A stretch of DNA of 64,000 nucleotides from Streptococcus bovimastitidis (GTDB lineage: Bacteria; Bacillota; Bacilli; Lactobacillales; Streptococcaceae). Position 1 is the first letter of the stretch. Every line of letters starts with the position of its first letter. A model generated the notes under the pieces. The model ran no database searches and had not been told where the DNA came from. It worked only from the letters and a program-made list of their open reading frames with translations. The position numbers were made by a program, and so were the translations under genes. Below are positions 1 through 64,000 of the stretch, in pieces. The DNA lies in contig NZ_LZDD01000002.1 in NCBI RefSeq assembly GCF_001885095.1, positions 434,001-498,000 on the forward strand. Reading direction: 5' to 3'.

Positions 1-1020
1 TCGCAAGACCTGGCTTGCTGGAACATTAATCATTTCACCAATAGTAAATAGAACAACTGCTATCACAATCCCCCAAAAATGACTTAGTGAAAAGGCTAAA
101 AACATTCCTAAGGTAAAAAGGGTCGTTCCGATTACGAACTGTCTCATAAGGGGCCATTTTTCTGTTAATTTGTTGGTTAGGGACATTAAAGTGACTATCA
201 ATACAGTATTGATAAATACCATGATTGACAACATTTTTGCACTGGTTATGGTATACCCCAAAAGTTCTATTTGCTCAAATGCCAGCTTTAAATGGACGGG
301 AACGTAATTATCCATTTGTAGCCAAATACTTGAAGAAAGGATAGAACCTAAGGTAAAGAGGAGAAAGGCCTTATCAACGAGAACCTCTTTATAGTTGCCA
401 AAAGTTCCTTTTAGCCCCAAACTATGGCTAAAGTTGTCATCGTCAGGTCTCGTTTCATCAAAATAGCGATAGGCAATATAAAAACAAATAATATTGGCAA
501 TTAATAGGGATATCAATAATTCTAAAAAGTAATAGTCATAGAAAAGGCCCGAAATTCCTGCACCAAACATGACAGCAATATTGATAAACCAATAATTAAT
601 GGTATAAACGAATTTACGATTACTCAAATCCGTTAGATCAATCAACATGGCTTCATAGGCTGGGGCGTAAAAGCTAGAAGCTAATTCTACTAGCAATATG
701 CCAAGAAACATGACTGTTGGCAAGACGTGGCCGGGAAGATTGGCAATAATTGTTAGGAGCCAACCTAAAGTTGAGCCAATTGAGCCGTAGATGACAACCT
801 TTTTCCGGCCTATGGCATCAGATAAATGACCGCCATAAAGGCTTCCAAAGAAGCCGGCTAAACTGGTCACCATCATCAAAATCCCTGTCCAAAATGTCCC
901 GAAATAACTGGTGTAGTACATGGCCATGAAAGGGAAAATGCTTGAACCCAAGGTAATGGTCACAAAACGGACCAATTGCCTGATTTGTATTTGCTTAGAT
1001 AAGTTAAAAAACTCTTTCAT
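1..1020 (-). CDS. lmrP: MFS multidrug transporter, LmrP-like (C-terminus outside window)
   Basis: This is the N-terminal 340 codons of a major facilitator superfamily drug/proton antiporter; the rest lies left of the window. Several hydrophobic helices are visible. The MFS signature loop between helices 2 and 3 reads GGHLSDAIGRKK. The start is ATG at 1018-1020 behind AGGAAG at 1023-1028. The gene begins 10 bases after the mutL stop on the same strand, so it is probably cotranscribed with mutL. A mutL-lmrP pair is also the arrangement in pyogenic streptococci. The LmrP assignment rests on overall similarity and context. Substrates cannot be read from the sequence. Confidence 0.8.
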   Translation of the reverse strand, partial: MKEFFNLSKQIQIRQLVRFVTITLGSSIFPFMAMYYTSYFGTFWTGILMMVTSLAGFFGSLYGGHLSDAIGRKKVVIYGSIGSTLGWLLTIIANLPGHVLPTVMFLGILLVELASSFYAPAYEAMLIDLTDLSNRKFVYTINYWFINIAVMFGAGISGLFYDYYFLELLISLLIANIICFYIAYRYFDETRPDDDNFSHSLGLKGTFGNYKEVLVDKAFLLFTLGSILSSSIWLQMDNYVPVHLKLAFEQIELLGYTITSAKMLSIMVFINTVLIVTLMSLTNKLTEKWPLMRQFVIGTTLFTLGMFLAFSLSHFWGIVIAVVLFTIGEMINVPASQVLR

Positions 1021-1030
1021 GACTTCCTTT

Positions 1031-2998
1031 CTAATACTTGCCTAAATCCCTCAAGCTGGTATGATTCTCTTGAATTCGTCGGAACATTTTTTCCATATCT
1101 GCTTTACTAAAATGAATCAATACTGGTCTGCCATGAGGACAATTATAGGGATTTTTGCATTGAGCTAGTTGTAGGAGTAATTGTCGCGCTGAATAATCAT
1201 CTAGTGTATGGTTTGCCTTGATAGATTTTTTACAACTCATCATAATGGCCAACTCAGCACGATAGGTTTTAATCGAAACTTCCTGGGTCAAGAGCAGCAT
1301 ATCGCACATCTCATAAACCCCTGATTCAATCTCACTTTCCTTCATCCAAATGGGATGCTCCCTCAAGATAAAGGTATTGTTACCATAAGGCTCCAGATAA
1401 ATGCCAACCTCATTCAGTAAAGGCATTTTTTCTTGCAGATTTAAGAAATCAGCCCCTGAAAACTCAAATAAATAAGGCACTAAAAGCTGCTGTAAACTAC
1501 TGTCAACTTCCCCAATTTTTTCCCGATAGTATTCATACTTGACACGTTCTTGCGCCGCATGTTGGTCAATAATAAAGAGGCCCTGGTTGCCTTGAGCAAA
1601 CAGATAAGTCCCGTGCATTTGACCAAAATATTCGAGTTCAGGGAAGGTTGACGCCTCTTCATTTTCTAGCTTATCAACCAGCTGTTCCAATTTCTTTTTA
1701 TTTTTTAGGATTTGGTCGGAATGGTCCCCATCTTCTAATTCAATATCGGGGCGACTAGCATGCTTAACAGAAGACTGCATGTTTACAGCTGGGCCTTCTT
1801 CAACAGGGTTGACTGCCTTGTAAACATCTCCCATGTCATCATTATAGACCGGTCTATCCTCGCTAACTTCGTTTTTTTCCACAAAAAAGTCATTGCGTTG
1901 AGGGTCATAATAAAGTTTACTAGACTGTAAAGGTAAACGTGTTTGTTCCACTTTAACCTTTGTTCTAGTAGATGATTTAGCCAGATTTTCTAAAGCATCT
2001 GGAATCAAATCTTGGACTTTAAGAGCGTCCGCAATAGCTGCAGAAATGAGTGCCATCAATTCTTTTTCTTTAGAAATACGCACTTCTTGTTTGGTAGGGT
2101 GAACATTGACATCAGCTAAATAGGGATCAATTTGAATATCAATAACCACAATTGGAAAACGACCAACCATCAACTTAGATCCATAACCATCAAGAATAGC
2201 CCGGTTCAAGAGGAAATTTTTGATGTAGCGACCATTAATTAATAGGGTGATATAGTTACGATTAGCTCTGGTTAATTCTGGCAAGCTAACGTAACCAGAC
2301 ACTTCAAAGTCCAAATCAGCATTGGAAATTTCCACCATCTTTTTAGCCGTTTGCAAGCCATAAATGCCAGCAATTGCCTGCTTTAATTGACCTGATCCAG
2401 ATGTATTGGTCATTTCCCGACCATCACTAATTAAACGGAAAGCAATCTCAGGATGCCCTAAACTCAAACGATTAACCACATCGACAATATGAGCCAACTC
2501 CGACTGCATACTCTTCATGTACTTGAGACGAGCAGGGGTATTGTAAAAAAGGTTCTCAACCGTGATTTTAGTTCCGACAGGCGTTGAAAAATCCTCTTTT
2601 TTTTCAATTTTCCCGCCACGTACAAAAATCCGCGAACCAGATTGGGCAGTTTCTGTTGCCGTTTCAATGGTTAATTCACTAATGGAAGCAATAGAGGGTA
2701 GAGCTTCACCGCGGAAGCCCAGCGTTCTAATCCGGAAAAGATCACTTTGATTTTTAATTTTACTGGTGGCATGTCTCAAGATACTTTTGGGCAAATCTTG
2801 AGCTGACATGCCTTCCCCGTTATCCGTGATTTTGATTGATTTTAAGCCAGACTCTTCTATTTCAATAGTAATTTGACTACTAGCCGCATCAATTGCATTT
2901 TCGACCAATTCTTTAACGACACTAGCGGGCCGTTCAATAACTTCACCCGCCGCAATTTGATTGGCCAATATTTCTGGTAGCTCGACTATTTTATTCAT
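1031..2998 (-). CDS. mutL: DNA mismatch repair protein MutL
   Basis: MutL couples mismatch recognition by MutS to strand removal. The 655-residue protein has an N-terminal GHKL ATPase (about residues 1-330) with motifs [15 protein letters not shown] and [13 protein letters not shown] low-complexity linker follows (about 340-450), then a C-terminal dimerisation domain. The C-terminal domain keeps the endonuclease motif [12 protein letters not shown] (the DQHAx2Ex4E pattern), plus SCKKSIKA and CPHGRP, so it should nick DNA like other MutL proteins from bacteria without MutH. The start ATG at 2996-2998 has GAGGT at 3005-3009. It is transcribed away from mutS-argR after a 303-base gap with its own promoter. 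Confidence 0.97.
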
Positions 2999-3025
2999 TG
3001 ACTTGACCTCACATTCTTAAGGAAT

Positions 3026-3031
3026 ATTATA
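3026..3031 (-). promoter_or_regulatory. mutL promoter, extended -10
   Basis: On the minus strand TGTTATAAT matches the TGnTATAAT extended -10 exactly. The -35 at the usual distance (CAAAGT, 3049-3054) is poor. It lies 25-30 bases ahead of the mutL start. Confidence 0.6.
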
Positions 3032-3276
3032 ACATAAAAGGTAAAGAGACTTTGGGCTTTTCTAATTCCAGAAAATGGAGGCACTTTACTTCTTTTTCAA
3101 TTTTGTACAAATCAGATCAAACTGGTTACTTATGTATACTAATTTCACTTTAGTCACACTTGTTGTTTGAAAAGCATCTTTACAGGGTTTTCACTGTCAA
3201 CTTAAGAATCCAAAACCTTAATATATAAGCATTTAAGCAGTCAATTGACAGTTCTGTAAAGTTACTAATAACTACC
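3032..3276. other. mutL-mutS intergenic region without a gene
   Basis: I see no open frame with a ribosome site on either strand. The stretch is AT-rich and holds TGTCAA at 3195-3200 and TTGACA at 3245-3250, the latter within a CAATTG-centred palindrome. Some related streptococci have a small gene between mutS and mutL; I find no trace of one here. Confidence 0.5.
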
Positions 3277-3303
3277 AAAAAAACAATCCATAGGATTGTT
3301 TTT
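3277..3303 (-). terminator. mutS terminator
   Basis: Stem CAATCC/GGATTG (3284-3289 with 3293-3298), loop ATA, flanked by A7 and T5. On the minus strand the hairpin runs into seven T residues directly after the mutS stop codon. Confidence 0.85.
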
Positions 3304-5851
3304 AAAGGTCTTTTTTCAAGTCATAAAGGATGGTCATTGCTTCCATAGGCGTCAGATTCATGACATCAATTTCCTTTAGTTTTTCAATGATATGCTCGTA
3401 ACTATCATTTGCGAATAAATCTAACTGTTGATTACTTTCAGTAGTATTTACTTTTGCTTTATCAGACCAAGGTGTAGCCACTGATTTGGATTGGCTTTCT
3501 AACTCCCTTAATATCTTATCAGCTCTTTGTAAAAGATTTTGTGGTAAACCAGCAATTTTGGCGACATGGATACCATAGGATTTATCGGCTGGCCCTTCAG
3601 AAATCTTATGCAAGAAAGTCACCTCTCCTGCTTTTTCCAAAGTTGCAACGTGAACATTATGCAGACCTGATAATTCTTGAGACAAGGCTGTCAATTCATG
3701 ATAATGAGTAGCGAACAGGGTCTTAGCTCCAACATTATCGTGTATATATTCAATGATTGACTGGGCAAGTGCCATACCATCGTATGTCGCTGTTCCCCGA
3801 CCAAGTTCATCAAAAAGAATCAAGGAATTTTGACTAGCTCGCTTAATAGCTTGATTAGCTTCCATCATCTCAACCATGAAAGTTGATTGCCCGGAAATCA
3901 AATCGTCAGCAGCACCAATTCGGGTAAATATTGCATCAAATAATGGTAAGTTGGCTTGATCAGCCGATACGTAGGAACCCATTTGGGCCATAATGACTGT
4001 CAAAGCCAGTTGGCGCATGTAAGTCGACTTACCACTCATATTTGGTCCAGTAATCAATTGAATGGTTACTTGATCACCTAAATCAATACTATTTGGGATG
4101 TACTCTCTAACACCCATGACTTTTTCAACAACAGCGTGACGACCATTAATAATGGAAACCTCTTTACTATGGTTAAACTGTGGCCGTACATAATGGTTGT
4201 TTTCAGCCACTTGAGCTAAACTTTGTAAGACATCGACTGTGGCAATGGCTTTGGCTAAGAGTTGCAAACGTGAAATGTAGGATTCTACCCGAGCTCGCAC
4301 CCTCATGAAGATATCATATTCTAATTGAGCTGATTCTTCACGCGCCTCCAGCATCTCCCCTTCAATCTTGGCTAACTCGGCTGTGCCATATCGCTCCGAA
4401 TTTTTCAGCGTTGCTTTTCTAAAGAAATGGTCAGGAACCATGGAAAGATTTGAGTTGGTTACGTGGAAATAGTAACCGTCTTTTTTGTTGTAGTCAATCT
4501 TGAGGTTATTGATGCCACTAGCCGCGCGCTCCTTAGCCTCAATCTCGGCAATCCAGCCAGTACCTTCCTTCATGACCTTGCGATAATGGTCCAAACGTTC
4601 ATCAAAGCCAGTCCGAATAATATTGCCTTCACTGATTGTTGCTTGGGCATTTGGGGCAATAGCCGAGCGGATTAGACTTTCAAGTTCTGGAATCTCGTCA
4701 ATTTGGCTAATCAAATCATCCAATTCCGTATGGCCAATGGCAACTAGAACGGCCTTGATATATGGTACTTGGCCTAAAGTCTGTCCTAATTGAAGAAGAT
4801 CTTTAGGATTAACCTTACCAAAAGAAACGCGACTGGATAATCTTTCGATGTCATAAACACCTTTTAGACTGTCACTCAGGTCAGCACGTTCAATAAAGTT
4901 TTCTAAGAGTATTTGAATGATATTTTGACGTTTTGCAATAGCCTCTTCATTAATTAAAGGACGGTCAATCCAGGTTCTTAAGAGACGCATGCCCATTGCC
5001 GTCTTGGTTTCATCCAATAGCCAATATAGAGAGCCGTGTTTCTTACCCGTTCTAGCATTCTCAATCAGGTCTAAACTTGCTTTGGTACTAAAGGACATTT
5101 GCAAGTAGTCCTTGATTTCATAATGAACAAGCTTTTGCAAATGGGATAATTCTCGCATTTGCGTCTCTTGAATATAGGCTAACAATTTAGCAGCAACTGT
5201 CTTCTCAAGCTCTGATATATCGGCATCTAAAAGAGTCGTCTCATCACTTACAGCTTGACTGAATGTCAGCAACAAGTTATGGTCTTGTCTCAATAGTTTT
5301 TCTTGACTGTCACTTAAGTCAAAGCCCACAAGGACTTCTTTGGCTTTAAGATTGAGAATCTCACTACTAAGGCTGGTGAAATCTGACAAGGTCGTCACAT
5401 AAAATTCACCTGTGGCCAAGTCCATGTATGAAAGTCCAAATTGATTGCCATTGCTATCGATGGCTACTAAAAAGTTATTGGCTGAGTTGGGTTTAGCAGA
5501 GTCGACAACTGTTCCCGGAGTAATGACCTGAACAACTTCACGCTTAACCACTCCAACAGCTTTTTTAGGGTCTTCCATCTGTTCTGCAATGGCCACTTTA
5601 TAACCCAATTCAATTAAAACATCAATATATTGTTGAACGGAATGATGAGGTACTCCCGCCATTGGAATTGGATTTTCAGCATTTTTATTACGACTGGTTA
5701 AACCGATTTCTAAAATTTGCGCCGCTTTAACCGCATCCTCATAAAATAATTCGTAAAAATCTCCCATTCTAAAAAGCAAAAAAGCATCTGGATAATCTGC
5801 TTTTATGTCCAGATACTGTTGCATTCCAGGAGAAATCTTAGGATTGGACAT
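3302..5851 (-). CDS. mutS: DNA mismatch repair protein MutS
   Basis: MutS binds mismatches and small loops and starts repair through ATP-driven clamp sliding. The 849-residue protein has the N-terminal mismatch-binding motif [13 protein letters not shown] with the Phe-x-Glu wedge, a clamp and lever region, and a C-terminal ABC-type ATPase with Walker [10 protein letters not shown] and Walker [12 protein letters not shown]. The start is placed at ATG 5849-5851 (MSNPKIS) because AAGGAGG at 5858-5864 sits six bases ahead. A longer frame could begin at TTG 5857 but overlaps that ribosome site. It overlaps the upstream YlbF-family gene by 14 bases, so the two are translationally coupled in an argR-ylbF-mutS operon. 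Confidence 0.97.
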
Positions 5852-6191
5852 CCCCAACCTCCTTATTAACTTTTTCTTCTATTGTCTTTGTAATATATTG
5901 TATCAAATCACTAGCATCTTGCATCTTTTCACGATAATCCTCGACCAAAGGATGGTTTTCGAGTTCTCCTTCAATCGTTTCTGCAAGTTTACCGGATTGA
6001 TCTGCTGCTCTCTCTTTTTCAATCTGCTTAAAAAGAATGGCATCTTGTTGTTTTTTTTTCATTTCAAAAGCTAATGCTTGCAATTCAGGATGCTCCTGCA
6101 TTTGTTTTTCAATGCTTTTAAAGGCTTGGATACTGGGGTGTTTAGCAATAGCAGTCAAGAGTTGAGTGAGAGAGTCATCATAAAGTGTCAT
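5838..6191 (-). CDS. YlbF/YmcA-family protein
   Basis: This is a 117-residue, highly charged, mostly helical protein with the pattern of the Com_YlbF family (PF06133): repeated Glu/Lys/Gln-rich helices with a central [18 protein letters not shown] segment. In Bacillus, YlbF and YmcA act with YaaT as a complex that directs RNase Y and supports competence and sporulation. Whether this streptococcal member does the same is not shown. Its ATG overlaps the argR stop in an ATGA junction and its 3' end overlaps mutS by 14 bases, so it is tightly embedded between argR and mutS. I leave the symbol blank because family members are hard to tell apart. Confidence 0.8.
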
Positions 6192-6625
6192 ATGCTTAAG
6201 ACCAAATCTTTTTCAAAACGCTCTGCAATTTCTTCGTTGCGACAAATAACCAATAACGTATCAGCTCCTGCAACAGTACCAATGATTTCGTCGATATCGT
6301 CATTATCAATTAAATTAGCTAAAACATCTGCTTCACCTAAATTTGTATGGAGGACAAGCATAAAGCCAGCACGGTCCACTTTTAAAACATAGTAACGTAC
6401 ATCTGGGCTAAATGGAGAAGCCATTGGTTCTGATAAACTGTAATAAAGTTTTCCTTCTTCATTACGAAGTTTTAATAAACCAATTTCACGCAAATCACGA
6501 GATAGGGTTGCTTGTGTTACTCTAATGCCTTCTTTACTGAGAAAATTTTTGATTTCTTCTTGCGTACCAATATGTTCCGATTGGATGATGCGCTTGATTT
6601 GATTTTGTCGCTCAATTTTATTCAT
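6188..6625 (-). CDS. argR: Arginine repressor ArgR
   Basis: A transcriptional regulator of arginine metabolism that forms hexamers with L-arginine. The protein is 145 residues, the usual size. The N-terminal winged helix carries the recognition segment [13 protein letters not shown] (about residues 37-49). The C-terminal oligomerisation and arginine-binding domain carries [15 protein letters not shown] (about 114-128). Many ArgR proteins have GDDT where this one has GADT. The start ATG at 6623-6625 follows GAGGGTGGGAA. It is divergent from argS across a 286-base region, an obvious place for ArgR control of both sides. Confidence 0.93.
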
Positions 6626-6659
6626 CTGTTCCCACCCTCTTGTATAATTATCCTTTTAA

Positions 6660-6665
6660 ATTATA
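6660..6665 (-). promoter_or_regulatory. argR operon promoter, extended -10
   Basis: Minus-strand TGATATAAT fits TGnTATAAT, 35 bases ahead of the argR start. A second AT-rich candidate (ATTATACA) lies closer to the start, so the exact start of transcription is uncertain. Confidence 0.5.
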
Positions 6666-6714
6666 TCAAAAAATACTTAATTTTTCATTAACTTATCATT
6701 TGTTTTAGATTTCC

Positions 6715-6729
6715 CTAGCTTTTAGCTAG
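6715..6729. repeat. Palindrome in the argR-argS intergenic region
   Basis: CTAGCT-TTT-AGCTAG forms a perfect 6-bp inverted repeat midway between argR and argS. No T-run follows on either strand, so it is more likely a binding site or RNA hairpin than a terminator. Confidence 0.4.
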
Positions 6730-6831
6730 CCTGAAAACCCTTTAAAATTAAACTTAACCATTCTATTTTAAACTTTCGACCAAAAAGTAAGTGTAAGATT
6801 TATCACATTTTTCGACAAAAAGTGATTTTAG

Positions 6832-6837
6832 TATAAT
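6832..6837 (+). promoter_or_regulatory. argS promoter -10
   Basis: TATAAT at 6832-6837. The -35 is ambiguous: TTCGAC at 6811-6816 (15-base spacer) or TTTTCG at 6809-6814 (17-base spacer). The predicted leader is about 70 bases long. Confidence 0.5.
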
Positions 6838-6911
6838 TTCCCAAATCATTTCTTCTTTATTTTGAGAAAATGTGATAGAATGGAGTGACAAACTATTTTA
6901 GGAGAAACAAG

Positions 6912-8600
6912 ATGGATACTAAATCATTAATTGCGAGCGAAATTGCAAAAGTGGTTCCTGAGTTGGACCAAGAAACAATCTATAACTTGCTTGAAACACC
7001 AAAAAATTCTGACATGGGAGATATTGCTTTCCCTGCTTTTAGCCTTGCTAAAGTGCTCCGCAAAGCTCCACAAATTATTGCTGCTGAGCTATCTGAAAAA
7101 ATCGACCAAAGCCAATTTGAAAAGATTATGGCAGTAGGTCCTTACATCAACTTCTTCTTAGATAAAGCGGCCATCTCTAAAGATGTTCTCCATGCCGTTA
7201 TCTCAGAAAAAGCTGACTATGGTCAACAACATATTGGTGATGGCCAAAATGTAACACTTGATATGTCAAGTCCTAATATTGCTAAACCTTTCTCAGTTGG
7301 TCACTTGCGTTCAACTGTTATTGCGGATTCAATTGGTCATATCTACTCTAAACTTGGCTATAACTCAATCCGTATCAATCACCTTGGGGACTGGGGTAAA
7401 CAGTTTGGTATGTTGATCGTTGCTTACAAACTTTGGGGTGATCGTGAAGCTGTTGAAGCGAATCCAATTGATGAATTGCTTAAGCTTTATGTTCGTATCA
7501 ATGCAGAAGCTGAAGAAAAACCAGAATTAGATGACCAAGCCCGCCAATGGTTCAAGAAATTGGAAGATGGCGACAAAGAAGCTTGGGATTTATGGCAATG
7601 GTTCCGTGACGAAAGTCTTGTTGAATTCAACCGTATTTACGATAAATTAGATGTTTCATTTGACCACTTCCACGGTGAAGCTTTCTACAATGATAAAATG
7701 GATGAAGGTATTAAGATTCTTGAAGACAAAAACCTTCTTAAAGAATCTAAAGGTGCTCAAATTGTTGACCTTGAAAAATACAACCTTCCACCAGCATTAA
7801 TTAAAAAATCAGATGGTGCAACACTTTATATCACTCGTGATATGGCAACTGCAATGTACCGTCAACGTACTTTTAACTTTGTTAAAAATATTTATGTTGT
7901 TGGACAAGAACAATCTCATCACTTCAAACAATTAAAAGCTGTTCTTAAAGAAATGGGATTTGATTGGTCTGATGATATGATCCACGTTTCATTTGGTCTT
8001 GTAACTAAAAACAAGAAAAAATTATCAACACGTAAAGGGAATATCATCCGTCTTGAACCAACTCTTGACGAGGCTGTTGCTCGTGCCTTAACACAAATTG
8101 AATCTAAAAACCCAGACTTAGAAAACAAAGAAGCTGTTGCTCATGCTGTTGGGGTTGGGGCTGTTAAGTTCTACGATTTGAAAACAGACCGTGACAATGG
8201 TTATGACTTCGACTTAGAAGCTATGGTCTCATTTGAAGGAGAAACTGGACCTTACGTTCAATACACATATGCACGTATCCAATCAATCCTTCGTAAAGCT
8301 GATTTCACACCCGATGCTAACAAAGATTATTCTTTAAACGACATTGAATCATGGGAAATCGTTAAATTGCTTCAAAGCTTTGCTGCTAACGTTGAACGTG
8401 CTGCAGATAAATATGACCCATCTATCATTGCTAAATTTGCTATTCAATTGGCACAAGCTTTCAATAAATATTATGCCCATACTCGCATCCTTGACGAATC
8501 TGATGAACGCGAAAGCCGTTTGGCGCTCTGCTATTCTACAGCAATCGTCCTCAAAGAAGCTCTTCGCCTCTTAGGTGTTCAAGCTCCAGAAAAAATGTAA
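6912..8600 (+). CDS. argS: Arginyl-tRNA synthetase
   Basis: A class I synthetase that charges tRNA-Arg. The protein has 562 residues: an N-terminal additive domain (about 1-100), a catalytic Rossmann fold with the HIGH-type motif SVGHLRST inside [17 protein letters not shown], and a C-terminal DALR anticodon-binding domain ending in [11 protein letters not shown] canonical KMSK is absent, as is usual for ArgRS. The start is ATG 6912-6914 behind AGGAGA at 6900-6905. A frame beginning at GTG 6885 would add nine residues but reads through that ribosome site. It is the only rightward gene between argR and rpmF. Confidence 0.97.
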
Positions 8601-8613
8601 TCCATCTTAATAC

Positions 8614-8650
8614 AAAAAAGTTCTATTCTTGAAAGAATAGAACTTTTTTT
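8614..8650. terminator. Bidirectional terminator, argS/yitT
   Basis: A long stem AGTTCTATTCT (8619-8629) pairs with AGAATAGAACT (8634-8644), with A6 before and T7 after. It lies between convergent argS and the first YitT gene and can serve both. Confidence 0.9.
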
Positions 8651-8651
8651 C

Positions 8652-9533
8652 TTATACTGGTTTATCATAATTTTTACGACGAATTTTGAAATCTGAGCTA
8701 ACAACTTCATCCACATCAACGATGGAGATGAAGGCATCTGGATCTAAGTCTGCTAAAATGCGTTTCACTTCTCTGACTTCATTTGGGCTCATTGTGACAT
8801 ACATGACATTGTATTCATTACCTGAGTATGCTCCTTCACCTTTCAAGTAAGTAACACCACGATTAATCTCTGTTTGAATTGCCTGTGCGGCAGCCTTGGA
8901 GTGTTTAGTAATAATAATCATCCCACGGATGGTATAACCACCATTTTGAACAACAGTCAAGACTTGGCTAAAAACAAAGCTAGCAACCAGAGTATAAAGC
9001 ATGTGTTTCAAGTCAATATAGGTTAATGAGGCCGTTAAAATAACAGCATCAATGGCAAGCAAGGTTTGCCCAAGTTTGATTCCCATTTTTTCTTCTGCAA
9101 TACGACCAATAATATCAGTACCACCAGTTGTCGCCCCATATCGGAAAACTAGGCCACAACCAACACCTGCAAAAAGACCTGCTACCACAGAGACCAACAT
9201 CATATCATGCTCAAGTCCCAGCTCAATTGGAATTTTTTGCCAAATCCAAATAAAAATAGACATGGTTACTGTGCCATAAATGGTTAAGGCTAGTGAACGG
9301 CGACCAAAAATCATAGCTCCAATGATAAATAATGGAATATTCAGAATTAATGAAGAATAAGCAGGGTTGATACCCATAAGTGCGTGTAACATCAAGGTTA
9401 AGCCCGATACGCCGCCTTCGGCTAATTTATTAGCCATATTGAAGTTTACAAAGCCAAACGAATAGATGGCAACCCCAATAGTAATAATTACTAAAGCGCG
9501 TATCCGAGATAACCAAAGATTAAATTGTGTCAT
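8652..9533 (-). CDS. YitT-family membrane protein (DUF161 + DUF2179), copy 1
   Basis: A 293-residue protein with five or six predicted membrane helices in the first two thirds (YitT_membrane, formerly DUF161) and a soluble C-terminal DUF2179 domain of ferredoxin-like type (about residues 205-285, containing TEINRGVTYLKGEGAYSG). The glycine-rich segment GCGLVFRYGATTGGTDIIG is the family hallmark. Its molecular function is not established. The start ATG at 9531-9533 has AAGGAG eight bases upstream. It is the last of three tandem homologues on this strand and is separated from the next copy by a terminator hairpin at 9559-9586, so it may have its own transcript. Confidence 0.88.
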   Translation of the reverse strand: MTQFNLWLSRIRALVIITIGVAIYSFGFVNFNMANKLAEGGVSGLTLMLHALMGINPAYSSLILNIPLFIIGAMIFGRRSLALTIYGTVTMSIFIWIWQKIPIELGLEHDMMLVSVVAGLFAGVGCGLVFRYGATTGGTDIIGRIAEEKMGIKLGQTLLAIDAVILTASLTYIDLKHMLYTLVASFVFSQVLTVVQNGGYTIRGMIIITKHSKAAAQAIQTEINRGVTYLKGEGAYSGNEYNVMYVTMSPNEVREVKRILADLDPDAFISIVDVDEVVSSDFKIRRKNYDKPV

Positions 9534-9558
9534 TTCAACTCCTTATTTTTACAAAAAA

Positions 9559-9586
9559 CTAGTTGCTTCAAAAAGAAGCAAACTAG
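9559..9586 (-). terminator. Terminator between YitT copies 1 and 2
   Basis: CTAGTTGCTTC (9559-9569) pairs with GAAGCAAACTAG (9575-9586) with one bulged base. Read on the minus strand it is followed by six T residues. It ends transcription of copy 2, perhaps incompletely. Confidence 0.75.
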
Positions 9587-10465
9587 CTATATCTTTTTCT
9601 TTCGTTTTTTCTTCTTGGGAATGAAGAAATCTGGGCTATTAATTTCATCCATATCAAAGATAGAAACAAAGGCCCTAGGATCAATCACGTTAATAACTTC
9701 TTTAACTTCCCTGACTTCTGTACGACTAAGGGCAGTATAGATAACTTTTTTCTCTCTTGCAGAGTAGGCACCTTCACCATTGAGATAGGTTACTCCTCGC
9801 CCTAACTCTTCCATGATGAATTTAGCAATCTCGAGAGCATTATCTGAGACAATAATAGTACCTCTAACAGAGTAACCTCCATTTTGCACCAGATGAACAA
9901 TACGGCCATACATAAAACTGGCAATTAAAGCATACATCATATCTGGAATGGAAATATAGGTTAAGGATAGGATCATCACAAAAATATCGATGACTAGAAG
10001 TGCCTGATTGAGTTGTAAACCTAACTTAGTCTCCATCAGCTTACCAATAATATCAGCACCGCCGATGGTGCCACCACTTCGGAAAACTAGTCCGCCCCCA
10101 AGACCACCAATAATCCCGGCCATTAAAGAGATGACCAACTTATCGTGATCTAAATCGATGGCTAATGGTAACCTTTGAAAGAGCCAGATAAAGAAATAGA
10201 GTGATACAACACCAAATACCGTATAAATGGTTGAACGTCTTCCAAAAAACCGGGCGCCAATAAAAACTAAAGGCAGGTTAATAGCATAACCGGAAATAAT
10301 TGGATCAATATTTAAAACAGCTTTCCCAACAAGAGTTAAACCAGCCATGCCGTTTGCGGCAATACGATTTGCCATGTAAAAATAAACAAAGGCAAAGGCG
10401 TAGACCGCTGAACCAGCTAATATATATGCAAATTTTTTGATTTCAACTTTACTATCGAATGGCAT
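9587..10465 (-). CDS. YitT-family membrane protein (DUF161 + DUF2179), copy 2
   Basis: A 292-residue paralogue of the neighbouring genes with the same architecture: hydrophobic helices to about residue 190, the signature GGGLVFRSGGTIGGADIIG, then a DUF2179 domain with EELGRGVTYLNGEGAYSA. It ends in a very basic tail, FIPKKKKRKKKI, not seen in the other copies, which would lie on the cytoplasmic side. The start ATG at 10463-10465 has a strong ribosome site, GGAGG at 10471-10475. It lies 24 bases downstream of copy 3 and is probably cotranscribed with it and aspS. Its function is unknown. Confidence 0.88.
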   Translation of the reverse strand: MPFDSKVEIKKFAYILAGSAVYAFAFVYFYMANRIAANGMAGLTLVGKAVLNIDPIISGYAINLPLVFIGARFFGRRSTIYTVFGVVSLYFFIWLFQRLPLAIDLDHDKLVISLMAGIIGGLGGGLVFRSGGTIGGADIIGKLMETKLGLQLNQALLVIDIFVMILSLTYISIPDMMYALIASFMYGRIVHLVQNGGYSVRGTIIVSDNALEIAKFIMEELGRGVTYLNGEGAYSAREKKVIYTALSRTEVREVKEVINVIDPRAFVSIFDMDEINSPDFFIPKKKKRKKKI

Positions 10466-10489
10466 CCCAACCTCCAGTTTTTCTAAATG

Positions 10490-11431
10490 CTAATCATCCT
10501 CTACAAAGCGCCCGATAATGCGGACATTTTCAGCAACGGAGATAAAGGCCGTTGGATCGGTTCTTAACATTAAAAATTTAAAATCATTATATTCTTCTTG
10601 CGTCAAAATGGTAACTAAGACTGCCTTATGAACATGTTTATAGGTTCCTTCAGCGTCATTGATACAGGTCACCCCACGATGCAGCTTGTGATGAATTGTT
10701 TTGATGACTTTCTCAGGATATTCTGTCACAATCATGGCTTGCATTTTCTTTTGTTTGGTGTAAATAGCATCAGTGATACGAGTACTTACAAAGATTGCCA
10801 CCATAGAATAAAGAGCATATTGCCATCCAAACAGGAGGCCGGCAAAAACCATAATGGTTGCATTAACAACTAAAGCAATCTTACCAACGTCACTGCCAGT
10901 CTTCTTGCGAATAGCTAAGCTGACAATATCAGTCCCACCACTTGATATCCGAGATTTCAAGCCAAGTCCAATACCAAGACCCATGATTAATCCACCGAAA
11001 ATGGCATTAATGAGAGGATCCTTAGTTAAAACGACCTGGGGCATGATTTGGATAAAGAAGGAGGACATGGAAACTGTAATGAAGGTGAAAATGGTAAATT
11101 TATGACCAATTTTATACCAAGCTAACAACAATAGTGGAATGTTAATAGCGTAAAAAGCTAGTGAAATTGGAATCGTAAATCCAAGAAAACGTCCCGAAAT
11201 TGCCGAAACAACTTGGGCTAAACCTGTTGCTCCACTGGAATAAACATGACCAGGTTGAAAGAAGAAGTTGACGGCAATACTAGACAAAATCCCATATAAG
11301 ATTGAGGCTGAAATTTTTTCAGCATATTTCTCTTTAGAGATACTGCGTAAGGCTTTTAATAATCCTACCTTTTTAGCACCACGGCTAATAACGTATTTAA
11401 CTTTTTTCTTGTAAGTTGTTTTTCTAATCAT
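10490..11431 (-). CDS. YitT-family membrane protein (DUF161 + DUF2179), copy 3
   Basis: A 313-residue protein, the longest of the group, because of a basic N-terminal extension of about 40 residues ([17 protein letters not shown]...) before the first membrane helix. The family signature is [17 protein letters not shown]. The C-terminal DUF2179 domain has [18 protein letters not shown]. The start ATG at 11429-11431 lies inside the last codons of aspS (8-base overlap) with only a weak ribosome site, which points to translational coupling to aspS. It is the most diverged of the three tandem copies and closer in length to other extended YitT proteins. Confidence 0.87.
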
Positions 11432-13172
11432 GACTTTCTACTTGAAGACTTAATTCCTCTAATTGTTTGTCAGATACCAAGCTAGGCGCTTGGGTCATTG
11501 GATCACTTGCTTTATTGTTTTTGGGGAAAGCAATAACTTCACGAATGTTATCTTTTCCAGCTAACAACATGACAAAACGGTCAAGACCAATTGCCAAACC
11601 ACCGTGTGGTGGGAACCCATAATCCATAGCTTCTAATAAGAAACCAAATTGGTCAGCTGCCGATTCCGCTGTAAAGCCTAAGGCTTTAAACATGCGTTCC
11701 TGCATTTCTTTTTGGTTAATCCGGAGACTACCGCCGCCTAATTCATAACCATTGAGTACAATGTCATAGGCAATGGCACGAACTTTGGCCAAATCACCTT
11801 CTAGTTCATGGGCTGATTCTTCAGTTGGTAATGTGAATGGGTGGTGTGCCGACATGTAACGGCCTTCTTCTTCTGACCACTCAAACATTGGCCAATCAAC
11901 AACCCATAGGAAGTTGAACTTGCTGTTATCGATTAAGTCAAGTTCTTTGGCAAGGCGGCTGCGGAGGGCACCTAGTGTGTTATTAGCAACCTCTAATGCA
12001 TCAGCGACAAATAGGACTAAATCATTTTCAGCTAGTTGTAAAGCGTCTGTCAAATCTTGGTCAATTTCCGTTAGGAATTTGGCTACTGGTCCTGTTAGGG
12101 AGCCATCGACTTTTTTAACCCAAGCTAAGCCTTTTGCCCCAAACTGTTTAGCGAATTCAGTCAATTTATCAATATCTTTACGAGAGAATTGGTCTGCTTT
12201 GCCTTTGACAACAATAGCTTTGACTGCTTCAGCTTCCGAAAAGACTTTAAAGTCTACACTTTTTACTACAGTTGTAACATCTTGTAGAAGCATCTCAAAA
12301 CGGGTATCTGGTTTATCAGATCCGTAAAGATTCATAGCGTCATTGTAGGCCATGCGTGGGAATGGTAAGGTAACTTCAATTCCTTTTGTATCTTTCATGA
12401 CTTTAGCAATCATGCCTTCAACGATGTCTTGGATTTCTTGCTCAGATAAGAATGATGTTTCTAAATCGACCTGAGTAAATTCAGGCTGACGGTCACCACG
12501 CAAGTCTTCATCACGGAAACACTTAACGATTTGATAGTAACGGTCAAAACCAGCATTCATCAATAATTGTTTGGTAATCTGTGGACTTTGTGGCAAGGCA
12601 TAGAAATGACCTTGGCTAACCCGACTAGGAACCAAATAATCACGCGCACCTTCCGGTGTTGATTTAGTCAACATTGGTGTTTCCACATCAATAAAGTCTA
12701 AACCATCAAGGTAATTGCGGATAGAATGGGTTACTTTTGCACGCAACTTGAAGTTTTCTAACATTTGCGGACGACGTAAGTCCAAATAACGGTAGCGTAA
12801 ACGCGTCTCATCACTCACTTCAGCATCATCTTTAATTTCAAAAGGTGTTGTTTTAGAAGCGTTCAAAATTGCCAAAGCAGTTACTTTTAGTTCGACCGCA
12901 CCAGTAGCCAATTGGTCATTAGCCTGTTGACGGGCCTGAACCAAACCAGTCACTTCAATGACGTACTCGCTACGAATACTCTCAGCAAGAGCAACCACCT
13001 CTGCACTTGTATCTTCAGGATTAATAACAAGTTGCATGATGCCCTCACGGTCGCGTAAATCGATAAAAATAAGGCCGCCCAAGTCTCTACGACGTCCAAC
13101 CCAACCTTTTAAAGTAAGTTCTTGTCCAATGTGCTCTGATCGCACATGACCAGCATACATGCTACGTTTCAT
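11424..13172 (-). CDS. aspS: Aspartyl-tRNA synthetase
   Basis: A class II synthetase that charges tRNA-Asp. The protein has 582 residues, the same length as in S. pyogenes. It has an N-terminal OB-fold anticodon domain (about 1-110), a catalytic core with motif 2 [16 protein letters not shown], a bacterial GAD insertion (about 290-420), and motif 3 [15 protein letters not shown] near the end. The start is set at ATG 13170-13172 (MKRSMYAG). A frame from 13193 would start with no ribosome site, whereas GGGAG lies ahead of the chosen ATG. It is transcribed from a promoter just downstream of the hisS terminator and continues into the YitT gene that overlaps its 3' end. Confidence 0.97.
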
Positions 13173-13208
13173 CTGTATATATCTCCCATACATTTTTTGT
13201 CAATTTCT

Positions 13209-13214
13209 ATTATA
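13209..13214 (-). promoter_or_regulatory. aspS promoter, extended -10
   Basis: Minus-strand TGTTATAAT is a perfect TGnTATAAT. No good -35 is present; the position for it falls in the hisS terminator stem. It lies 37-42 bases ahead of the aspS start. Confidence 0.65.
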
Positions 13215-13224
13215 ACAAAAAGCA

Positions 13225-13250
13225 CACAAAAACCCCACCCATTTGGGGTG
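13225..13250 (-). terminator. hisS terminator
   Basis: ACCCCA (13232-13237) pairs with TGGGGT (13244-13249). On the minus strand the stem is followed by five T residues. The aspS promoter begins immediately after, so hisS and aspS appear to be separate units. Confidence 0.75.
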
Positions 13251-13305
13251 AGATTCTTGATTCTATTGGACTTTTTTATTATGTAGAACGAGCCGAAGAC
13301 TCACT

Positions 13306-14583
13306 TTATACTAATTGACTTAACAAGCCAGCAAAATCTTGACTAATTTGTTCGAATGTCGCTTCAATTTCTTGACGACTTTGGTTATTCTTAAGACTGA
13401 CTTTACCAGCTTCAACTTCGCTTTCCCCTAAAGTCATAATCACCTTAGCTTTAAAGCTGTCTGCTGATTTAAATTGAGCCTTAATTTTACGCCCTAAGTA
13501 ATCCCGTTCCGCTTTAAAGCCTTGTTTGCGAAGTGCTTGCACTAATGCTAAAGCTTTGCTGTTGGCAGCATCTCCCAATACAGCGATATAAACATCCATC
13601 TCAGATGCAACTGGCAATGTGATGCCCTGCTTTTCTAAAATCAGCAAAAGGCGCTCAAGACCAAGACCGAAACCAAAACCTGGCGTTTCCGGCCCGTCAA
13701 AGTAGCTCACCAATCCGTCATAACGACCACCGGCACAAATGGTCAACTCTGATTTATCAACAGTCGCCATAAATTCGAAAATAGTGTGGTTATAATAATC
13801 CAAACCACGAACCATGTTGGTGTCAATCACATACTCAATACCAAGAACTGCCAACATAGCTTTCACAGTCTCAAAGTGAGCCTGACTTTCTTCATCTAGA
13901 TAATCCAAGATTGATGGCGCATTTTCAACTGCCACTTTATCTTCTTTTTCTTTAGAGTCCAAAACACGCAAAGGATTTTCATCCAAACGGCGTTGACTAT
14001 CCTTTGACAGTTGCTCACGCATCGGCGTCAAATAATCAATCAAGGCCTGACGGTAGGCCGCACGACTAGAAGGATTTCCCAAACTATTGATATGTAACGT
14101 AATATCTTTAATCCCGAGGGTTTCAAAAAGGTCTTTAGCCATGGCAATGGTCTCCACATCAGTGGCAGGATTGGCAGAACCAAAACACTCCACACCAATT
14201 TGGTGGAACTCGCGCAAACGACCCGCTTGAGGGCGCTCGTAACGGAACATAGAGCCGATATAATACATTTTGACAGGCTTTTGAACCTCTGGTGCAAAAA
14301 GTTTATTCTCAACAAAAGAACGAACAACAGGGGCAGTCCCTTCCGGACGAAGGGTAATATGACGATCACCCTTATCGTGGAAATCATACATTTCCTTTGT
14401 CACAATATCAGTAGTATCGCCAACCGAACGACTAATGACCTCATAATGCTCAAACATAGGCGTGCGAATCTCGCCATAATTATATTTTTTGAAAGTTTCA
14501 CGTGCAAGATTTTCCACATATTGCCATTTAGCAGCTTCTTGAGGCAGAATATCCTGAGTTCCCTTAGGTTTTTGTAATTTCAT
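13306..14583 (-). CDS. hisS: Histidyl-tRNA synthetase
   Basis: A class II synthetase that charges tRNA-His. The protein has 425 residues with motif 2 [16 protein letters not shown], the histidine-specific segments [12 protein letters not shown] and [10 protein letters not shown], motif 3 [15 protein letters not shown], and a C-terminal anticodon-binding domain. The start is uncertain. ATG 14581-14583 gives the conserved N-terminus [13 protein letters not shown] but has no ribosome site nearby. TTG 14602-14604 would add seven residues and has GGAG only three bases ahead. I keep the conserved ATG. No T-box motif is visible upstream. Confidence 0.95.
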
Positions 14584-14714
14584 AATAACGATACAAGGCC
14601 GCAAAAACTCCGACCCATCCTTTCTTTGACAGTAATCTATACTATTTTAGCATTTTTCTAGGCTTTTTGGGAATAGCTGCGCTTTTAAAAAACTTTTTTG
14701 TCAAGTAACTTTAC

Positions 14715-14743
14715 TTTACAAAAAAGTTGTGTTACTATATTAA
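14715..14743 (+). promoter_or_regulatory. rpmF-rpmG promoter
   Basis: TTTACA (14715-14720) with TATTAA (14738-14743) at a 17-base spacing, or TATATT (14736-14741) at 15. It precedes a leader of about 90 bases. Confidence 0.55.
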
Positions 14744-14746
14744 AGT

Positions 14747-14815
14747 TGGCGAAAGCCATAGACACAAACATTAGACTAAGCCAAAGGCCTTAAAGCCTAC
14801 TATAAAGGCTCAAAC
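14747..14815 (+). promoter_or_regulatory. Structured rpmF leader
   Basis: A short stem TGGC-GAAA-GCCA (14747-14758) with a GNRA tetraloop is followed by three related segments: AAAGGCCT (14783-14790), AAAGCCT (14792-14798) and AAAGGCT (14804-14810). The middle one can pair with either neighbour, giving two exclusive hairpins. This may be a protein-binding leader for autoregulation, but that is inference. Confidence 0.35.
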
Positions 14816-14838
14816 ATTTTAATCGGAGGATAGAAAAA

Positions 14839-15021
14839 ATGGCAGTTCCTGCACGTCACACGTCAAAAGCTAAAAAGAACAAACGTCGTACACATTATAA
14901 ATTAACAGCACCGTCTGTACAATTCGACGAAACCACTGGAGATTTCTCACGTTCTCACCGCGTATCACTTAAAGGATACTACAAAGGACGTAAAATCGCT
15001 AAAGCTAACGAAGCTAAATAA
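14839..15021 (+). CDS. rpmF: 50S ribosomal protein L32
   Basis: A 60-residue basic ribosomal protein beginning [19 protein letters not shown], the conserved L32 N-terminus. The usual CxxC zinc pairs of many L32 proteins are absent, so this is a zinc-free form. A strong GGAGGA lies at 14825-14830. It is the first gene of a two-gene ribosomal operon with rpmG, 15 bases downstream. Confidence 0.97.
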
Positions 15022-15036
15022 TAGAAGGGAGATACC

Positions 15037-15186
15037 ATGCGCGTAAATATTACACTTGAACACAAAGAATCTGGTGAACGCTTGTACCTTACTTCAAAAA
15101 ACAAACGTAACACTCCAGACCGTCTTCAATTGAAAAAATACTCACCAAAATTACGTAAACACGTAACTTTTACTGAGATCAAATAA
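15037..15186 (+). CDS. rpmG: 50S ribosomal protein L33 (cysteine-free form)
   Basis: A 49-residue protein from ATG 15037-15039, starting [20 protein letters not shown] and ending [12 protein letters not shown], which is L33. It contains no cysteine, so it lacks the zinc ribbon of the C+ paralogues and belongs to the zinc-independent C- class. GAAGGGAGA precedes the start. It is cotranscribed with rpmF and ends in a strong terminator. Confidence 0.96.
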
Positions 15187-15195
15187 TTGAAACAC

Positions 15196-15230
15196 AAAAA
15201 GTCCTTGAAAGATTCTTTCAAGGACTTTTT
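15196..15230 (+). terminator. rpmF-rpmG terminator
   Basis: A near-perfect hairpin: AAAAAGTCCTTGAAAGA (15196-15212) pairs with TCTTTCAAGGACTTTTT (15214-15230), with a tiny loop and a T-run. Confidence 0.93.
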
Positions 15231-15268
15231 TGTGCTCCTTATGCTACAATTAAAGCAATAATATTACG

Positions 15269-15323
15269 GAGGCAAGCCTATGTTTCAATGACATTCAAAG
15301 AAAACGGACTCAATAATTTATAG
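15269..15323 (+). other. Possible leader mini-ORFs ahead of the acetyltransferase
   Basis: GGAGG at 15269-15273 is correctly spaced from ATG 15280, which gives only three codons (MFQ, stop 15289-15291). A second ATG at 15288 gives MTFKENGLNNL. The site is a good ribosome site with no real gene behind it: a leader peptide or the stump of a lost gene. Confidence 0.3.
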
Positions 15324-15347
15324 TTTTATGAAGAAAGAGGATTATTT

Positions 15348-15908
15348 TTGGAAAAATTTTCAATTGAAACAGACCGCCTAGTTATTCGCCCACTTGCTCT
15401 AGGAGATTATGATGCCTGGTATCAAGGCTTTGATAGTCGTAAGGTTTCACAACATGCTTTTGATGACGGTCGTCTGGACATGACCGTCTGTGATCCCCAG
15501 TGGTTTCAGAGCTTAGTGGCACGGCATCAGGAGCTTTGGGATAAGGATGATACCTATATCTTTGCTGCTTTTGATAAGAGTGGCCAGCACCTTGGCATGC
15601 TCAATATCGCCACCTTAGCCCGCACCAACATGCAGTGGGGCGAACTGGGCTATTTCATTCATAACCAGCACTGGCGTAAAGGCTTTGCCTACGAGGCTTT
15701 ATCAGCTTTAGTAGAGGCCAGCTGGAAGGAGCTGGGCTTTCATCACTTAGAAGCTCAGATTTCCCCGGAGAATAGAGCGTCACAGCAATTGGCTGAGAAA
15801 TTAGGTTTTGTCTATGAATGTCGCCGTCCCAAGTTTGCCTTTGAAGCAGGTCAGTGGGTTGACAAGGATATTTACAGTAAGAATTTACATGAGCAGCCTT
15901 TAGATTAG
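15348..15908 (+). CDS. GNAT-family N-acetyltransferase (RimJ/RimL type)
   Basis: A 186-residue acetyl-CoA-dependent acetyltransferase with the RimJ/RimL opening FSIETDRLVIRPLALGDYDAW, a central GELGYFIHNQHWRKGFAYEA segment corresponding to the acetyl-CoA pyrophosphate loop, and a C-terminal NRASQQLAEKLGFVYE typical of the family. The substrate could be a protein N-terminus or a small molecule. The start is TTG 15348-15350, chosen because AAAGAGG lies seven bases ahead; the nearby ATG at 15328 is in another frame and stops early. Codon use looks more GC-rich in the middle than in its neighbours, which may hint at transfer. Confidence 0.85.
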   Translation: MEKFSIETDRLVIRPLALGDYDAWYQGFDSRKVSQHAFDDGRLDMTVCDPQWFQSLVARHQELWDKDDTYIFAAFDKSGQHLGMLNIATLARTNMQWGELGYFIHNQHWRKGFAYEALSALVEASWKELGFHHLEAQISPENRASQQLAEKLGFVYECRRPKFAFEAGQWVDKDIYSKNLHEQPLD

Positions 15909-15912
15909 TTAT

Positions 15913-15940
15913 TGAAGAAGTCCTTTAGGGCTTCTTTTTT
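15913..15940 (+). terminator. Acetyltransferase terminator
   Basis: GAAGTCC (15917-15923) pairs with GGGCTTC (15928-15934) around loop TTTA, followed by six T residues. Confidence 0.85.
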
Positions 15941-15950
15941 GCAAAAATGC

Positions 15951-15956
15951 TATAAT
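15951..15956 (+). promoter_or_regulatory. Promoter of Nudix gene, extended -10
   Basis: TGCTATAAT at 15948-15956 fits TGnTATAAT. It lies 35-40 bases before the start of the zinc-ribbon Nudix gene. Confidence 0.6.
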
Positions 15957-15990
15957 AATCAAAGACATTAATAATATAAGGAAGTTACTC

Positions 15991-16485
15991 ATGCAAAAAC
16001 ACTGTCAAGAATGCGGTACTATACTCATTGCTAAAGAATTGGAAAATGAAGGGCAAATCCCTTTTTGTGAGTCTTGCGACCAATTTCGATTCCCAGGTTT
16101 CAATACTGCCGTTAGCTTAATTGTTGTTAATCAAAGCAACGATAAGATTCTGCTCATCCAACAATATGGTCGTCCTCGTAAAATTTTAGTGGCCGGATAT
16201 GTTGGCAAAGGTGAAAACCTTGAAGAAACTGCCCTACGTGAATTAAAGGAAGAAACCGGTTTGACAGGCTTGTCAATCTCTTTTAACAAAAGCCAGTTCT
16301 TTGAGCCGTCCAACACGCTTATGTGTAACTTTACAGTCTTTGTTAAAGATGATAGCGACTTTAAAGCCAATCACGAGATTGATGCCTACTACTGGTACAG
16401 CCCTGAAGAAGCCCGTCAAAACATATTCCCAAATAGTTTAGCAGCGGCTTTTTTAAATCATTATTTAGATCAGAAAAAGAGTTAA
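15991..16485 (+). CDS. Nudix hydrolase with N-terminal zinc ribbon (NudC-like)
   Basis: A 164-residue protein. Two cysteine pairs, CQEC (residues 5-8) and CESC (26-29), form a zinc ribbon. The Nudix box at about 74-94 reads GKGENLEETALRELKEETGL, matching Gx5Ex7REuxEExGu, so it should hydrolyse a nucleoside diphosphate linked to another group. The zinc ribbon placed before the Nudix fold recalls NudC-type NADH/decapping enzymes, but the SQPWPFPxS motif of those is not present, so the substrate is open. AAGGAAG precedes the start. It is a single gene between two terminators. Confidence 0.85.
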   Translation: MQKHCQECGTILIAKELENEGQIPFCESCDQFRFPGFNTAVSLIVVNQSNDKILLIQQYGRPRKILVAGYVGKGENLEETALRELKEETGLTGLSISFNKSQFFEPSNTLMCNFTVFVKDDSDFKANHEIDAYYWYSPEEARQNIFPNSLAAAFLNHYLDQKKS

Positions 16486-16510
16486 AAAAAGGTGCCTAAA
16501 GGCACCTATT
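16484..16510. terminator. Terminator shared by convergent Nudix and XRE genes
   Basis: GGTGCC (16491-16496), loop TAAA, GGCACC (16501-16506). On the minus strand it is followed by seven T residues, so it mainly serves the XRE gene. Confidence 0.85.
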
Positions 16511-16515
16511 TCTAT

Positions 16516-17100
16516 TTAGAAAAAACTATTAATGATAAAAGTTGACAGTCCCATAATTAGACAAAAGACAAGGGTGTAAGCAACTACTATCAGTGGTTTC
16601 TGATAGGGATATTTGGCTTTTTCTTCAATACTTTCAACCTTATCAAGAGTTTCTCCTTTAGATATGGCTAAAATTTCTTTATAAGTTTGGACCTTATTCT
16701 CTTTTTTGAATTTTTCTAACCTTAAAGCAAAGTACATGAGGACAAGCCATTCTAAAACAAGAACCAAAAAGCCAGATTTCCCCCAAAAATGAACTAAGGG
16801 ATAGGCAGTAATAGCCATCAAAAGAGAACCTATGGTCATGACCCAGCCATCTCGGTTAAATTGTTTTAAATCGTCACTTTGAACAAGTTTTTTCATTTCG
16901 TCAATATCTCCTTCTACTAATTGATCTAAACTTAGCTGGAAGAGGTTCGCCAAAACAATCAAACTGTGAATGTCCGGATAGGATTTGTCATTTTCCCAAT
17001 TTGAAATGGTTTGACGTGAAACATATATTTTTTCTGCTAAGTCTTCTTGAGAGAGCCCAGCCTTTTTACGACAAGAGCTCAGTTTCTTTCCAAGTTCCAT
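16516..17100 (-). CDS. XRE-family regulator with membrane segments
   Basis: A 194-residue protein with an N-terminal Cro/CI helix-turn-helix (about residues 6-60, with GLSQEDLAEKIYVSRQTISN) fused to three hydrophobic segments (about 88-106, 110-126 and 170-192). Such membrane-tethered XRE proteins occur in streptococci, but their signals are generally unknown. The start ATG at 17098-17100 has AAAGGAG six bases ahead. It stands alone, convergent with the Nudix gene and divergent from the DUF368 gene. Confidence 0.82.
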   Translation of the reverse strand: MELGKKLSSCRKKAGLSQEDLAEKIYVSRQTISNWENDKSYPDIHSLIVLANLFQLSLDQLVEGDIDEMKKLVQSDDLKQFNRDGWVMTIGSLLMAITAYPLVHFWGKSGFLVLVLEWLVLMYFALRLEKFKKENKVQTYKEILAISKGETLDKVESIEEKAKYPYQKPLIVVAYTLVFCLIMGLSTFIINSFF

Positions 17101-17269
17101 TTTTTCTCCTTTCAGCTTAAGTTTATCTTAGTGGAGGTTTCTTAACTATCAAATGTCTTTGACATTGGCTTGATTCAGACCTTATTTCTTGTCTAATTGC
17201 TTTTACTTTACACCATCGTCAACTAATTGACAAGCCTAGTCCAAAATGTATTTAATAAAAACAATATGT

Positions 17270-17275
17270 TACAAT
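17270..17275 (+). promoter_or_regulatory. Promoter of DUF368 gene, extended -10
   Basis: TGTTACAAT at 17267-17275 fits TGnTANAAT, 27-33 bases before the start codon. Confidence 0.5.
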
Positions 17276-17302
17276 AAATAGACTATCATCTAGGAGGAAA
17301 TA

Positions 17303-18145
17303 ATGGTTTCATTTTTAGGTCGTCTTCTTAAAGGTATGATTATTGCCTTAGGTTTTATATTACCCGGTGTTTCTGGTGGTGTTCTGGCAGCTGTTTTAGG
17401 CATTTATGAACGCTTAATTCGCTTTATTGCCCATATCCGTGATAATTTTTGGGAGAATCTTATCTTCTTTTTCCCCGTTGGTATCGGCGGTATCTTGGGA
17501 ATTGCCCTCTTTTCATTTCCAGTAGAATACTTGCTTAGCCATTACCAAGTTCCAGTTTTATGGGGCTTTGCGGGGGCCATTATTGGAACCCTACCAAGTT
17601 TATTTGAAGAATCAACACAAAAATCAAAAAGAGATAAGGTCGATATCATCTTTTTAGTGGCAACTTTTGTCATTTCTGGACTTTTTCTCTATTTCCTCAA
17701 CGACTTGACTGGAACAATTCCAGCTAATTTTATGACCTTCATATTAGCAGGAGCTTTGATTGCACTGGGTGTCCTTGTTCCTGGTTTAAGTCCTTCTAAT
17801 CTTTTATTGATTATGGGGCTCTACACTCCCATGCTCAAAGGCTTTAAAGGACTTGACTTAACTGGAACCTTTTTACCTATCGCCATTGGTGGGCTATTAG
17901 CTATGGCTGCCTTCTCAAAAGTCATGGATTACGCCCTTGACCACTACCACTCCCGGGTTTATCACTTGATTATCGGGATCATTTTATCCAGTACCTTGTT
18001 GATTCTGATTCCCGTTCCTAATAGTCCTGAGGCTATTGACTATAGCGGAGCAGGATTACTGACCTGGGGATTAGCTTTGCTTCTATTTGGCCTAGGCATC
18101 TGGCTAGGACTTTGGATGAGTCAATTAGAAAGTAAATACAAATAA
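17303..18145 (+). CDS. DUF368 membrane protein, candidate polyprenyl-phosphate translocase (PopT-type)
   Basis: A 280-residue protein with about eight hydrophobic segments and two copies of the family's glycine-rich motif, GFILPGVSGGVLAAVLGIYE near the N-terminus and GVLVPGLSPSNLLLIMGLYT in the second half. This indicates an inverted repeat topology. DUF368 proteins have been reported to recycle undecaprenyl phosphate across the cytoplasmic membrane in other bacteria (PopT, alongside DedA-family UptA). Applying that here is inference from family membership. A ribosome site, TAGGAGG, lies just ahead of ATG 17303. It is a single gene ending in a strong shared terminator. Confidence 0.85.
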   Translation: MVSFLGRLLKGMIIALGFILPGVSGGVLAAVLGIYERLIRFIAHIRDNFWENLIFFFPVGIGGILGIALFSFPVEYLLSHYQVPVLWGFAGAIIGTLPSLFEESTQKSKRDKVDIIFLVATFVISGLFLYFLNDLTGTIPANFMTFILAGALIALGVLVPGLSPSNLLLIMGLYTPMLKGFKGLDLTGTFLPIAIGGLLAMAAFSKVMDYALDHYHSRVYHLIIGIILSSTLLILIPVPNSPEAIDYSGAGLLTWGLALLLFGLGIWLGLWMSQLESKYK

Positions 18146-18171
18146 AAAGTTGGAATAAATTCCAACTTTTT
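18144..18171. terminator. Bidirectional terminator, DUF368/PucR-type regulator
   Basis: AAAAAGTTGGAAT (18144-18156) pairs with ATTCCAACTTTTT (18159-18171). It lies between two convergent genes and is strong in both directions. Confidence 0.92.
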
Positions 18172-18175
18172 TTCT

Positions 18176-20377
18176 TTAGTCGAAGATGCTTGGGCCATAC
18201 AAGTCAAACAAATGGTAGGCCAGTAAGAGATTAAAATGTGAGTGATCCTCATTGATATCAAAACCAAGGATATCTTTAATCTTTTCCAAGCGATAAAGCA
18301 GGGTTGAACGGTGGATATAGAGTTGATCAGAGCTGGCTTTAATCTGGCACTGATTTTCCAAATAGACACGGAGGGTCTGGAATAAATCTAAGGATTGCTC
18401 TTTTGAAAATGACCAAATGCCACCCAATTGGGCTTTTACAAAGAGTTTGGAATCATCACTACGGGTTAAGGTATTTAGCAGAGAATAAGAACCAAGCTCG
18501 CTAAAGGAAGCCACCTGTCTTCCATAAGCCGTATTCTGCATAACATTTAGAACATGTTGAGCTTTTTTATAGCTGTCTCGATAATCCACGATTTGTTTAA
18601 CGCTACTACCAACCGCCAACCAAAGATTGACTTGTTCAGATTGGTGGTCTTGCAGATAATCATAAAGTTTTTCCCAGTATGTATTATCTGACAGGCTTTC
18701 TTGTGGTTTAAAGAGCAGGAGTTTTCCTTTAAAAATGGCTGAAACCAGGTGTTTGTCATACTTATTGAGATGGTAAACCATCTCGTTAAAGAGTTTATTG
18801 CGCTGGATTCGTTGATTAATGAGATCTTGGTGGTCAACTTCTTGGCTGTGAACATCAACTACAGCCACTGTATGATATTGATTGATATCAAAATTGAAAT
18901 AAGAAGCATAATCAATGATTTGGTCCATTTCATCACGCGCCTTGCTTGATAAGAGAGCCCCAACAAAGGAATTTTTCAATTGATTGAGAGCCTCGCGTTC
19001 AATCTTATATTTCATGAAGAAGGTGGCGTAAATACTAATAGCCATGGAAATGGCTAGGCTAAAGTTCTCTTGATTTCTTGGACGGTTCTTTTGGCTATAA
19101 ACTAAATAACCTAGAACTTCACGGTCCCCTTCTATTTTATTAAAGACCAGTTCTTCTTCAGCTACTTGTAACGTAAAGGTTGCTGGTTTATTCTGATAGG
19201 AGCTTTTTTCCTTTTGTATTTCTGCCACCACTAAATCCAAGGGCAATTGGCTATCCTTTAACTGATTATAGGCTGACAGGTTAAAAAATGGATCAAAAAC
19301 CAGTACATCGTTCATTATAAATTCTGACAGTACTCGGTTCATCTCATCGATGTCAACTTGATCTATGGATTTTTTGATTAAATTGGTTTGCAGCGCTAGC
19401 AATTCTTCCAAGGCCTGACGACGTTCATATTCACTCCGACGCAGAGACAAGTTCTCGTACATGGCGCTAAAATAATTGGTATAGGTCTGAAGGAGTTCAA
19501 AATCCTTTGCAGAAAAGATGTTATTTCCTGATTTTTTGCAGTAAAGAGCTCCAACTAATTGACCGTTTAAACTGATGGGCAGGGTAATTTCCCGGAAACC
19601 AATTTGTTCCACGTGAGGAAAGTAATCACGTAGGGCGTTACCACGACTGAGGCGGATATAATGGTCCTTTGGTACATAACCAAAAGTTGGTTTTTGCAAG
19701 AGCATAGCTTCCCGACTTTCATCTAATAAATAGATGCCAGTATAGTGGGTTTTTGCTTCCCGGCCTGACAAGTTGACAATCTGAGCTAAGAGGTCCTCGA
19801 TGGAATCTTGCATCATCAACTGGTGGGCTGAATGGGCAATCAGACGTAAATTCTTCTGACTATTTTCATTCTTTTGAATCATGTCCATAGCAATGGCTAC
19901 ATACTCACCCAATTCCTTGAAAACCGTCCGCATTTCATCAATGAAAGGTCTTTCATCATAATAACCGACGATGATTAAACCTTGATTAGATTGATTTTCA
20001 GTAATTGGAATGGTAAACCATGAATCAACCTGATGATTTCTGAAATACTGTGTTAGGACGGAATCTTCTCTTAGGAGATTATCATCTGACTTAATACTTT
20101 GCTGATAAAGAATTGGATCTACTTGATCAGTAGGATAAGGGAATAATTCCCGAATAGACTCAACCCCGCTTAGGTAATGAAGTCGCAAATAATCTTTGAC
20201 ATTAATGCCAATGCAAACAAAATCAGCTGAGAGAAGCTCCCTAAAACTTTGGCCAACTATTGTTAAAATTTCATCCCGAGAATTCCGATTTAATAATTGA
20301 CGTGAAGTCATTTTTAAGTGAGTTTCAATGTTCTCAATAAATTTTTCACGGCTTTTACTATTTATTACTTTTGTCAT
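18176..20377 (-). CDS. GAF-domain regulator with PucR/CdaR-type C-terminal HTH
   Basis: A 733-residue transcription regulator. The first half holds two GAF-like sensor domains (about residues 15-165 and 190-330 of this start), then a linker helix and a middle domain resembling the degenerate GGDEF-like module of CdaR proteins. The C-terminal helix-turn-helix of the PucR family has the signature LYIHRSTLLYRLEKIKDILG. GAF domains bind small ligands, so an acyl or CoA metabolite is a plausible signal. The start is ATG 20375-20377 with AAGGATGG ahead; ATG 20387-20389 has its ribosome site touching the codon. It lies directly downstream of the beta-oxidation operon, behind a terminator, and is the likely regulator of that operon. 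Confidence 0.82.
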   Translation of the reverse strand: MTKVINSKSREKFIENIETHLKMTSRQLLNRNSRDEILTIVGQSFRELLSADFVCIGINVKDYLRLHYLSGVESIRELFPYPTDQVDPILYQQSIKSDDNLLREDSVLTQYFRNHQVDSWFTIPITENQSNQGLIIVGYYDERPFIDEMRTVFKELGEYVAIAMDMIQKNENSQKNLRLIAHSAHQLMMQDSIEDLLAQIVNLSGREAKTHYTGIYLLDESREAMLLQKPTFGYVPKDHYIRLSRGNALRDYFPHVEQIGFREITLPISLNGQLVGALYCKKSGNNIFSAKDFELLQTYTNYFSAMYENLSLRRSEYERRQALEELLALQTNLIKKSIDQVDIDEMNRVLSEFIMNDVLVFDPFFNLSAYNQLKDSQLPLDLVVAEIQKEKSSYQNKPATFTLQVAEEELVFNKIEGDREVLGYLVYSQKNRPRNQENFSLAISMAISIYATFFMKYKIEREALNQLKNSFVGALLSSKARDEMDQIIDYASYFNFDINQYHTVAVVDVHSQEVDHQDLINQRIQRNKLFNEMVYHLNKYDKHLVSAIFKGKLLLFKPQESLSDNTYWEKLYDYLQDHQSEQVNLWLAVGSSVKQIVDYRDSYKKAQHVLNVMQNTAYGRQVASFSELGSYSLLNTLTRSDDSKLFVKAQLGGIWSFSKEQSLDLFQTLRVYLENQCQIKASSDQLYIHRSTLLYRLEKIKDILGFDINEDHSHFNLLLAYHLFDLYGPSIFD

Positions 20378-20410
20378 TTTTAAAGCCATCCTTTTTCATC
20401 ATTCTCTTCT

Positions 20411-20416
20411 ATTGTA
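20411..20416 (-). promoter_or_regulatory. Regulator-gene promoter -10
   Basis: Minus-strand TACAAT, 34-39 bases ahead of the regulator start. The 14-base palindrome at 20422-20435 lies just upstream, in the -10/-35 spacer. Confidence 0.45.
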
Positions 20417-20421
20417 AACAA

Positions 20422-20435
20422 TGAAAGCCGTTTCA
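20422..20435. promoter_or_regulatory. Palindromic operator candidate ahead of the regulator gene
   Basis: TGAAAGCCGTTTCA is an inverted repeat TGAAA-N4-TTTCA. It resembles a CcpA cre site in its arms but lacks the required central CG register, so I prefer an autoregulatory or unrelated repressor site. Confidence 0.35.
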
Positions 20436-20452
20436 ACAACTATTTAGCATGG

Positions 20453-20489
20453 AAAAACAGCTTCCTTTACTTAAGAGGAAGCTGTTTTT
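20453..20489 (-). terminator. Terminator of the beta-oxidation operon
   Basis: AAAAACAGCTTCCT (20453-20466) pairs with AGGAAGCTGTTTTT (20476-20489). It directly follows the CoA-transferase gene on the minus strand. Confidence 0.92.
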
Positions 20490-20500
20490 CACTATTTCAT

Positions 20501-22072
20501 TTATGCATTTTTAGAATCAATAATGTTAGCTAGTTTACCCCAGTTTTCACTGAAAATACCAGAATCCATTACTTTTAGGTCTTCAGAAATTGCAGGCTCG
20601 AATTCCATTTGATCCAAAATGTCTTTTTGTAAATCAACACCTGGAGCAATCTCAATCAAGCGAACTTGACCATTATGTAAATCAAAGACACCACGTTCAG
20701 TAACATAAAGAACTTCTTGACCAGATTCAGTTGCGTATTCACCAGAGAAGCTTACTTGCTCAACATTTTTGATGAATTTTGGTCCACGACCTTGATCATC
20801 GATGACCAATTTACCATCTTCACAGTGAACTTTACCACCTACTGTAAAGGTTCCGATAAAGACAATCCGTTTGGTATTTTGAGAGATATTAATGAAACCA
20901 CCAGGTCCAGGAACTTTAGGACCAAATTTAGTAACGTTATTATTACCATATTGGTCAATTTCTCCAATACCAAGAACTGTTAAGTCTAATCCATTACCAT
21001 CATAGAAGTCAAACTGGTTAGTCATTGGAATAGAAGCTTCATGGTTCAATGCCGAACCGAAGTCTAAACCAACTGCAGGGATTCCTCCCCAAAGACCCAT
21101 TTCAAGAGTTGCATTATAACGGTCACTAACACCCTCTTCGGCAGCCACTTGGGCAACCATATCTGGTGAACCAAAACCTAAATTAATGGTATCCCCAGGA
21201 CGTAATTCCATGGCTGCACGACGTGCAGTAATTTTACGTGTTGTTAATGGTGCAGGAACAACTTTATCTTGGTTAACTGGTACTTTAACGTCACCACATA
21301 GAACTGGGTCATAGATAGTTCCCATTGTTTGTTTATGGTATTCGTCTTCACCAATACATACATAGTCAACTAAGCCAAATGGAATTTGAACATCTTTCGG
21401 ATGAATTTGACCATTTTGAACCACTTTTTTAACTTGGCAGACAACAATGCCACCAGAATTTTTAGTAGCCATTGCAAGTTCTAATTGTTCTAGTTTACAT
21501 GTTTCATCTTTTAGTGAAATATTTCCATTTTCATCAGAATATGTTCCACGGATAAAGGCAACATCAATTTTTAGGTTAGGATAATGTAACCATTCTTCAC
21601 CATTAAATTCAACGAGTTTAATCAATTCTTCTTTGGTGATAGAGGTTGATTTTGAACCTTCCAATCGAGGGTCAACGAATGTTTTGAGACCTACTTTTGA
21701 AAGATAAGGTTTACGTCCAGCAATTGAACGATACAGTTGAGTGATAACACCTTGTGGCCACAAATAAACCTCATATTCGTTGTTAACAATTTTCTCAACC
21801 ATACCTGGTGATGAACCAACGTGTCCAGCGATAATGCGTTTAACCATACCTGGTGCAGTCATATGATCGGCACCACGTCCATATTGGTTATTCCCAATAC
21901 CACATGACCACATAAAAGTAATATCTTTTGGATGTTGTTCTTCTGCATAACGTTCTTCAACACCAATAAGTAATTGCTCAGGCAAACCACCTAGACCAAA
22001 GGTCAAGGTTGCAAGTAAATCACCGTCTTTAATGAGATTGGCTGCTTCTCTGTAGCTAATCAATTTTTCCAT
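20501..22072 (-). CDS. Acyl-CoA:acetate/3-ketoacid CoA-transferase (fused alpha-beta)
   Basis: A 523-residue family I CoA-transferase in which the alpha-type half (about 1-270) and beta-type half (about 280-515) are fused, as in E. coli YdiF and propionate CoA-transferase. The catalytic glutamate is expected in NATLEMGLWGGIP (about residue 333). FGLGGLPEQLLIG near the N-terminus forms the CoA-binding glycine loop. It moves CoA between acyl-CoA and a free acid, for example activating short fatty acids with acetyl-CoA or releasing acetate and butyrate. It is the last gene of the operon, 26 bases after the acyl-CoA synthetase. Confidence 0.9.
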   Translation of the reverse strand: MEKLISYREAANLIKDGDLLATLTFGLGGLPEQLLIGVEERYAEEQHPKDITFMWSCGIGNNQYGRGADHMTAPGMVKRIIAGHVGSSPGMVEKIVNNEYEVYLWPQGVITQLYRSIAGRKPYLSKVGLKTFVDPRLEGSKSTSITKEELIKLVEFNGEEWLHYPNLKIDVAFIRGTYSDENGNISLKDETCKLEQLELAMATKNSGGIVVCQVKKVVQNGQIHPKDVQIPFGLVDYVCIGEDEYHKQTMGTIYDPVLCGDVKVPVNQDKVVPAPLTTRKITARRAAMELRPGDTINLGFGSPDMVAQVAAEEGVSDRYNATLEMGLWGGIPAVGLDFGSALNHEASIPMTNQFDFYDGNGLDLTVLGIGEIDQYGNNNVTKFGPKVPGPGGFINISQNTKRIVFIGTFTVGGKVHCEDGKLVIDDQGRGPKFIKNVEQVSFSGEYATESGQEVLYVTERGVFDLHNGQVRLIEIAPGVDLQKDILDQMEFEPAISEDLKVMDSGIFSENWGKLANIIDSKNA

Positions 22073-22098
22073 AGTTATCCCTCTTCAGATATTTTCTT

Positions 22099-23634
22099 TT
22101 ACATAATAATTTGTTGTACTTTTTCACGACTTGCATGTCTTTCTTCTTCTTTAGCCATTGCAATTAAAGCTTTTTTATCTATTTTTCCAACTGGTGATTT
22201 TGGAAACTCTGCTAAGATATAATAGCGTTTTGGTGTTTTGTAGCCAGCTAAGTGTTCTCTAGCAAATTCTTTCAATTCTTCAAGAATATCACCGCTATCT
22301 TCTTTTAGAATAATAGCTGCTACAACACTCTCTCCCCATTGTTCCGCTGGAATTCCAAAGACCGTGGAATCCATGACTTGAGGGAATTTGTTCAAAACTG
22401 TTTCTACTTCACTAGGGTATACATTTTCACCACCCGTAATAATCATATCTTTACTGCGGCCAACGATAAAATAATCTCCATCAGCATCTATTCTTGCTAG
22501 ATCCCCTGTATAAACATAACCCTCTTTAAGCGTTTTAGCAGTTTCTTCAGGTTTATTCCAATAACCCGAGAAACGCGCCTCGTTACTAATAATCAATTCT
22601 CCAATTTCCCCATCAGCCACATCTTGACCATTCTCATCTACTAAACGAACTGTGTTGAAAAGAATTGGTTTACCAACTGAAGTTGGTTTACTTTTTTGTA
22701 AAGCTGGGTGAATTGAGAAATTATTTGGACCAATTTCTGTCAATCCATAGGAATTAACCAGTGGTAAATCAAGGTCTGCAAATAAGCGATAAACTTTTTC
22801 CGAAAGCGGAGCTCCACCCGATATAACCATTTCTAAAGATTCGAAATTTTCTTTAACAAATAAATCCGAGTCAGCTAACATGTAACACATAGTCGGAACA
22901 AAGAAAGCTTTTGTCGGCTTAAAGTCTCTAATGATCTTTATGGTTTCATCGGTGTAGAAAAAGCGCTGTATAACAATTTGACCACCTGCTACCAGGATAG
23001 GTATCGTGAAGCAAAACAAACCTGCTGTATGGAACATTGGTGTTGTTGTCATACCACGATCTTTAGCAGATAAATGCCAGCTTGGAATACTGGTCAAAGC
23101 ATTAGTAATGATTGCCTTATGGCTAATCATAGCACCTTTGGGTTGACCAGTTGTTCCACTGGTGTAAATGAGTACGGCAATGTCTTCCTGAGGAAATGCC
23201 TTTTGCTCTATCTCATGTTTGATATCAGGATGGACAACATCATTGTATTCTTCGGAATCAATATCAAGGTCAAGTAACTGTTCATTAACTAAAGACAATC
23301 TTGTTTTATGAATACGCGAGTAAAGAATGATTTTGGGAGCCGAATCCTCAACAATATGTTCGACTTCAGTATCTCTTAACCGCCAATTCAGTGGAATGAA
23401 GATAGCACCAATTTTGGTACAAGCAAAGAGTAAATCAAAATGGGCAATATCATTTGATGAAAAAAGAGCAACGCGATCACCAGGTTCAATACCTTGCGAT
23501 TGTAAATAGTATGCTAGATTAATAGCACGCTGATTCATTTGCTGAAAAGTCCAACGATGGCCTTTTTCAGCTTCTATTATTGCGATTCTTGAGCCGCTTA
23601 AGCGAGCTCTTTCAGCTAACCAATCATTTTTCAC
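22099..23634 (-). CDS. AMP-forming acyl-CoA synthetase (fatty-acid CoA ligase)
   Basis: A 511-residue member of the ANL superfamily that activates a carboxylic acid with ATP and CoA. The P-loop YTSGTTGQPKG (about residues 157-167), the A5 motif NSYGLTEIGPNN, the hinge/A8 region YTGDLARIDADGDYFIVGRSKDMIITGG (read in parts) and the catalytic C-terminal lysine in SPVGKIDKK are all present. Its placement with acyl-CoA dehydrogenase and thiolase suggests a medium- or long-chain fatty-acid substrate; chain length cannot be read from sequence. It is the fifth gene of the leftward operon. A small AAGGG/CCCTT hairpin lies in the gap upstream. Confidence 0.9.
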   Translation of the reverse strand: MKNDWLAERARLSGSRIAIIEAEKGHRWTFQQMNQRAINLAYYLQSQGIEPGDRVALFSSNDIAHFDLLFACTKIGAIFIPLNWRLRDTEVEHIVEDSAPKIILYSRIHKTRLSLVNEQLLDLDIDSEEYNDVVHPDIKHEIEQKAFPQEDIAVLIYTSGTTGQPKGAMISHKAIITNALTSIPSWHLSAKDRGMTTTPMFHTAGLFCFTIPILVAGGQIVIQRFFYTDETIKIIRDFKPTKAFFVPTMCYMLADSDLFVKENFESLEMVISGGAPLSEKVYRLFADLDLPLVNSYGLTEIGPNNFSIHPALQKSKPTSVGKPILFNTVRLVDENGQDVADGEIGELIISNEARFSGYWNKPEETAKTLKEGYVYTGDLARIDADGDYFIVGRSKDMIITGGENVYPSEVETVLNKFPQVMDSTVFGIPAEQWGESVVAAIILKEDSGDILEELKEFAREHLAGYKTPKRYYILAEFPKSPVGKIDKKALIAMAKEEERHASREKVQQIIM

Positions 23635-23674
23635 TATTGGCTCCTTTATCTCTATAAGGGCTTAACCCTTCTTT

Positions 23675-25723
23675 CTATTTTAATCCACTGTAGTCTGGAC
23701 GTTTACCTGCTAAGGATGCTTCTAAACCAATCAATGCTTCTTCTTTAGCAAATGTTTCATTTAAAAGTGAAAGTTCGTAAGCAATACCTTCATCCAAAGT
23801 TAATTCAGCTTGTTGATCAATCATTTCAGGAATTAATTTCACAATGCCAGGCCCTTTGTATGAAATTGTTTTCGCCATTTTAGCTGCAAATTCAGGACTA
23901 ACTCCCTCAGAAGCTTGGCCATTCACCGTATTAGCAAAGTTTGCATCTGAGAAGGCGGCTTTAATTTCAGCATATTTTTCTGGTAATGGACGGTCACGGT
24001 ATTTATCAGGACGTCCTGCAGTTATCAGTTCTTCAATCGCTTCGTTAAGATTTCCTGCTTCAGCAAGTTTTGTAACAATTCCTAAATCTGCTGCATCTTT
24101 AGCTGTAATTCCACGGCCAGTAAGCACATAGTATTTAGTCAATTCTTTACCAATTTGATGGTTGGTACGGAGCATTCCACCTAAACCTGGGTAAATACCA
24201 AGTCCACTTTCTGGGAATCCCATAGAACCTTTTTCAGTAGCGATTATTGCTTGACAAGCAAGTGCTAATTCAGAACCCCCACCTAATGACAAGCCATCAA
24301 GTAAAGCAATCGTATATTTCTTGCTTAATTCAATGCGACGTAATAATTTATGTCCACCTGAAGTGAAAGCATAGTTTTTATCAAGTGAATTCGTCTTAAT
24401 AGCATCTACGAAGAATTTTAAGTCTGCTCCAGCGACAAAGGCTTTACCAGCTCCTGAGAAGACAATTGCACGAACAGCATCATCTGATTCAGCTTTGTTA
24501 AAGGCTTCTTCAATTTGACCAACGACAGTTGGGTTAAGAGCGTTCATTGCTTCTGGACGGTTGATGCGAATGCGAGCAATACCATTAACGACTGAATAGT
24601 CAACAAAGCTAAAGTCAAAGTCTTTATCAAGTTCTGCTTGTTTCTTCAATAGACTACTTACTTCAAAACCTGGACGTTTTTCAGCAAGTTTTTCAACCAT
24701 TTCATAAGCTTTTTTAACACCAATTTGGTTAGCTAATTGGAATGGTCCAACTTTCCAACGAAGACCAACAACGGCACCACGGTTAACATCTTCAATTGAT
24801 GCCACGCCTTCGTCAACTAATTTACCAGCAACACTGATAACAGTTGCAAGTAAATGATCTTGAACAGCTTGGAATTTGCTTTCGTCAATAGGACCATCTT
24901 CCAAATCCCAAAGTTGGCGAGATTCTGTTTGTTCTTTCAAAAGTTGTGATGGGTAGTATGAATCACTAACTTCACGACCAAGGGTATTTGCTGAGTGGTA
25001 AGCTACTGGGATACCTGTAGCATTCATCAAGGCAAATGGGCCCATGCCAATTTTGAAAGCAGCACGCGCCGCTGCATCGATTGTTGCTTTATTAGCAACT
25101 CCCTCTTCAAAAAGTTTAACAGCTTCAGTTAACCAAGGAACAAAGAAACGGTTTACCGCAAAACCAGGAGCATCCTTAACCGTAATAGCTGTTTTACCAT
25201 GCATATCAGAGAATTTATTAGCAATTGCGACAGTTTCTGGACTTGTTCCTTCATGCGAAATGATTTCTAATAAACGGTTTTTAGCTGGGTGGAAGAAATA
25301 GTGCATTCCGATAAAACGGTCTGGACGGTTAGTTGCTTTAGCCAAGTTTTTAATATAGAAACTTGATGTATTTGAACTTAAAATAGTTTTTTCATCACAA
25401 ATTTGATCAAGTTTGCTTAAAACATCAGCTTTAACTTTTTCATCTTCAAAAACAGCTTCGATAACAAAATCAACTGATTTCACATCTTCATAGTTTGTTG
25501 TTGGAATAAGATTACCTAAAGTTGCTTCAACAAAAGCATCTGTGAAAACTTTACGTTCTTTCCCTTGGTCCAACATTGTCTTGATAATGCCCATACCACG
25601 GTCAACAGCCTCTTGCGAAACGTCAACTAAGTAACATTTAATGCCTTCTTGAGCGATTTTTTGGGCGATTCCTGAGCCCATAGTTCCTGCGCCAATTACG
25701 GCAACTGTAAATTCTTGTGACAT
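23675..25723 (-). CDS. Bifunctional 3-hydroxyacyl-CoA dehydrogenase / enoyl-CoA hydratase (FadN-like order)
   Basis: A 682-residue fusion. The N-terminal Rossmann domain starts VAVIGAGTMGSGIAQ (NAD binding), followed by the HAD C-terminal domains with the catalytic region GMHYFFHPAKNRLLE (histidine) to about residue 380. The last 290 residues form a crotonase fold with oxyanion loop AGKAFVAGADLKFF and two candidate catalytic glutamates, in LGGGSELALAC and GFPESGLG. The dehydrogenase-then-hydratase order is that of Bacillus FadN, the reverse of E. coli FadB. It carries out the hydration and second oxidation of beta-oxidation. It is cotranscribed with thiolase 23 bases upstream. Confidence 0.92.
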   Translation of the reverse strand: MSQEFTVAVIGAGTMGSGIAQKIAQEGIKCYLVDVSQEAVDRGMGIIKTMLDQGKERKVFTDAFVEATLGNLIPTTNYEDVKSVDFVIEAVFEDEKVKADVLSKLDQICDEKTILSSNTSSFYIKNLAKATNRPDRFIGMHYFFHPAKNRLLEIISHEGTSPETVAIANKFSDMHGKTAITVKDAPGFAVNRFFVPWLTEAVKLFEEGVANKATIDAAARAAFKIGMGPFALMNATGIPVAYHSANTLGREVSDSYYPSQLLKEQTESRQLWDLEDGPIDESKFQAVQDHLLATVISVAGKLVDEGVASIEDVNRGAVVGLRWKVGPFQLANQIGVKKAYEMVEKLAEKRPGFEVSSLLKKQAELDKDFDFSFVDYSVVNGIARIRINRPEAMNALNPTVVGQIEEAFNKAESDDAVRAIVFSGAGKAFVAGADLKFFVDAIKTNSLDKNYAFTSGGHKLLRRIELSKKYTIALLDGLSLGGGSELALACQAIIATEKGSMGFPESGLGIYPGLGGMLRTNHQIGKELTKYYVLTGRGITAKDAADLGIVTKLAEAGNLNEAIEELITAGRPDKYRDRPLPEKYAEIKAAFSDANFANTVNGQASEGVSPEFAAKMAKTISYKGPGIVKLIPEMIDQQAELTLDEGIAYELSLLNETFAKEEALIGLEASLAGKRPDYSGLK

Positions 25724-25746
25724 AAAACCTCTCCCTTCTCTAAATC

Positions 25747-26997
25747 TTATTTACCAGTGTAGTAGCCATTTTCTAGAAGTAAAGCAATACCTTGTCCACC
25801 ACCGATACATGCTGAAGCAATGGCATAGCGTTTATCTGGGTTATTCTTGAACTCATATAAGAGTGATGTAATAATCCGTGCACCTGACATACCAAGTGGG
25901 TGTCCTAGAGCAACTGCTCCTCCATGTGGATTGAATTTGTTTTTATAGAAGTCAGTATCCATATCAATACCAAGCTCGATTAAACATCCAATTGTTTGAC
26001 CAGCAAAGGCTTCATTAATTTCAAGAACATCGATATCCTTAACAAGGTCAAGTCCTTGACGTTCTAATAAGTCATTAATTGCATAAACAGGTCCTAAGCC
26101 CATTGTTTCAGGAGCACAACCAGAAATTTGATAGTCAACAACTTTAGCCATAACTTCTAAGCCTTTTTCTTTAGCTAATGATTCAGTTGTAAAGATTTCA
26201 AAGGCAGCACCATCATTTAAACCAGATGCATTACCAGCAGTTACGCTACCATCTTTTTCAAAAGCAGGACGTAATTTAGCAAGACTTTCCAAGCTTGTAT
26301 CAGGACGTGGATGTCCATCTTTTTCAACAACAGTTACTTGACCTTTACGTCCAGGAACTTCAACTGGAACAATCTCTTGAGCAAAGCGTCCACTTTCAAT
26401 AGCTTTAGCTGCTTTTTGTTGTGAATCATAAGCAAATTGATCTTGTTTTTCACGTGAAATATTGTATTTGCGAACAACGTTTTCAGCTGTATTACCCATG
26501 TGTGCAATACCAGAATTACGACCTGATGCTGAACGATGACCTTCTAAGTTAGCATCGATCATTTGGACATCCCCCATACGGAAGGCTTGATAACGAGCAC
26601 TGTCAGGAAGTTGATAAGGGGCACGTGATAAAGATTCAGCACCACCAGCAGCGATGATTTTTTTATTTGAATGTAAGAGTTCAAGTGATGCAGAGACAGC
26701 TGATTGTATACCTGAACCACAAATACGGTTAACAGTCATACCAGTTGAAGTATCTGGAAGACCGCTATTGATACCGATAATATTTCCAAGGTTGTTAGTT
26801 GTTTGTGAACCTGTAACATGTCCAACAATAACCTCATCAATATCAGAAACAGTTAATTTAGCACGGTCAACGGCTTCTTTCAAAGCCACTTCACCAAGAA
26901 CTTCAACAGGAACTGTTTTTAAATCACCAAGGTAAGCTCCAACAGGAGTTCTTGCAGCACCAACGATTACGATTTCTTCTTGTTTAGTAGTTAACAT
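25747..26997 (-). CDS. Thiolase (acetyl-CoA acetyltransferase / 3-ketoacyl-CoA thiolase)
   Basis: A 416-residue thiolase that cleaves 3-ketoacyl-CoA to acetyl-CoA and a shortened acyl-CoA, or condenses two acetyl-CoA. The acylated cysteine lies in NRICGSGIQS (about residue 94). The C-terminal catalytic histidine and cysteine lie in NPHGGAVALGHPLG and ASACIGGGQG. Context with acyl-CoA dehydrogenase and the FadN-like fusion favours the degradative role. The start ATG at 26995-26997 has AGAGGA ahead. The upstream gap to the dehydrogenase gene holds a hairpin without a T-run. Confidence 0.92.
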   Translation of the reverse strand: MLTTKQEEIVIVGAARTPVGAYLGDLKTVPVEVLGEVALKEAVDRAKLTVSDIDEVIVGHVTGSQTTNNLGNIIGINSGLPDTSTGMTVNRICGSGIQSAVSASLELLHSNKKIIAAGGAESLSRAPYQLPDSARYQAFRMGDVQMIDANLEGHRSASGRNSGIAHMGNTAENVVRKYNISREKQDQFAYDSQQKAAKAIESGRFAQEIVPVEVPGRKGQVTVVEKDGHPRPDTSLESLAKLRPAFEKDGSVTAGNASGLNDGAAFEIFTTESLAKEKGLEVMAKVVDYQISGCAPETMGLGPVYAINDLLERQGLDLVKDIDVLEINEAFAGQTIGCLIELGIDMDTDFYKNKFNPHGGAVALGHPLGMSGARIITSLLYEFKNNPDKRYAIASACIGGGQGIALLLENGYYTGK

Positions 26998-27030
26998 TTT
27001 TATCCTCTTCTCTTATTTTATCTAATGACA

Positions 27031-27064
27031 AGATTGGTCGAGCTTTTTAGACCCGACACAATCT
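27031..27064 (-). other. Intercistronic hairpin between acyl-CoA dehydrogenase and thiolase genes
   Basis: AGATTG (27031-27036) with TCGAG (27038-27042) pairs with CCCGA (27052-27056) and CAATCT (27059-27064), the inner stem including one G-T pair. No T-run follows on the minus strand, so it looks like an mRNA processing or stability element rather than a terminator. Confidence 0.4.
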
Positions 27065-27081
27065 CACTTTTTCTTTAAGTT

Positions 27082-28299
27082 TTAAATAAAGGCAGAAAGT
27101 CCAGTATAGTGACGACCAATGATCAATGAATTCACTTCATGAGTTCCTTCATAAGTGTACATACCTTCGATATCGGCAAAGAATCTTGGAATATCGTATT
27201 TTAGTAAGATTCCGTTACCACCACCAACCTCACGCGCTAAAGCTGCTGTTTCACGAGCACGGAAACCATTATGAAGTTTAGCCATTGATGAAGCTTCTTC
27301 ACGGTAGATACCTTGTTCTTGTTGCTCAGCAAGACGAACGGCAATTGCTAAGGTAGCTTGAGCATTCATAGCCATACGAGCTAATTTTTCTTGAATTAAT
27401 TGGAAACCAGCAACTGGTTTACCAAATTGCATACGCTCACGAGTATAAGTTAAAGCTGCTTCAAATGCACCAGCAGTTGCTCCAGCTAACAACCAAGCCA
27501 CATCAGAACGAGTATTGCGAAGAATGTTAGCACAGTCTTTCCAAGAATTCACGTTTTGAGCTCGTTGAGATTCGTGAACACGAACATCTTTATAAATGAT
27601 TTCAGCATTTGGCATTGAACGGAAGAAAGCTTTTTCCGGAGTAACAAAAGTTTCAACCCCTTCAGATTCGCGTTCAACATAGAATAATTTCACTTGGTTG
27701 TCATCAACGTCACGTGCAAAGAATGCATGGTATTTAGCTAAAGTGCCAGCACCGATCCATTTTTTGTGGCCGTTTAAGATCCAGTAATCACCATCGCGTT
27801 TAGCAGTTGCTGCCATACCACCAGCAATATCAGAACCATGATCAGGTTCAGTCATGGCAAGAACTCCTAAACCATCCCATGAGTAAACACCAGGCATCAT
27901 TTTTTCAACTTGCTCTGGACTTCCGCCAAGACGAACACATTCATGGAATAAACCACCATTTGCTGTATAGAAAGTTCCTAAAACGGGATCTGTTTTTGCA
28001 AGGGTATAAGCACGAAATCCTCTAAACAATTCAGAAATACGACCATTCTCACGACCTTCTAATAAACGAGGATCATCCATAAGATGTAGGTCAATAACTT
28101 TTTTAAATTGTTCTAATGGGAAAGTAGCATTATGCCAGTTCTCAGCCAAAAGAGGTTTTAAATCATTTTTTAAAACGTCTTCAAGTTCTTTAAGAACTTC
28201 TTTTTCACCTGCTGTCAAACCATCAGCATAATTGTATAAATCTGAGTAAAACATTTCACCACTTGCAAACAACTTATCTGCTCTAGATTCTTTAACCAT
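27082..28299 (-). CDS. Acyl-CoA dehydrogenase (glutaryl-CoA dehydrogenase-like)
   Basis: A 405-residue flavoprotein that inserts the alpha-beta double bond into acyl-CoA. It has the FAD-binding signature LAMTEPDHGSDIAG (about residues 150-163), KKWIGAGTLAKYHAF, and the C-terminal YTYEGTHEVNSLIIGR, whose glutamate is the expected catalytic base and whose form is closest to glutaryl-CoA dehydrogenases. Enzymes of this class pass electrons to electron-transfer flavoprotein; no etfAB gene is in this window. GGAGG precedes the ATG at 28297-28299. It is the second gene of the operon, 35 bases after the hydroxybutyryl-CoA dehydrogenase. Confidence 0.9.
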   Translation of the reverse strand: MVKESRADKLFASGEMFYSDLYNYADGLTAGEKEVLKELEDVLKNDLKPLLAENWHNATFPLEQFKKVIDLHLMDDPRLLEGRENGRISELFRGFRAYTLAKTDPVLGTFYTANGGLFHECVRLGGSPEQVEKMMPGVYSWDGLGVLAMTEPDHGSDIAGGMAATAKRDGDYWILNGHKKWIGAGTLAKYHAFFARDVDDNQVKLFYVERESEGVETFVTPEKAFFRSMPNAEIIYKDVRVHESQRAQNVNSWKDCANILRNTRSDVAWLLAGATAGAFEAALTYTRERMQFGKPVAGFQLIQEKLARMAMNAQATLAIAVRLAEQQEQGIYREEASSMAKLHNGFRARETAALAREVGGGNGILLKYDIPRFFADIEGMYTYEGTHEVNSLIIGRHYTGLSAFI

Positions 28300-28334
28300 T
28301 TATAAGGCCTCCGTTATAATATTTTTGTATTTTT

Positions 28335-29198
28335 TTATTTGTTATCGTAGTCGTAGAAACCTTTACCAGATTTCTTACCATTGCGTCCTGCACGAATCAT
28401 GTTTTTCAAAAGTGTTGGTGGAGTCCAACGGTTGTCGCCAAATTCTTTAGCGAAGTAATTCATAACATGGTAACCAATATCAACACCAGCGTAGTCTTGT
28501 AACTCAAACGCTCCCATTGGGTGGTTTAATCCATAACGCATTGCTTTATCAATATCTTCTTTAGAAGCAATTCCTTCTTCTAAAACTTTAATCGCTTCAA
28601 TAAATTGAGGAATCATAATACGGTTAACGATAAATCCAGGAACATCTTTCTTAACGATAACTACTTCTTTACGAATGCTTTCAGCTAATTCTTTAACAAT
28701 TGCAATTGTTTCATCTGAAGTTTCAAAACCATAAATGATTTCACACAATTTCATAACTTGTGCTGGGTTGAAGAAGTGCATACCTGCAAAACGAGCTGGG
28801 TTTTCTAAAATATTGGCAATTTCAGTAATTGATAATGAAGAAGTATTAGTTGAAAGGATAACATCCTCACGAACGATTCCTTCAAGCTCTTTGAAAACAG
28901 CTTGTTTAATTTCCATTTTTTCAATAACTGCTTCAACAACGAAGTCAACATCTTTAAAATCTTTAAGATCAGTTGTTGTTGTGATACGTGCTAATGTTTC
29001 GTCCATTTGTTCTTGGCTTAATTTGCCACGTTTAACACTGCCTTCCATGAATTTAGTGATACGAGCCATACCTGCATCGATAAAGCGTTGTTCAACATCT
29101 CTTAAAACAACTTGATAACCATTTTGAGCGAAAAGGTTTGCAATACCGCCACCCATAGCTCCTGCACCAACAACTCCGATTGTCTTAATGTTTGTCAT
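28335..29198 (-). CDS. 3-hydroxybutyryl-CoA dehydrogenase
   Basis: A 287-residue stand-alone dehydrogenase, the usual Hbd/PaaH length. The NAD-binding motif is TIGVVGAGAMGGGIA, the catalytic region is GMHFFNPAQVMKLCE with the histidine, and DVPGFIVNRI follows. It duplicates the activity of the N-terminal half of the fused enzyme in the same operon, perhaps for short-chain substrates. The start is ATG 29196-29198 (MTNIKTIG) with AAGGAG seven to eight bases ahead. An in-frame ATG at 29240 lies inside the promoter and is rejected. It is the first gene of the beta-oxidation operon. Confidence 0.93.
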   Translation of the reverse strand: MTNIKTIGVVGAGAMGGGIANLFAQNGYQVVLRDVEQRFIDAGMARITKFMEGSVKRGKLSQEQMDETLARITTTTDLKDFKDVDFVVEAVIEKMEIKQAVFKELEGIVREDVILSTNTSSLSITEIANILENPARFAGMHFFNPAQVMKLCEIIYGFETSDETIAIVKELAESIRKEVVIVKKDVPGFIVNRIMIPQFIEAIKVLEEGIASKEDIDKAMRYGLNHPMGAFELQDYAGVDIGYHVMNYFAKEFGDNRWTPPTLLKNMIRAGRNGKKSGKGFYDYDNK

Positions 29199-29231
29199 TT
29201 TAAATCTCCTTTTTTGACTTTGTTTAATTGA

Positions 29232-29251
29232 TAGTTTCATTATACAAACTA
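29232..29251 (-). promoter_or_regulatory. Beta-oxidation operon promoter with overlapping operator
   Basis: Minus-strand TATAAT (29240-29245) is 42 bases before the first start codon. It sits exactly inside the inverted repeat TAGTTT-N8-AAACTA (29232-29251). The -35 is weak. A protein bound to this repeat would block the -10, so this is the best operator candidate for the operon. Confidence 0.5.
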
Positions 29252-29312
29252 GTCAACTTAAATTCATCGACAAAAATGAGTAAAGAAAATATCTTTTTCC
29301 TACAAAATGCAC

Positions 29313-29339
29313 TAAAAAAGACTTCCGATTAAGGAAGCC
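29313..29339 (-). terminator. Terminator of the arsR-permease-thioredoxin operon
   Basis: GACTTCC (29320-29326) pairs with GGAAGCC (29333-29339). The minus strand then runs into six T residues. It separates this operon from the beta-oxidation promoter. Confidence 0.82.
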
Positions 29340-29348
29340 TTACTTTTC

Positions 29349-29690
29349 TTAAAAATTTTCAATGATAATTGCTTCAATATCTTCTTCAGATAAAACTTTC
29401 CCCGTTGAGACAACATCTTCATCCAAGACCAATGCCGGTGTGCTCATAACGCCATATGCAGCAATTTGACTAAAATCAGTGACATGCTCGATATTGACCC
29501 TTTTTCCCATACTTTCACAGGTACGAATCACATTTTCTTCAAGCGTGTGACATTTTTTACAGCCTGATCCTAGAATTTTAAAGGTATGTTCTGCATCATC
29601 AAGGTGCTGATCCACTTTGTCTTTATGGCAATTGCCTTGACATTGACAGCCACACGTTTTCTCTTCTTCTTTTTTTCCAAATAAAGCCAT
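29349..29690 (-). CDS. Thioredoxin-like small redox protein
   Basis: A 113-residue protein. A cysteine-rich N-terminus (CGCQCQGNCH, about residues 13-22) resembles a metal-binding tail. The rest is a thioredoxin fold of the redox-active disulfide protein 2 type with the CxxC active site GSGCKKCHTL and the cis-proline loop MSTPALVLD. It probably reduces a substrate or delivers metal/metalloid to the permease encoded just upstream. AAGGAG precedes the ATG at 29688-29690. It is the third gene of arsR-permease-trx. Confidence 0.85.
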   Translation of the reverse strand: MALFGKKEEEKTCGCQCQGNCHKDKVDQHLDDAEHTFKILGSGCKKCHTLEENVIRTCESMGKRVNIEHVTDFSQIAAYGVMSTPALVLDEDVVSTGKVLSEEDIEAIIIENF

Positions 29691-29701
29691 AATCTTTCTC
29701 C

Positions 29702-30727
29702 TTAAAATAAGATAGTTTGTAACATATTAAATAGATAGCCGATTAATATAATTCCAAAACTACAAATAGCAATAAAAACCGCTAGTAATTTCGGCTTAAG
29801 GGCTTTCTTCAACATAATCATTGAAGGTAAACTAAGCGTTGTAACAGCCATCATAAAAGATAGGACAGTTCCTAATTGGGCTCCTTTGGATAGCAAAGCC
29901 TCTGCAACAGGAATAGTACCGAAAATATCAGCATAAATCGGCACACCAATCAGTGTTGCTAGTACCACTCCAAATGGATTTTGACTGCCAAGAACTTTTT
30001 CAATCCAAAGCTGGGGGAGCCAGTTGTGAATTAATGCGCCAATGGCAACGCCGACTAGAATATAAGGGAATACTTTTTTAAAAGTATCGACCACTTGATT
30101 TTTTGCAAAAACAAGTCTTTCTCTACTACTTAACTCTTGTCCATCTAATTGAACAGCTTTAGCCTGGCGGATAAAATCCGCAACAGAATCCTCTAAATGC
30201 ATTTTTTCAATAATGGTACCACCAATGACAGCTAGGACCAGACCAAAAATCACATAGAATAAAGCAATTTTTAGACCAAAAATACTGGTTAGTAACACCA
30301 AACTGCCTAAATCAACCATCGGTGAAGAAATCAAAAAAGCAAAAGTGACTCCTAGTGGTAAACCAGCACTTGTAAAGCCCATAAATAAGGGGATAGAAGA
30401 ACAAGAACAAAATGGTGTAACTGTCCCCAAAAAAGCAGACATGATACGTGCCCAAACACCATTAAAACGCCCTAAAATTTTCTTACTTTTTTCCGGTGGA
30501 AAAAAGGATTGAATATAGGAAACCAAAAAAATCAAACTACAAAGAAGGATTCCAATTTTAATCACATCATAGATAAAAAATTGCAAACTGGCAACAAAGC
30601 GACTAGAAGTATCTAGGTCGAAAGCTCGTAGAGCCGCTCCTATCAATTGATTAAGCCACTGCATGCCTAAAAGTTGATTTTGAATAAATAAGCCAATTTC
30701 TTTCATACAATTATACACTTTCATCAT
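29702..30727 (-). CDS. DUF318/ArsP-type permease
   Basis: A 341-residue membrane protein with about eight to ten helices in two halves joined by a charged loop (about 170-210). The family hallmark LGTVTPFCSCSSIPLF with its CSCS cysteines is present, and a related GVPIYADIFGTIP occurs in the second half. ArsP members export organoarsenicals; other members have unknown cargo. The CxC-bearing ArsR upstream and the thioredoxin-like protein downstream favour thiol-reactive metalloids. The start at 30725-30727 has only a weak ribosome site and lies 15 bases after arsR; coupling is likely, and a later ATG is possible. Confidence 0.85.
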   Translation of the reverse strand: MMKVYNCMKEIGLFIQNQLLGMQWLNQLIGAALRAFDLDTSSRFVASLQFFIYDVIKIGILLCSLIFLVSYIQSFFPPEKSKKILGRFNGVWARIMSAFLGTVTPFCSCSSIPLFMGFTSAGLPLGVTFAFLISSPMVDLGSLVLLTSIFGLKIALFYVIFGLVLAVIGGTIIEKMHLEDSVADFIRQAKAVQLDGQELSSRERLVFAKNQVVDTFKKVFPYILVGVAIGALIHNWLPQLWIEKVLGSQNPFGVVLATLIGVPIYADIFGTIPVAEALLSKGAQLGTVLSFMMAVTTLSLPSMIMLKKALKPKLLAVFIAICSFGIILIGYLFNMLQTILF

Positions 30728-30742
30728 TTATCAAGAATCATC

Positions 30743-31012
30743 TTATAAGTAGGACATTAAACCACTATATACCACTTTTTCAAAATCCGGATTTAGACTA
30801 TAATGCTTCCATTTCCCTTTTTGCTGACTGGTTACCAAGCCAGTCTGGCAAAGGATTTTCATATGGTAAGAAAGAGCCGGTTGAGCCAAGTCTAACTTTT
30901 CTCCTAAAGCACAGGCACATAGACTACCTTTTTGTAGTTCTTTGAGAACTGCTAACCGATTAACATCACTTAAAGCTTTAAATAAGAAAGCATCCTTTTC
31001 AATAGTAGTCAT
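30743..31012 (-). CDS. ArsR-family repressor
   Basis: An 89-residue winged-helix repressor. Its CxC motif in KGSLCACALGEKL corresponds to the ELCVCDL arsenic/antimony site of classical ArsR, and the recognition helix is QPALSYHMKILCQTGLV. The start is ATG 31010-31012 because GGTGAT, the 3' part of a full ribosome site, lies directly ahead. A GTG at 31024 would add four residues. It is the first gene of the operon, with its own operator overlapping the promoter. Confidence 0.88.
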   Translation of the reverse strand: MTTIEKDAFLFKALSDVNRLAVLKELQKGSLCACALGEKLDLAQPALSYHMKILCQTGLVTSQQKGKWKHYSLNPDFEKVVYSGLMSYL

Positions 31013-31042
31013 TTCATCACCCACTCATATCAAAAATCTTTT

Positions 31043-31079
31043 ATATGTTAAGCATATTCCTTTAAAAATAGATTGTCAA
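31043..31079 (-). promoter_or_regulatory. arsR operon promoter and operator
   Basis: Minus-strand TTGACA (31074-31079), a 17-base spacer and TATGCT (31051-31056). A perfect inverted repeat ATATG-N5-CATAT at 31043-31057 overlaps the -10, as expected for ArsR autoregulation. Confidence 0.7.
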
Positions 31080-31090
31080 CGAAATAAATA

Positions 31091-31121
31091 AAAATGAGTC
31101 AAGATTATTTTGACTCATTTT
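31091..31121 (-). terminator. Terminator of CoA-type Nudix gene
   Basis: AAAATGAGTCAA (31091-31102) pairs with TTGACTCATTTT (31110-31121). The stem overlaps the last codons of the gene. T-rich sequence follows on the minus strand. Confidence 0.8.
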
Positions 31122-31722
31122 TTTCACTTAAAATCCGACTAAAACAATCTGTAAATTGAGCCGTCAAACCCCAAATCGTTTCATCAAAGCCCTCATAAAA
31201 AGGGATTTTTGATGATTGATGATTAAAGGCATATTTTTCACCATTACGGATTCTTTCAAATGGAAAGTTAGAGCCTTCTTTAATCCGATGGGGCAAGTCA
31301 TAAAAGACAGGTTCCTTGTTTAAAATTTCATTTAGAGGAATGGTGAAGAGATGATCAACTTCTTCATTATATTTCAAGTCTCGCCAATTATCGCAATGAA
31401 GTTGACCAACAAAACAATGAATGGTGCGCTTAGCTTGAACAATATAGTCAATCTCTCCCCAAATCTCAACGTGATCTGGACTTACATTTAACTCTTCCGT
31501 GCATTCCCGTAAAGCAGCCTCTGCAAACGTCTCTCCTGGCTCTAAGCGTCCACCTGGAAAAGAGACTTCTCCTGGTTGTGAAATATCTTGCCCTCTGACT
31601 TCATATAATACCTGCCAAGCTCCTTCATCCCAAACCAATGGTAAAAAGATAGCATATTCTTTCTGTTGACCTAGTGGTTTAGGCTGATAATTAGCCATCA
31701 CTTCTCTGATTCTTTCTTCCAT
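31105..31722 (-). CDS. CoA-type Nudix hydrolase
   Basis: A 205-residue protein of the NudL/YeaB group, which cleave CoA and acyl-CoA to 3',5'-ADP and phosphopantetheine. It has the group-specific VRGQDISQPGEVSFPGGRLE followed by the Nudix box GRLEPGETFAEAALRECTEE. The last glycine of the consensus box is replaced by asparagine (ELNV). Location near an acyl-CoA operon fits a CoA substrate but may be chance. The start is ATG 31720-31722 with GAGGAT ahead; a longer frame would need a TTG without a site. Confidence 0.85.
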   Translation of the reverse strand: MEERIREVMANYQPKPLGQQKEYAIFLPLVWDEGAWQVLYEVRGQDISQPGEVSFPGGRLEPGETFAEAALRECTEELNVSPDHVEIWGEIDYIVQAKRTIHCFVGQLHCDNWRDLKYNEEVDHLFTIPLNEILNKEPVFYDLPHRIKEGSNFPFERIRNGEKYAFNHQSSKIPFYEGFDETIWGLTAQFTDCFSRILSEKNESK

Positions 31723-31799
31723 CTTAAATCCTCGCACAATACTCTTTTCCCAAGGGTACAAAAAATAATGCCTTAGGTCAAGAAATTACTATTTTTAAA

Positions 31800-31894
31800 T
31801 ATATAAAATTTTTACACATAATCTCTTGACTTATTCTCTTCTCTGTCATATACTTAATGTGTAAAATATTTATATATAAAATTTCTACACATTA
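31800..31894 (+). promoter_or_regulatory. padR operon promoter with three operator half-copies
   Basis: TTGACT (31826-31831), a 17-base spacer and TATACT (31849-31854). The sequence TATATAAAATTTnTACACAT occurs upstream at 31800-31819 and downstream at 31873-31892. An inverted, slightly diverged copy at 31856-31878 makes a 38-bp palindrome (31856-31893) with AATGTGTA/TACACATT ends. The promoter is thus framed by sites of PadR type (ATGT...ACAT). Confidence 0.7.
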
Positions 31895-31907
31895 AGGAGG
31901 TATCGAT

Positions 31908-32234
31908 ATGTATTTTCCCGTATCAGCTACCTTGATTGAATTTTTAATCTTGTCTATCGTTAAAGATCAAGATTCCTATGGCTATGATATTAGCCAAACC
32001 ATCAAACTGGTTGCCAACATTAAGGAATCAACCCTTTACCCAATCCTCAAAAAATTGGAAAAGGCAGGTTTTCTCAAAACCTATAGCCAAGAGCATCAAG
32101 GACGTCAACGTAAGTACTATCAATTAACCACAGAAGGACACACACAACTTGCTTTTCTTGATGGAGAATGGCAAAACTACAAAGCAAATTTAGATGCAAT
32201 AATTGAAGGGAGTCTCCGACATGACAAGAACTGA
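31908..32234 (+). CDS. PadR-family regulator
   Basis: A 108-residue winged-helix protein with the PadR core DSYGYDISQTIKL and STLYPILKKLEKAGFLKTYSQE and a C-terminal dimerisation helix. It starts at ATG 31908 with AAGGAGG at 31894-31900. The palindromic repeats around its promoter suggest autoregulation. It overlaps the DUF1700 gene by 14 bases. PadR-DUF1700-DUF4097 sets are common in Firmicutes and are thought to respond to membrane or envelope conditions. Confidence 0.92.
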   Translation: MYFPVSATLIEFLILSIVKDQDSYGYDISQTIKLVANIKESTLYPILKKLEKAGFLKTYSQEHQGRQRKYYQLTTEGHTQLAFLDGEWQNYKANLDAIIEGSLRHDKN

Positions 32235-32805
32235 GTATCTAGCAGAGCTGCAAAATCAGCTTCGAAAATTACCACAAGACGATTTTCAAGAAGCAATGGA
32301 CTACTTTACTGAATATTTTGATGAAGCAGGTCCCGAAAACGAAGCTCAAGTTATCACCGACCTTGGTAGTCCAAAGGAGGCAGCTAGTGAAATTTTAGGG
32401 CGATTACTTGAAGATAAAATTGAGATTGAAGATAAAAAACCCAAACACTATGCCAAAATCATCTGGTTGACAATCCTGTCAATTCTGGCAGCTCCAGCCG
32501 CCTTACCAATCCTGTTTGCCATTATCGCACTTGTTCTTGCTCTCCTATTTGCCATTGGAGCGATCATTTTTTCATTAATCATCTTAGGCGTCTCATTCTT
32601 TGCCAATGGTTGCTATGTCCTCTTCGATAGTTTTTCTTACCTAGCAACCTCTATTAATTCAACCATCCTTAGCTTTGGTATGGGCCTCATCATGATTGGC
32701 GGTTCCCTCTTAGCTATCTACCTTGGTGTTGAAGCCTGTGCAGCCCTGATCCGTGGTGGAGCAGTCCTCATTCAAAAATTATTAAAGAGAGGTCAAACAG
32801 CATGA
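32221..32805 (+). CDS. DUF1700/HAAS-domain membrane protein
   Basis: A 194-residue protein. The N-terminal 65 residues form a HAAS-type helical domain (MTRTEYLAELQNQLRKLPQ... ending DLGSPKEAASEIL). Three or four membrane helices follow (about 75-180). It may act as a membrane partner or antagonist for its neighbours. The start is ATG 32221-32223 behind AAGGGAG; a TTG 18 bases earlier is in frame but overlaps that site. It overlaps padR by 14 bases and the next gene by ATGA. Confidence 0.87.
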   Translation: MTRTEYLAELQNQLRKLPQDDFQEAMDYFTEYFDEAGPENEAQVITDLGSPKEAASEILGRLLEDKIEIEDKKPKHYAKIIWLTILSILAAPAALPILFAIIALVLALLFAIGAIIFSLIILGVSFFANGCYVLFDSFSYLATSINSTILSFGMGLIMIGGSLLAIYLGVEACAALIRGGAVLIQKLLKRGQTA

Positions 32806-33710
32806 AAACTTGGAAAAAAACACTTTTACTGACATCACTTTGCTTACTACTTTCAGGTGCTGCCTTGGCAGGTTTGGGCTTTGTCAGGGGTGGATGGTCA
32901 GCCTTATCAACTTCAAAAGAAGAACCAAAGCATCATACCTATAAAACTAAAGAATTGACAAGCTTTGATCAGATTTCACTAAATTGTAATGTCTCAGATA
33001 TTACAATTAAAACAGGTAATCAAGACAAGGCTACCATTACCTATCTTGACGACAAGAACTACCCAGTAAAAATTGATCAAACAGGTAAAACTCTCTCAAT
33101 AACAGAAAAATCCCAACTCCTTCAAAGTAAAACGACCGTCAGATTCCTAACTTTACGTAATCTTATGGAAATCGATAAAGTTGGACATTTCGGTGTCGAT
33201 TCAGGCTACTCTATCCAAATAACCCTGCCAAAAGGAAGTAAACTTCAAAGTCTCAAAGGTAGTCTAAAAGTCGGTGAATTACAGATAGAAAATAGTCACA
33301 TTAATAACCTTGACTTTGAATTGTCAGCCGGCAATCTAGAAGTAAATTCCTCAAAAATCGGTGATGCTCAACTCACCCTTCAAGCCGGTGATATGACCGT
33401 TATTGACAGTCAGGTTAGCGATGCCCAACTAAAAGTTAATGCAGGGAATATGGACTTTAGCTCATCAAGTCTTACCGATTCTAAATTAACCCTAAGTGCT
33501 GGCGATTTCTCTGCTTCCGAAATAACCTTCCTTAATCAAAACCAATTAACCTTAAACATGGGTGATGCTGATATCCAACTAAAAGAACATGACTTAGCTG
33601 TGAAAAGCAATAAAGCATTAGGTGATTCCGATATTACCTCTAATCTAAAATCAGATTCTAAAAACCAATTAGACCTTGACAGCAAACTTGGTGACATAAC
33701 TGTAGAATAA
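32802..33710 (+). CDS. DUF4097 envelope protein with beta-helix repeats
   Basis: A 302-residue protein with one N-terminal hydrophobic segment (about residues 7-27: signal peptide or anchor), so the rest is probably extracellular. From about residue 165 it is built of 20-residue repeats of the form LxAGxxxVxxSxxxDAQ (for example LQAGDMTVIDSQVSDAQ, LSAGDFSASEITF), typical of a right-handed parallel beta-helix in DUF4097 proteins. No enzyme motif is visible. The start overlaps the DUF1700 stop in ATGA. It is the last gene of the operon. Confidence 0.87.
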   Translation: MKTWKKTLLLTSLCLLLSGAALAGLGFVRGGWSALSTSKEEPKHHTYKTKELTSFDQISLNCNVSDITIKTGNQDKATITYLDDKNYPVKIDQTGKTLSITEKSQLLQSKTTVRFLTLRNLMEIDKVGHFGVDSGYSIQITLPKGSKLQSLKGSLKVGELQIENSHINNLDFELSAGNLEVNSSKIGDAQLTLQAGDMTVIDSQVSDAQLKVNAGNMDFSSSSLTDSKLTLSAGDFSASEITFLNQNQLTLNMGDADIQLKEHDLAVKSNKALGDSDITSNLKSDSKNQLDLDSKLGDITVE

Positions 33711-33713
33711 AAC

Positions 33714-33745
33714 AATAACCCTAGGATATTTATCCTAGGGTTATT
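33714..33745. terminator. Terminator of padR operon, shared with convergent DUF1304 gene
   Basis: AATAACCCTAGGATA (33714-33728) pairs with TATCCTAGGGTTATT (33731-33745) around a two-base loop. Confidence 0.8.
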
Positions 33746-33754
33746 TTGTAAGTT

Positions 33755-34111
33755 TTAGAAAAGCATGCTAATCAATGCTAAAATAGCTAAGCCACCCTGC
33801 TTCAAAAGGATTTTCTTATCAACAGTCATGGCACCATAAATTGCTGCTGCTATAACATTAATGAGAAACAGGGCTACAATCTCACTGTTATGAGAAAAGT
33901 AAATACCATATAAAAGTAAGAAGGCAATCAAGCCATTATAAATCCCTTGATTTTTAAAAAGGCTAGCAATAGTTTTATCTTCTAATTCACTTTGACTTAA
34001 TTGAAAGACTTTCTGGGTAGCCGTTGAACTTGTTGCAAAAGTTTCTAAGTACATAATATAAATTTGTTCTAAAGCTGTCAGTGTTGCCAGAACGGTTGTA
34101 ATAATAGACAT
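33755..34111 (-). CDS. DUF1304 membrane protein
   Basis: A 118-residue protein with four hydrophobic segments and the DUF1304 pattern (ALEQIYIMYLETFATSS, NQGIYNGLIAFLL). Its function is not known. The start ATG at 34109-34111 has TAAGGAAA ahead and lies nine bases after the YhgE/Pip stop, so the two form an operon under TetR control. Confidence 0.85.
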   Translation of the reverse strand: MSIITTVLATLTALEQIYIMYLETFATSSTATQKVFQLSQSELEDKTIASLFKNQGIYNGLIAFLLLYGIYFSHNSEIVALFLINVIAAAIYGAMTVDKKILLKQGGLAILALISMLF

Positions 34112-34120
34112 ATGATTTCC

Positions 34121-36400
34121 TTAAGTATTGGATTTAGGTCGATAAATGAGTAAAGCGAGTCCCATAAAACCTACTAAAAATCCTAACAGAATCTTGACTT
34201 CAAGTCCAATATTTCCACTTAAAGAAATGGTTTCCCGTAATCCTGAAACCACATAAGACATTGGTAAGAAAGGATGCATGGTTTGGAAGAATTTACCAGA
34301 TAATTCAATTGGGTAAGAGCCACCAGATGATCCGACTTGAACCAGCAACATGATTAGAGAAGCAAAGGAGCCATAACGATCATCCCAACCAACTAAGGCC
34401 GTCACAAGGGCCATTAAAGTCCACCCACTCAGAATAATAAAGCCAAGCGTCTTCAACTCAAAATTGGCCTCAAAGCCCAAAAATTGGATGGCTACATATA
34501 AAATTAACGAACCTAAAGTAGAAATAAAACCATTAATAACAAATTTTTGTTTTGCCCAATCCCATCGACTCTTAACTGGCTTACCTGACAATGAGTTGGC
34601 GAAAATAACATTGGTTGATAGCGCTACTACCATTAAAGAAACGGCAATCATATAAGGTGCCATACCAATCCCATTAGTTTTAACACTGTCTTTATCTTGT
34701 TCGGATAATGCCAAAGGTGACACCAAAGCTTTAGCATTACTTTCTTTGACGCTCACCAAATCAAGTTTGTTTGAAGCTTGCGCTAACGAAGTTTGTAAAC
34801 TTGTCAATCCCGTTGACAAGTTCGTCAATCCACTTGTCAATCGCTCACTTCCGTCAGAAAGTTTACCAGCTCCAGTTGACAATTGACCTGTCTTTTCAGA
34901 TAAGGTTTGACTCCCTTCAATTAGTGAAGCCGAATTGGAATTCAGTGTTGATGATCCATTTGATATTTTAGTCAACCCATCAGTAATCGTCTGATTATTG
35001 CCAGAAAGTGTTGTTAATCCCTCACTGATTTGACTACTGCCGGGCAAGAGTTGATTATTGACAGCAGAGTTAACACTTGACATGCCAGTCGACAATTTTG
35101 TCAATGCAACACTTGCTCCCGGTAAAGCCTGATTAGACTTAGATGCAATTTGACTAATACTTGTTTGTAATTGAGTAAGTTGTCCACTGCTTGATTGTGT
35201 TGACAAGCTTGACAAGGTTGTTTGTAATGAAGAAACATTGGCTAATATTGCCTGAGCACTACTACTTGCTGATGATGAGGTTCCAGAAACTGCACTAGAA
35301 AGCTCTGCTTGTTGTTCCGGAGTCAAGCTCTTGTATGTTGCGGTAGATTGAAGTGCTGCCAATTGGCTATTTGAAGCTGTTGCTTCATTATTAATTATAG
35401 TTTGAGCAGAGGTTGCAATAGATTGTAAATAGGTTTGTATTTTTCCTAAATCAGGACTTGTTGACGAAGACGAACCTAATTGGCTAACCCTTGTATTTAA
35501 TGATTGAATGTAGGTATTTAATTCTGGCAAACCAGTTTCTAAGGCCTGAATATTTTGACTGTCAACAGGACTGACAGTTGTCTTTGTTGACAAGAGGCTT
35601 AAACCTGCTGTTAGTTGATTTGCACCTGCAGATAAGCGCGAAACAGCATCTAAATAAGTTGGTAATTGGGTAGAGAAATTTGTAATCCCACTATTTAGTT
35701 GACTGACACCACCTGTATAGGTTAACAAGCCAGAATTGAGTTGTCCCACCCCTTGATTAAGCAATTGACTGCCATTGCTAAGTGTACTTAAATTTGACGA
35801 CATTTCTTGACTTCCGCTTTCAGCACTCTTAGCACCCTGAGCTAATTGACGACTTCCATTAGAAGCCTTTCCTAGACCATCCTGCAAATGACGCATACTA
35901 GAGAAAACCGATTTGGTATAAGTTTGACTAATATTTTTTGAAACTGAGCTCTTTAATTTGGTCATTGCTGCTTCACTCATTTTAGAAGCAACCATCCCAT
36001 GACCTTTACTGGTTTGGTAATGAATAACCATTTTTTCAGGTTTCTCTTCTAAAATAGTAGTTCCTTTCTGAGAAAGATCTTCTGGTAGGGTCACAACCAT
36101 ATAGTAGTCACCATTCTTTAAACCTTTATCAGCTTTCTTTTTAGTGACAAAGTGATAGTCTAAATCTTTATTTTTAGACATATTGTCTACCATATCTTGA
36201 CCAATATGAAGTTGACCTTGATTTAACTTTGCACTTTTATCCTGATTAACAACTGCAATTGGTAAGTCTTCAACTCTACCATAGGGATCCCACATAGAAC
36301 CTAAGAAAGATAAGTTATATAAGGCTGGAACTAGTGCAACTCCTATCATTGTAATGATTAGTTTTGGATTTTTTAAAAGTGCTTTTAACTCTTCTAACAT
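34121..36400 (-). CDS. YhgE/Pip-family membrane protein
   Basis: A 759-residue protein. One N-terminal membrane helix (about 15-35) precedes a large extracellular region, rich in Ser, Gly and Asn (about 60-560). This region contains many heptad-like LxxGxxxLxxG repeats and long coiled coil. About five C-terminal membrane helices follow, with the Pip signature SGGSYPIELSGKFFQTMHPFLPMSYVVSGLR. Relatives include the Lactococcus phage-infection protein and the type VII secretion component EsaA. No other type VII gene is near, so an exporter or envelope role under TetR control is more likely. Confidence 0.88.
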   Translation of the reverse strand: MLEELKALLKNPKLIITMIGVALVPALYNLSFLGSMWDPYGRVEDLPIAVVNQDKSAKLNQGQLHIGQDMVDNMSKNKDLDYHFVTKKKADKGLKNGDYYMVVTLPEDLSQKGTTILEEKPEKMVIHYQTSKGHGMVASKMSEAAMTKLKSSVSKNISQTYTKSVFSSMRHLQDGLGKASNGSRQLAQGAKSAESGSQEMSSNLSTLSNGSQLLNQGVGQLNSGLLTYTGGVSQLNSGITNFSTQLPTYLDAVSRLSAGANQLTAGLSLLSTKTTVSPVDSQNIQALETGLPELNTYIQSLNTRVSQLGSSSSTSPDLGKIQTYLQSIATSAQTIINNEATASNSQLAALQSTATYKSLTPEQQAELSSAVSGTSSSASSSAQAILANVSSLQTTLSSLSTQSSSGQLTQLQTSISQIASKSNQALPGASVALTKLSTGMSSVNSAVNNQLLPGSSQISEGLTTLSGNNQTITDGLTKISNGSSTLNSNSASLIEGSQTLSEKTGQLSTGAGKLSDGSERLTSGLTNLSTGLTSLQTSLAQASNKLDLVSVKESNAKALVSPLALSEQDKDSVKTNGIGMAPYMIAVSLMVVALSTNVIFANSLSGKPVKSRWDWAKQKFVINGFISTLGSLILYVAIQFLGFEANFELKTLGFIILSGWTLMALVTALVGWDDRYGSFASLIMLLVQVGSSGGSYPIELSGKFFQTMHPFLPMSYVVSGLRETISLSGNIGLEVKILLGFLVGFMGLALLIYRPKSNT

Positions 36401-36446
36401 TTTCCCTCCCGAACGATTGTACTTTAGTCATTTTGTGATAAAATAT

Positions 36447-36474
36447 ATTATACATTGAAGTCATGAAAACTCAA
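36447..36474 (-). promoter_or_regulatory. yhgE/pip promoter
   Basis: Minus-strand TTGAGT (36469-36474), a 16-base spacer and TATAAT (36447-36452), in the divergent region shared with the TetR gene. Confidence 0.65.
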
Positions 36475-36530
36475 GAATTAATCCTTGCTTTTAGACACAT
36501 TGTCCAAATTGTTCAAAAAAGGAGACCTGA

Positions 36531-37073
36531 ATGTCAAGTAATCGAAAAGAAAACACCAAAAAGGCGCTCTTAGAAGCTATGGTTAAACTCCTTAACAAGG
36601 AAAGTTTTGATGACATCTCAACAACCGAATTAGCAGAAACAGCTGGAATTAGTCGTTCAAGCTTCTACACCCATTACCGTGACAAATACGAAATGATTGA
36701 TTCTTATCAGCAAATGCTTTTCCATCAATTAGAATATATCTTTGACAAAGACTATGATGATAATGAAGCAACCTTTTTAGAAGTCTTTTCCTTCTTATCA
36801 AGGGAAAAACTACTTTCAGCTCTCTTATCAGCCAACGGGACCAAAGAACTGCAAAATTTTATCATCAACAAGGTTCGGATCTTAATTACCTCTGAGCTCC
36901 AAGACCGTGTCGCAAAGGAAGGCATGTCCAAAATTGAACTAGACTATCAAAGTGTCTATTTAGCCTATGCTTTCTTTGGTACCTGCCAAACCTGGATTGC
37001 AAGAGGCAAAAAAGAAAGCCCCCAACAAATGACCGACTTCGTCTTAAAAATGATTGATCGATCTAATAAGTAA
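36531..37073 (+). CDS. TetR-family regulator
   Basis: A 180-residue repressor. Its N-terminal helix-turn-helix contains ISTTELAETAGISRSSFYTHYRDKYE (read in parts) at about residues 26-50. The C-terminal ligand domain resembles the TetR_C type found beside YhgE/Pip genes. AAGGAGA precedes the ATG. It is divergent from yhgE/pip with a 130-base gap, so it probably represses that operon and itself. Confidence 0.9.
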   Translation: MSSNRKENTKKALLEAMVKLLNKESFDDISTTELAETAGISRSSFYTHYRDKYEMIDSYQQMLFHQLEYIFDKDYDDNEATFLEVFSFLSREKLLSALLSANGTKELQNFIINKVRILITSELQDRVAKEGMSKIELDYQSVYLAYAFFGTCQTWIARGKKESPQQMTDFVLKMIDRSNK

Positions 37074-37096
37074 GTAAACAAATAAAATAATACTTG

Positions 37097-37556
37097 CTAA
37101 TCAAATTGAGTTATCCAATTTGAATCACCATGAGCAGCGAAACACATGCTAATTTGCTCTGCTGTATTTTTTTCGGTGTCTAAGCCAGGGAGTTGATTCT
37201 CGCTGAAGTAAGCTGATTCACTGGTTTCCGAATTGCTTTCAAAGTGGCCACCCAAGTAGGTGCAAGCTACAAATACCTTACAAACCCCATAGGGATAAAT
37301 AGGCTGATTGTGCTTGGCTCTATCCTGAATAGCAATAATAAAATCAGCCTTCACATCAATACCGGCTTCTTCCTTGACTTCTTTAATGGTATTCTCTTCA
37401 ATGGAGAGGTTTATGTCAACCCAGCCACCAGGCAAGGACCAGGTCCCATTCCTTTCCTTGACCAAAAGAATCTTGTCATCTTTGAAAATGGCTGCCCTGG
37501 TATCTAATTTAGGCGTCTGATAACCCACTTCAGTGTAAAATTAAATAATCAATCAT
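37097..37556 (-). pseudogene. Nudix hydrolase, N-terminally truncated and frameshifted
   Basis: The downstream frame (37097-37528, from GTG) gives 143 residues with Nudix box GWVDINLSIEENTIKEVKEEAGI. Intact streptococcal homologues are about 200 residues long and have about 55 more residues before GYQTPKLDTRAAIF. Upstream of the GTG the frame reads FYTEV, then meets TAA (37541-37543). The only good ribosome site, AAGGAG at 37564-37569, serves ATG 37554-37556, whose frame reads MIDYLILH and stops. Removing one base near 37541 would join MIDYL to FYTEVGYQTPK. So the gene has lost its 5' end and gained a +1 shift; a short product from GTG is possible. Confidence 0.65.
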
Positions 37557-37656
37557 TGGCATTCTCCTTAATATTTTTTAAAATTATACTATATCCAAAT
37601 TATATAGCAAGTTATATTTAAGCGTATAAAGTCATGCCGTCCAAATTTCACACAAC

Positions 37657-37682
37657 AAAAAAAGCCTATTAAATAGGCTTTT
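37657..37682 (-). terminator. rpsD terminator
   Basis: AAGCCTAT (37662-37669) pairs with ATAGGCTT (37673-37680). Seven T residues follow on the minus strand. Confidence 0.85.
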
Positions 37683-37701
37683 AAAGTGTTTAATGTAAGA
37701 A

Positions 37702-38313
37702 TTAAAGAATTTTGTTGTAGAACTCAACGACAAGTGCTTCGTTGATTTCTGGGTTGATTTCATCACGTTCAGGAAGGCGAGTTAATGAACCTTCAAGTTT
37801 TTCAGCATCGAATGATACGAAAGCTGGGCGTCCAAGAGTTGCTTCAACAGCTTCAAGGATTGCAGGAACTTTCATTGATTTTTCGCGAACTGAGATCACT
37901 TGACCAGCTTCAACACGGTATGAAGGGATATCAACACGTTTGCCATCAACAAGGATGTGTCCGTGGTTAACGAATTGACGTGCTTGACGACGAGTAGTTG
38001 CAAGACCTAAACGGTAAACAACGTTGTCAAGACGACGTTCTAAAAGAACCATGAAGTTGAAACCAAGAGTTCCTTCTTTGATTTTTGTAGCTTGTACGAA
38101 CAAGTTACGGAATTGTTTTTCACCTAAACCGTAAGAAAAACGTAATTTTTGTTTTTCAGCAAGTTGTAAACCGTACTCAGAAAGTTTGCTACGGTTGTTA
38201 GGACCGTGTTGACCTGGTACGTAGTTACGACGTGCTAATTCTTTACCTGTGCCTGTAAGGGATAAACCTAAACGGCGTGATTGTTTCCATGATGGACCAG
38301 TATAACGTGACAT
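37702..38313 (-). CDS. rpsD: 30S ribosomal protein S4
   Basis: A 203-residue primary 16S rRNA-binding protein that nucleates small-subunit assembly. The N-terminus is [16 protein letters not shown]. The S4 RNA-binding domain (about residues 94-155) contains [28 protein letters not shown] precedes the ATG. It is a single gene with its own promoter and a folded leader of about 150 bases, as expected where S4 controls its own synthesis. Confidence 0.98.
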
Positions 38314-38462
38314 ATTAAATGTCCTCCTCTAATGATTTTGAGGAAATAACTGTTTGAAAAATCCTGATTCGTGCAGGGGGTTTTCGCCTAAACAGCAAAG
38401 GTTACTTGAATAGATAACCACCTGTTGACGAGCTTCATATTTTTCTGCTGTTATTTCGCACA
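38314..38462 (-). promoter_or_regulatory. rpsD leader RNA, probable S4 autoregulatory element
   Basis: The transcript begins near 38462. AACAGCA and TGCTGTT (38446-38452 with 38391-38397 on the plus strand) close a long helix. Inside it GGTTA/TAACC (38400-38404 with 38415-38419) forms a second stem. The ribosome site lies downstream. This fits a protein-binding leader. I did not match it to a specific Rfam model. Confidence 0.5.
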
Positions 38463-38468
38463 AATTAT

Positions 38469-38497
38469 ATTATAACATCTTTAAAGTCTTCTGTAAA
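38469..38497 (-). promoter_or_regulatory. rpsD promoter
   Basis: Minus-strand TTTACA (38492-38497), a 17-base spacer and TATAAT (38469-38474), with TGT making an extended -10. It is one of the strongest promoters in the window. Confidence 0.8.
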
Positions 38498-38550
38498 TCA
38501 CTTTTTTAATATTTTAAATATCAATTTTTATTGGAAATAAAAGAGTTTTC

Positions 38551-38690
38551 CTCGATTTCTTGGCTCAACGAACAAAGAGCCCACTGGGCTAACTCGCTCT
38601 CGAATTTTAAGGCTCGTTTAAAAACCAGTCCACTCTGTGGCGTTTAGCTTGTCAATTGCTTGTCTCAACGAAAAAACAACCCACTGGGTT
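38551..38690. repeat. 40-bp imperfect repeat at exactly 100-bp offset
   Basis: 38551-38590 and 38651-38690 match at about 32 of 40 positions, and at 25 of 30 in the last part. Both contain CTCAACGAA followed by a hairpin around CCCACTGGG. The second copy forms the terminator of the veg gene. Confidence 0.6.
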
Positions 38691-38698
38691 GTTTTTTT
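38671..38698 (-). terminator. Terminator of gdpP-rplI-dnaB-veg operon
   Basis: ACAACCC (38676-38682) pairs with GGGTTGT (38686-38692), flanked by A-run and T-run on opposite sides. Confidence 0.85.
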
Positions 38699-38971
38699 TT
38701 AATCCATATATCTAATCAATGTTTTTTCGGTTAGGATGTCTGAATAGGTGTAAGACTCCACGTAAGTGTTATTGTAGCCTCCTGGTTGGTCTGCGTTATC
38801 ATTGTATTCAATGATAAACAAGGAGCTGTAAACTTCGATTAAACGACCAATTTTATTTTTTTCACGTTTACGGCCATTTTCCAAGGTTAATTCTACTAAT
38901 TGACCTTCGTGGGCTTTGATTTCTTCTTTGATTTTCTTCATCTTGGCAACATCTGCAAATGCATCACTCAT
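38699..38971 (-). CDS. Veg-family protein (DUF1021)
   Basis: A 90-residue small protein with the Veg fold pattern: KIKEEIKAHEGQLVELTLENGRKR, then GRLIEVYSSLFIIEY and a C-terminal YTYSDILTEKTL. In Bacillus, Veg stimulates biofilm matrix expression; a role here is unproven. A ribosome site precedes the ATG at 38969-38971, 12 bases after dnaB, so it is the last gene of the gdpP-rplI-dnaB operon. Confidence 0.85.
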   Translation of the reverse strand: MSDAFADVAKMKKIKEEIKAHEGQLVELTLENGRKREKNKIGRLIEVYSSLFIIEYNDNADQPGGYNNTYVESYTYSDILTEKTLIRYMD

Positions 38972-38983
38972 AATTTTATCCTC

Positions 38984-40360
38984 TTATCTCTCTTCAAATT
39001 GGGCAATCGTTGAAAACTTGTTATATTCTTTTTGGAACATCAGTTTAACGGTACCACGCGCACCAGACCGGTTTTTCTCCAAAATAACTTCAATGGTATT
39101 ATCTTCAATTGCATCTTCAGGGTCTTCCCCTTCTTTACGGTAGTAATCGTCACGATATAGAAAGGCAACGATATCGGCATCTTGTTCGATAGATCCTGAT
39201 TCACGGATATCTGACAAAACAGGACGTTTATCTTGACGCTGTTCCACACCCCGGGAAAGCTGGCTAAGGGCAATAACAGGAACTTTGAGCTCTTTAGCCA
39301 GAATTTTTAATTGTCGAGAAATATCTGAAACCTCTTGTTGACGGTTTTCCGGTTTGGTTCCCGTGATTAACTGGAGATAGTCGATCACGATAAGTCCAAG
39401 GCCACCTTCAATTTCCTGCGCTAATTTCCGCGAACGCGCTCGAATTTCGGTAATCTTAATCCCAGGAGTATCATCGATATAGATTGGCGCCTCTGCCAAA
39501 GCACCTTGGGCAATGGTCACATTGTTCCAATCCTGCTCTGTCAACTGACCTGTTCTCAAGCTATGAGAATCAACCATTCCTTCTGCCGCCAACATCCGGT
39601 CAACTAAACTTTCTGCACCCATTTCTAATGAAAAAATAGCTACCGCTTGTTTTTGCTTAGTCCCCACATTCTGAGCAATATTCAAAACAAAGGCTGTTTT
39701 ACCAACCGCAGGCCGAGCTGCTAAAATAATGAGTTGATCAGGGTGTAAACCTGTTGTAATCTTGTCAAGGTCTCTAAATCCAGTTGGCAAACCAGTAACA
39801 TCAGTTGTTTGCTTAGACCTGATTTCAAGGTTTTCATAATTAACTTTTAAAACATCGGAAATTTTTCTAAAGCCACTACGGTTACTGTGCTCATTGATTT
39901 CAATCAAGGCTTTTTCAGCGCCAGCAATAATATCTTCTGAATCTGAAGAACCTTCATAGGCAAGGTTGACAGTGTCTGTCAACCTTGCAATGATATCTCG
40001 CAACATTGCCTTCTCAGCAACTATTTTAGCGTAGTACTCGGCATTTGCACTGGTTGGTACACTATTGACAAGTTCGACAATATAAGACAAACCACCAATG
40101 TTTTGTAAATCACCTTGGTCATCTAAAATGGTACGAACAGTCGTTGCATCAATAGCATCATTGCGGTCACTGAGGGTAATCATTGCTCGAAAAATAATTT
40201 TATGTGAATATTTATAAAAGTCATCAGGACCAACGAATTCACGAACAGTAATCAGTTTATCCGGCGAAATAAATATTGAGCCTAGGACAGACTGTTCTGC
40301 CAATAAATCTTGTGGCTGAACTCTTAATTCTGGTACTTCAGGCAAATCTTTCGCCTCCAT
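38984..40360 (-). CDS. dnaB: Replicative DNA helicase DnaB (DnaC of Bacillus)
   Basis: A 458-residue hexameric helicase at the replication fork. The N-terminal domain (about 15-115) begins RVQPQDLLAEQSVLGSIF. The RecA-like domain has Walker A AARPAVGKTAF and Walker B GLIVIDYLQLITG. The start is uncertain: ATG 40358-40360 has no ribosome site, whereas GGAGG inside codons 1-3 is eight bases before TTG 40343-40345 (LPEVPEL). The S. pyogenes protein starts close to that point, so the real protein may be five residues shorter. It is cotranscribed with rplI, 20 bases upstream. Confidence 0.96.
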   Translation of the reverse strand: MEAKDLPEVPELRVQPQDLLAEQSVLGSIFISPDKLITVREFVGPDDFYKYSHKIIFRAMITLSDRNDAIDATTVRTILDDQGDLQNIGGLSYIVELVNSVPTSANAEYYAKIVAEKAMLRDIIARLTDTVNLAYEGSSDSEDIIAGAEKALIEINEHSNRSGFRKISDVLKVNYENLEIRSKQTTDVTGLPTGFRDLDKITTGLHPDQLIILAARPAVGKTAFVLNIAQNVGTKQKQAVAIFSLEMGAESLVDRMLAAEGMVDSHSLRTGQLTEQDWNNVTIAQGALAEAPIYIDDTPGIKITEIRARSRKLAQEIEGGLGLIVIDYLQLITGTKPENRQQEVSDISRQLKILAKELKVPVIALSQLSRGVEQRQDKRPVLSDIRESGSIEQDADIVAFLYRDDYYRKEGEDPEDAIEDNTIEVILEKNRSGARGTVKLMFQKEYNKFSTIAQFEER

Positions 40361-40380
40361 TTCTAAATCAATTTGTTACC

Positions 40381-40833
40381 TTAGGCTTGATCAACTTTCA
40401 ATTTAATTTCAGCCTTAACTTCTTTATGTAATTTAACTGGAACTTCGATAAGACCAATTGCTCTAATGGGATGATCCATTTCAATATGTCTTTTATCAAC
40501 TGTAATATTGAATTGTTTTTTCAATTCTTCTGAAATTTTCTTAGCTGTAATTGAGCCAAAAGTGCGTCCATCCGGACCAACTTTTTCACTAAAAATAACT
40601 ACTGTTTTGTCATCTTCTAAAGCTTTTTTAGTAGCTTGAGCCTCTGCTAAAATTTCTGCTTGCGCTTTTTCTTCAGCTTTTTGTTTTCCTTTTAATTCAC
40701 CAATTGTTTGGCTTGTTGCTTCTTTTGCAAGATTTTTTTTGATTAAAAAATTTTGAGCATAGCCAGTTGGTACTTCTTTAACCTGACCTTTTTTCCCTTT
40801 ACCTTTAACATCTTCTAAAAAAATAACTTTCAT
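40381..40833 (-). CDS. rplI: 50S ribosomal protein L9
   Basis: A 150-residue protein with the L9 signature at the N-terminus ([20 protein letters not shown], then [13 protein letters not shown]), a long connecting helix rich in Lys/Glu/Ala, and a C-terminal RNA-binding domain. Its ATG shares one base with the gdpP stop (TAATG), so it is translationally coupled to gdpP. Confidence 0.98.
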
Positions 40834-42806
40834 TACTCTACCTCACTTGTTTCTCTAATGGTTTTTTCAATTGTCTCAATCAATAATTGTTTCACATCTT
40901 CAAACTTCATATTTTCAATTTGACAAGCTGCTAAGTTAAAGTGACCTCCGCCACCTAATTTTTCCATTATACGTTGAACATTGATTTTACTTCTACTTCG
41001 AGCCGAAATGACAAATCTATTCTCTTTAACCTGAACCATAGCAAAACTAGCTTCGACTCCTGCCATTGACAACATGGTGTCAGCTGCTTTACTAGCAATA
41101 ACATTGGAGTAAAGATGATTTTCAATACCAGTACCGACAATAATGTTTTCACCAATCTTTTGGCCTCTAAGAATAATTTCATTAACTTGCTTGTACTCTG
41201 TAAAGTCAGTAGCTGAAATTTGTTGAATTTCAACGCTATCACTACCCTTGTTACGTAGATAACTGGCAACGTCAAAGGTTCTACTTGTAACCCGTGTAGA
41301 GAAGTTTTTCGTGTCTAGCATAATACCAGCCATCAAAATACTTGCTTGAATCTTACTTAGTTTTTTCTTATCATTCTGGAATTGAATTAATTCTGTCACT
41401 AACTCGGCAGCACTACTTGCGCCACTTTCAATAAAGGTCAAGATGGCATTTTCAGGGAAATCATCATCTCGACGATGGTGATCGACGACGATGACATCTT
41501 GGAACATATCGTAAAATTCTTTTGATAGTGTCAAAGATGTTTTTGAATGGTCCACCATAACCAAAAGTGAATTCTTAGTGACTAGACGCATGGCGTGTGA
41601 AACACTTATCAAGCGTGTTTTACCGTCAGCTTGTAATCGTTCAATAGCTCTTTCAATATCATGTCCCAACTCATCAGGATCATAGACTGCGAAGCTATTT
41701 TCAATAATATTACCCGCAAAGAACTGCATCCCAACTGATGCTCCTAAAGCGTCCATATCAAGTCGTTTATGCCCGATTATAAAGACATTGTCGACAGTTT
41801 TTATGCGGTCAGAAATAGCCGTCATCATTGCCCTTGTCCGTGTTCGAGAGCGTTTAACTGTAGAAACAGACCCTCCACCAAAATAAATCGGGGCTTTTCC
41901 TTCTTCGTTTTCACGGATAACCGTTTGGTCACCACCGCGAACCAAGGCAATATTGAGATTTTCTAAGGCTAACTGTCCAATTTGGTCATGATATTTTTGA
42001 CCGAAAGAGATTCCCATACTTAAGGTTAAGCGAAGTTGGTTTTCCTGAGCTTCTTTCCTAAAGGTTTCTAAAATGGCAAATTTATTATCCATTAATCCTT
42101 TCAAATTTTGATAATCTGTAAAGAAATAATAACGGTCCATATTGACACGACGATAGAAAATATGCCGTGTATCCATGAAATTAGCGATAAAATTAGCAAC
42201 GAAACTATTCACTTTTGAAATATCAGCATCTGTTAGATTGTCAGTAATCTCATCATAATTATCAATGGAGATAATACCAACAACTGGTCTTAGCATACTT
42301 GCATCCACTGTTTGACGGTTACCAATAAAAGCATCGAAGAAGTAAAAAACACCCGCAGCTTCATCAAGATAAGAAGTGTAGCGGTTGCCAGAAATTTCAA
42401 AGGTTTGCGAAATTTCACCTTGACGTTTATCTGTCAATATTTTCTGGATGGCTTGATCCTGAAAAATACCTTCTTCACTTGTGAAAATTAATTCTGCGTA
42501 TGGATTAAACCACTCAACTAAGTTATTTTCTTTATCAAACTGAATCACACCTACAGGCATCTTATCCAACAATGATTTTAAGTTGTTTTCAGTTTGTTCG
42601 TTTAATAATTCAATATGATCTAAATCGGATAATTCATAGACCTTTTTCTGATACCAAAGTAAGGACATACTAAATAAGAGCACAAGAAAAATAGCAAACA
42701 AAGTTAAAATTTTTGATTGCATGAATGCTACACATAGTGCTAATAATCCAAATAAAATTAACCCCATCAACATAAGATGGATGGTTTCAAAACGAAATCT
42801 TTTCAT
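40833..42806 (-). CDS. gdpP: Cyclic di-AMP phosphodiesterase GdpP
   Basis: A 657-residue membrane enzyme that hydrolyses c-di-AMP to pApA, controlling potassium and cell-wall homeostasis. Two membrane helices (about 10-50) are followed by a PAS domain (about 75-160), a degenerate GGDEF domain (about 175-300), a DHH domain with [16 protein letters not shown] and [10 protein letters not shown], and DHHA1 with the [10 protein letters not shown] motif. The start is ATG 42804-42806 behind AGAGG; an earlier ATG eleven codons upstream has no site. It is the first gene of gdpP-rplI-dnaB-veg, with a TGGTATAAT promoter. Confidence 0.96.
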
Positions 42807-42827
42807 CCTATAACCTCTTAAGCAAAT

Positions 42828-42833
42828 ATTATA
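42828..42833 (-). promoter_or_regulatory. gdpP operon promoter, extended -10
   Basis: Minus-strand TGGTATAAT, 22-27 bases ahead of the gdpP start, giving a very short leader. Confidence 0.6.
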
Positions 42834-42840
42834 CCACAAA

Positions 42841-42863
42841 ACAGCCCTGAAAAACAGAGCTGT
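42841..42863 (-). terminator. mnmG terminator (moderate)
   Basis: ACAGCCCTG (42841-42849) pairs with CAGAGCTGT (42855-42863) with one mismatch; four T residues follow on the minus strand. The gdpP promoter lies immediately downstream. Confidence 0.55.
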
Positions 42864-42893
42864 GTGTGTCTTATAAGGTTACATTTTCATGAC

Positions 42894-44795
42894 TTAAGGC
42901 AACTTTCTTTTTGCCTTACCATTTCCTTCAATGTAAACCATGAGAATTGAAATATCCGCAGGATTAACCCCTGAAATCCGACTAGCTTGTCCAATCGTTT
43001 CTGGGTTAATTTTCTTGAATTTTTGACGGGCTTCAGTAGCGATAGAATCAATAGCATCCCAATCGATGTTTTTTGGAATCCTTTTTTCTTCCATCCGCTT
43101 CATTTTTGCTACTTGATCCAAGGCTTTATTAATATAACCCTCGTATTTAATTTCTGTCTCAAGAAGCTCAATAATTTTTGAATCTAAATCTTCACTTGCA
43201 GGCCCAACAAAAGTAACGGCAGTCGCATAATCGATTTCTGGACGACGCATAAATTCTTTAGCCGTCATCGCATCTGTCAAAGGCTTGAAACCAAGTGCTT
43301 GAACCTGTTCATTAGTTTCTTTGATTGGTTTCAACTTGATACTGTCAAGTCTCTTCAACTCTGTATCAAATTGATTTTTCTTAATCTCAAACCTTGCCCA
43401 GCGCTCATCATCAACCAAACCAATCATACGGCCAATTTCAGTTAGACGCATGTCAGCATTGTCATGACGTAAAATCAAGCGATACTCAGCACGAGATGTC
43501 AACAGACGGTATGGCTCTATTGTCCCTTTGGTCACCAAATCATCGATCATAACCCCGATGTAGGCATCACTTCTTTTGAGAATTAGTTCCGGTTTACCTT
43601 GTACTTTTAGAGCAGCGTTGAGCCCTGCTACAATCCCTTGCCCAGCAGCTTCTTCGTAACCAGATGTCCCGTTGGTCTGACCAGCTGTAAAGAGGCCAGA
43701 AATAACTTTGGTCTCAAGCGTTGCGCGAAGTTGATGAGGAAGAACAATATCGTATTCAATGGCATAACCAGTTCGCATCATTTCAGCATTCTCTAAACCT
43801 TTAATCGAGTGAATCAGTTCTTTTTGGACATCCTCTGGTAAACTAGTTGACAGTCCTTGGACATAAACTTCCTCCGTATCACGACCTTCAGGTTCTAAGA
43901 ATAATTGATGACGTTCTTTATCAGCAAAACGGACAATTTTATCTTCAATAGAAGGACAATAACGTGGACCAACACCCTTTACAATACCTGAAAACATTGG
44001 AGCACGGTAGAGGTTTTTATTGATAATATCGTGACTGTTTTGATTGGTATAAGTCAACCAACATGGAATTTGATTTTGTAAGTAATCCTCATCTTTAGAC
44101 ATAAATGAAAAATGATTAGGTTTACTATCTCCAGGTTGAATTTCTGTTTGATCATAATCAATTGATGATGCCTTGACACGTGGAGGTGTTCCAGTTTTAA
44201 AGCGACCAATTTCAAGCCCAAGTTTTTTTAAGTTATCTGCCAAAGTTACAGAAGCTAAACTATTGTTAGGACCTGAAGAATATTTCAATTCTCCTAGAAT
44301 AATTTCACCACGTAAAGCAGTCCCGGTTGTCACAATAACGGATTTCGCAGCAAACTTTTGACCCGTCGCTGTCAAGACGCCGACAACTTGGTTGTCTTCA
44401 ACTAAGATATCATCAATCATGCTTTGACGCAGGGTCAGATTCTCTTGCTTTTCAACCGTATGTTTCATCTCACGAGCATATAAAGTTTTATCAGCTTGTG
44501 CTCGTAAAGCACGGACAGCTGGACCTTTCCCTGTATTCAACATTTTCATTTGAATATAGGTTTTATCAATATTCTTGCCCATCTCACCGCCGAGTGCATC
44601 AATTTCACGAACAACAATTCCTTTCGCTGACCCACCAATCGATGGATTACAAGGCATAAAAGCAAGCATATCTAAATTAATTGTGGCAAGCAATGTTTTA
44701 CAACCCATACGGGAAGCAGCTAAACTCGCTTCAACACCTGCGTGACCTGCACCTACAACAATAACGTCATAGGATTCTGTAAATTCATGTACCAT
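42894..44795 (-). CDS. mnmG: tRNA uridine-5-carboxymethylaminomethyl modification enzyme MnmG (GidA)
   Basis: A 633-residue FAD enzyme that, with MnmE, modifies U34 of tRNAs. It has the N-terminal FAD-binding motif [19 protein letters not shown], the conserved [20 protein letters not shown] (read in parts), GTPPRVK with the substrate loop, and a helical C-terminal domain for MnmE binding. AGAGGA precedes ATG 44793-44795. The Nudix pseudogene lies directly upstream, 12 bases away, and probably once shared its transcript. Confidence 0.97.
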
Positions 44796-44807
44796 TTTTT
44801 TCCTCTT

Positions 44808-45258
44808 TTACTTATTAATAACGTGTTTTAATTGACAATTCCAATTTGGCAACTCCGTTTTCAAAAATTCCGGAACCAAATCAATTTCATCCAGTTTGTT
44901 TATCTCAACCCATTCACAGACTTGAACTTTAGAACCTTCTTGCATTTTCAAGTCTGGTTCTTCCTTTGGAGAAACGATATAATGAAATTCAATATTGTGC
45001 CAGCTTACATCTTCTTCGAAAAAATAATTTTCGACGATAAATGCTAATTTATCAATTACAACAATACCAACTTCTTCCTTTGTTTCACGTGAAACAGCAC
45101 TTTCGGTTGTTTCCCCTATTTTTACAGCCCCACCTTAATGAATAATAACGATTATTGTTATCCTTTGTTAGAAAGATTTTCTCGTCTTTTATAATCAAAG
45201 CAGTCGCTCTAACAGAAACTACAATATTGTTTAACTTATATCTAAAATCTAAATCCAC
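44808..45258 (-). pseudogene. Nudix hydrolase disrupted by a one-base frameshift
   Basis: From GTG 45256-45258 (AGGAG six bases ahead) the frame reads MDLDFRYKLNNIVVSVRATA... to YYSL, then breaks at TTAAGG (45133-45138). Removing one base gives an uninterrupted Nudix protein of 149 residues with box GAVKIGETTESAVSRETKEE and end QLKHVINK, stopping at 44808. The 451-base length equals 150 codons plus one base. The rest of the gene has no other damage, so the event is recent or a sequencing error. A perfect parS site lies within it. Confidence 0.75.
45081..45096. promoter_or_regulatory. parS centromere-like site (perfect consensus)
   Basis: TGTTTCACGTGAAACA is a perfect 16-bp palindrome equal to the Firmicutes ParB/Spo0J site TGTTNCACGTGAAACA. 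Such sites cluster near oriC and load ParB and SMC. It lies inside the Nudix pseudogene. Confidence 0.85.
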
Positions 45259-45506
45259 AATATTCTCCTAAAATAAGCAGAAAAATAGCCAAAACCCTCG
45301 AAAACTGTACGCCAAAAAGACTTACAATTTCCATGAGCTTTGACCATCATTGAAATATGTTAATAGTATTTTATCAAAATGACTTAAATTGTCAAATATA
45401 ATATTAAATAATTCCGTCAATTTTATTGACAGTATTGTTAAGATTATTGACAATTTTGTAAACGTCTTGTCAATGACATATGTATAGCTTCCTAGGTCCA
45501 CAAATC
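45259..45506. other. Intergenic region with TTGACA/TGTCAA cluster
   Basis: No gene is visible. The region holds TGTCAA at 45390 and 45468 and TTGACA at 45426 and 45447. The related CGTCAA at 45415 forms the perfect hairpin GTCAAT-TTT-ATTGAC with the copy at 45426. It lies downstream of mnmA and upstream of the Nudix pseudogene on the minus strand. Confidence 0.5.
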
Positions 45507-46649
<1,143 letters not shown>

Positions 46650-46657
46650 TTAACGTA

Positions 46658-46710
46658 CGATTTGAAGGTCGTCGTTTCCAAAAGTCGATTTGAAGGTCGA
46701 TTTTGAAGCG
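46658..46710 (-). repeat. Direct repeats in the mnmA leader
   Basis: CGATTTGAAGGTCG occurs at 46658-46671 and 46686-46699, 28 bases apart. A shorter variant, CGATTTTGAAGCG, at 46698-46710 overlaps the second copy. All lie in the untranslated leader between the TGTTATAAT promoter (46728-46733) and the start codon. Confidence 0.55.
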
Positions 46711-46727
46711 TCTTTGACGCAAAGTCT

Positions 46728-46733
46728 ATTATA
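46728..46733 (-). promoter_or_regulatory. mnmA promoter, extended -10
   Basis: Minus-strand TGTTATAAT, about 100 bases ahead of the mnmA start. Confidence 0.6.
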
Positions 46734-46846
46734 ACAAGTTATGACATGAAATCAACTAGTTCACACTAATACTATATTATTTTTATAAAATAATATATTT
46801 TTCTATAAAAATCTATAAAAAATGAGGAAATTTTCTTATTGTTTGT

Positions 46847-46852
46847 TATAAT
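46847..46852 (+). promoter_or_regulatory. sdaAB operon promoter, extended -10
   Basis: TGTTATAAT at 46844-46852, 30-35 bases ahead of the sdaAB start at 46882. Confidence 0.6.
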
Positions 46853-46881
46853 AAACGTAAAGTAAAACTATGGGAGAAATT

Positions 46882-47553
46882 ATGAAAACACAAAAATTTC
46901 AATCTGTCTTTGACATTATTGGGCCAGTTATGATCGGTCCTTCAAGTAGTCATACAGCAGGTGCAGTTAGAATAGGAAAGGTTGTATATTCAATTTTTGG
47001 CGAAATTCCAGATGAAGTCACTTTCCATCTCTATAACTCTTTTGCCAAAACTTACCAAGGTCATGGAACTGACAAAGCTTTAGTTGCAGGTATCATGGGA
47101 ATGGATACAGACAATCCTGACATCAAGAATTCACTAGAAATTGCTCATCAAAGAGGCATTCGGATTTACTGGGACATCTTAAAAGATAGCAATGCTCCAC
47201 ATCCTAATACTGTAAAGATCACTGTCAATAAGGATGATAAAAATATGAGTATTACAGGAGTGTCAATTGGTGGTGGAAATATCCAAGTAACAGAATTAAA
47301 CGGTTTTTCTGTTTCACTGTCAATGAATACCCCAACCTTAATCATTGTCCATCAAGATATTCCAGGGATGATTGCACGCGTTACTGATATTTTATCTGAG
47401 TATGAGATTAACATCGCTCAAATGAATGTTACGAGGGAAAGTGCTGGCGAAAAAGCCATTATGATAATTGAAGTTGATACTCGTGATTGTCAAGATGCTG
47501 TCAAGAAGATAGAAAAAATTTCACATTTACATAATGTCAATTTCTTTGACTAG
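46882..47553 (+). CDS. sdaAB: L-serine dehydratase, beta subunit
   Basis: A 223-residue subunit of the iron-sulfur L-serine dehydratase that makes pyruvate and ammonia. It has the conserved IGPVMIGPSSSHTAGAVRIG at the N-terminus and a C-terminal ACT domain (about 148-220, with IIVHQDIPGMIARVTDILSE). The start is ATG 46882 because GGGAG (46872-46876) precedes it; the earlier ATG at 46870 overlaps that site and has none of its own. It lies 12 bases before sdaAA. Confidence 0.94.
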   Translation: MKTQKFQSVFDIIGPVMIGPSSSHTAGAVRIGKVVYSIFGEIPDEVTFHLYNSFAKTYQGHGTDKALVAGIMGMDTDNPDIKNSLEIAHQRGIRIYWDILKDSNAPHPNTVKITVNKDDKNMSITGVSIGGGNIQVTELNGFSVSLSMNTPTLIIVHQDIPGMIARVTDILSEYEINIAQMNVTRESAGEKAIMIIEVDTRDCQDAVKKIEKISHLHNVNFFD

Positions 47554-47565
47554 AGGGAATAGAAA

Positions 47566-48438
47566 ATGTTTTTTACTATAGAAGAGCTTGTTCAACAAGC
47601 TGATGAAAAATTTGAAGGTAATGTGGCTGAATTAATGATTGCCACTGAAATGGAAGTTACAGGCCGAACTAGGGATGAGATTATTTACATCATGAGCCGT
47701 AACCTTGAGGTGATGAAGGAGTCAGTTGTCAATGGCTTGACACCAAGTAAATCAATTTCTGGTTTGACAGGTGGAGATGCCCTTAAAATGGATATCTATC
47801 TCAAATCTGGAAAGTCAATTGCGGATACAACTGTCCTTACTGCTGTTAGAAATGCTATGGCTGTCAATGAGTTAAATGCCAAAATGGGACTAGTATGTGC
47901 TACACCTACAGCTGGATCTGCTGGTTGTCTCCCTGCAGTACTGTCAACAGCAATTGACAAACTCAAATTAACTGAAGAAGAACAACTTGATTTCTTGTTT
48001 ACAGCAGGTGCATTTGGTCTTGTTATTGGTAATAACGCATCTATTTCCGGAGCAGAAGGAGGCTGTCAAGCAGAAGTTGGTTCAGCATCAGCTATGAGTG
48101 CAGCTGCCTTAGTAAAAGCAGCTGGTGGAACAGCATTTGAAGCTAGTCAAGCCATTGCTTTTGTTATTAAGAATATGTTGGGACTAATCTGCGATCCCGT
48201 AGCAGGCCTTGTAGAAGTCCCATGTGTTAAACGAAATGCTTTAGGTTCAAGCTTTGCAATTATCGCTGCTGACATGGCACTTGCTGGGATAAAATCTCAA
48301 ATCCCTGTAGATGAAGTTATTGATGCCATGTATCAAGTTGGATCAGCTTTACCAACTGCATTTAGAGAAACAGCAGAAGGTGGTCTGGCAGCAACACCAA
48401 CTGGTCGACGTTACAGTAAAGAAATTTTTGGTGAGTAA
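47566..48438 (+). CDS. sdaAA: L-serine dehydratase, alpha subunit (iron-sulfur)
   Basis: A 290-residue catalytic subunit. Cysteines expected to hold the 4Fe-4S cluster lie in CATPTAGSAGCLPAV, GGCQAEVGSASAMS and ICDPVAGLVEVPCVKRN. Together with SdaAB it deaminates serine. A ribosome site, AGAGGGAA, precedes the ATG. It is followed four bases later by a HAD phosphatase gene in the same operon. Confidence 0.95.
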   Translation: MFFTIEELVQQADEKFEGNVAELMIATEMEVTGRTRDEIIYIMSRNLEVMKESVVNGLTPSKSISGLTGGDALKMDIYLKSGKSIADTTVLTAVRNAMAVNELNAKMGLVCATPTAGSAGCLPAVLSTAIDKLKLTEEEQLDFLFTAGAFGLVIGNNASISGAEGGCQAEVGSASAMSAAALVKAAGGTAFEASQAIAFVIKNMLGLICDPVAGLVEVPCVKRNALGSSFAIIAADMALAGIKSQIPVDEVIDAMYQVGSALPTAFRETAEGGLAATPTGRRYSKEIFGE

Positions 48439-48442
48439 AGCC

Positions 48443-49069
48443 ATGAAAAATCTTTTATTTGATTTAGATGGAACTTTAGTTGATTCTAGTCAAGGAATAA
48501 TCAATGCCTTTACATATACTTTTACAGAGTTGAATTTGGAAGTTCCTGATGTCAAAGTTCTGTCAACTTTTATAGGACCACCTCTTGAAACGACATTTGA
48601 CAACTTCTTTACAGATAAAGCACAAGTTGAAATTGCCATCCAGCATTTTAGAGAATTCTATAAAAAAGAAGGCGTCTATCAAGTTCACCTTTACAAAGGT
48701 ATCCCAGAGTTGTTGGATAAGCTAAAGTCTTCAGAATACACCCTGTACGTTACCACTAGTAAGCATGAGCCGATGGCTATCCATATGCTAGAAGAACTAG
48801 GGATTGACAACTACTTTACAAACATTTATGGTTCCATGGCTAATCGTTTTGTTAAAGCAGACGTTGTTAAAGCATGTCTTGAAGAAGAAACATTAGATAC
48901 TGACCAAACAGTAATCATTGGAGACACTCAATTTGATATTATTGGTGGAAAAGTGGCCGGAATCAACACACTCGGCGTAACATGGGGATTTGGAACAGAA
49001 TCAGACTTAATAATAGCTGACGCTGATCAAATTGCTCATAGCCCTAAAGAGATTCTAAGCCTGCTATAA
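48443..49069 (+). CDS. HAD-superfamily hydrolase, phosphoglycolate phosphatase-like
   Basis: A 208-residue HAD phosphatase with motif I FDLDGTLVDS at the very start, motif II YVTTSKHEP, motif III lysine in NRFVKADVVKA, and motif IV IIGDTQFDIIGG. The cap is of the small helical type found in Gph and PgmB relatives. The substrate is not determined. The start is ATG 48443 immediately after the sdaAA stop; longer frames read through sdaAA. The ribosome site is weak (GGTGA), suggesting coupling. Confidence 0.88.
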   Translation: MKNLLFDLDGTLVDSSQGIINAFTYTFTELNLEVPDVKVLSTFIGPPLETTFDNFFTDKAQVEIAIQHFREFYKKEGVYQVHLYKGIPELLDKLKSSEYTLYVTTSKHEPMAIHMLEELGIDNYFTNIYGSMANRFVKADVVKACLEEETLDTDQTVIIGDTQFDIIGGKVAGINTLGVTWGFGTESDLIIADADQIAHSPKEILSLL

Positions 49070-49084
49070 TTCATCAAATCGAAA

Positions 49085-49109
49085 AAACCACTCAATTAAT
49101 GGGTGGTTT
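49085..49109 (+). terminator. Terminator of sdaAB-sdaAA-HAD operon
   Basis: AAACCACTC (49085-49093) pairs with GGGTGGTTT (49101-49109) with one G-T pair. Confidence 0.75.
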
Positions 49110-49183
49110 ATTTGTATACAACTTTTCACAAAAATATTTTAGTTTGAAGAATAAACAATATCATCAATTATTTGATTTGAAAG

Positions 49184-49218
49184 AAAAAAAGAAGCAGTAG
49201 ACCTAAGTCTATTGCTTC
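49184..49218 (-). terminator. Transglycosylase-gene terminator
   Basis: GAAGCAGTAGAC (49191-49202) pairs with GTCTATTGCTTC (49207-49218) with one G-T-type mismatch; seven T residues follow on the minus strand. Confidence 0.88.
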
Positions 49219-49226
49219 ATTCGTTT

Positions 49227-49883
49227 TTAATAACCCCAAGCTGATAAACCTTGAGCATTATAAGCTTTTGTTGCGGCATTAATTTGATCTTGAACAGTTG
49301 CTGTTGAACCCCAACCTGGCATAGTTTGGAATAAACCTGAAGCACCTGATGCATTAGAAACATTTGGATTACCATTTGATTCACGTGCAATAATCGCTTC
49401 CCAAGTTGATTGTGGAACACCTGTTGCTGCTGCCATTTGAGCAGCTGCTTGACTTCCAACAACTCCTGCTGAGTTTCCGTTAGCTAAGTATCCTGAAGCA
49501 GGCGCTGCATACTGTTGTGCAGGTGCTTGCTGAGCAGGTGCTTGTGCAACTGGTGCTGCTTGTGTTGCCTCTTGGGCAGGAGCAGCTGCAGTTTGATCAC
49601 TTGCAGGAACTGATTGCTCTGGATTTGATTCAGCTACTTTAGCTTCTGTTGATGAACTAGACTTGCTTGAAGATGAACTTGGTTTTTCTTCTTTTTTCGC
49701 AGTTGAACTAGTTGAAGTTGTTTTAGTTACTTTTTTGACTACTTTAGTTTCAGAATCTTTTGCAAATGATTCAGTATCAACTTTTTTACTTGAAAAAGCG
49801 AAGATAACTGCAACAATTGCGATAGCAAATGCTAATACCCCAAAACTAACATAACGTTTCTTTAAATTTTCATTTTTAAACAT
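49227..49883 (-). CDS. Secreted transglycosylase-like protein (SLT fold, IsaA-type)
   Basis: A 218-residue protein. The basic N-terminus ([11 protein letters not shown]) and hydrophobic segment (about 12-30) form a signal peptide or anchor. A Ser/Thr/Lys/Ala/Gln/Pro-rich spacer (about 35-145) is typical of wall-crossing regions. The C-terminal 65 residues carry the lytic-transglycosylase motif [11 protein letters not shown]...[13 protein letters not shown] with the catalytic glutamate. It probably cleaves peptidoglycan glycan strands. The start is ATG 49881-49883 behind AGAGG; an upstream frame extension has no site. It is a single gene. Confidence 0.85.
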
Positions 49884-50034
49884 ATAATACACCTCTTTTT
49901 TCTCCAAATACCATAATAACCTAAGTATGTTACTTGTCTATAGAAGTTATATTAAAAATATTACAGGAATATTTTGATTATAAGAATTTCTGAATTATTA
50001 CCATAGAAAGATAATAATTTACTACATGTAGTTC

Positions 50035-50835
50035 TTATTTTGGACTTTTTAGAAAAAATAGCACAAGACCTAATAATATCATCAGGATAATCACTAGCCA
50101 GTCTTTAAATGTCCATTTTAATATTCTAAATTTAGTCCTACCTTCACCACCTTTATATCCCCTTGATTCCATAGCGATTGCAAGTGCATCTGCACGCTTG
50201 AAACTAGAAGCGAAAAGTGGAATTAAAATAGGAATAATCGATTTAACCCTTTGAATTAAATGTCCTTCACCAAAATCAACACCTCTTGCCTTCTGAGCAT
50301 TCATAATACGCGTTGTATCATCCATAAGGGTTGGGACAAAGCGCAAACTTAATGAAAGCATAAGACCTATCTCATGCGCAGGAACTTTAATAATCTTCAA
50401 TGGTTTTAATAAGGATTCCACTGCATCAGAGAGATTCAAGGGAGTAGTGGTAAGAGTTAGAAGGGTTGAGAAAAATATAATTAAAATAAAACGCATGAAA
50501 ATTAAGAGTGCTTGACTCAAACCAAAACTTGTTATTTTTATAATCCAAAATTGGAATAATACTTGTCCACCCTGAGTAAATAATATTTGAAAAATTGTAG
50601 TGAATAAAATGATTCCAATCATTGGTTTTAAACCATTTAAGAAGAATGACAATTTTACTTGAGAAAGTAGTACTGCTATGATGGTTAACGTAAACATGAT
50701 TGCATTTGTCACAAAATTATTTGCCCAAAAAATAATGATAATATATATCATCATGGCAATGAGCTTACTTCTAGGATCCAGACGGTGAATGATAGAATTG
50801 CCAGGAATATAACGACCTAAAATAAGTTTATCCAT
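50035..50835 (-). CDS. ecfT: ECF transporter transmembrane protein EcfT
   Basis: A 266-residue membrane subunit shared by vitamin and metal ECF transporters. It has five or six hydrophobic segments and two coupling-helix motifs, [11 protein letters not shown] and [10 protein letters not shown], whose Ala/Ser-Arg-Gly triplets contact the ATPases. It overlaps ecfA2 by eight bases. S-components that give substrate specificity are not in this window, as is usual for group II systems. Confidence 0.95.
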
Positions 50836-51670
50836 GCTTCAATTCCTCCCTAAGTTCATCCAAGGTAATAGGTAAGCTTGGAAATTTTTTACCTTTTAAG
50901 GCTAATTGATTGGCGAATTGGGTTATTTTAGGAACACCTAGTTGTTTTGATTCTAATAGTTCTACATTTTGAAAAATATCCTTTGGAATACCAGATAAAA
51001 TTATTTTACCTTTTTCAAGTACATAGACTTTAGTTGCAAAGTTAGCAACATCATCCATTAAATGAGTTACTAAAACGATTGTCATCCCAGAGTCATGTAA
51101 TTTTTTAAATAGCGACATTAATTCTCGTCTTCCTTTAGGATCTAACCCTGCAGTTGGCTCATCTAAAACAAGAACTTTAGGTTCCATTGCTAATATACCT
51201 GCAATGGCAACCCGTCTCATCTGACCTCCAGATAATTCAAAAGGATTTTTTTCAAATAAATCTTCTGAAATACCAACCAAGGCTAATTTTTCACGAGCAA
51301 TTCTCTCTGCATTATCTTTAGACACACCAAAATTTTGAGGTCCAAAAGCGACATCTTTTAGGACAGTTTCTTCAAATAGTTGACTTTCTGGAAACTGAAA
51401 AACTAAGCCAACTTCTTTACGAATTTGTTTAATGTCTTTATTTTTAGATTGACTTGTTATTATTTTTCCATCAACAGTTACACGGCCAGTTGTCGGAACT
51501 AATAAACCATTCAATAATTGCATGATAGTTGATTTTCCAGAACCAGTATGTCCAATAAAAGCTGTATAAGAACCATCTTCTATATCAAGATTAACGTCAA
51601 AAAGGGCACGCCCTTCAAAAGGGGTCCCTTCCTGGTAGGTAAAACTTACATCTTGGAAATTAATTGCCAT
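50828..51670 (-). CDS. ecfA2: ECF transporter ATP-binding protein EcfA2
   Basis: A 280-residue ABC ATPase with Walker [11 protein letters not shown], signature [14 protein letters not shown], Walker [13 protein letters not shown] and switch histidine LVTHLMDD. The C-terminal extension (about 225-280) is typical for EcfA proteins. It pairs with EcfA1 to power uptake. It overlaps ecfA1 by 25 bases and ecfT by eight, so the three are translated in a coupled way. Confidence 0.95.
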
Positions 51671-52485
51671 AATTGATTTTCTAATTCCTTTTCTGACAGA
51701 TAGTCTTCACTAATCGTAAAGCCATCTTCTTTAAGCGTCTTAATGAGATTACTTGTAAAAGGGATATCCAAACCTAAATTTAAGAGCTGGTCTCCTCTAG
51801 CAAAAAGTTCTCTAGGTGTCGAGCTAGACTCAACTTGACCGTTTTTCATCACTAAAACACGATCGCTTAAAGCAACCTCGTCTAAATCATGTGTAATTGA
51901 AACAACGGTCAATTGATAATCTTCTCTGATTGCTTTTATTGTTTTGATCAGCTCTAAACGTCCTTTAGGATCTAACATACTTGTCGACTCGTCTAAAACA
52001 ATTATCATAGGTCGCATTGCTATTGCTCCAGCAATTGCAACTCTTTGCTTTTGTCCACCCGATAAACGAGCTGGTTCTCGAGTTTTAAATTCCGACATTC
52101 CAACTAACTGTAAGGCCTGGTCAACTCTCTCTACCATTTCCTGATGAGAGACACCTTTATTCTCTAATCCAAAGGCGACATCATCTTCAACAGTTGCACC
52201 AACAAATTGATTATCAGGGTTTTGAAAAACCATCCCAATTTTTTGTCTGATATCCCAGACATTATTTTCTGATAAAAGATCACCATCAATGTGAATCGTT
52301 CCAGACTCTGGAGCTAAAAGACCATTTAAGAGGCGAACAGTTGTTGATTTTCCAGAACCATTATGGCCAATAATCGATAACCACTCACCTTGTTTCACGT
52401 GAAACGAAACATCGTCTAAGGTATAGGATTCTTGATTTTCTTGGTATTTGAATTTTATATTTCTAACTTCAATAATATTTGACAT
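51646..52485 (-). CDS. ecfA1: ECF transporter ATP-binding protein EcfA1
   Basis: A 279-residue ABC ATPase with Walker [11 protein letters not shown], signature [14 protein letters not shown] and switch histidine SITHDLDE. The Walker B catalytic position reads [10 protein letters not shown]: Asp-Glu-Ser in place of the common Asp-Glu-Pro, as in other EcfA1 proteins. It begins three bases after pgsA. A parS-like palindrome lies in its 5' coding part (52391-52406). Confidence 0.95.
52391..52406. promoter_or_regulatory. parS site (one mismatch)
   Basis: TGTTTCACGTGAAACG matches the ParB consensus at 15 of 16 positions, differing only at the last base. It lies inside ecfA1, 7.3 kb to the right of the perfect parS at 45081. 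Confidence 0.75.
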
Positions 52486-52488
52486 GCT

Positions 52489-53031
52489 TTATTTAAAGGT
52501 ATCTTTAAAAAGAAAACCAGCTCCCTTAAAGTAATCATAGCCAGAGTAGATTGTGAAAACTAAAGCTACATATAAAAGAATTGTGCCAATAATATGAAGG
52601 TGACAAAATAGGAAAATAACAGACAACATTTGTGAAAATGTTTTTATCTTCCCTGGCATAGCAGCAGCAAGAACCTCGCCACCTGATTCAACTAGGAGTA
52701 AACGTAATCCTGTAACAGCTAATTCACGACAAATAATAATCGCTGAAATCCATGCTGGAGCAAGACCAGCTCCAACTAACATAATAAAAGCACTCATGAC
52801 AAGCATTTTATCTGCAAGGGGATCTGCAAACTTACCAAAATTTGTAACAACCTTCCATTTTCTGGCCAAATAGCCATCTAGATAGTCAGTTAAACTGGCA
52901 ATAGCAAAGATGACAGCAGCAACGATATGCCAGGTAAGAGATTGTGAAACAGTTGTGATGATTAAAAAAACTGGAATCATTAAAATTCTAATAAGTGTTA
53001 ATAAATTAGGAATATTTTCTTTTTTGGTCAT
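52489..53031 (-). CDS. pgsA: CDP-diacylglycerol-glycerol-3-phosphate 3-phosphatidyltransferase
   Basis: A 180-residue membrane enzyme that makes phosphatidylglycerol phosphate, the committed step to phosphatidylglycerol. The CDP-alcohol phosphotransferase motif is complete: DYLDGYLARKWKVVTNFG followed by KFADPLADKM. Four or more hydrophobic segments are visible. AAAGGA precedes the ATG. It lies 15 bases after rodZ and three bases before ecfA1. Confidence 0.96.
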   Translation of the reverse strand: MTKKENIPNLLTLIRILMIPVFLIITTVSQSLTWHIVAAVIFAIASLTDYLDGYLARKWKVVTNFGKFADPLADKMLVMSAFIMLVGAGLAPAWISAIIICRELAVTGLRLLLVESGGEVLAAAMPGKIKTFSQMLSVIFLFCHLHIIGTILLYVALVFTIYSGYDYFKGAGFLFKDTFK

Positions 53032-53046
53032 TGTTTTTCCTTTGAT

Positions 53047-54159
53047 TTAGTTGATGTTTAAAGTAATATAACTGATATCGTTATTTGTTAAAGATGATAA
53101 ATCTAATTTTTGACCATCAATTGAAACTGAAAGTCCATCTTTTACACCAAGCATTAAGAGGGCTTCTTTAGTATCAGCAGGTAAAGTAGTAGTATAGGTC
53201 GGCTCTTCTTGTGTCAAAGTTGTTCCTGCTTCACCAATATCAGAATTAGAGAGAGCAATCCATGCACTTTCAGCATCAGTTAATGAAACAGAGACTTCAA
53301 CTGTTTCTTTTGCTTTTTTGATATCTGCGGTAATATAGTTGCCCTGACCTTCAGCTTTTATCACTGTCTTTTCTTCACTACTTGAAGCAGAACTTGATTT
53401 TTCAACTTTTTTGGAAGAAGAGTTGGAGCTTTTCTTATTCTTATCAAAGAAAACACTTTTTGCTTTTTCCACATTTACATTATTTGAAAATTTTGGCCAT
53501 ACTGTAAAATAAACAAAAGCTCCAATCGCTAATGCAATAAAAGATAAAAGGATTACAGGTAAAATTGATTTTGATTTTTTATCCTCATCCTGATATCGGC
53601 TTAAACGAGAAACTTCTTTATCTTGACGGTTATCGGATAAAAGACTCTCCCGTCGAGGTTCAGTTTGTTTTTCTTCCATAACAGGAATCTTGTCATCAAG
53701 CGATGGACTATTAGCCACTATTTCCTGATTTTTTTTCTCTTCTTTAAAAAAATGGCTTTGATTTTCCTCTGAATCATTTCGATTTAAAGCAAGAAATTCT
53801 TCAATTTCAGGTTTTTCTTGCTCAGGGTCTTCGTTTTTTGTCGGAAAAACAAAAGGAATAGGACGCTTACTCAATTTTTCCTCAACTTGTTGAGTTATAC
53901 TCGGTTCATTGTTATCTTGTTCTTTATTAGTTTGCTCTAAAAAACGTTGCTTCAGAGATTGAAAATCTAGATTTACAATATCTGCGTATTGACTAAGATA
54001 AGAATCAAAATCTTCTTCTGGAATAATTTTAAACTGATCTAACTCCAGGGCTAATAAATAATGAGAAGATATGCCAGTTTTATTTTCAATCTCATCTAAA
54101 GTAATTTTTTGTCCAACTCGTGATTCCCTTAGGAAGTCACCTAATGTTTGTTCTCTCAT
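53047..54159 (-). CDS. rodZ: RodZ-like cell-shape protein (HTH + membrane helix + DUF4115)
   Basis: A 370-residue bitopic protein. A cytoplasmic N-terminal helix-turn-helix (about 1-70, TLGDFLRESRVGQKITLDEI) is followed by an acidic, charged linker, one membrane helix (about 200-222, ILPVILLSFIALAIGAFVYF), a Ser/Lys-rich stretch and an extracellular DUF4115 domain. RodZ links elongation machinery to the membrane; streptococci lack MreB, so partners here would be MreC/MreD and PBPs. It is in an operon with the M16 peptidases and pgsA, a conserved arrangement. Confidence 0.88.
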   Translation of the reverse strand: MREQTLGDFLRESRVGQKITLDEIENKTGISSHYLLALELDQFKIIPEEDFDSYLSQYADIVNLDFQSLKQRFLEQTNKEQDNNEPSITQQVEEKLSKRPIPFVFPTKNEDPEQEKPEIEEFLALNRNDSEENQSHFFKEEKKNQEIVANSPSLDDKIPVMEEKQTEPRRESLLSDNRQDKEVSRLSRYQDEDKKSKSILPVILLSFIALAIGAFVYFTVWPKFSNNVNVEKAKSVFFDKNKKSSNSSSKKVEKSSSASSSEEKTVIKAEGQGNYITADIKKAKETVEVSVSLTDAESAWIALSNSDIGEAGTTLTQEEPTYTTTLPADTKEALLMLGVKDGLSVSIDGQKLDLSSLTNNDISYITLNIN

Positions 54160-54209
54160 ACAGGTACCTCTACTATAAAAATATTACGTCTATTATATCA
54201 AATAAAACA

Positions 54210-55493
54210 CTATTTTGGAAAGACAGTGAAATCTGAAGCCTCAGCACCTTCGAAAAAATCGTTTCCGATGGCTAATATATCATCAAGAGTTATTGTTTCA
54301 ATTATCTGAGGTATTTCAAAATAAGAATCCTGGTCGTTTAAAAAAAGATTAAACTGACTCATCACTTGTTCAATTGAATCTAAACTTTGAACAAAATCCC
54401 CAAACATCTCTTTTTTCAATAATTGCAAATGTTTTAGCGTCAAATCTTTTGATTTAGTAAAATTATTGATTTTTTTTCGAATATTACTAGACATTGCGAT
54501 TGGTTCATTTGTATCAAGGGTTATTAGTAAAAAGGAAAAGTCTCTTTGAATCTCAATTTCCATATCAAAAGAATCATCGATTTTCCCTTGATCGTACCAT
54601 GTTTGATATGTTTTCGAAGTCCACCCGAATAAAAGGGATAGTAGCAGACGTAAACCAACTTTATATCTAAGTATGGAGATATCATTTGTAAACTTTTTAC
54701 CTCTATAACCAACTACTAACTTAGGTGTTGAAATTTCCATACTCATGGAATTAGTCTTAACAATTGGAGAATATGGTAACTTATCTATTGTTGCTTTTGC
54801 CGGTCTCCTTTGTTTTAACCGTTCCTGGCAATCTTCTATTGACCGATAGGTTTCTTCAATATCAACATCACCTACGATAATTAGCGTCATGTTCGAAGGA
54901 TGATAAAACTGTTTGTAGTTTCGTTGTAAATCAGTAGCTGTAATAGATTCTAACGAATTCTGATTTCCAGCAATATCGCTTGATAAAAGACTATTTGGAA
55001 AAAGATTTTGTAAAATTCCGATATAGGATTGATAATCAGGATCGTCAAGGTACATGTCAATTTCTTGCGCTATTATTTTTCGTTCTTTAGCAACACTTTC
55101 CTCTGTAAAGTTTCCTGTCAAGACGAACTCTTGAAGAAGTGTCAAGCACTTTGTAAAGTTGTTACTTGTTGAAAAGAAGTATGAGGTTTTTTCAAATGTT
55201 GTAAAGGCGTTTACATCTGCACCTAAGGCTGTAAAGTAATGAGATACATCCTGTCCAGATTCATTTTCAAATAGCTTATGTTCTAAAAAATGGGCTATCC
55301 CTTCGGGATATTGATATGGTCTATTTCTAACTGTAAAATTGCTGTCAATTGATCCAAAATTAACTGTCAACATTGTTGCTTTTTCTGTAAATAATGGTTT
55401 TTTTATGATATATATTTCTAATCCATTCGTTAACCGTGAATGATAGACTTCTTCTCTTACACTAGCATAGCTAAATTTTTCTATATCTATCAC
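54210..55493 (-). CDS. ymfH: M16-family zinc peptidase, YmfH-type
   Basis: A 427-residue member of the insulinase/pitrilysin family with the intact inverted zinc site HFLEH (in EGIAHFLEHKLFEN) and the downstream glutamate region RKIIAQEIDMYLDDP. It probably forms a heterodimer with the product of the preceding gene. The start is GTG 55491-55493, overlapping the ymfF stop as GTGA. Its role in streptococci is unknown. Confidence 0.9.
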   Translation of the reverse strand: MIDIEKFSYASVREEVYHSRLTNGLEIYIIKKPLFTEKATMLTVNFGSIDSNFTVRNRPYQYPEGIAHFLEHKLFENESGQDVSHYFTALGADVNAFTTFEKTSYFFSTSNNFTKCLTLLQEFVLTGNFTEESVAKERKIIAQEIDMYLDDPDYQSYIGILQNLFPNSLLSSDIAGNQNSLESITATDLQRNYKQFYHPSNMTLIIVGDVDIEETYRSIEDCQERLKQRRPAKATIDKLPYSPIVKTNSMSMEISTPKLVVGYRGKKFTNDISILRYKVGLRLLLSLLFGWTSKTYQTWYDQGKIDDSFDMEIEIQRDFSFLLITLDTNEPIAMSSNIRKKINNFTKSKDLTLKHLQLLKKEMFGDFVQSLDSIEQVMSQFNLFLNDQDSYFEIPQIIETITLDDILAIGNDFFEGAEASDFTVFPK

Positions 55494-56737
55494 TTATCCG
55501 CCTCCAAAAAATAAAGTGCCTGTAATTTGAGATGGTTAGCAGCTTTAATAATATCCATTTTTTTAACAGATTTAATCTTTTTTAACCACAACTCAAGTGA
55601 AAAATCATTGTCAATATAGGATTGTGTATATGAACTGTCAACTAATGCTTTACAGTAATCCTCTGATAAAGCTCCATTAGTTTGAAGCATAAGTTTTGTT
55701 TTTTCAACTAATTGACTAGAAAAACGACCCATTTTTATATCGTTAATTTCCTTGACAATTAATTGTAGTGCTTTTGTCTTATCTTTTTTGTCGATACCTG
55801 CATATATTTCTAATAATCCTGAGTATCGATCAATTTTACTACCAATGCTATATGCAATTCCTTCAGTTTCTCTTATTTTTGTAAATAATCTTGAGTGAGC
55901 ATAAGACCCCAGTAAACCATTTAGAACCGTCAAAGCATAATAATCTTCTTTAAACCTTTCAGATGGAAAATAATAGGCTAATTCCAAAATAGATTGATTT
56001 AACAACTTTTTATCAATTTTTTCTGAAACAATATTGGAGTATTCTTGTTGATAATAAAACGATAACTCCTTTTTTCTTGGTTCAAATGGAAATTGATGGA
56101 ACAATTGAACAACTTTATAATCATCAAATTGACCTAGAATATAGATATCAATTTGATCTTCCATCAGCATTTTATGAAACTCTTGATAGCTTGTATAAGC
56201 AGTCTCTTTATCAACTAAATCTGCTGTTCCATATTTAGATACTTGTAAATCAGTGTCCTTAAAGAAGAGTTCCTTCAATTGTAATGATCCATAATAAAAA
56301 GAATCTTCTTTATCGGATTCAAGGTAGTTCATTAAATTAGTCTTTTCAACCTCAAAAATACGTGGTTGATATTGAGCAACAGATAATAGTGGTGAAAATA
56401 ATATTCCTTTTAATAAGTCAATCACTTCTTCTAAGATTTTTTCACCTTGAAAAGCATAAATATCCTGGATAAATGTAATATCAATATCTACAATATGAAC
56501 CTTTCCTTTAACTGAAACATTTGTGGAAAGACTTGCTCCATATAAATCTGCTAATTTTTCCCTAAATTCTTTTGCTGTTGGATAATCTTCATTGGCTGTA
56601 GCAAGCATTTGAGCTACCAATACCCTTTTAGCAACTAATTTCTGACTCAAATCACCAGAAAATCTTAAAGTTATATGATTTGTTTTGAATTTTTCTGTTT
56701 TTATAAGATGTAGTTGGACACCTTCGACGATTTTCAT
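55490..56737 (-). CDS. ymfF: M16-family peptidase-like protein without zinc site, YmfF-type
   Basis: A 415-residue M16 homologue. The position of the zinc motif reads VAQMLATANEDYPTAKEFR, with no HxxEH, so it is a non-catalytic partner, as in other two-subunit M16 peptidases. It is the first gene of the ymfF-ymfH-rodZ-pgsA-ecfA1-ecfA2-ecfT run, whose spacing is short throughout. The promoter TGGTATAAT lies at 56771-56779. A separate hairpin-ended transcription unit seems to lie just upstream (56850-56934). Confidence 0.88.
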   Translation of the reverse strand: MKIVEGVQLHLIKTEKFKTNHITLRFSGDLSQKLVAKRVLVAQMLATANEDYPTAKEFREKLADLYGASLSTNVSVKGKVHIVDIDITFIQDIYAFQGEKILEEVIDLLKGILFSPLLSVAQYQPRIFEVEKTNLMNYLESDKEDSFYYGSLQLKELFFKDTDLQVSKYGTADLVDKETAYTSYQEFHKMLMEDQIDIYILGQFDDYKVVQLFHQFPFEPRKKELSFYYQQEYSNIVSEKIDKKLLNQSILELAYYFPSERFKEDYYALTVLNGLLGSYAHSRLFTKIRETEGIAYSIGSKIDRYSGLLEIYAGIDKKDKTKALQLIVKEINDIKMGRFSSQLVEKTKLMLQTNGALSEDYCKALVDSSYTQSYIDNDFSLELWLKKIKSVKKMDIIKAANHLKLQALYFLEADK

Positions 56738-56770
56738 AATTTTTCCTTACTCATTAGACTGATTCCTTAA

Positions 56771-56776
56771 ATTATA
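56771..56776 (-). promoter_or_regulatory. ymfF operon promoter, extended -10
   Basis: Minus-strand TGGTATAAT, 34-39 bases ahead of the ymfF start and downstream of the hairpin at 56863-56913. Confidence 0.6.
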
Positions 56777-56849
56777 CCATTTTTAAAGAGATTCCTTTGA
56801 GAATAAACACTTTTTTTACTATCTTGTAATTTGTTAGACATTTTTTTAG

Positions 56850-56934
56850 GATAAAAAAGAAGCCCTGAGAATATCAAAGACACTTACTTTGAAGGTCTGT
56901 TCAATTCTCAGAGCATCAATTCTTAAAAATACTG
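56850..56934 (-). ncRNA. Candidate small RNA upstream of ymfF
   Basis: A minus-strand extended -10 TGATATAAT (56940-56945 core) predicts a transcript start near 56933. About 20 bases on, GCTCTGAGAAT pairs with ATTCTCAGGGC (plus-strand ends 56903-56913 and 56862-56872), enclosing an inner stem CTTTGA/TCAAAG-type. The hairpin is followed by TTCTTTTTT. No reading frame of useful length is present. The next gene has its own promoter, so this looks like an independent RNA of about 80 bases, or a leader attenuator. Confidence 0.4.
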
Positions 56935-57032
56935 AAATTATTATATCATAAGAAGTTCTATTTGAGAAGAAGGTCAACATACAGTTTCTAACCAACACTA
57001 ATGCTTTATTATTATTTCTTGCCTATTTATGC

Positions 57033-57038
57033 TATAAT
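57033..57038 (+). promoter_or_regulatory. yaaA-recF promoter, extended -10
   Basis: TGCTATAAT at 57030-57038, 28-33 bases ahead of the yaaA start. Confidence 0.6.
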
Positions 57039-57065
57039 ATTTTGAATTATAAATGGAGAAAAAAC

Positions 57066-57437
57066 ATGGAATACAAACTATTTACAGAATTTATTACTTT
57101 ACAAGCCTTATTAAAGGAAGTAGGTATAATACAGAGTGGCGGGGCAATTAAATCATTTTTATCTGAGAATATAGTCTTATTTAATGGTGAAGATGAGAAA
57201 CGCCGGGGTAAAAAAATTAGAATTGGGGATGAAATCGAAATACCTGAGCAAGGAGTAAGAATACGATTAGTTGAACCAAGTGAATCTGAGAAAGAAACTT
57301 ATCTTAGTGATCAAGCAGAAAAAGTAAGAGTCGCAAAGTTGGTTAAAGAATTGAATAAATCAACCAAAAAACAAGTAAGCTCAAGTCATACAAAAGCTAA
57401 GAAATCTAATAAACCCGTCCGATTTCCAGGTATGTAA
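57066..57437 (+). CDS. yaaA: S4-domain protein YaaA/YlmH-like RNA-binding (RecF partner gene)
   Basis: A 123-residue protein with a small S4-type RNA-binding domain in the first 75 residues ([24 protein letters not shown]...[10 protein letters not shown]) and a Lys/Ser-rich tail ending [10 protein letters not shown]. The S4-domain gene preceding recF is a conserved arrangement in Firmicutes; a role in ribosome assembly is reported for the Bacillus homologue. The start is ATG 57066 with GGAGA ahead, not the TTG at 57042. It lies two bases before recF. Confidence 0.88.
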
Positions 57438-57439
57438 AG

Positions 57440-58537
57440 ATGTGGATTAAAGAGTTACAATTAACGCATTATCGAAATTACGAACAAATCCAAGCAGAAT
57501 TTGTTCCAGGACTAAATGTATTTATTGGTAATAATGCTCAAGGAAAAACAAATTTTTTAGAGGCTATTTACTTTATTGCTTTAACCAGAAGTCATCGCAC
57601 TCGAACCGATAAAGAATTAATAGGTTTTAAAAAAAATAATTTGCAGGTTTCTGGGAAAATTAGTAAAGTAAGTGGAACAATTAGTCTTGAAATTGATTTA
57701 ACAGAAAAGGGTCGTATAACCAAAATCAATTCTTTAAAACAAGCAAAATTGTCTGAGTATATTGGTAATATGATGGTCGTGCTATTTGCTCCTGAAGACT
57801 TGCAACTTGTTAAAGGTGCTCCAGCTTTAAGACGCAAATTTATTGATATTGATCTTGGACAAATAAAACCTGTTTATTTATCAGATTTATCTCAATATAA
57901 TCATGTTTTAAAACAGAGAAATGCTTATTTAAAGACTGCAATATCCATAAATAGTGATTTCTTAGGTGTTCTTGATGAGCAACTAGCAGATTATGGTACT
58001 AGAGTCATTGAACAGCGTATTCAATTTATTAAATCACTTGAAACTGAGGCAAAAAGACATCACTTGGCTATTTCAAATGGACTAGAAAACTTGAATTTTT
58101 CTTATCAACCCAGTTTTGAAAAACATGATCAACTTTCAATCAAAGAAGCATTTTTAGATGCATTGGTAAAAAATAGACAAAAGGATATCTTCCGAAAAAA
58201 TACCAGTGTCGGACCTCATCGTGACGATATTTCTTTCTTTATCAATGATATTAATGCAAACTTCGCAAGTCAAGGTCAGCATCGTAGTTTAATATTATCC
58301 CTAAAAATGGCAGAAGTTAGTTTAATGAAAACAATCACTGGGGACAATCCTATTTTATTATTAGATGATGTTATGAGTGAGTTGGATAATACCAGACAAT
58401 CAAAATTATTAGAAACAGTCATACAAGAAAAGGTACAAACTTTTATTACAACAACAAGCTTAGATCATCTATCCCAACTTCCAAAAGATATTAGAAAATT
58501 TCATGTGAACTCTGGTCACATTACAGTTGATGATTAG
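57440..58537 (+). CDS. recF: DNA replication and repair protein RecF
   Basis: A 365-residue SMC-like ATPase that loads RecA at gapped DNA. It has Walker [17 protein letters not shown] (about residues 29-44), the signature region [15 protein letters not shown], and Walker [14 protein letters not shown]. It follows yaaA by two bases. In streptococci recF sits apart from dnaN but still near the origin. It ends at a strong bidirectional terminator. Confidence 0.96.
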
Positions 58538-58545
58538 TAAAATAA

Positions 58546-58579
58546 AAAAAGACGAAGAGAAAATTCTCTTCGTCTTTTT
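58546..58579. terminator. Bidirectional terminator, recF/sugar transporter
   Basis: AAAAAGACGAAGAGA (58546-58560) pairs with TCTCTTCGTCTTTTT (58565-58579). It overlaps the stop codon of the convergent transporter gene. Confidence 0.93.
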
Positions 58580-59438
58580 AAGCTTTAACAACACCTAGTA
58601 ATACTGCACCAATAATAAAACAAATAATACCGATTATTACCCAGCGCATTTCATTTTTTGTTTTCTTCTCTCCGAGGAATAGGATTCCACCAATTATTGA
58701 AATAATAGCACCTAATTGTGAGAAACTGAAAGCAATTGCTAACCCCGCCTTTGATGCAGCTAACAACATGAAAACATTACCAATACCCCACATTATTCCA
58801 ACGAGACTATTTTTTAAAACATATTTATCAAAGCTTAGTTTGAAAGACATGAATAAACTTGCTCCAAATACCATTCCAATTGCCATTGGGAGTAGGACTG
58901 ATATCATGTCAAATTTCATGATGTTATTGAAAAGAACAACGTAGGATACATAACCTATAGTAGAATAGGTTAAAGCTTTAAATCCTTTATTATAGTTATG
59001 CAATTCAGATTGTTGATTGGTTTGATCCTTTTTACTTGAAAAGTAGAAACCAACGATTAATAAAATTAAAGCACATGTTCCTAAGATAAATTGATAAGAG
59101 TGTTTCCATTCTCCGAATATAAAAATACCAATTAAACTTCCTAAGACTAACTGTGAACCACTAGATAGAGGGTTAGCAACAGAAACGCCCATATTCTTCA
59201 TTGCGTGAAACTGACCAGTTTGACCGACTGACCATAAAAATCCTCCAATGAATCCGAATAGCCACAAAACAGAAGTCATTTCGGGTCTGACAATAATCCA
59301 TGCCACAATAGCAAAAAATAATGCACCCAAAGTCATTCCGAAAGTTTGTTGACTAGGTTGTCCACCAATTTTATTACTTACAAAACCAATGCTACCCCAT
59401 GCAATCATTGGGACTAAAGCATATAATATACCTTCCAA
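58578..59438 (-). CDS. GRP-family sugar uptake protein (GlcU/RbsU type)
   Basis: A 286-residue protein with ten predicted membrane helices of the drug/metabolite transporter superfamily. The first half has ALVPMIAWGSIGFVSNKIGG and SVANPLSSGSQLVLGSLIGI, and the second half has GIMWGIGNVFMLLAASKAG, as in glucose (GlcU) and ribose (RbsU) facilitators. Proton-coupled sugar uptake is likely; glucose versus ribose cannot be told apart here. AAGGAGAA precedes the ATG at 59436-59438. A cluster of TTGACA/TGTCAA words lies just upstream. Confidence 0.87.
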   Translation of the reverse strand: MEGILYALVPMIAWGSIGFVSNKIGGQPSQQTFGMTLGALFFAIVAWIIVRPEMTSVLWLFGFIGGFLWSVGQTGQFHAMKNMGVSVANPLSSGSQLVLGSLIGIFIFGEWKHSYQFILGTCALILLIVGFYFSSKKDQTNQQSELHNYNKGFKALTYSTIGYVSYVVLFNNIMKFDMISVLLPMAIGMVFGASLFMSFKLSFDKYVLKNSLVGIMWGIGNVFMLLAASKAGLAIAFSFSQLGAIISIIGGILFLGEKKTKNEMRWVIIGIICFIIGAVLLGVVKA

Positions 59439-59462
59439 AGAAAATTCTCCTTTACATGATTA

Positions 59463-59501
59463 TTGACAATAAATTTACAGAATTGTCAATATTATTGTCA
59501 A
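59463..59501 (-). promoter_or_regulatory. TTGACA/TGTCAA cluster upstream of the sugar transporter
   Basis: TTGACA at 59463-59468, TGTCAA at 59484-59489 and at 59496-59501. The minus-strand reading gives two TTGACA copies 12 bases apart, either of which could act as a -35; the inverted copy could make an operator. Confidence 0.4.
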
Positions 59502-59559
59502 TTTTTTATCATAAAAAATTGCCTGGAGAATAATTATATCTCAAATTTTGACATTAAAC

Positions 59560-59600
59560 AAGACTAAAAGACTAGACACAATGTCTAGTCTTTTAGTCTT
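59560..59600 (-). terminator. guaB hairpin
   Basis: A 19-bp perfect stem: AAGACTAAAAGACTAGACA (59560-59578) with its complement at 59582-59600. It follows the guaB stop, but on the minus strand only GTTTAATG follows, so the T-run is poor. The arm contains the direct repeat GACTA-AAA-GACTA. Confidence 0.65.
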
Positions 59601-59610
59601 AGTTGTAATA

Positions 59611-61128
<1,518 letters not shown>

Positions 61129-61156
61129 TTAACCCAGTCTATTTTTTATTGTTACT

Positions 61157-61184
61157 ATCATATCACGCTAAATTAATTTGTCAA
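61157..61184 (-). promoter_or_regulatory. guaB promoter
   Basis: Minus-strand TTGACA (61179-61184), a 16-base spacer and TATGAT (61157-61162). Confidence 0.75.
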
Positions 61185-61302
61185 CAAATAGAGAATAATT
61201 TTTTAACATTACAAGTTTTTTGATTTTTAATATTCGTATATAGGTTAAATTTACGATTTTTTTTATGAAAAATACATTTTTTTGTTCGTTTTTTTACTAG
61301 TT

Positions 61303-61328
61303 AAAAAGCCAGTCTTTAAAACTGGCTT
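61303..61328 (-). terminator. trpS terminator
   Basis: AAGCCAGT (61306-61313) pairs with ACTGGCTT (61321-61328); five T residues follow on the minus strand. Confidence 0.85.
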
Positions 61329-61335
61329 CTTTTTC

Positions 61336-62358
61336 TTAAAAATAATTGATTCCCATGGCTGATTTTACCTCAGATAAGGTTTGAGCGGCAACCGCCTGTG
61401 CTGATTGACTGCCTTTTTCTAACATGTTAAAAACTTCTCCCATATCTTTAGCAAATTCCAATCTTCTTTCTCTAATAGGTGCTAGTTCACGATCAAGAAT
61501 TTCCAAAAGATAGCGTTTTGTTTTAACATCACCTAAACCACCTTTTTGATAGTGTTCCTTCATTGCCTGAATTTCGGCTTGATCTTCTTGTCGACCAAAA
61601 ATATCTAAATAATGGAAAACCATATTACCTTCTATTTTACCTGGATCTTCTACTTTAATATGGTTTGGATCTGTGTACATACTCATTACTTTTTTTCGTA
61701 CAGTATCAGCATCATCAGATAAATAGATACCATTACCTAAAGATTTTGACATTTTTGCATTACCATCTAATCCTGGTAAACGACCTGCACCTTCATTAGC
61801 TGGGTATAGTCCTTCTGGTTCTATAAGACAATCTGTCTTGTAGGTATTATTGAAACTTCTTACAATTTCTCGTGTTTGCTCAATCATCGGTTTTTGGTCA
61901 TTCCCAACAGGTACTAAATTAGCTTTAAAAGCCGTAATATCAGCTGCTTGGGAAATTGGATAAACAAGGAAACCACTAGGGATACTTTCACCAAATCCTT
62001 TTTGTGCAATTTCAGTTTTTACTGTCGGATTGCGTTCTAATCTTGCTAAAGAAACAAGATTCATATAATACATTGTTAATTCTGCTAATTCTGGAATTTG
62101 ACTTTGGATAAAGATAGTTGATTTACTTGGGTCTAATCCTACAGATAAGTAATCTAAAGCAACATTACCAATTGAATCTCGAATCATTTCAGATTCTTTA
62201 GCATGATCAGTTAAAGCTTGCTGGTCTGCAAGAAAGACAAACATTTGATACTTATCTTCATTTTGTAAAAGTACTCTATTTTTTAAACTTCCAACGTAGT
62301 GACCTAAATGAAGTTTTCCAGTAGGTCTGTCACCAGTCAAAATTATTGGCTTTGTCAT
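61336..62358 (-). CDS. trpS: Tryptophanyl-tRNA synthetase
   Basis: A 340-residue class I synthetase with the HIGH-type motif [12 protein letters not shown] near the N-terminus and KMSKS in [13 protein letters not shown]. It charges tRNA-Trp. A ribosome site, AAGGAGA, precedes ATG 62356-62358. The leader is a complete T-box, so expression should rise when uncharged tRNA-Trp accumulates. Confidence 0.97.
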
Positions 62359-62378
62359 TTTCTTCTCCTTTATATATC

Positions 62379-62618
62379 AAAAACCCCCACGCAAAAAATT
62401 GCGTGAGGGCGTTAGAACGCGGTACCACCTCAGTTGATATAATAATATATCATCTCATACTTTCTAAGTAGCAGAAAGTTGCACGATAAGGGGTGCTAGT
62501 CCTGACAGTTATTGATTCCTATCATTATTCATCCATTAGCCCATTTCACTAATTGTGTTACTAGTTCACAGCGACCACTAGTTCTCTTAAAACACAAGAA
62601 AAGTTACTCATCTAATTC
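62379..62618 (-). promoter_or_regulatory. Tryptophan T-box leader of trpS
   Basis: The minus strand carries the T-box sequence AGGTGGTACCGCGTTC (62415-62430) followed by a terminator: CCCTCACGCAA pairs with TTGCGTGGGGG, then T5 (62379-62410). Upstream is Stem III (ACTTTC...GAAAGT near 62461-62480) and a Stem I region. A UGG specifier for Trp is available at 62533-62535 (in TAATGGATG); a second UGG lies at 62541-62543. Confidence 0.9.
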
Positions 62619-62624
62619 AAGACC

Positions 62625-62653
62625 ATTTTATGAAAATTAATGATTTTTGTCAA
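62625..62653 (-). promoter_or_regulatory. trpS T-box promoter
   Basis: Minus-strand TTGACA (62648-62653), a 17-base spacer and TAAAAT (62625-62630). The leader RNA should start near 62618. Confidence 0.75.
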
Positions 62654-62682
62654 CATTCTTTCAATTTTTTTGAAAATATAGC

Positions 62683-62712
62683 TTGACTCTTTAGCCCCTT
62701 ATAAGAGATAAT
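62683..62712 (+). promoter_or_regulatory. Promoter of YitT copy 4
   Basis: TTGACT (62683-62688), an 18-base spacer and GATAAT (62707-62712). Confidence 0.6.
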
Positions 62713-62758
62713 GATTTCCTAAGTCTTTTTAGAAATAAATGTAAGGAGAAAATAAGTA

Positions 62759-63631
62759 ATGAAAAGTAGGGTAAAGGATGTCCTATATGTAACATTGGGA
62801 TCTTTTATTACAGCAGTTGGTTTCAATACAATGTTTGTCCACAATAATATTGCATCAGGTGGTATGGTCGGAATTTCAGTTGTTATTAAAGAACTTCTTG
62901 GAATTAGCCCATCGCTTTTTTTAATGGTTAGTAATATTCCTCTATTAATACTTTGTTATTTTTTCTTAGGAAAACAAACATTCGTTAAAACCTTATATGG
63001 TTCCTGGATATATCCTATCGCTATTAGAGTTACTAATTTTCTCCCAACTATCACTCATAATCAGCTTTTAGCCGCAATATTTGGCGGTATAATCGTTGGT
63101 ATTGGTTTAGGTATGGTTTTTTGGGGAAATTCCTCGACAGGGGGTACGGGTATTTTAACACAAATGCTCCATAAATATTCTCCTTTAAGTCTGGGCGTTG
63201 CTATGACAATTGTAGATGGAATTAGTGTTTTAATGGGTTTCATCTCACTTACTGCAGATGATGTCATGTATTCAACCATTGGTCTCTTGGTAGTTGGTTA
63301 TGTCATTTCTATTATGGAAAATGGTTTTGATTCTTCTAAGAATGTCATGATTATTTCAAGAGAATATCAAAGTATCAAAGACCATATCACTCAAGTTATG
63401 GACCGTGGTGTTACAAAGATTCCAATTCGTGGGGGGTATACAACATCTGATAAAGTCATGTTAATGGCAATTATTTCAACCTATGAACTTCCAAGTTTAC
63501 AAGAAAAAATTCTAGAAATTGATGATACAGCATTTATCGTTGTCATGCCTGCAGCTCAAGTTGTTGGTCGCGGCTTTAGTGTCACTAAACACTATAAACG
63601 TGAAGATGAAGATGTTTTATTACCAATGTAA
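62759..63631 (+). CDS. YitT-family membrane protein (DUF161 + DUF2179), copy 4
   Basis: A 290-residue protein of the same family as the three genes at 8.6-11.4 kb. Membrane helices extend to about residue 195 with the signature GMVFWGNSSTGGTGILTQ, and DUF2179 follows (ITQVMDRGVTKIPIRGGYT). It is clearly diverged: the Gly-Gly-Thr-Asp of the tandem copies reads Gly-Gly-Thr-Gly here and the DUF2179 EGAYS motif reads RGGYT. AAGGAG precedes the ATG. It is a single gene between the trpS T-box and an ABC-F gene. Confidence 0.88.
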   Translation: MKSRVKDVLYVTLGSFITAVGFNTMFVHNNIASGGMVGISVVIKELLGISPSLFLMVSNIPLLILCYFFLGKQTFVKTLYGSWIYPIAIRVTNFLPTITHNQLLAAIFGGIIVGIGLGMVFWGNSSTGGTGILTQMLHKYSPLSLGVAMTIVDGISVLMGFISLTADDVMYSTIGLLVVGYVISIMENGFDSSKNVMIISREYQSIKDHITQVMDRGVTKIPIRGGYTTSDKVMLMAIISTYELPSLQEKILEIDDTAFIVVMPAAQVVGRGFSVTKHYKREDEDVLLPM

Positions 63632-63634
63632 AGC

Positions 63635-63668
63635 AAAGCCCCTTTCTTATTGATAAAAGGGGCTTTTT
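63635..63668 (+). terminator. Terminator after YitT copy 4
   Basis: AAAGCCCCTTT (63635-63645) pairs with AAAGGGGCTTT (63656-63666), followed by further T residues. Confidence 0.9.
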
Positions 63669-63709
63669 CAGGTACAATGAAGATTAGATAAATAAGATGA
63701 GGTGACAAA

Positions 63710-64000
63710 TTGCTTACTGTTTCAGATATTTCACTACGATTTAGTGATCGCAAACTTTTTGATGAAGTTAATATTAAATTTACTGCAGGTAACACTTATG
63801 GTTTAATTGGTGCCAATGGTGCTGGAAAATCAACATTTTTAAAAATTTTAGCTGGAGATATTGAACCTTCAACAGGTCATATTTCACTTGGACAAGATGA
63901 ACGTCTTTCTGTTCTTCGACAAAACCACTTTGACTACGAAGAAGAACGTGTTATTGATGTTGTTATCATGGGAAATGAACAGCTATACGATATCATGAAA
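63710..64000 (+). CDS. ABC-F family ATPase, N-terminal part (gene continues outside window)
   Basis: Ninety-seven codons are visible, starting at TTG 63710-63712 behind GAGGTGA. The sequence VSDISLRFSDRKLFDEVNIKF leads to Walker A GLIGANGAGKSTF and QDERLSVLRQNHFDYEEE, as in the YbiT/YkpA branch of ABC-F translation factors, which act on the ribosome and not in transport. The rest lies beyond the right edge. A TACAAT -10 candidate is at 63673-63678. Confidence 0.85.
   Translation, partial: MLTVSDISLRFSDRKLFDEVNIKFTAGNTYGLIGANGAGKSTFLKILAGDIEPSTGHISLGQDERLSVLRQNHFDYEEERVIDVVIMGNEQLYDIMK

Follow-up and report, generated by a model that had tools for sequence, protein, structure and literature searches.

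Locus and Predicted RNA Unit

The window analysed here, a stretch of 64,000 nucleotides from Streptococcus bovimastitidis, contains a putative small RNA unit in the gap between ymfF, whose name we adopted from the initial annotation, and a divergently oriented gene, which we take to be yaaA. The features of this region are as follows:

55490–56737, minus strand: ymfF (start at 56737; Pfam Peptidase_M16_C), downstream neighbour of the RNA unit
56771–56779, minus strand: separate extended -10 of ymfF, TGGTATAAT, retained whether or not the small RNA is present
56853–56861, minus strand: TTCTTTTTT, the U run that completes the intrinsic terminator directly after the hairpin
56853–56933, minus strand: predicted small RNA of 81 nt, with ends deduced from promoter and terminator and the 3' end at the U run
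56862–56914, minus strand: terminator hairpin with an 11-pair outer stem and a nested inner stem
56919–56933, minus strand: AGUAUUUUUAAGAAU, conserved segment at the RNA 5' end, lying antisense to secY around its start codon
56940–56948, minus strand: extended -10 of the small RNA, TGATATAAT, with TATAAT identical in eight genomes and without a conserved -35
57066–57437, plus strand: yaaA (start at 57066; Pfam S4_2), divergent neighbour of the RNA unit

The promoter of the unit reached a scan score of 10/12 with TG and is accompanied by a -35-like TTCTCA, and its probable +1 is the A at 56933. Starting from this nucleotide, a stretch of 19 nt leads up to the hairpin, in which the outer arms GCTCTGAGAAT (56914–56904) and ATTCTCAGGGC (56872–56862) form 11 pairs. 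Thus, the extended -10, the 11-pair stem, the inner stem, and TTCTTTTTT given in the initial annotation were all recovered, as was an RNA of about 80 bases, while the spacing amounts to 25 bases rather than 20. Folding of the window RNA yielded -25.4 kcal/mol (z of -3.37), a value equalled by 1 of 200 shuffled sequences, and in the minimum-energy fold nucleotides 11–14 are paired with the U tail. A promoter scan of a 3-kb region revealed 14 candidates compared to 14.6 expected, i.e., not above chance, and a terminator scan of the same region with a loop limit of 8 listed no terminator. Within its own genome, the unit was found once, with no extra copy at an E value of 0.001.

A single reading frame of at least 40 codons in the yaaA-ymfF gap overlaps the unit (56846–56998, 50 aa); since it starts upstream of the RNA promoter, the predicted RNA does not encode it. 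By eye, no conserved coding sequence was seen in the aligned RNAs, and the short frame AUG CUC UGA of the window RNA is not retained in genomes G033 and G051. A small peptide gene was rejected as a reading of the unit. Regarding the surroundings, the ymfF gene of a related genome (G167:C1:2231312-2232549) appears to be broken into two fragments, of which one contains an in-frame stop. S. catagoni, G015, and G078 (loci L014, L023, and L024) carry different promoter-plus-terminator-like units in the yaaA-ymfF gap, which by eye do not resemble the present one; small RNA genes may be preferentially located in this gap. Elsewhere in the window, Rfam models matched a T-box leader (62402–62629, minus strand, 105.3 bits) as well as Spd-sr37, a small RNA of Streptococcus (45292–45358, minus strand, 79.2 bits).

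Conservation of the RNA Unit

The unit was also identified in S. penaeicida (L012), S. pseudoporcinus (L013), G033, and G051, and the YmfF proteins of the window and S. penaeicida share 96% identity in their best segment. In an intergenic alignment of these five genomes, with gaps counted as changes, 18–19 of 20 columns were invariant between the -10 and position +15, compared to 6–9 of 20 in the spacer windows before the -10 block and 3–10 of 20 in the hairpin and just beyond it. Covariation, which the initial annotation had suggested looking for, is present among these closest genomes: three stem pairs are changed on both sides, giving two or three compensatory pairs. Two of them separate the window and S. 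penaeicida from the other three genomes, and the third is insecure because it is altered in the window only and broken in S. penaeicida.

Using the exact pattern TATAAT-N7-GTATTTTTAA, which covers the -10, the spacing, and the start and would miss divergent copies, we searched 284 Streptococcus genomes and obtained one match each in nine, eight of them upstream of ymfF, namely in the window, S. penaeicida, S. pseudoporcinus, G033, G051, G279, G165, and G091. TATAAT is identical in the eight carriers, a result that also draws on a second pattern applied to 29 of these genomes. The ninth match (G083), which lies between a triosephosphate isomerase-like gene and tuf as judged from their translations, was taken as chance. 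A hairpin plus U run was predicted in all eight carriers, including G279, G165, and G091, whose terminators have their own sequences; the U run is weaker in S. pseudoporcinus, G033, and G051 (CTTTTATGAT). In the seven relatives, the predicted RNA length is 59–100 nt.

A covariance model built from the five close sequences and run on 26 genomes revealed only weak matches outside the ymfF locus (best 31.8 bits, E value of 0.15). At the ymfF locus, it weakly matched sites in G165 (31.2 bits) and G091 (24.0 bits), both of which were later also matched by the exact pattern. Plus-strand matches of up to 46 bits (G051) at the same place were taken to mirror the symmetry of the hairpin. Phage and plasmid collections contained no match to the unit. 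Altogether, the occurrence of the promoter-plus-start block upstream of ymfF in 8 of 284 genomes, together with compensatory hairpin changes in five of them, supports the proposal of an unannotated transcription unit and candidate small RNA, and on sequence grounds a conserved small RNA gene is very probably real. Its conserved -10 block in the eight genomes would constitute a promoter separate from those of the neighbouring genes.

Phylogenetic Distribution

In a YmfF tree of 22 genomes, six of the eight carriers form one well-supported clade, which includes S. pseudoporcinus and S. penaeicida and in which every sampled member harbors the unit. The other two carriers, G165 and G091, lie within a second YmfF clade of six genomes. 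In G153 (L208), another member of this second clade, the unit has decayed to a remnant between 210 and 88 bases upstream of ymfF, with the terminator side recognisable by eye and the promoter and 5' segment gone, and in three further members, G018, G125, and G044, neither unit nor remnant was seen. The presence of the unit requires two changes on the tree. A single old origin followed by losses fits this distribution; two gains are possible as well.

Complementarity to the Start of secY

The conserved 5' segment of the RNA is complementary to a translation start elsewhere in the genome, a match that was absent from the initial annotation. The corresponding feature is:

G000:C1:1087414-1087432, outside the window: secY start codon region, antisense to the RNA 5' segment (SecY by Pfam PF00344, 330.8 bits)

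RNA nucleotides 1–14 (AGUAUUUUUAAGAA) are the exact complement of secY coding positions 4–17 (AUG-UUC-UUA-AAA-AUA-CU), and nucleotide 15 can join the G of the AUG in a G-U pair, so that the predicted pairing spans the G of the start codon to codon 6. It begins at the predicted +1 and extends just as far as the conserved part of the RNA. The exact 14-mer AGTATTTTTAAGAA occurs only twice in each of the genomes G000, G228, G033, G051, and G234, once in the RNA gene and once antisense in secY; a search with the 19-nt block allowing two mismatches, in which site counts are to be read as "at least", also matched the secY start on the opposite strand. For the window strain and S. penaeicida, a duplex of 20 bp with one bulge was predicted at -17.6 kcal/mol. 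Regarding the first 15 nt only, the complementarity is intact in seven of the eight carriers (-14.0 to -15.1 kcal/mol), including G165, in which the presumed +1 is a U unpaired with secY and 14 pairs remain. In G091, one change in this segment reduces the predicted pairing to 10 bp and -8.0 kcal/mol. Species that lack an intact RNA gene, such as G153, G164, G125, and G018, possess the same secY start sequence, and due to this identical site in species lacking the RNA, no signal of co-evolution between RNA and secY can be read from the comparison.

As a control, 435 start regions were collected by a simple script from 464 kb of the window's genome (G000), i.e., the window and a further 400 kb that includes the secY stretch by design. 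By duplex energy, secY ranked first among the 435 regions. Since 3 of 60 shuffled 20-nt segments also reached -17.2 kcal/mol somewhere in this sample, duplex energy alone is weak evidence. Exact complementarity was far rarer: only 139 of 200,000 shuffled 15-mers matched any of the sampled start regions by an exact complement of 14 nt, corresponding to about 0.003 when scaled to the roughly 2000 genes that we estimate for this genome. Among the 428 real 15-mers that follow a TATAAT at a distance of 7 nt within the 464 kb, one revealed such a complement in a start region off its own locus, namely the small RNA; as the secY stretch had been placed in the sample on purpose, the fair control is 0 of the 427 others. 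Because the same secY site occurs without the RNA and the duplex energy is not exceptional, secY is a good yet unproven target.

In the relatives analysed here, secY is preceded by a gene that, read from its translation, we take to be rplO. The ribosome-binding site of secY (GAGGGG) lies inside a short inverted repeat, AUGAGGGG(UAA/AUA)CUCAU, in all eight carriers (L097–L101 and L213–L215; folded in five), which may itself affect secY translation. For pneumococcus, a published study describes secY within a 22-gene cluster together with 21 ribosomal-protein genes, with rplO directly before secY (PMC6560143).

Interpretation and Alternative Readings

Our best reading of the unit, to which we assign a probability of about one half, is a trans-encoded small RNA that blocks translation of secY. 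The extended -10 promoter would drive a stand-alone RNA (81 nt in the window) ending at the intrinsic terminator, and its nucleotides 1–14 or 1–15 would serve as a mostly single-stranded seed. By pairing with the secY mRNA from the G of the AUG to codon 6, this seed would stop binding of the 30S subunit and lower translation of SecY, while the upstream ribosomal-protein genes of the same operon would be left untouched. Against a freely available seed speak the predicted pairing of its nucleotides 11–14 with the U tail in the window RNA and, in G165, its folding onto the RNA itself at -9.4 kcal/mol.

As the comparison covered just a portion of one genome's start regions, the strongest rival reading is a real small RNA gene whose targets are different mRNAs or a protein, with the secY match being a coincidence. 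We consider this less likely, though by no means far-fetched: the secY site is identical whether the RNA is present or absent, its duplex energy does not stand out, and the comparison covered the 435 script-predicted start regions of a single genome. Against a coincidence speak the rarity of exact 14-nt start-region complements among shuffled 15-mers, their absence from the 427 other promoter-proximal 15-mers, and the position of the match on the secY start codon with its edge at that of RNA conservation. Another interpretation takes the conserved block mainly as a DNA operator controlling the promoter, so that the RNA would be a by-product or have an unrelated role. The block from +3 to +16 is a near-palindrome, TATTyTTAArAATA, and its conservation could therefore reflect a DNA-binding site; 10 to 14 of its 14 positions are self-complementary in the eight genomes, and G091, in which the secY pairing is broken, carries a perfect palindrome. 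However, the palindrome is poorest in the window's genome and in S. penaeicida (10/14), and the secY match would be left as chance. The perfect form TATTNTTAANAATA was absent from the 464 kb sampled from the window's genome, which thus gives no hint of a regulon built on such operator sites. Overall, an operator as the main function appears improbable.

The initial annotation had also considered an attenuator, in which case the unit would be a 5' leader of ymfF with a promoter before a conditional terminator and some transcripts reading into the gene. Position and strand suit this idea, as does the weak U run in S. pseudoporcinus, G033, and G051. Yet the separate ymfF promoter, already proposed in the initial annotation and located here as the extended -10 at 56779–56771, lies downstream of the unit in all eight carriers and is also conserved in unit-free relatives; across the loci checked, it reads TGGTATAAT in 16 of 17 and TGTTATAAT in L023. 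Moreover, the 5' segment displays no shared pairing with the RNA body: predicted pairing is weak in the clade of six carriers (-3.3 to -5.6 kcal/mol), the stronger self-pairing in G165 (-9.4 kcal/mol) is not shared, and no alternative pairing that would open the terminator is conserved across the eight carriers. The yaaA-ymfF gap, too, measures just 43–107 bases, too short for a leader, in 17 of 32 loci (L026 of the 33 was left out, and some yaaA positions were read by eye). Finally, no Rfam leader or riboswitch model reached its threshold in the unit, in a scan of the window and nine related loci other than L149 of G165 and L155 of G279, and a T-box or riboswitch leader was rejected. With a conserved promoter of its own for ymfF and no shared antiterminator, attenuation is thus quite unlikely and a separate small RNA likely. 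Least plausible of all, and hardly to be expected, is the absence of any gene, with a promoter-like word and a hairpin arising by chance in an AT-rich spacer; promoter-like words are as common here as in shuffled sequences, whereas the island of conservation, the same block before ymfF in eight genomes, and the compensatory stem changes all argue against chance.

Returning to the repression of secY by a trans-encoded RNA, we tentatively suggest that the unit represents an undescribed streptococcal RNA family dedicated to this task by pairing of its 5' end with the start codon, which would uncouple SecY from the ribosomal-protein operon. Such a family would have been inherited throughout the sampled S. 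pseudoporcinus/S. penaeicida clade and would be decaying in the neighbouring clade. If this is true, these streptococci tune their essential protein-export channel by a small RNA, apart from the ribosomal proteins of the same operon. The prediction is a sharp one, comprising 15 nt and one start codon.

Comparison with Known RNAs

A search against Rfam 15 revealed no family at the gathering threshold in the window unit or in nine related loci; a similarity to the nqrA-II motif (RF04310) was weak, with 20.4 bits compared to a gathering score of 55. Among the small RNAs of streptococci, the csRNAs are short, possess their own promoter and terminator, and are marked by a CiaR direct repeat, TTAAG-N5-NTTAAG, at the promoter. 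The exact repeat was found near the promoter in none of the eight genomes, and a CiaR-controlled csRNA was therefore rejected. Like the unit, the csRNAs are small RNA genes of streptococci (PMC3091779), while the unit differs by its single copy in its own genome and by its predicted target secY. MarS of S. pyogenes is likewise a small RNA transcribed on its own in a pyogenic streptococcus; it is described at another locus, by Spy49_0957c, and with mga as its target, and the text of that paper mentions neither recF nor secY (PMC5613026).

In the literature on secY and small RNAs, judged mostly by titles, we found no natural trans-encoded secY RNA of this kind. RNA-level events at a Gram-positive secY, as proposed here, are reported for Staphylococcus aureus, with an antisense RNA ("as secY") and processing of the secY mRNA by RNase III (PMC3386247). 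That antisense RNA is encoded in cis, and RNase III cleaves within the coding region, whereas the unit would be trans-encoded and directed at the start codon. A further parallel is offered by the Listeria vector pHOSS1, in whose counterselection cassette an artificial antisense secY RNA prevents production of SecY (PMC12596718), which indicates that antisense control of secY is workable. While that RNA is man-made and inducible, the unit described here would be a natural gene.
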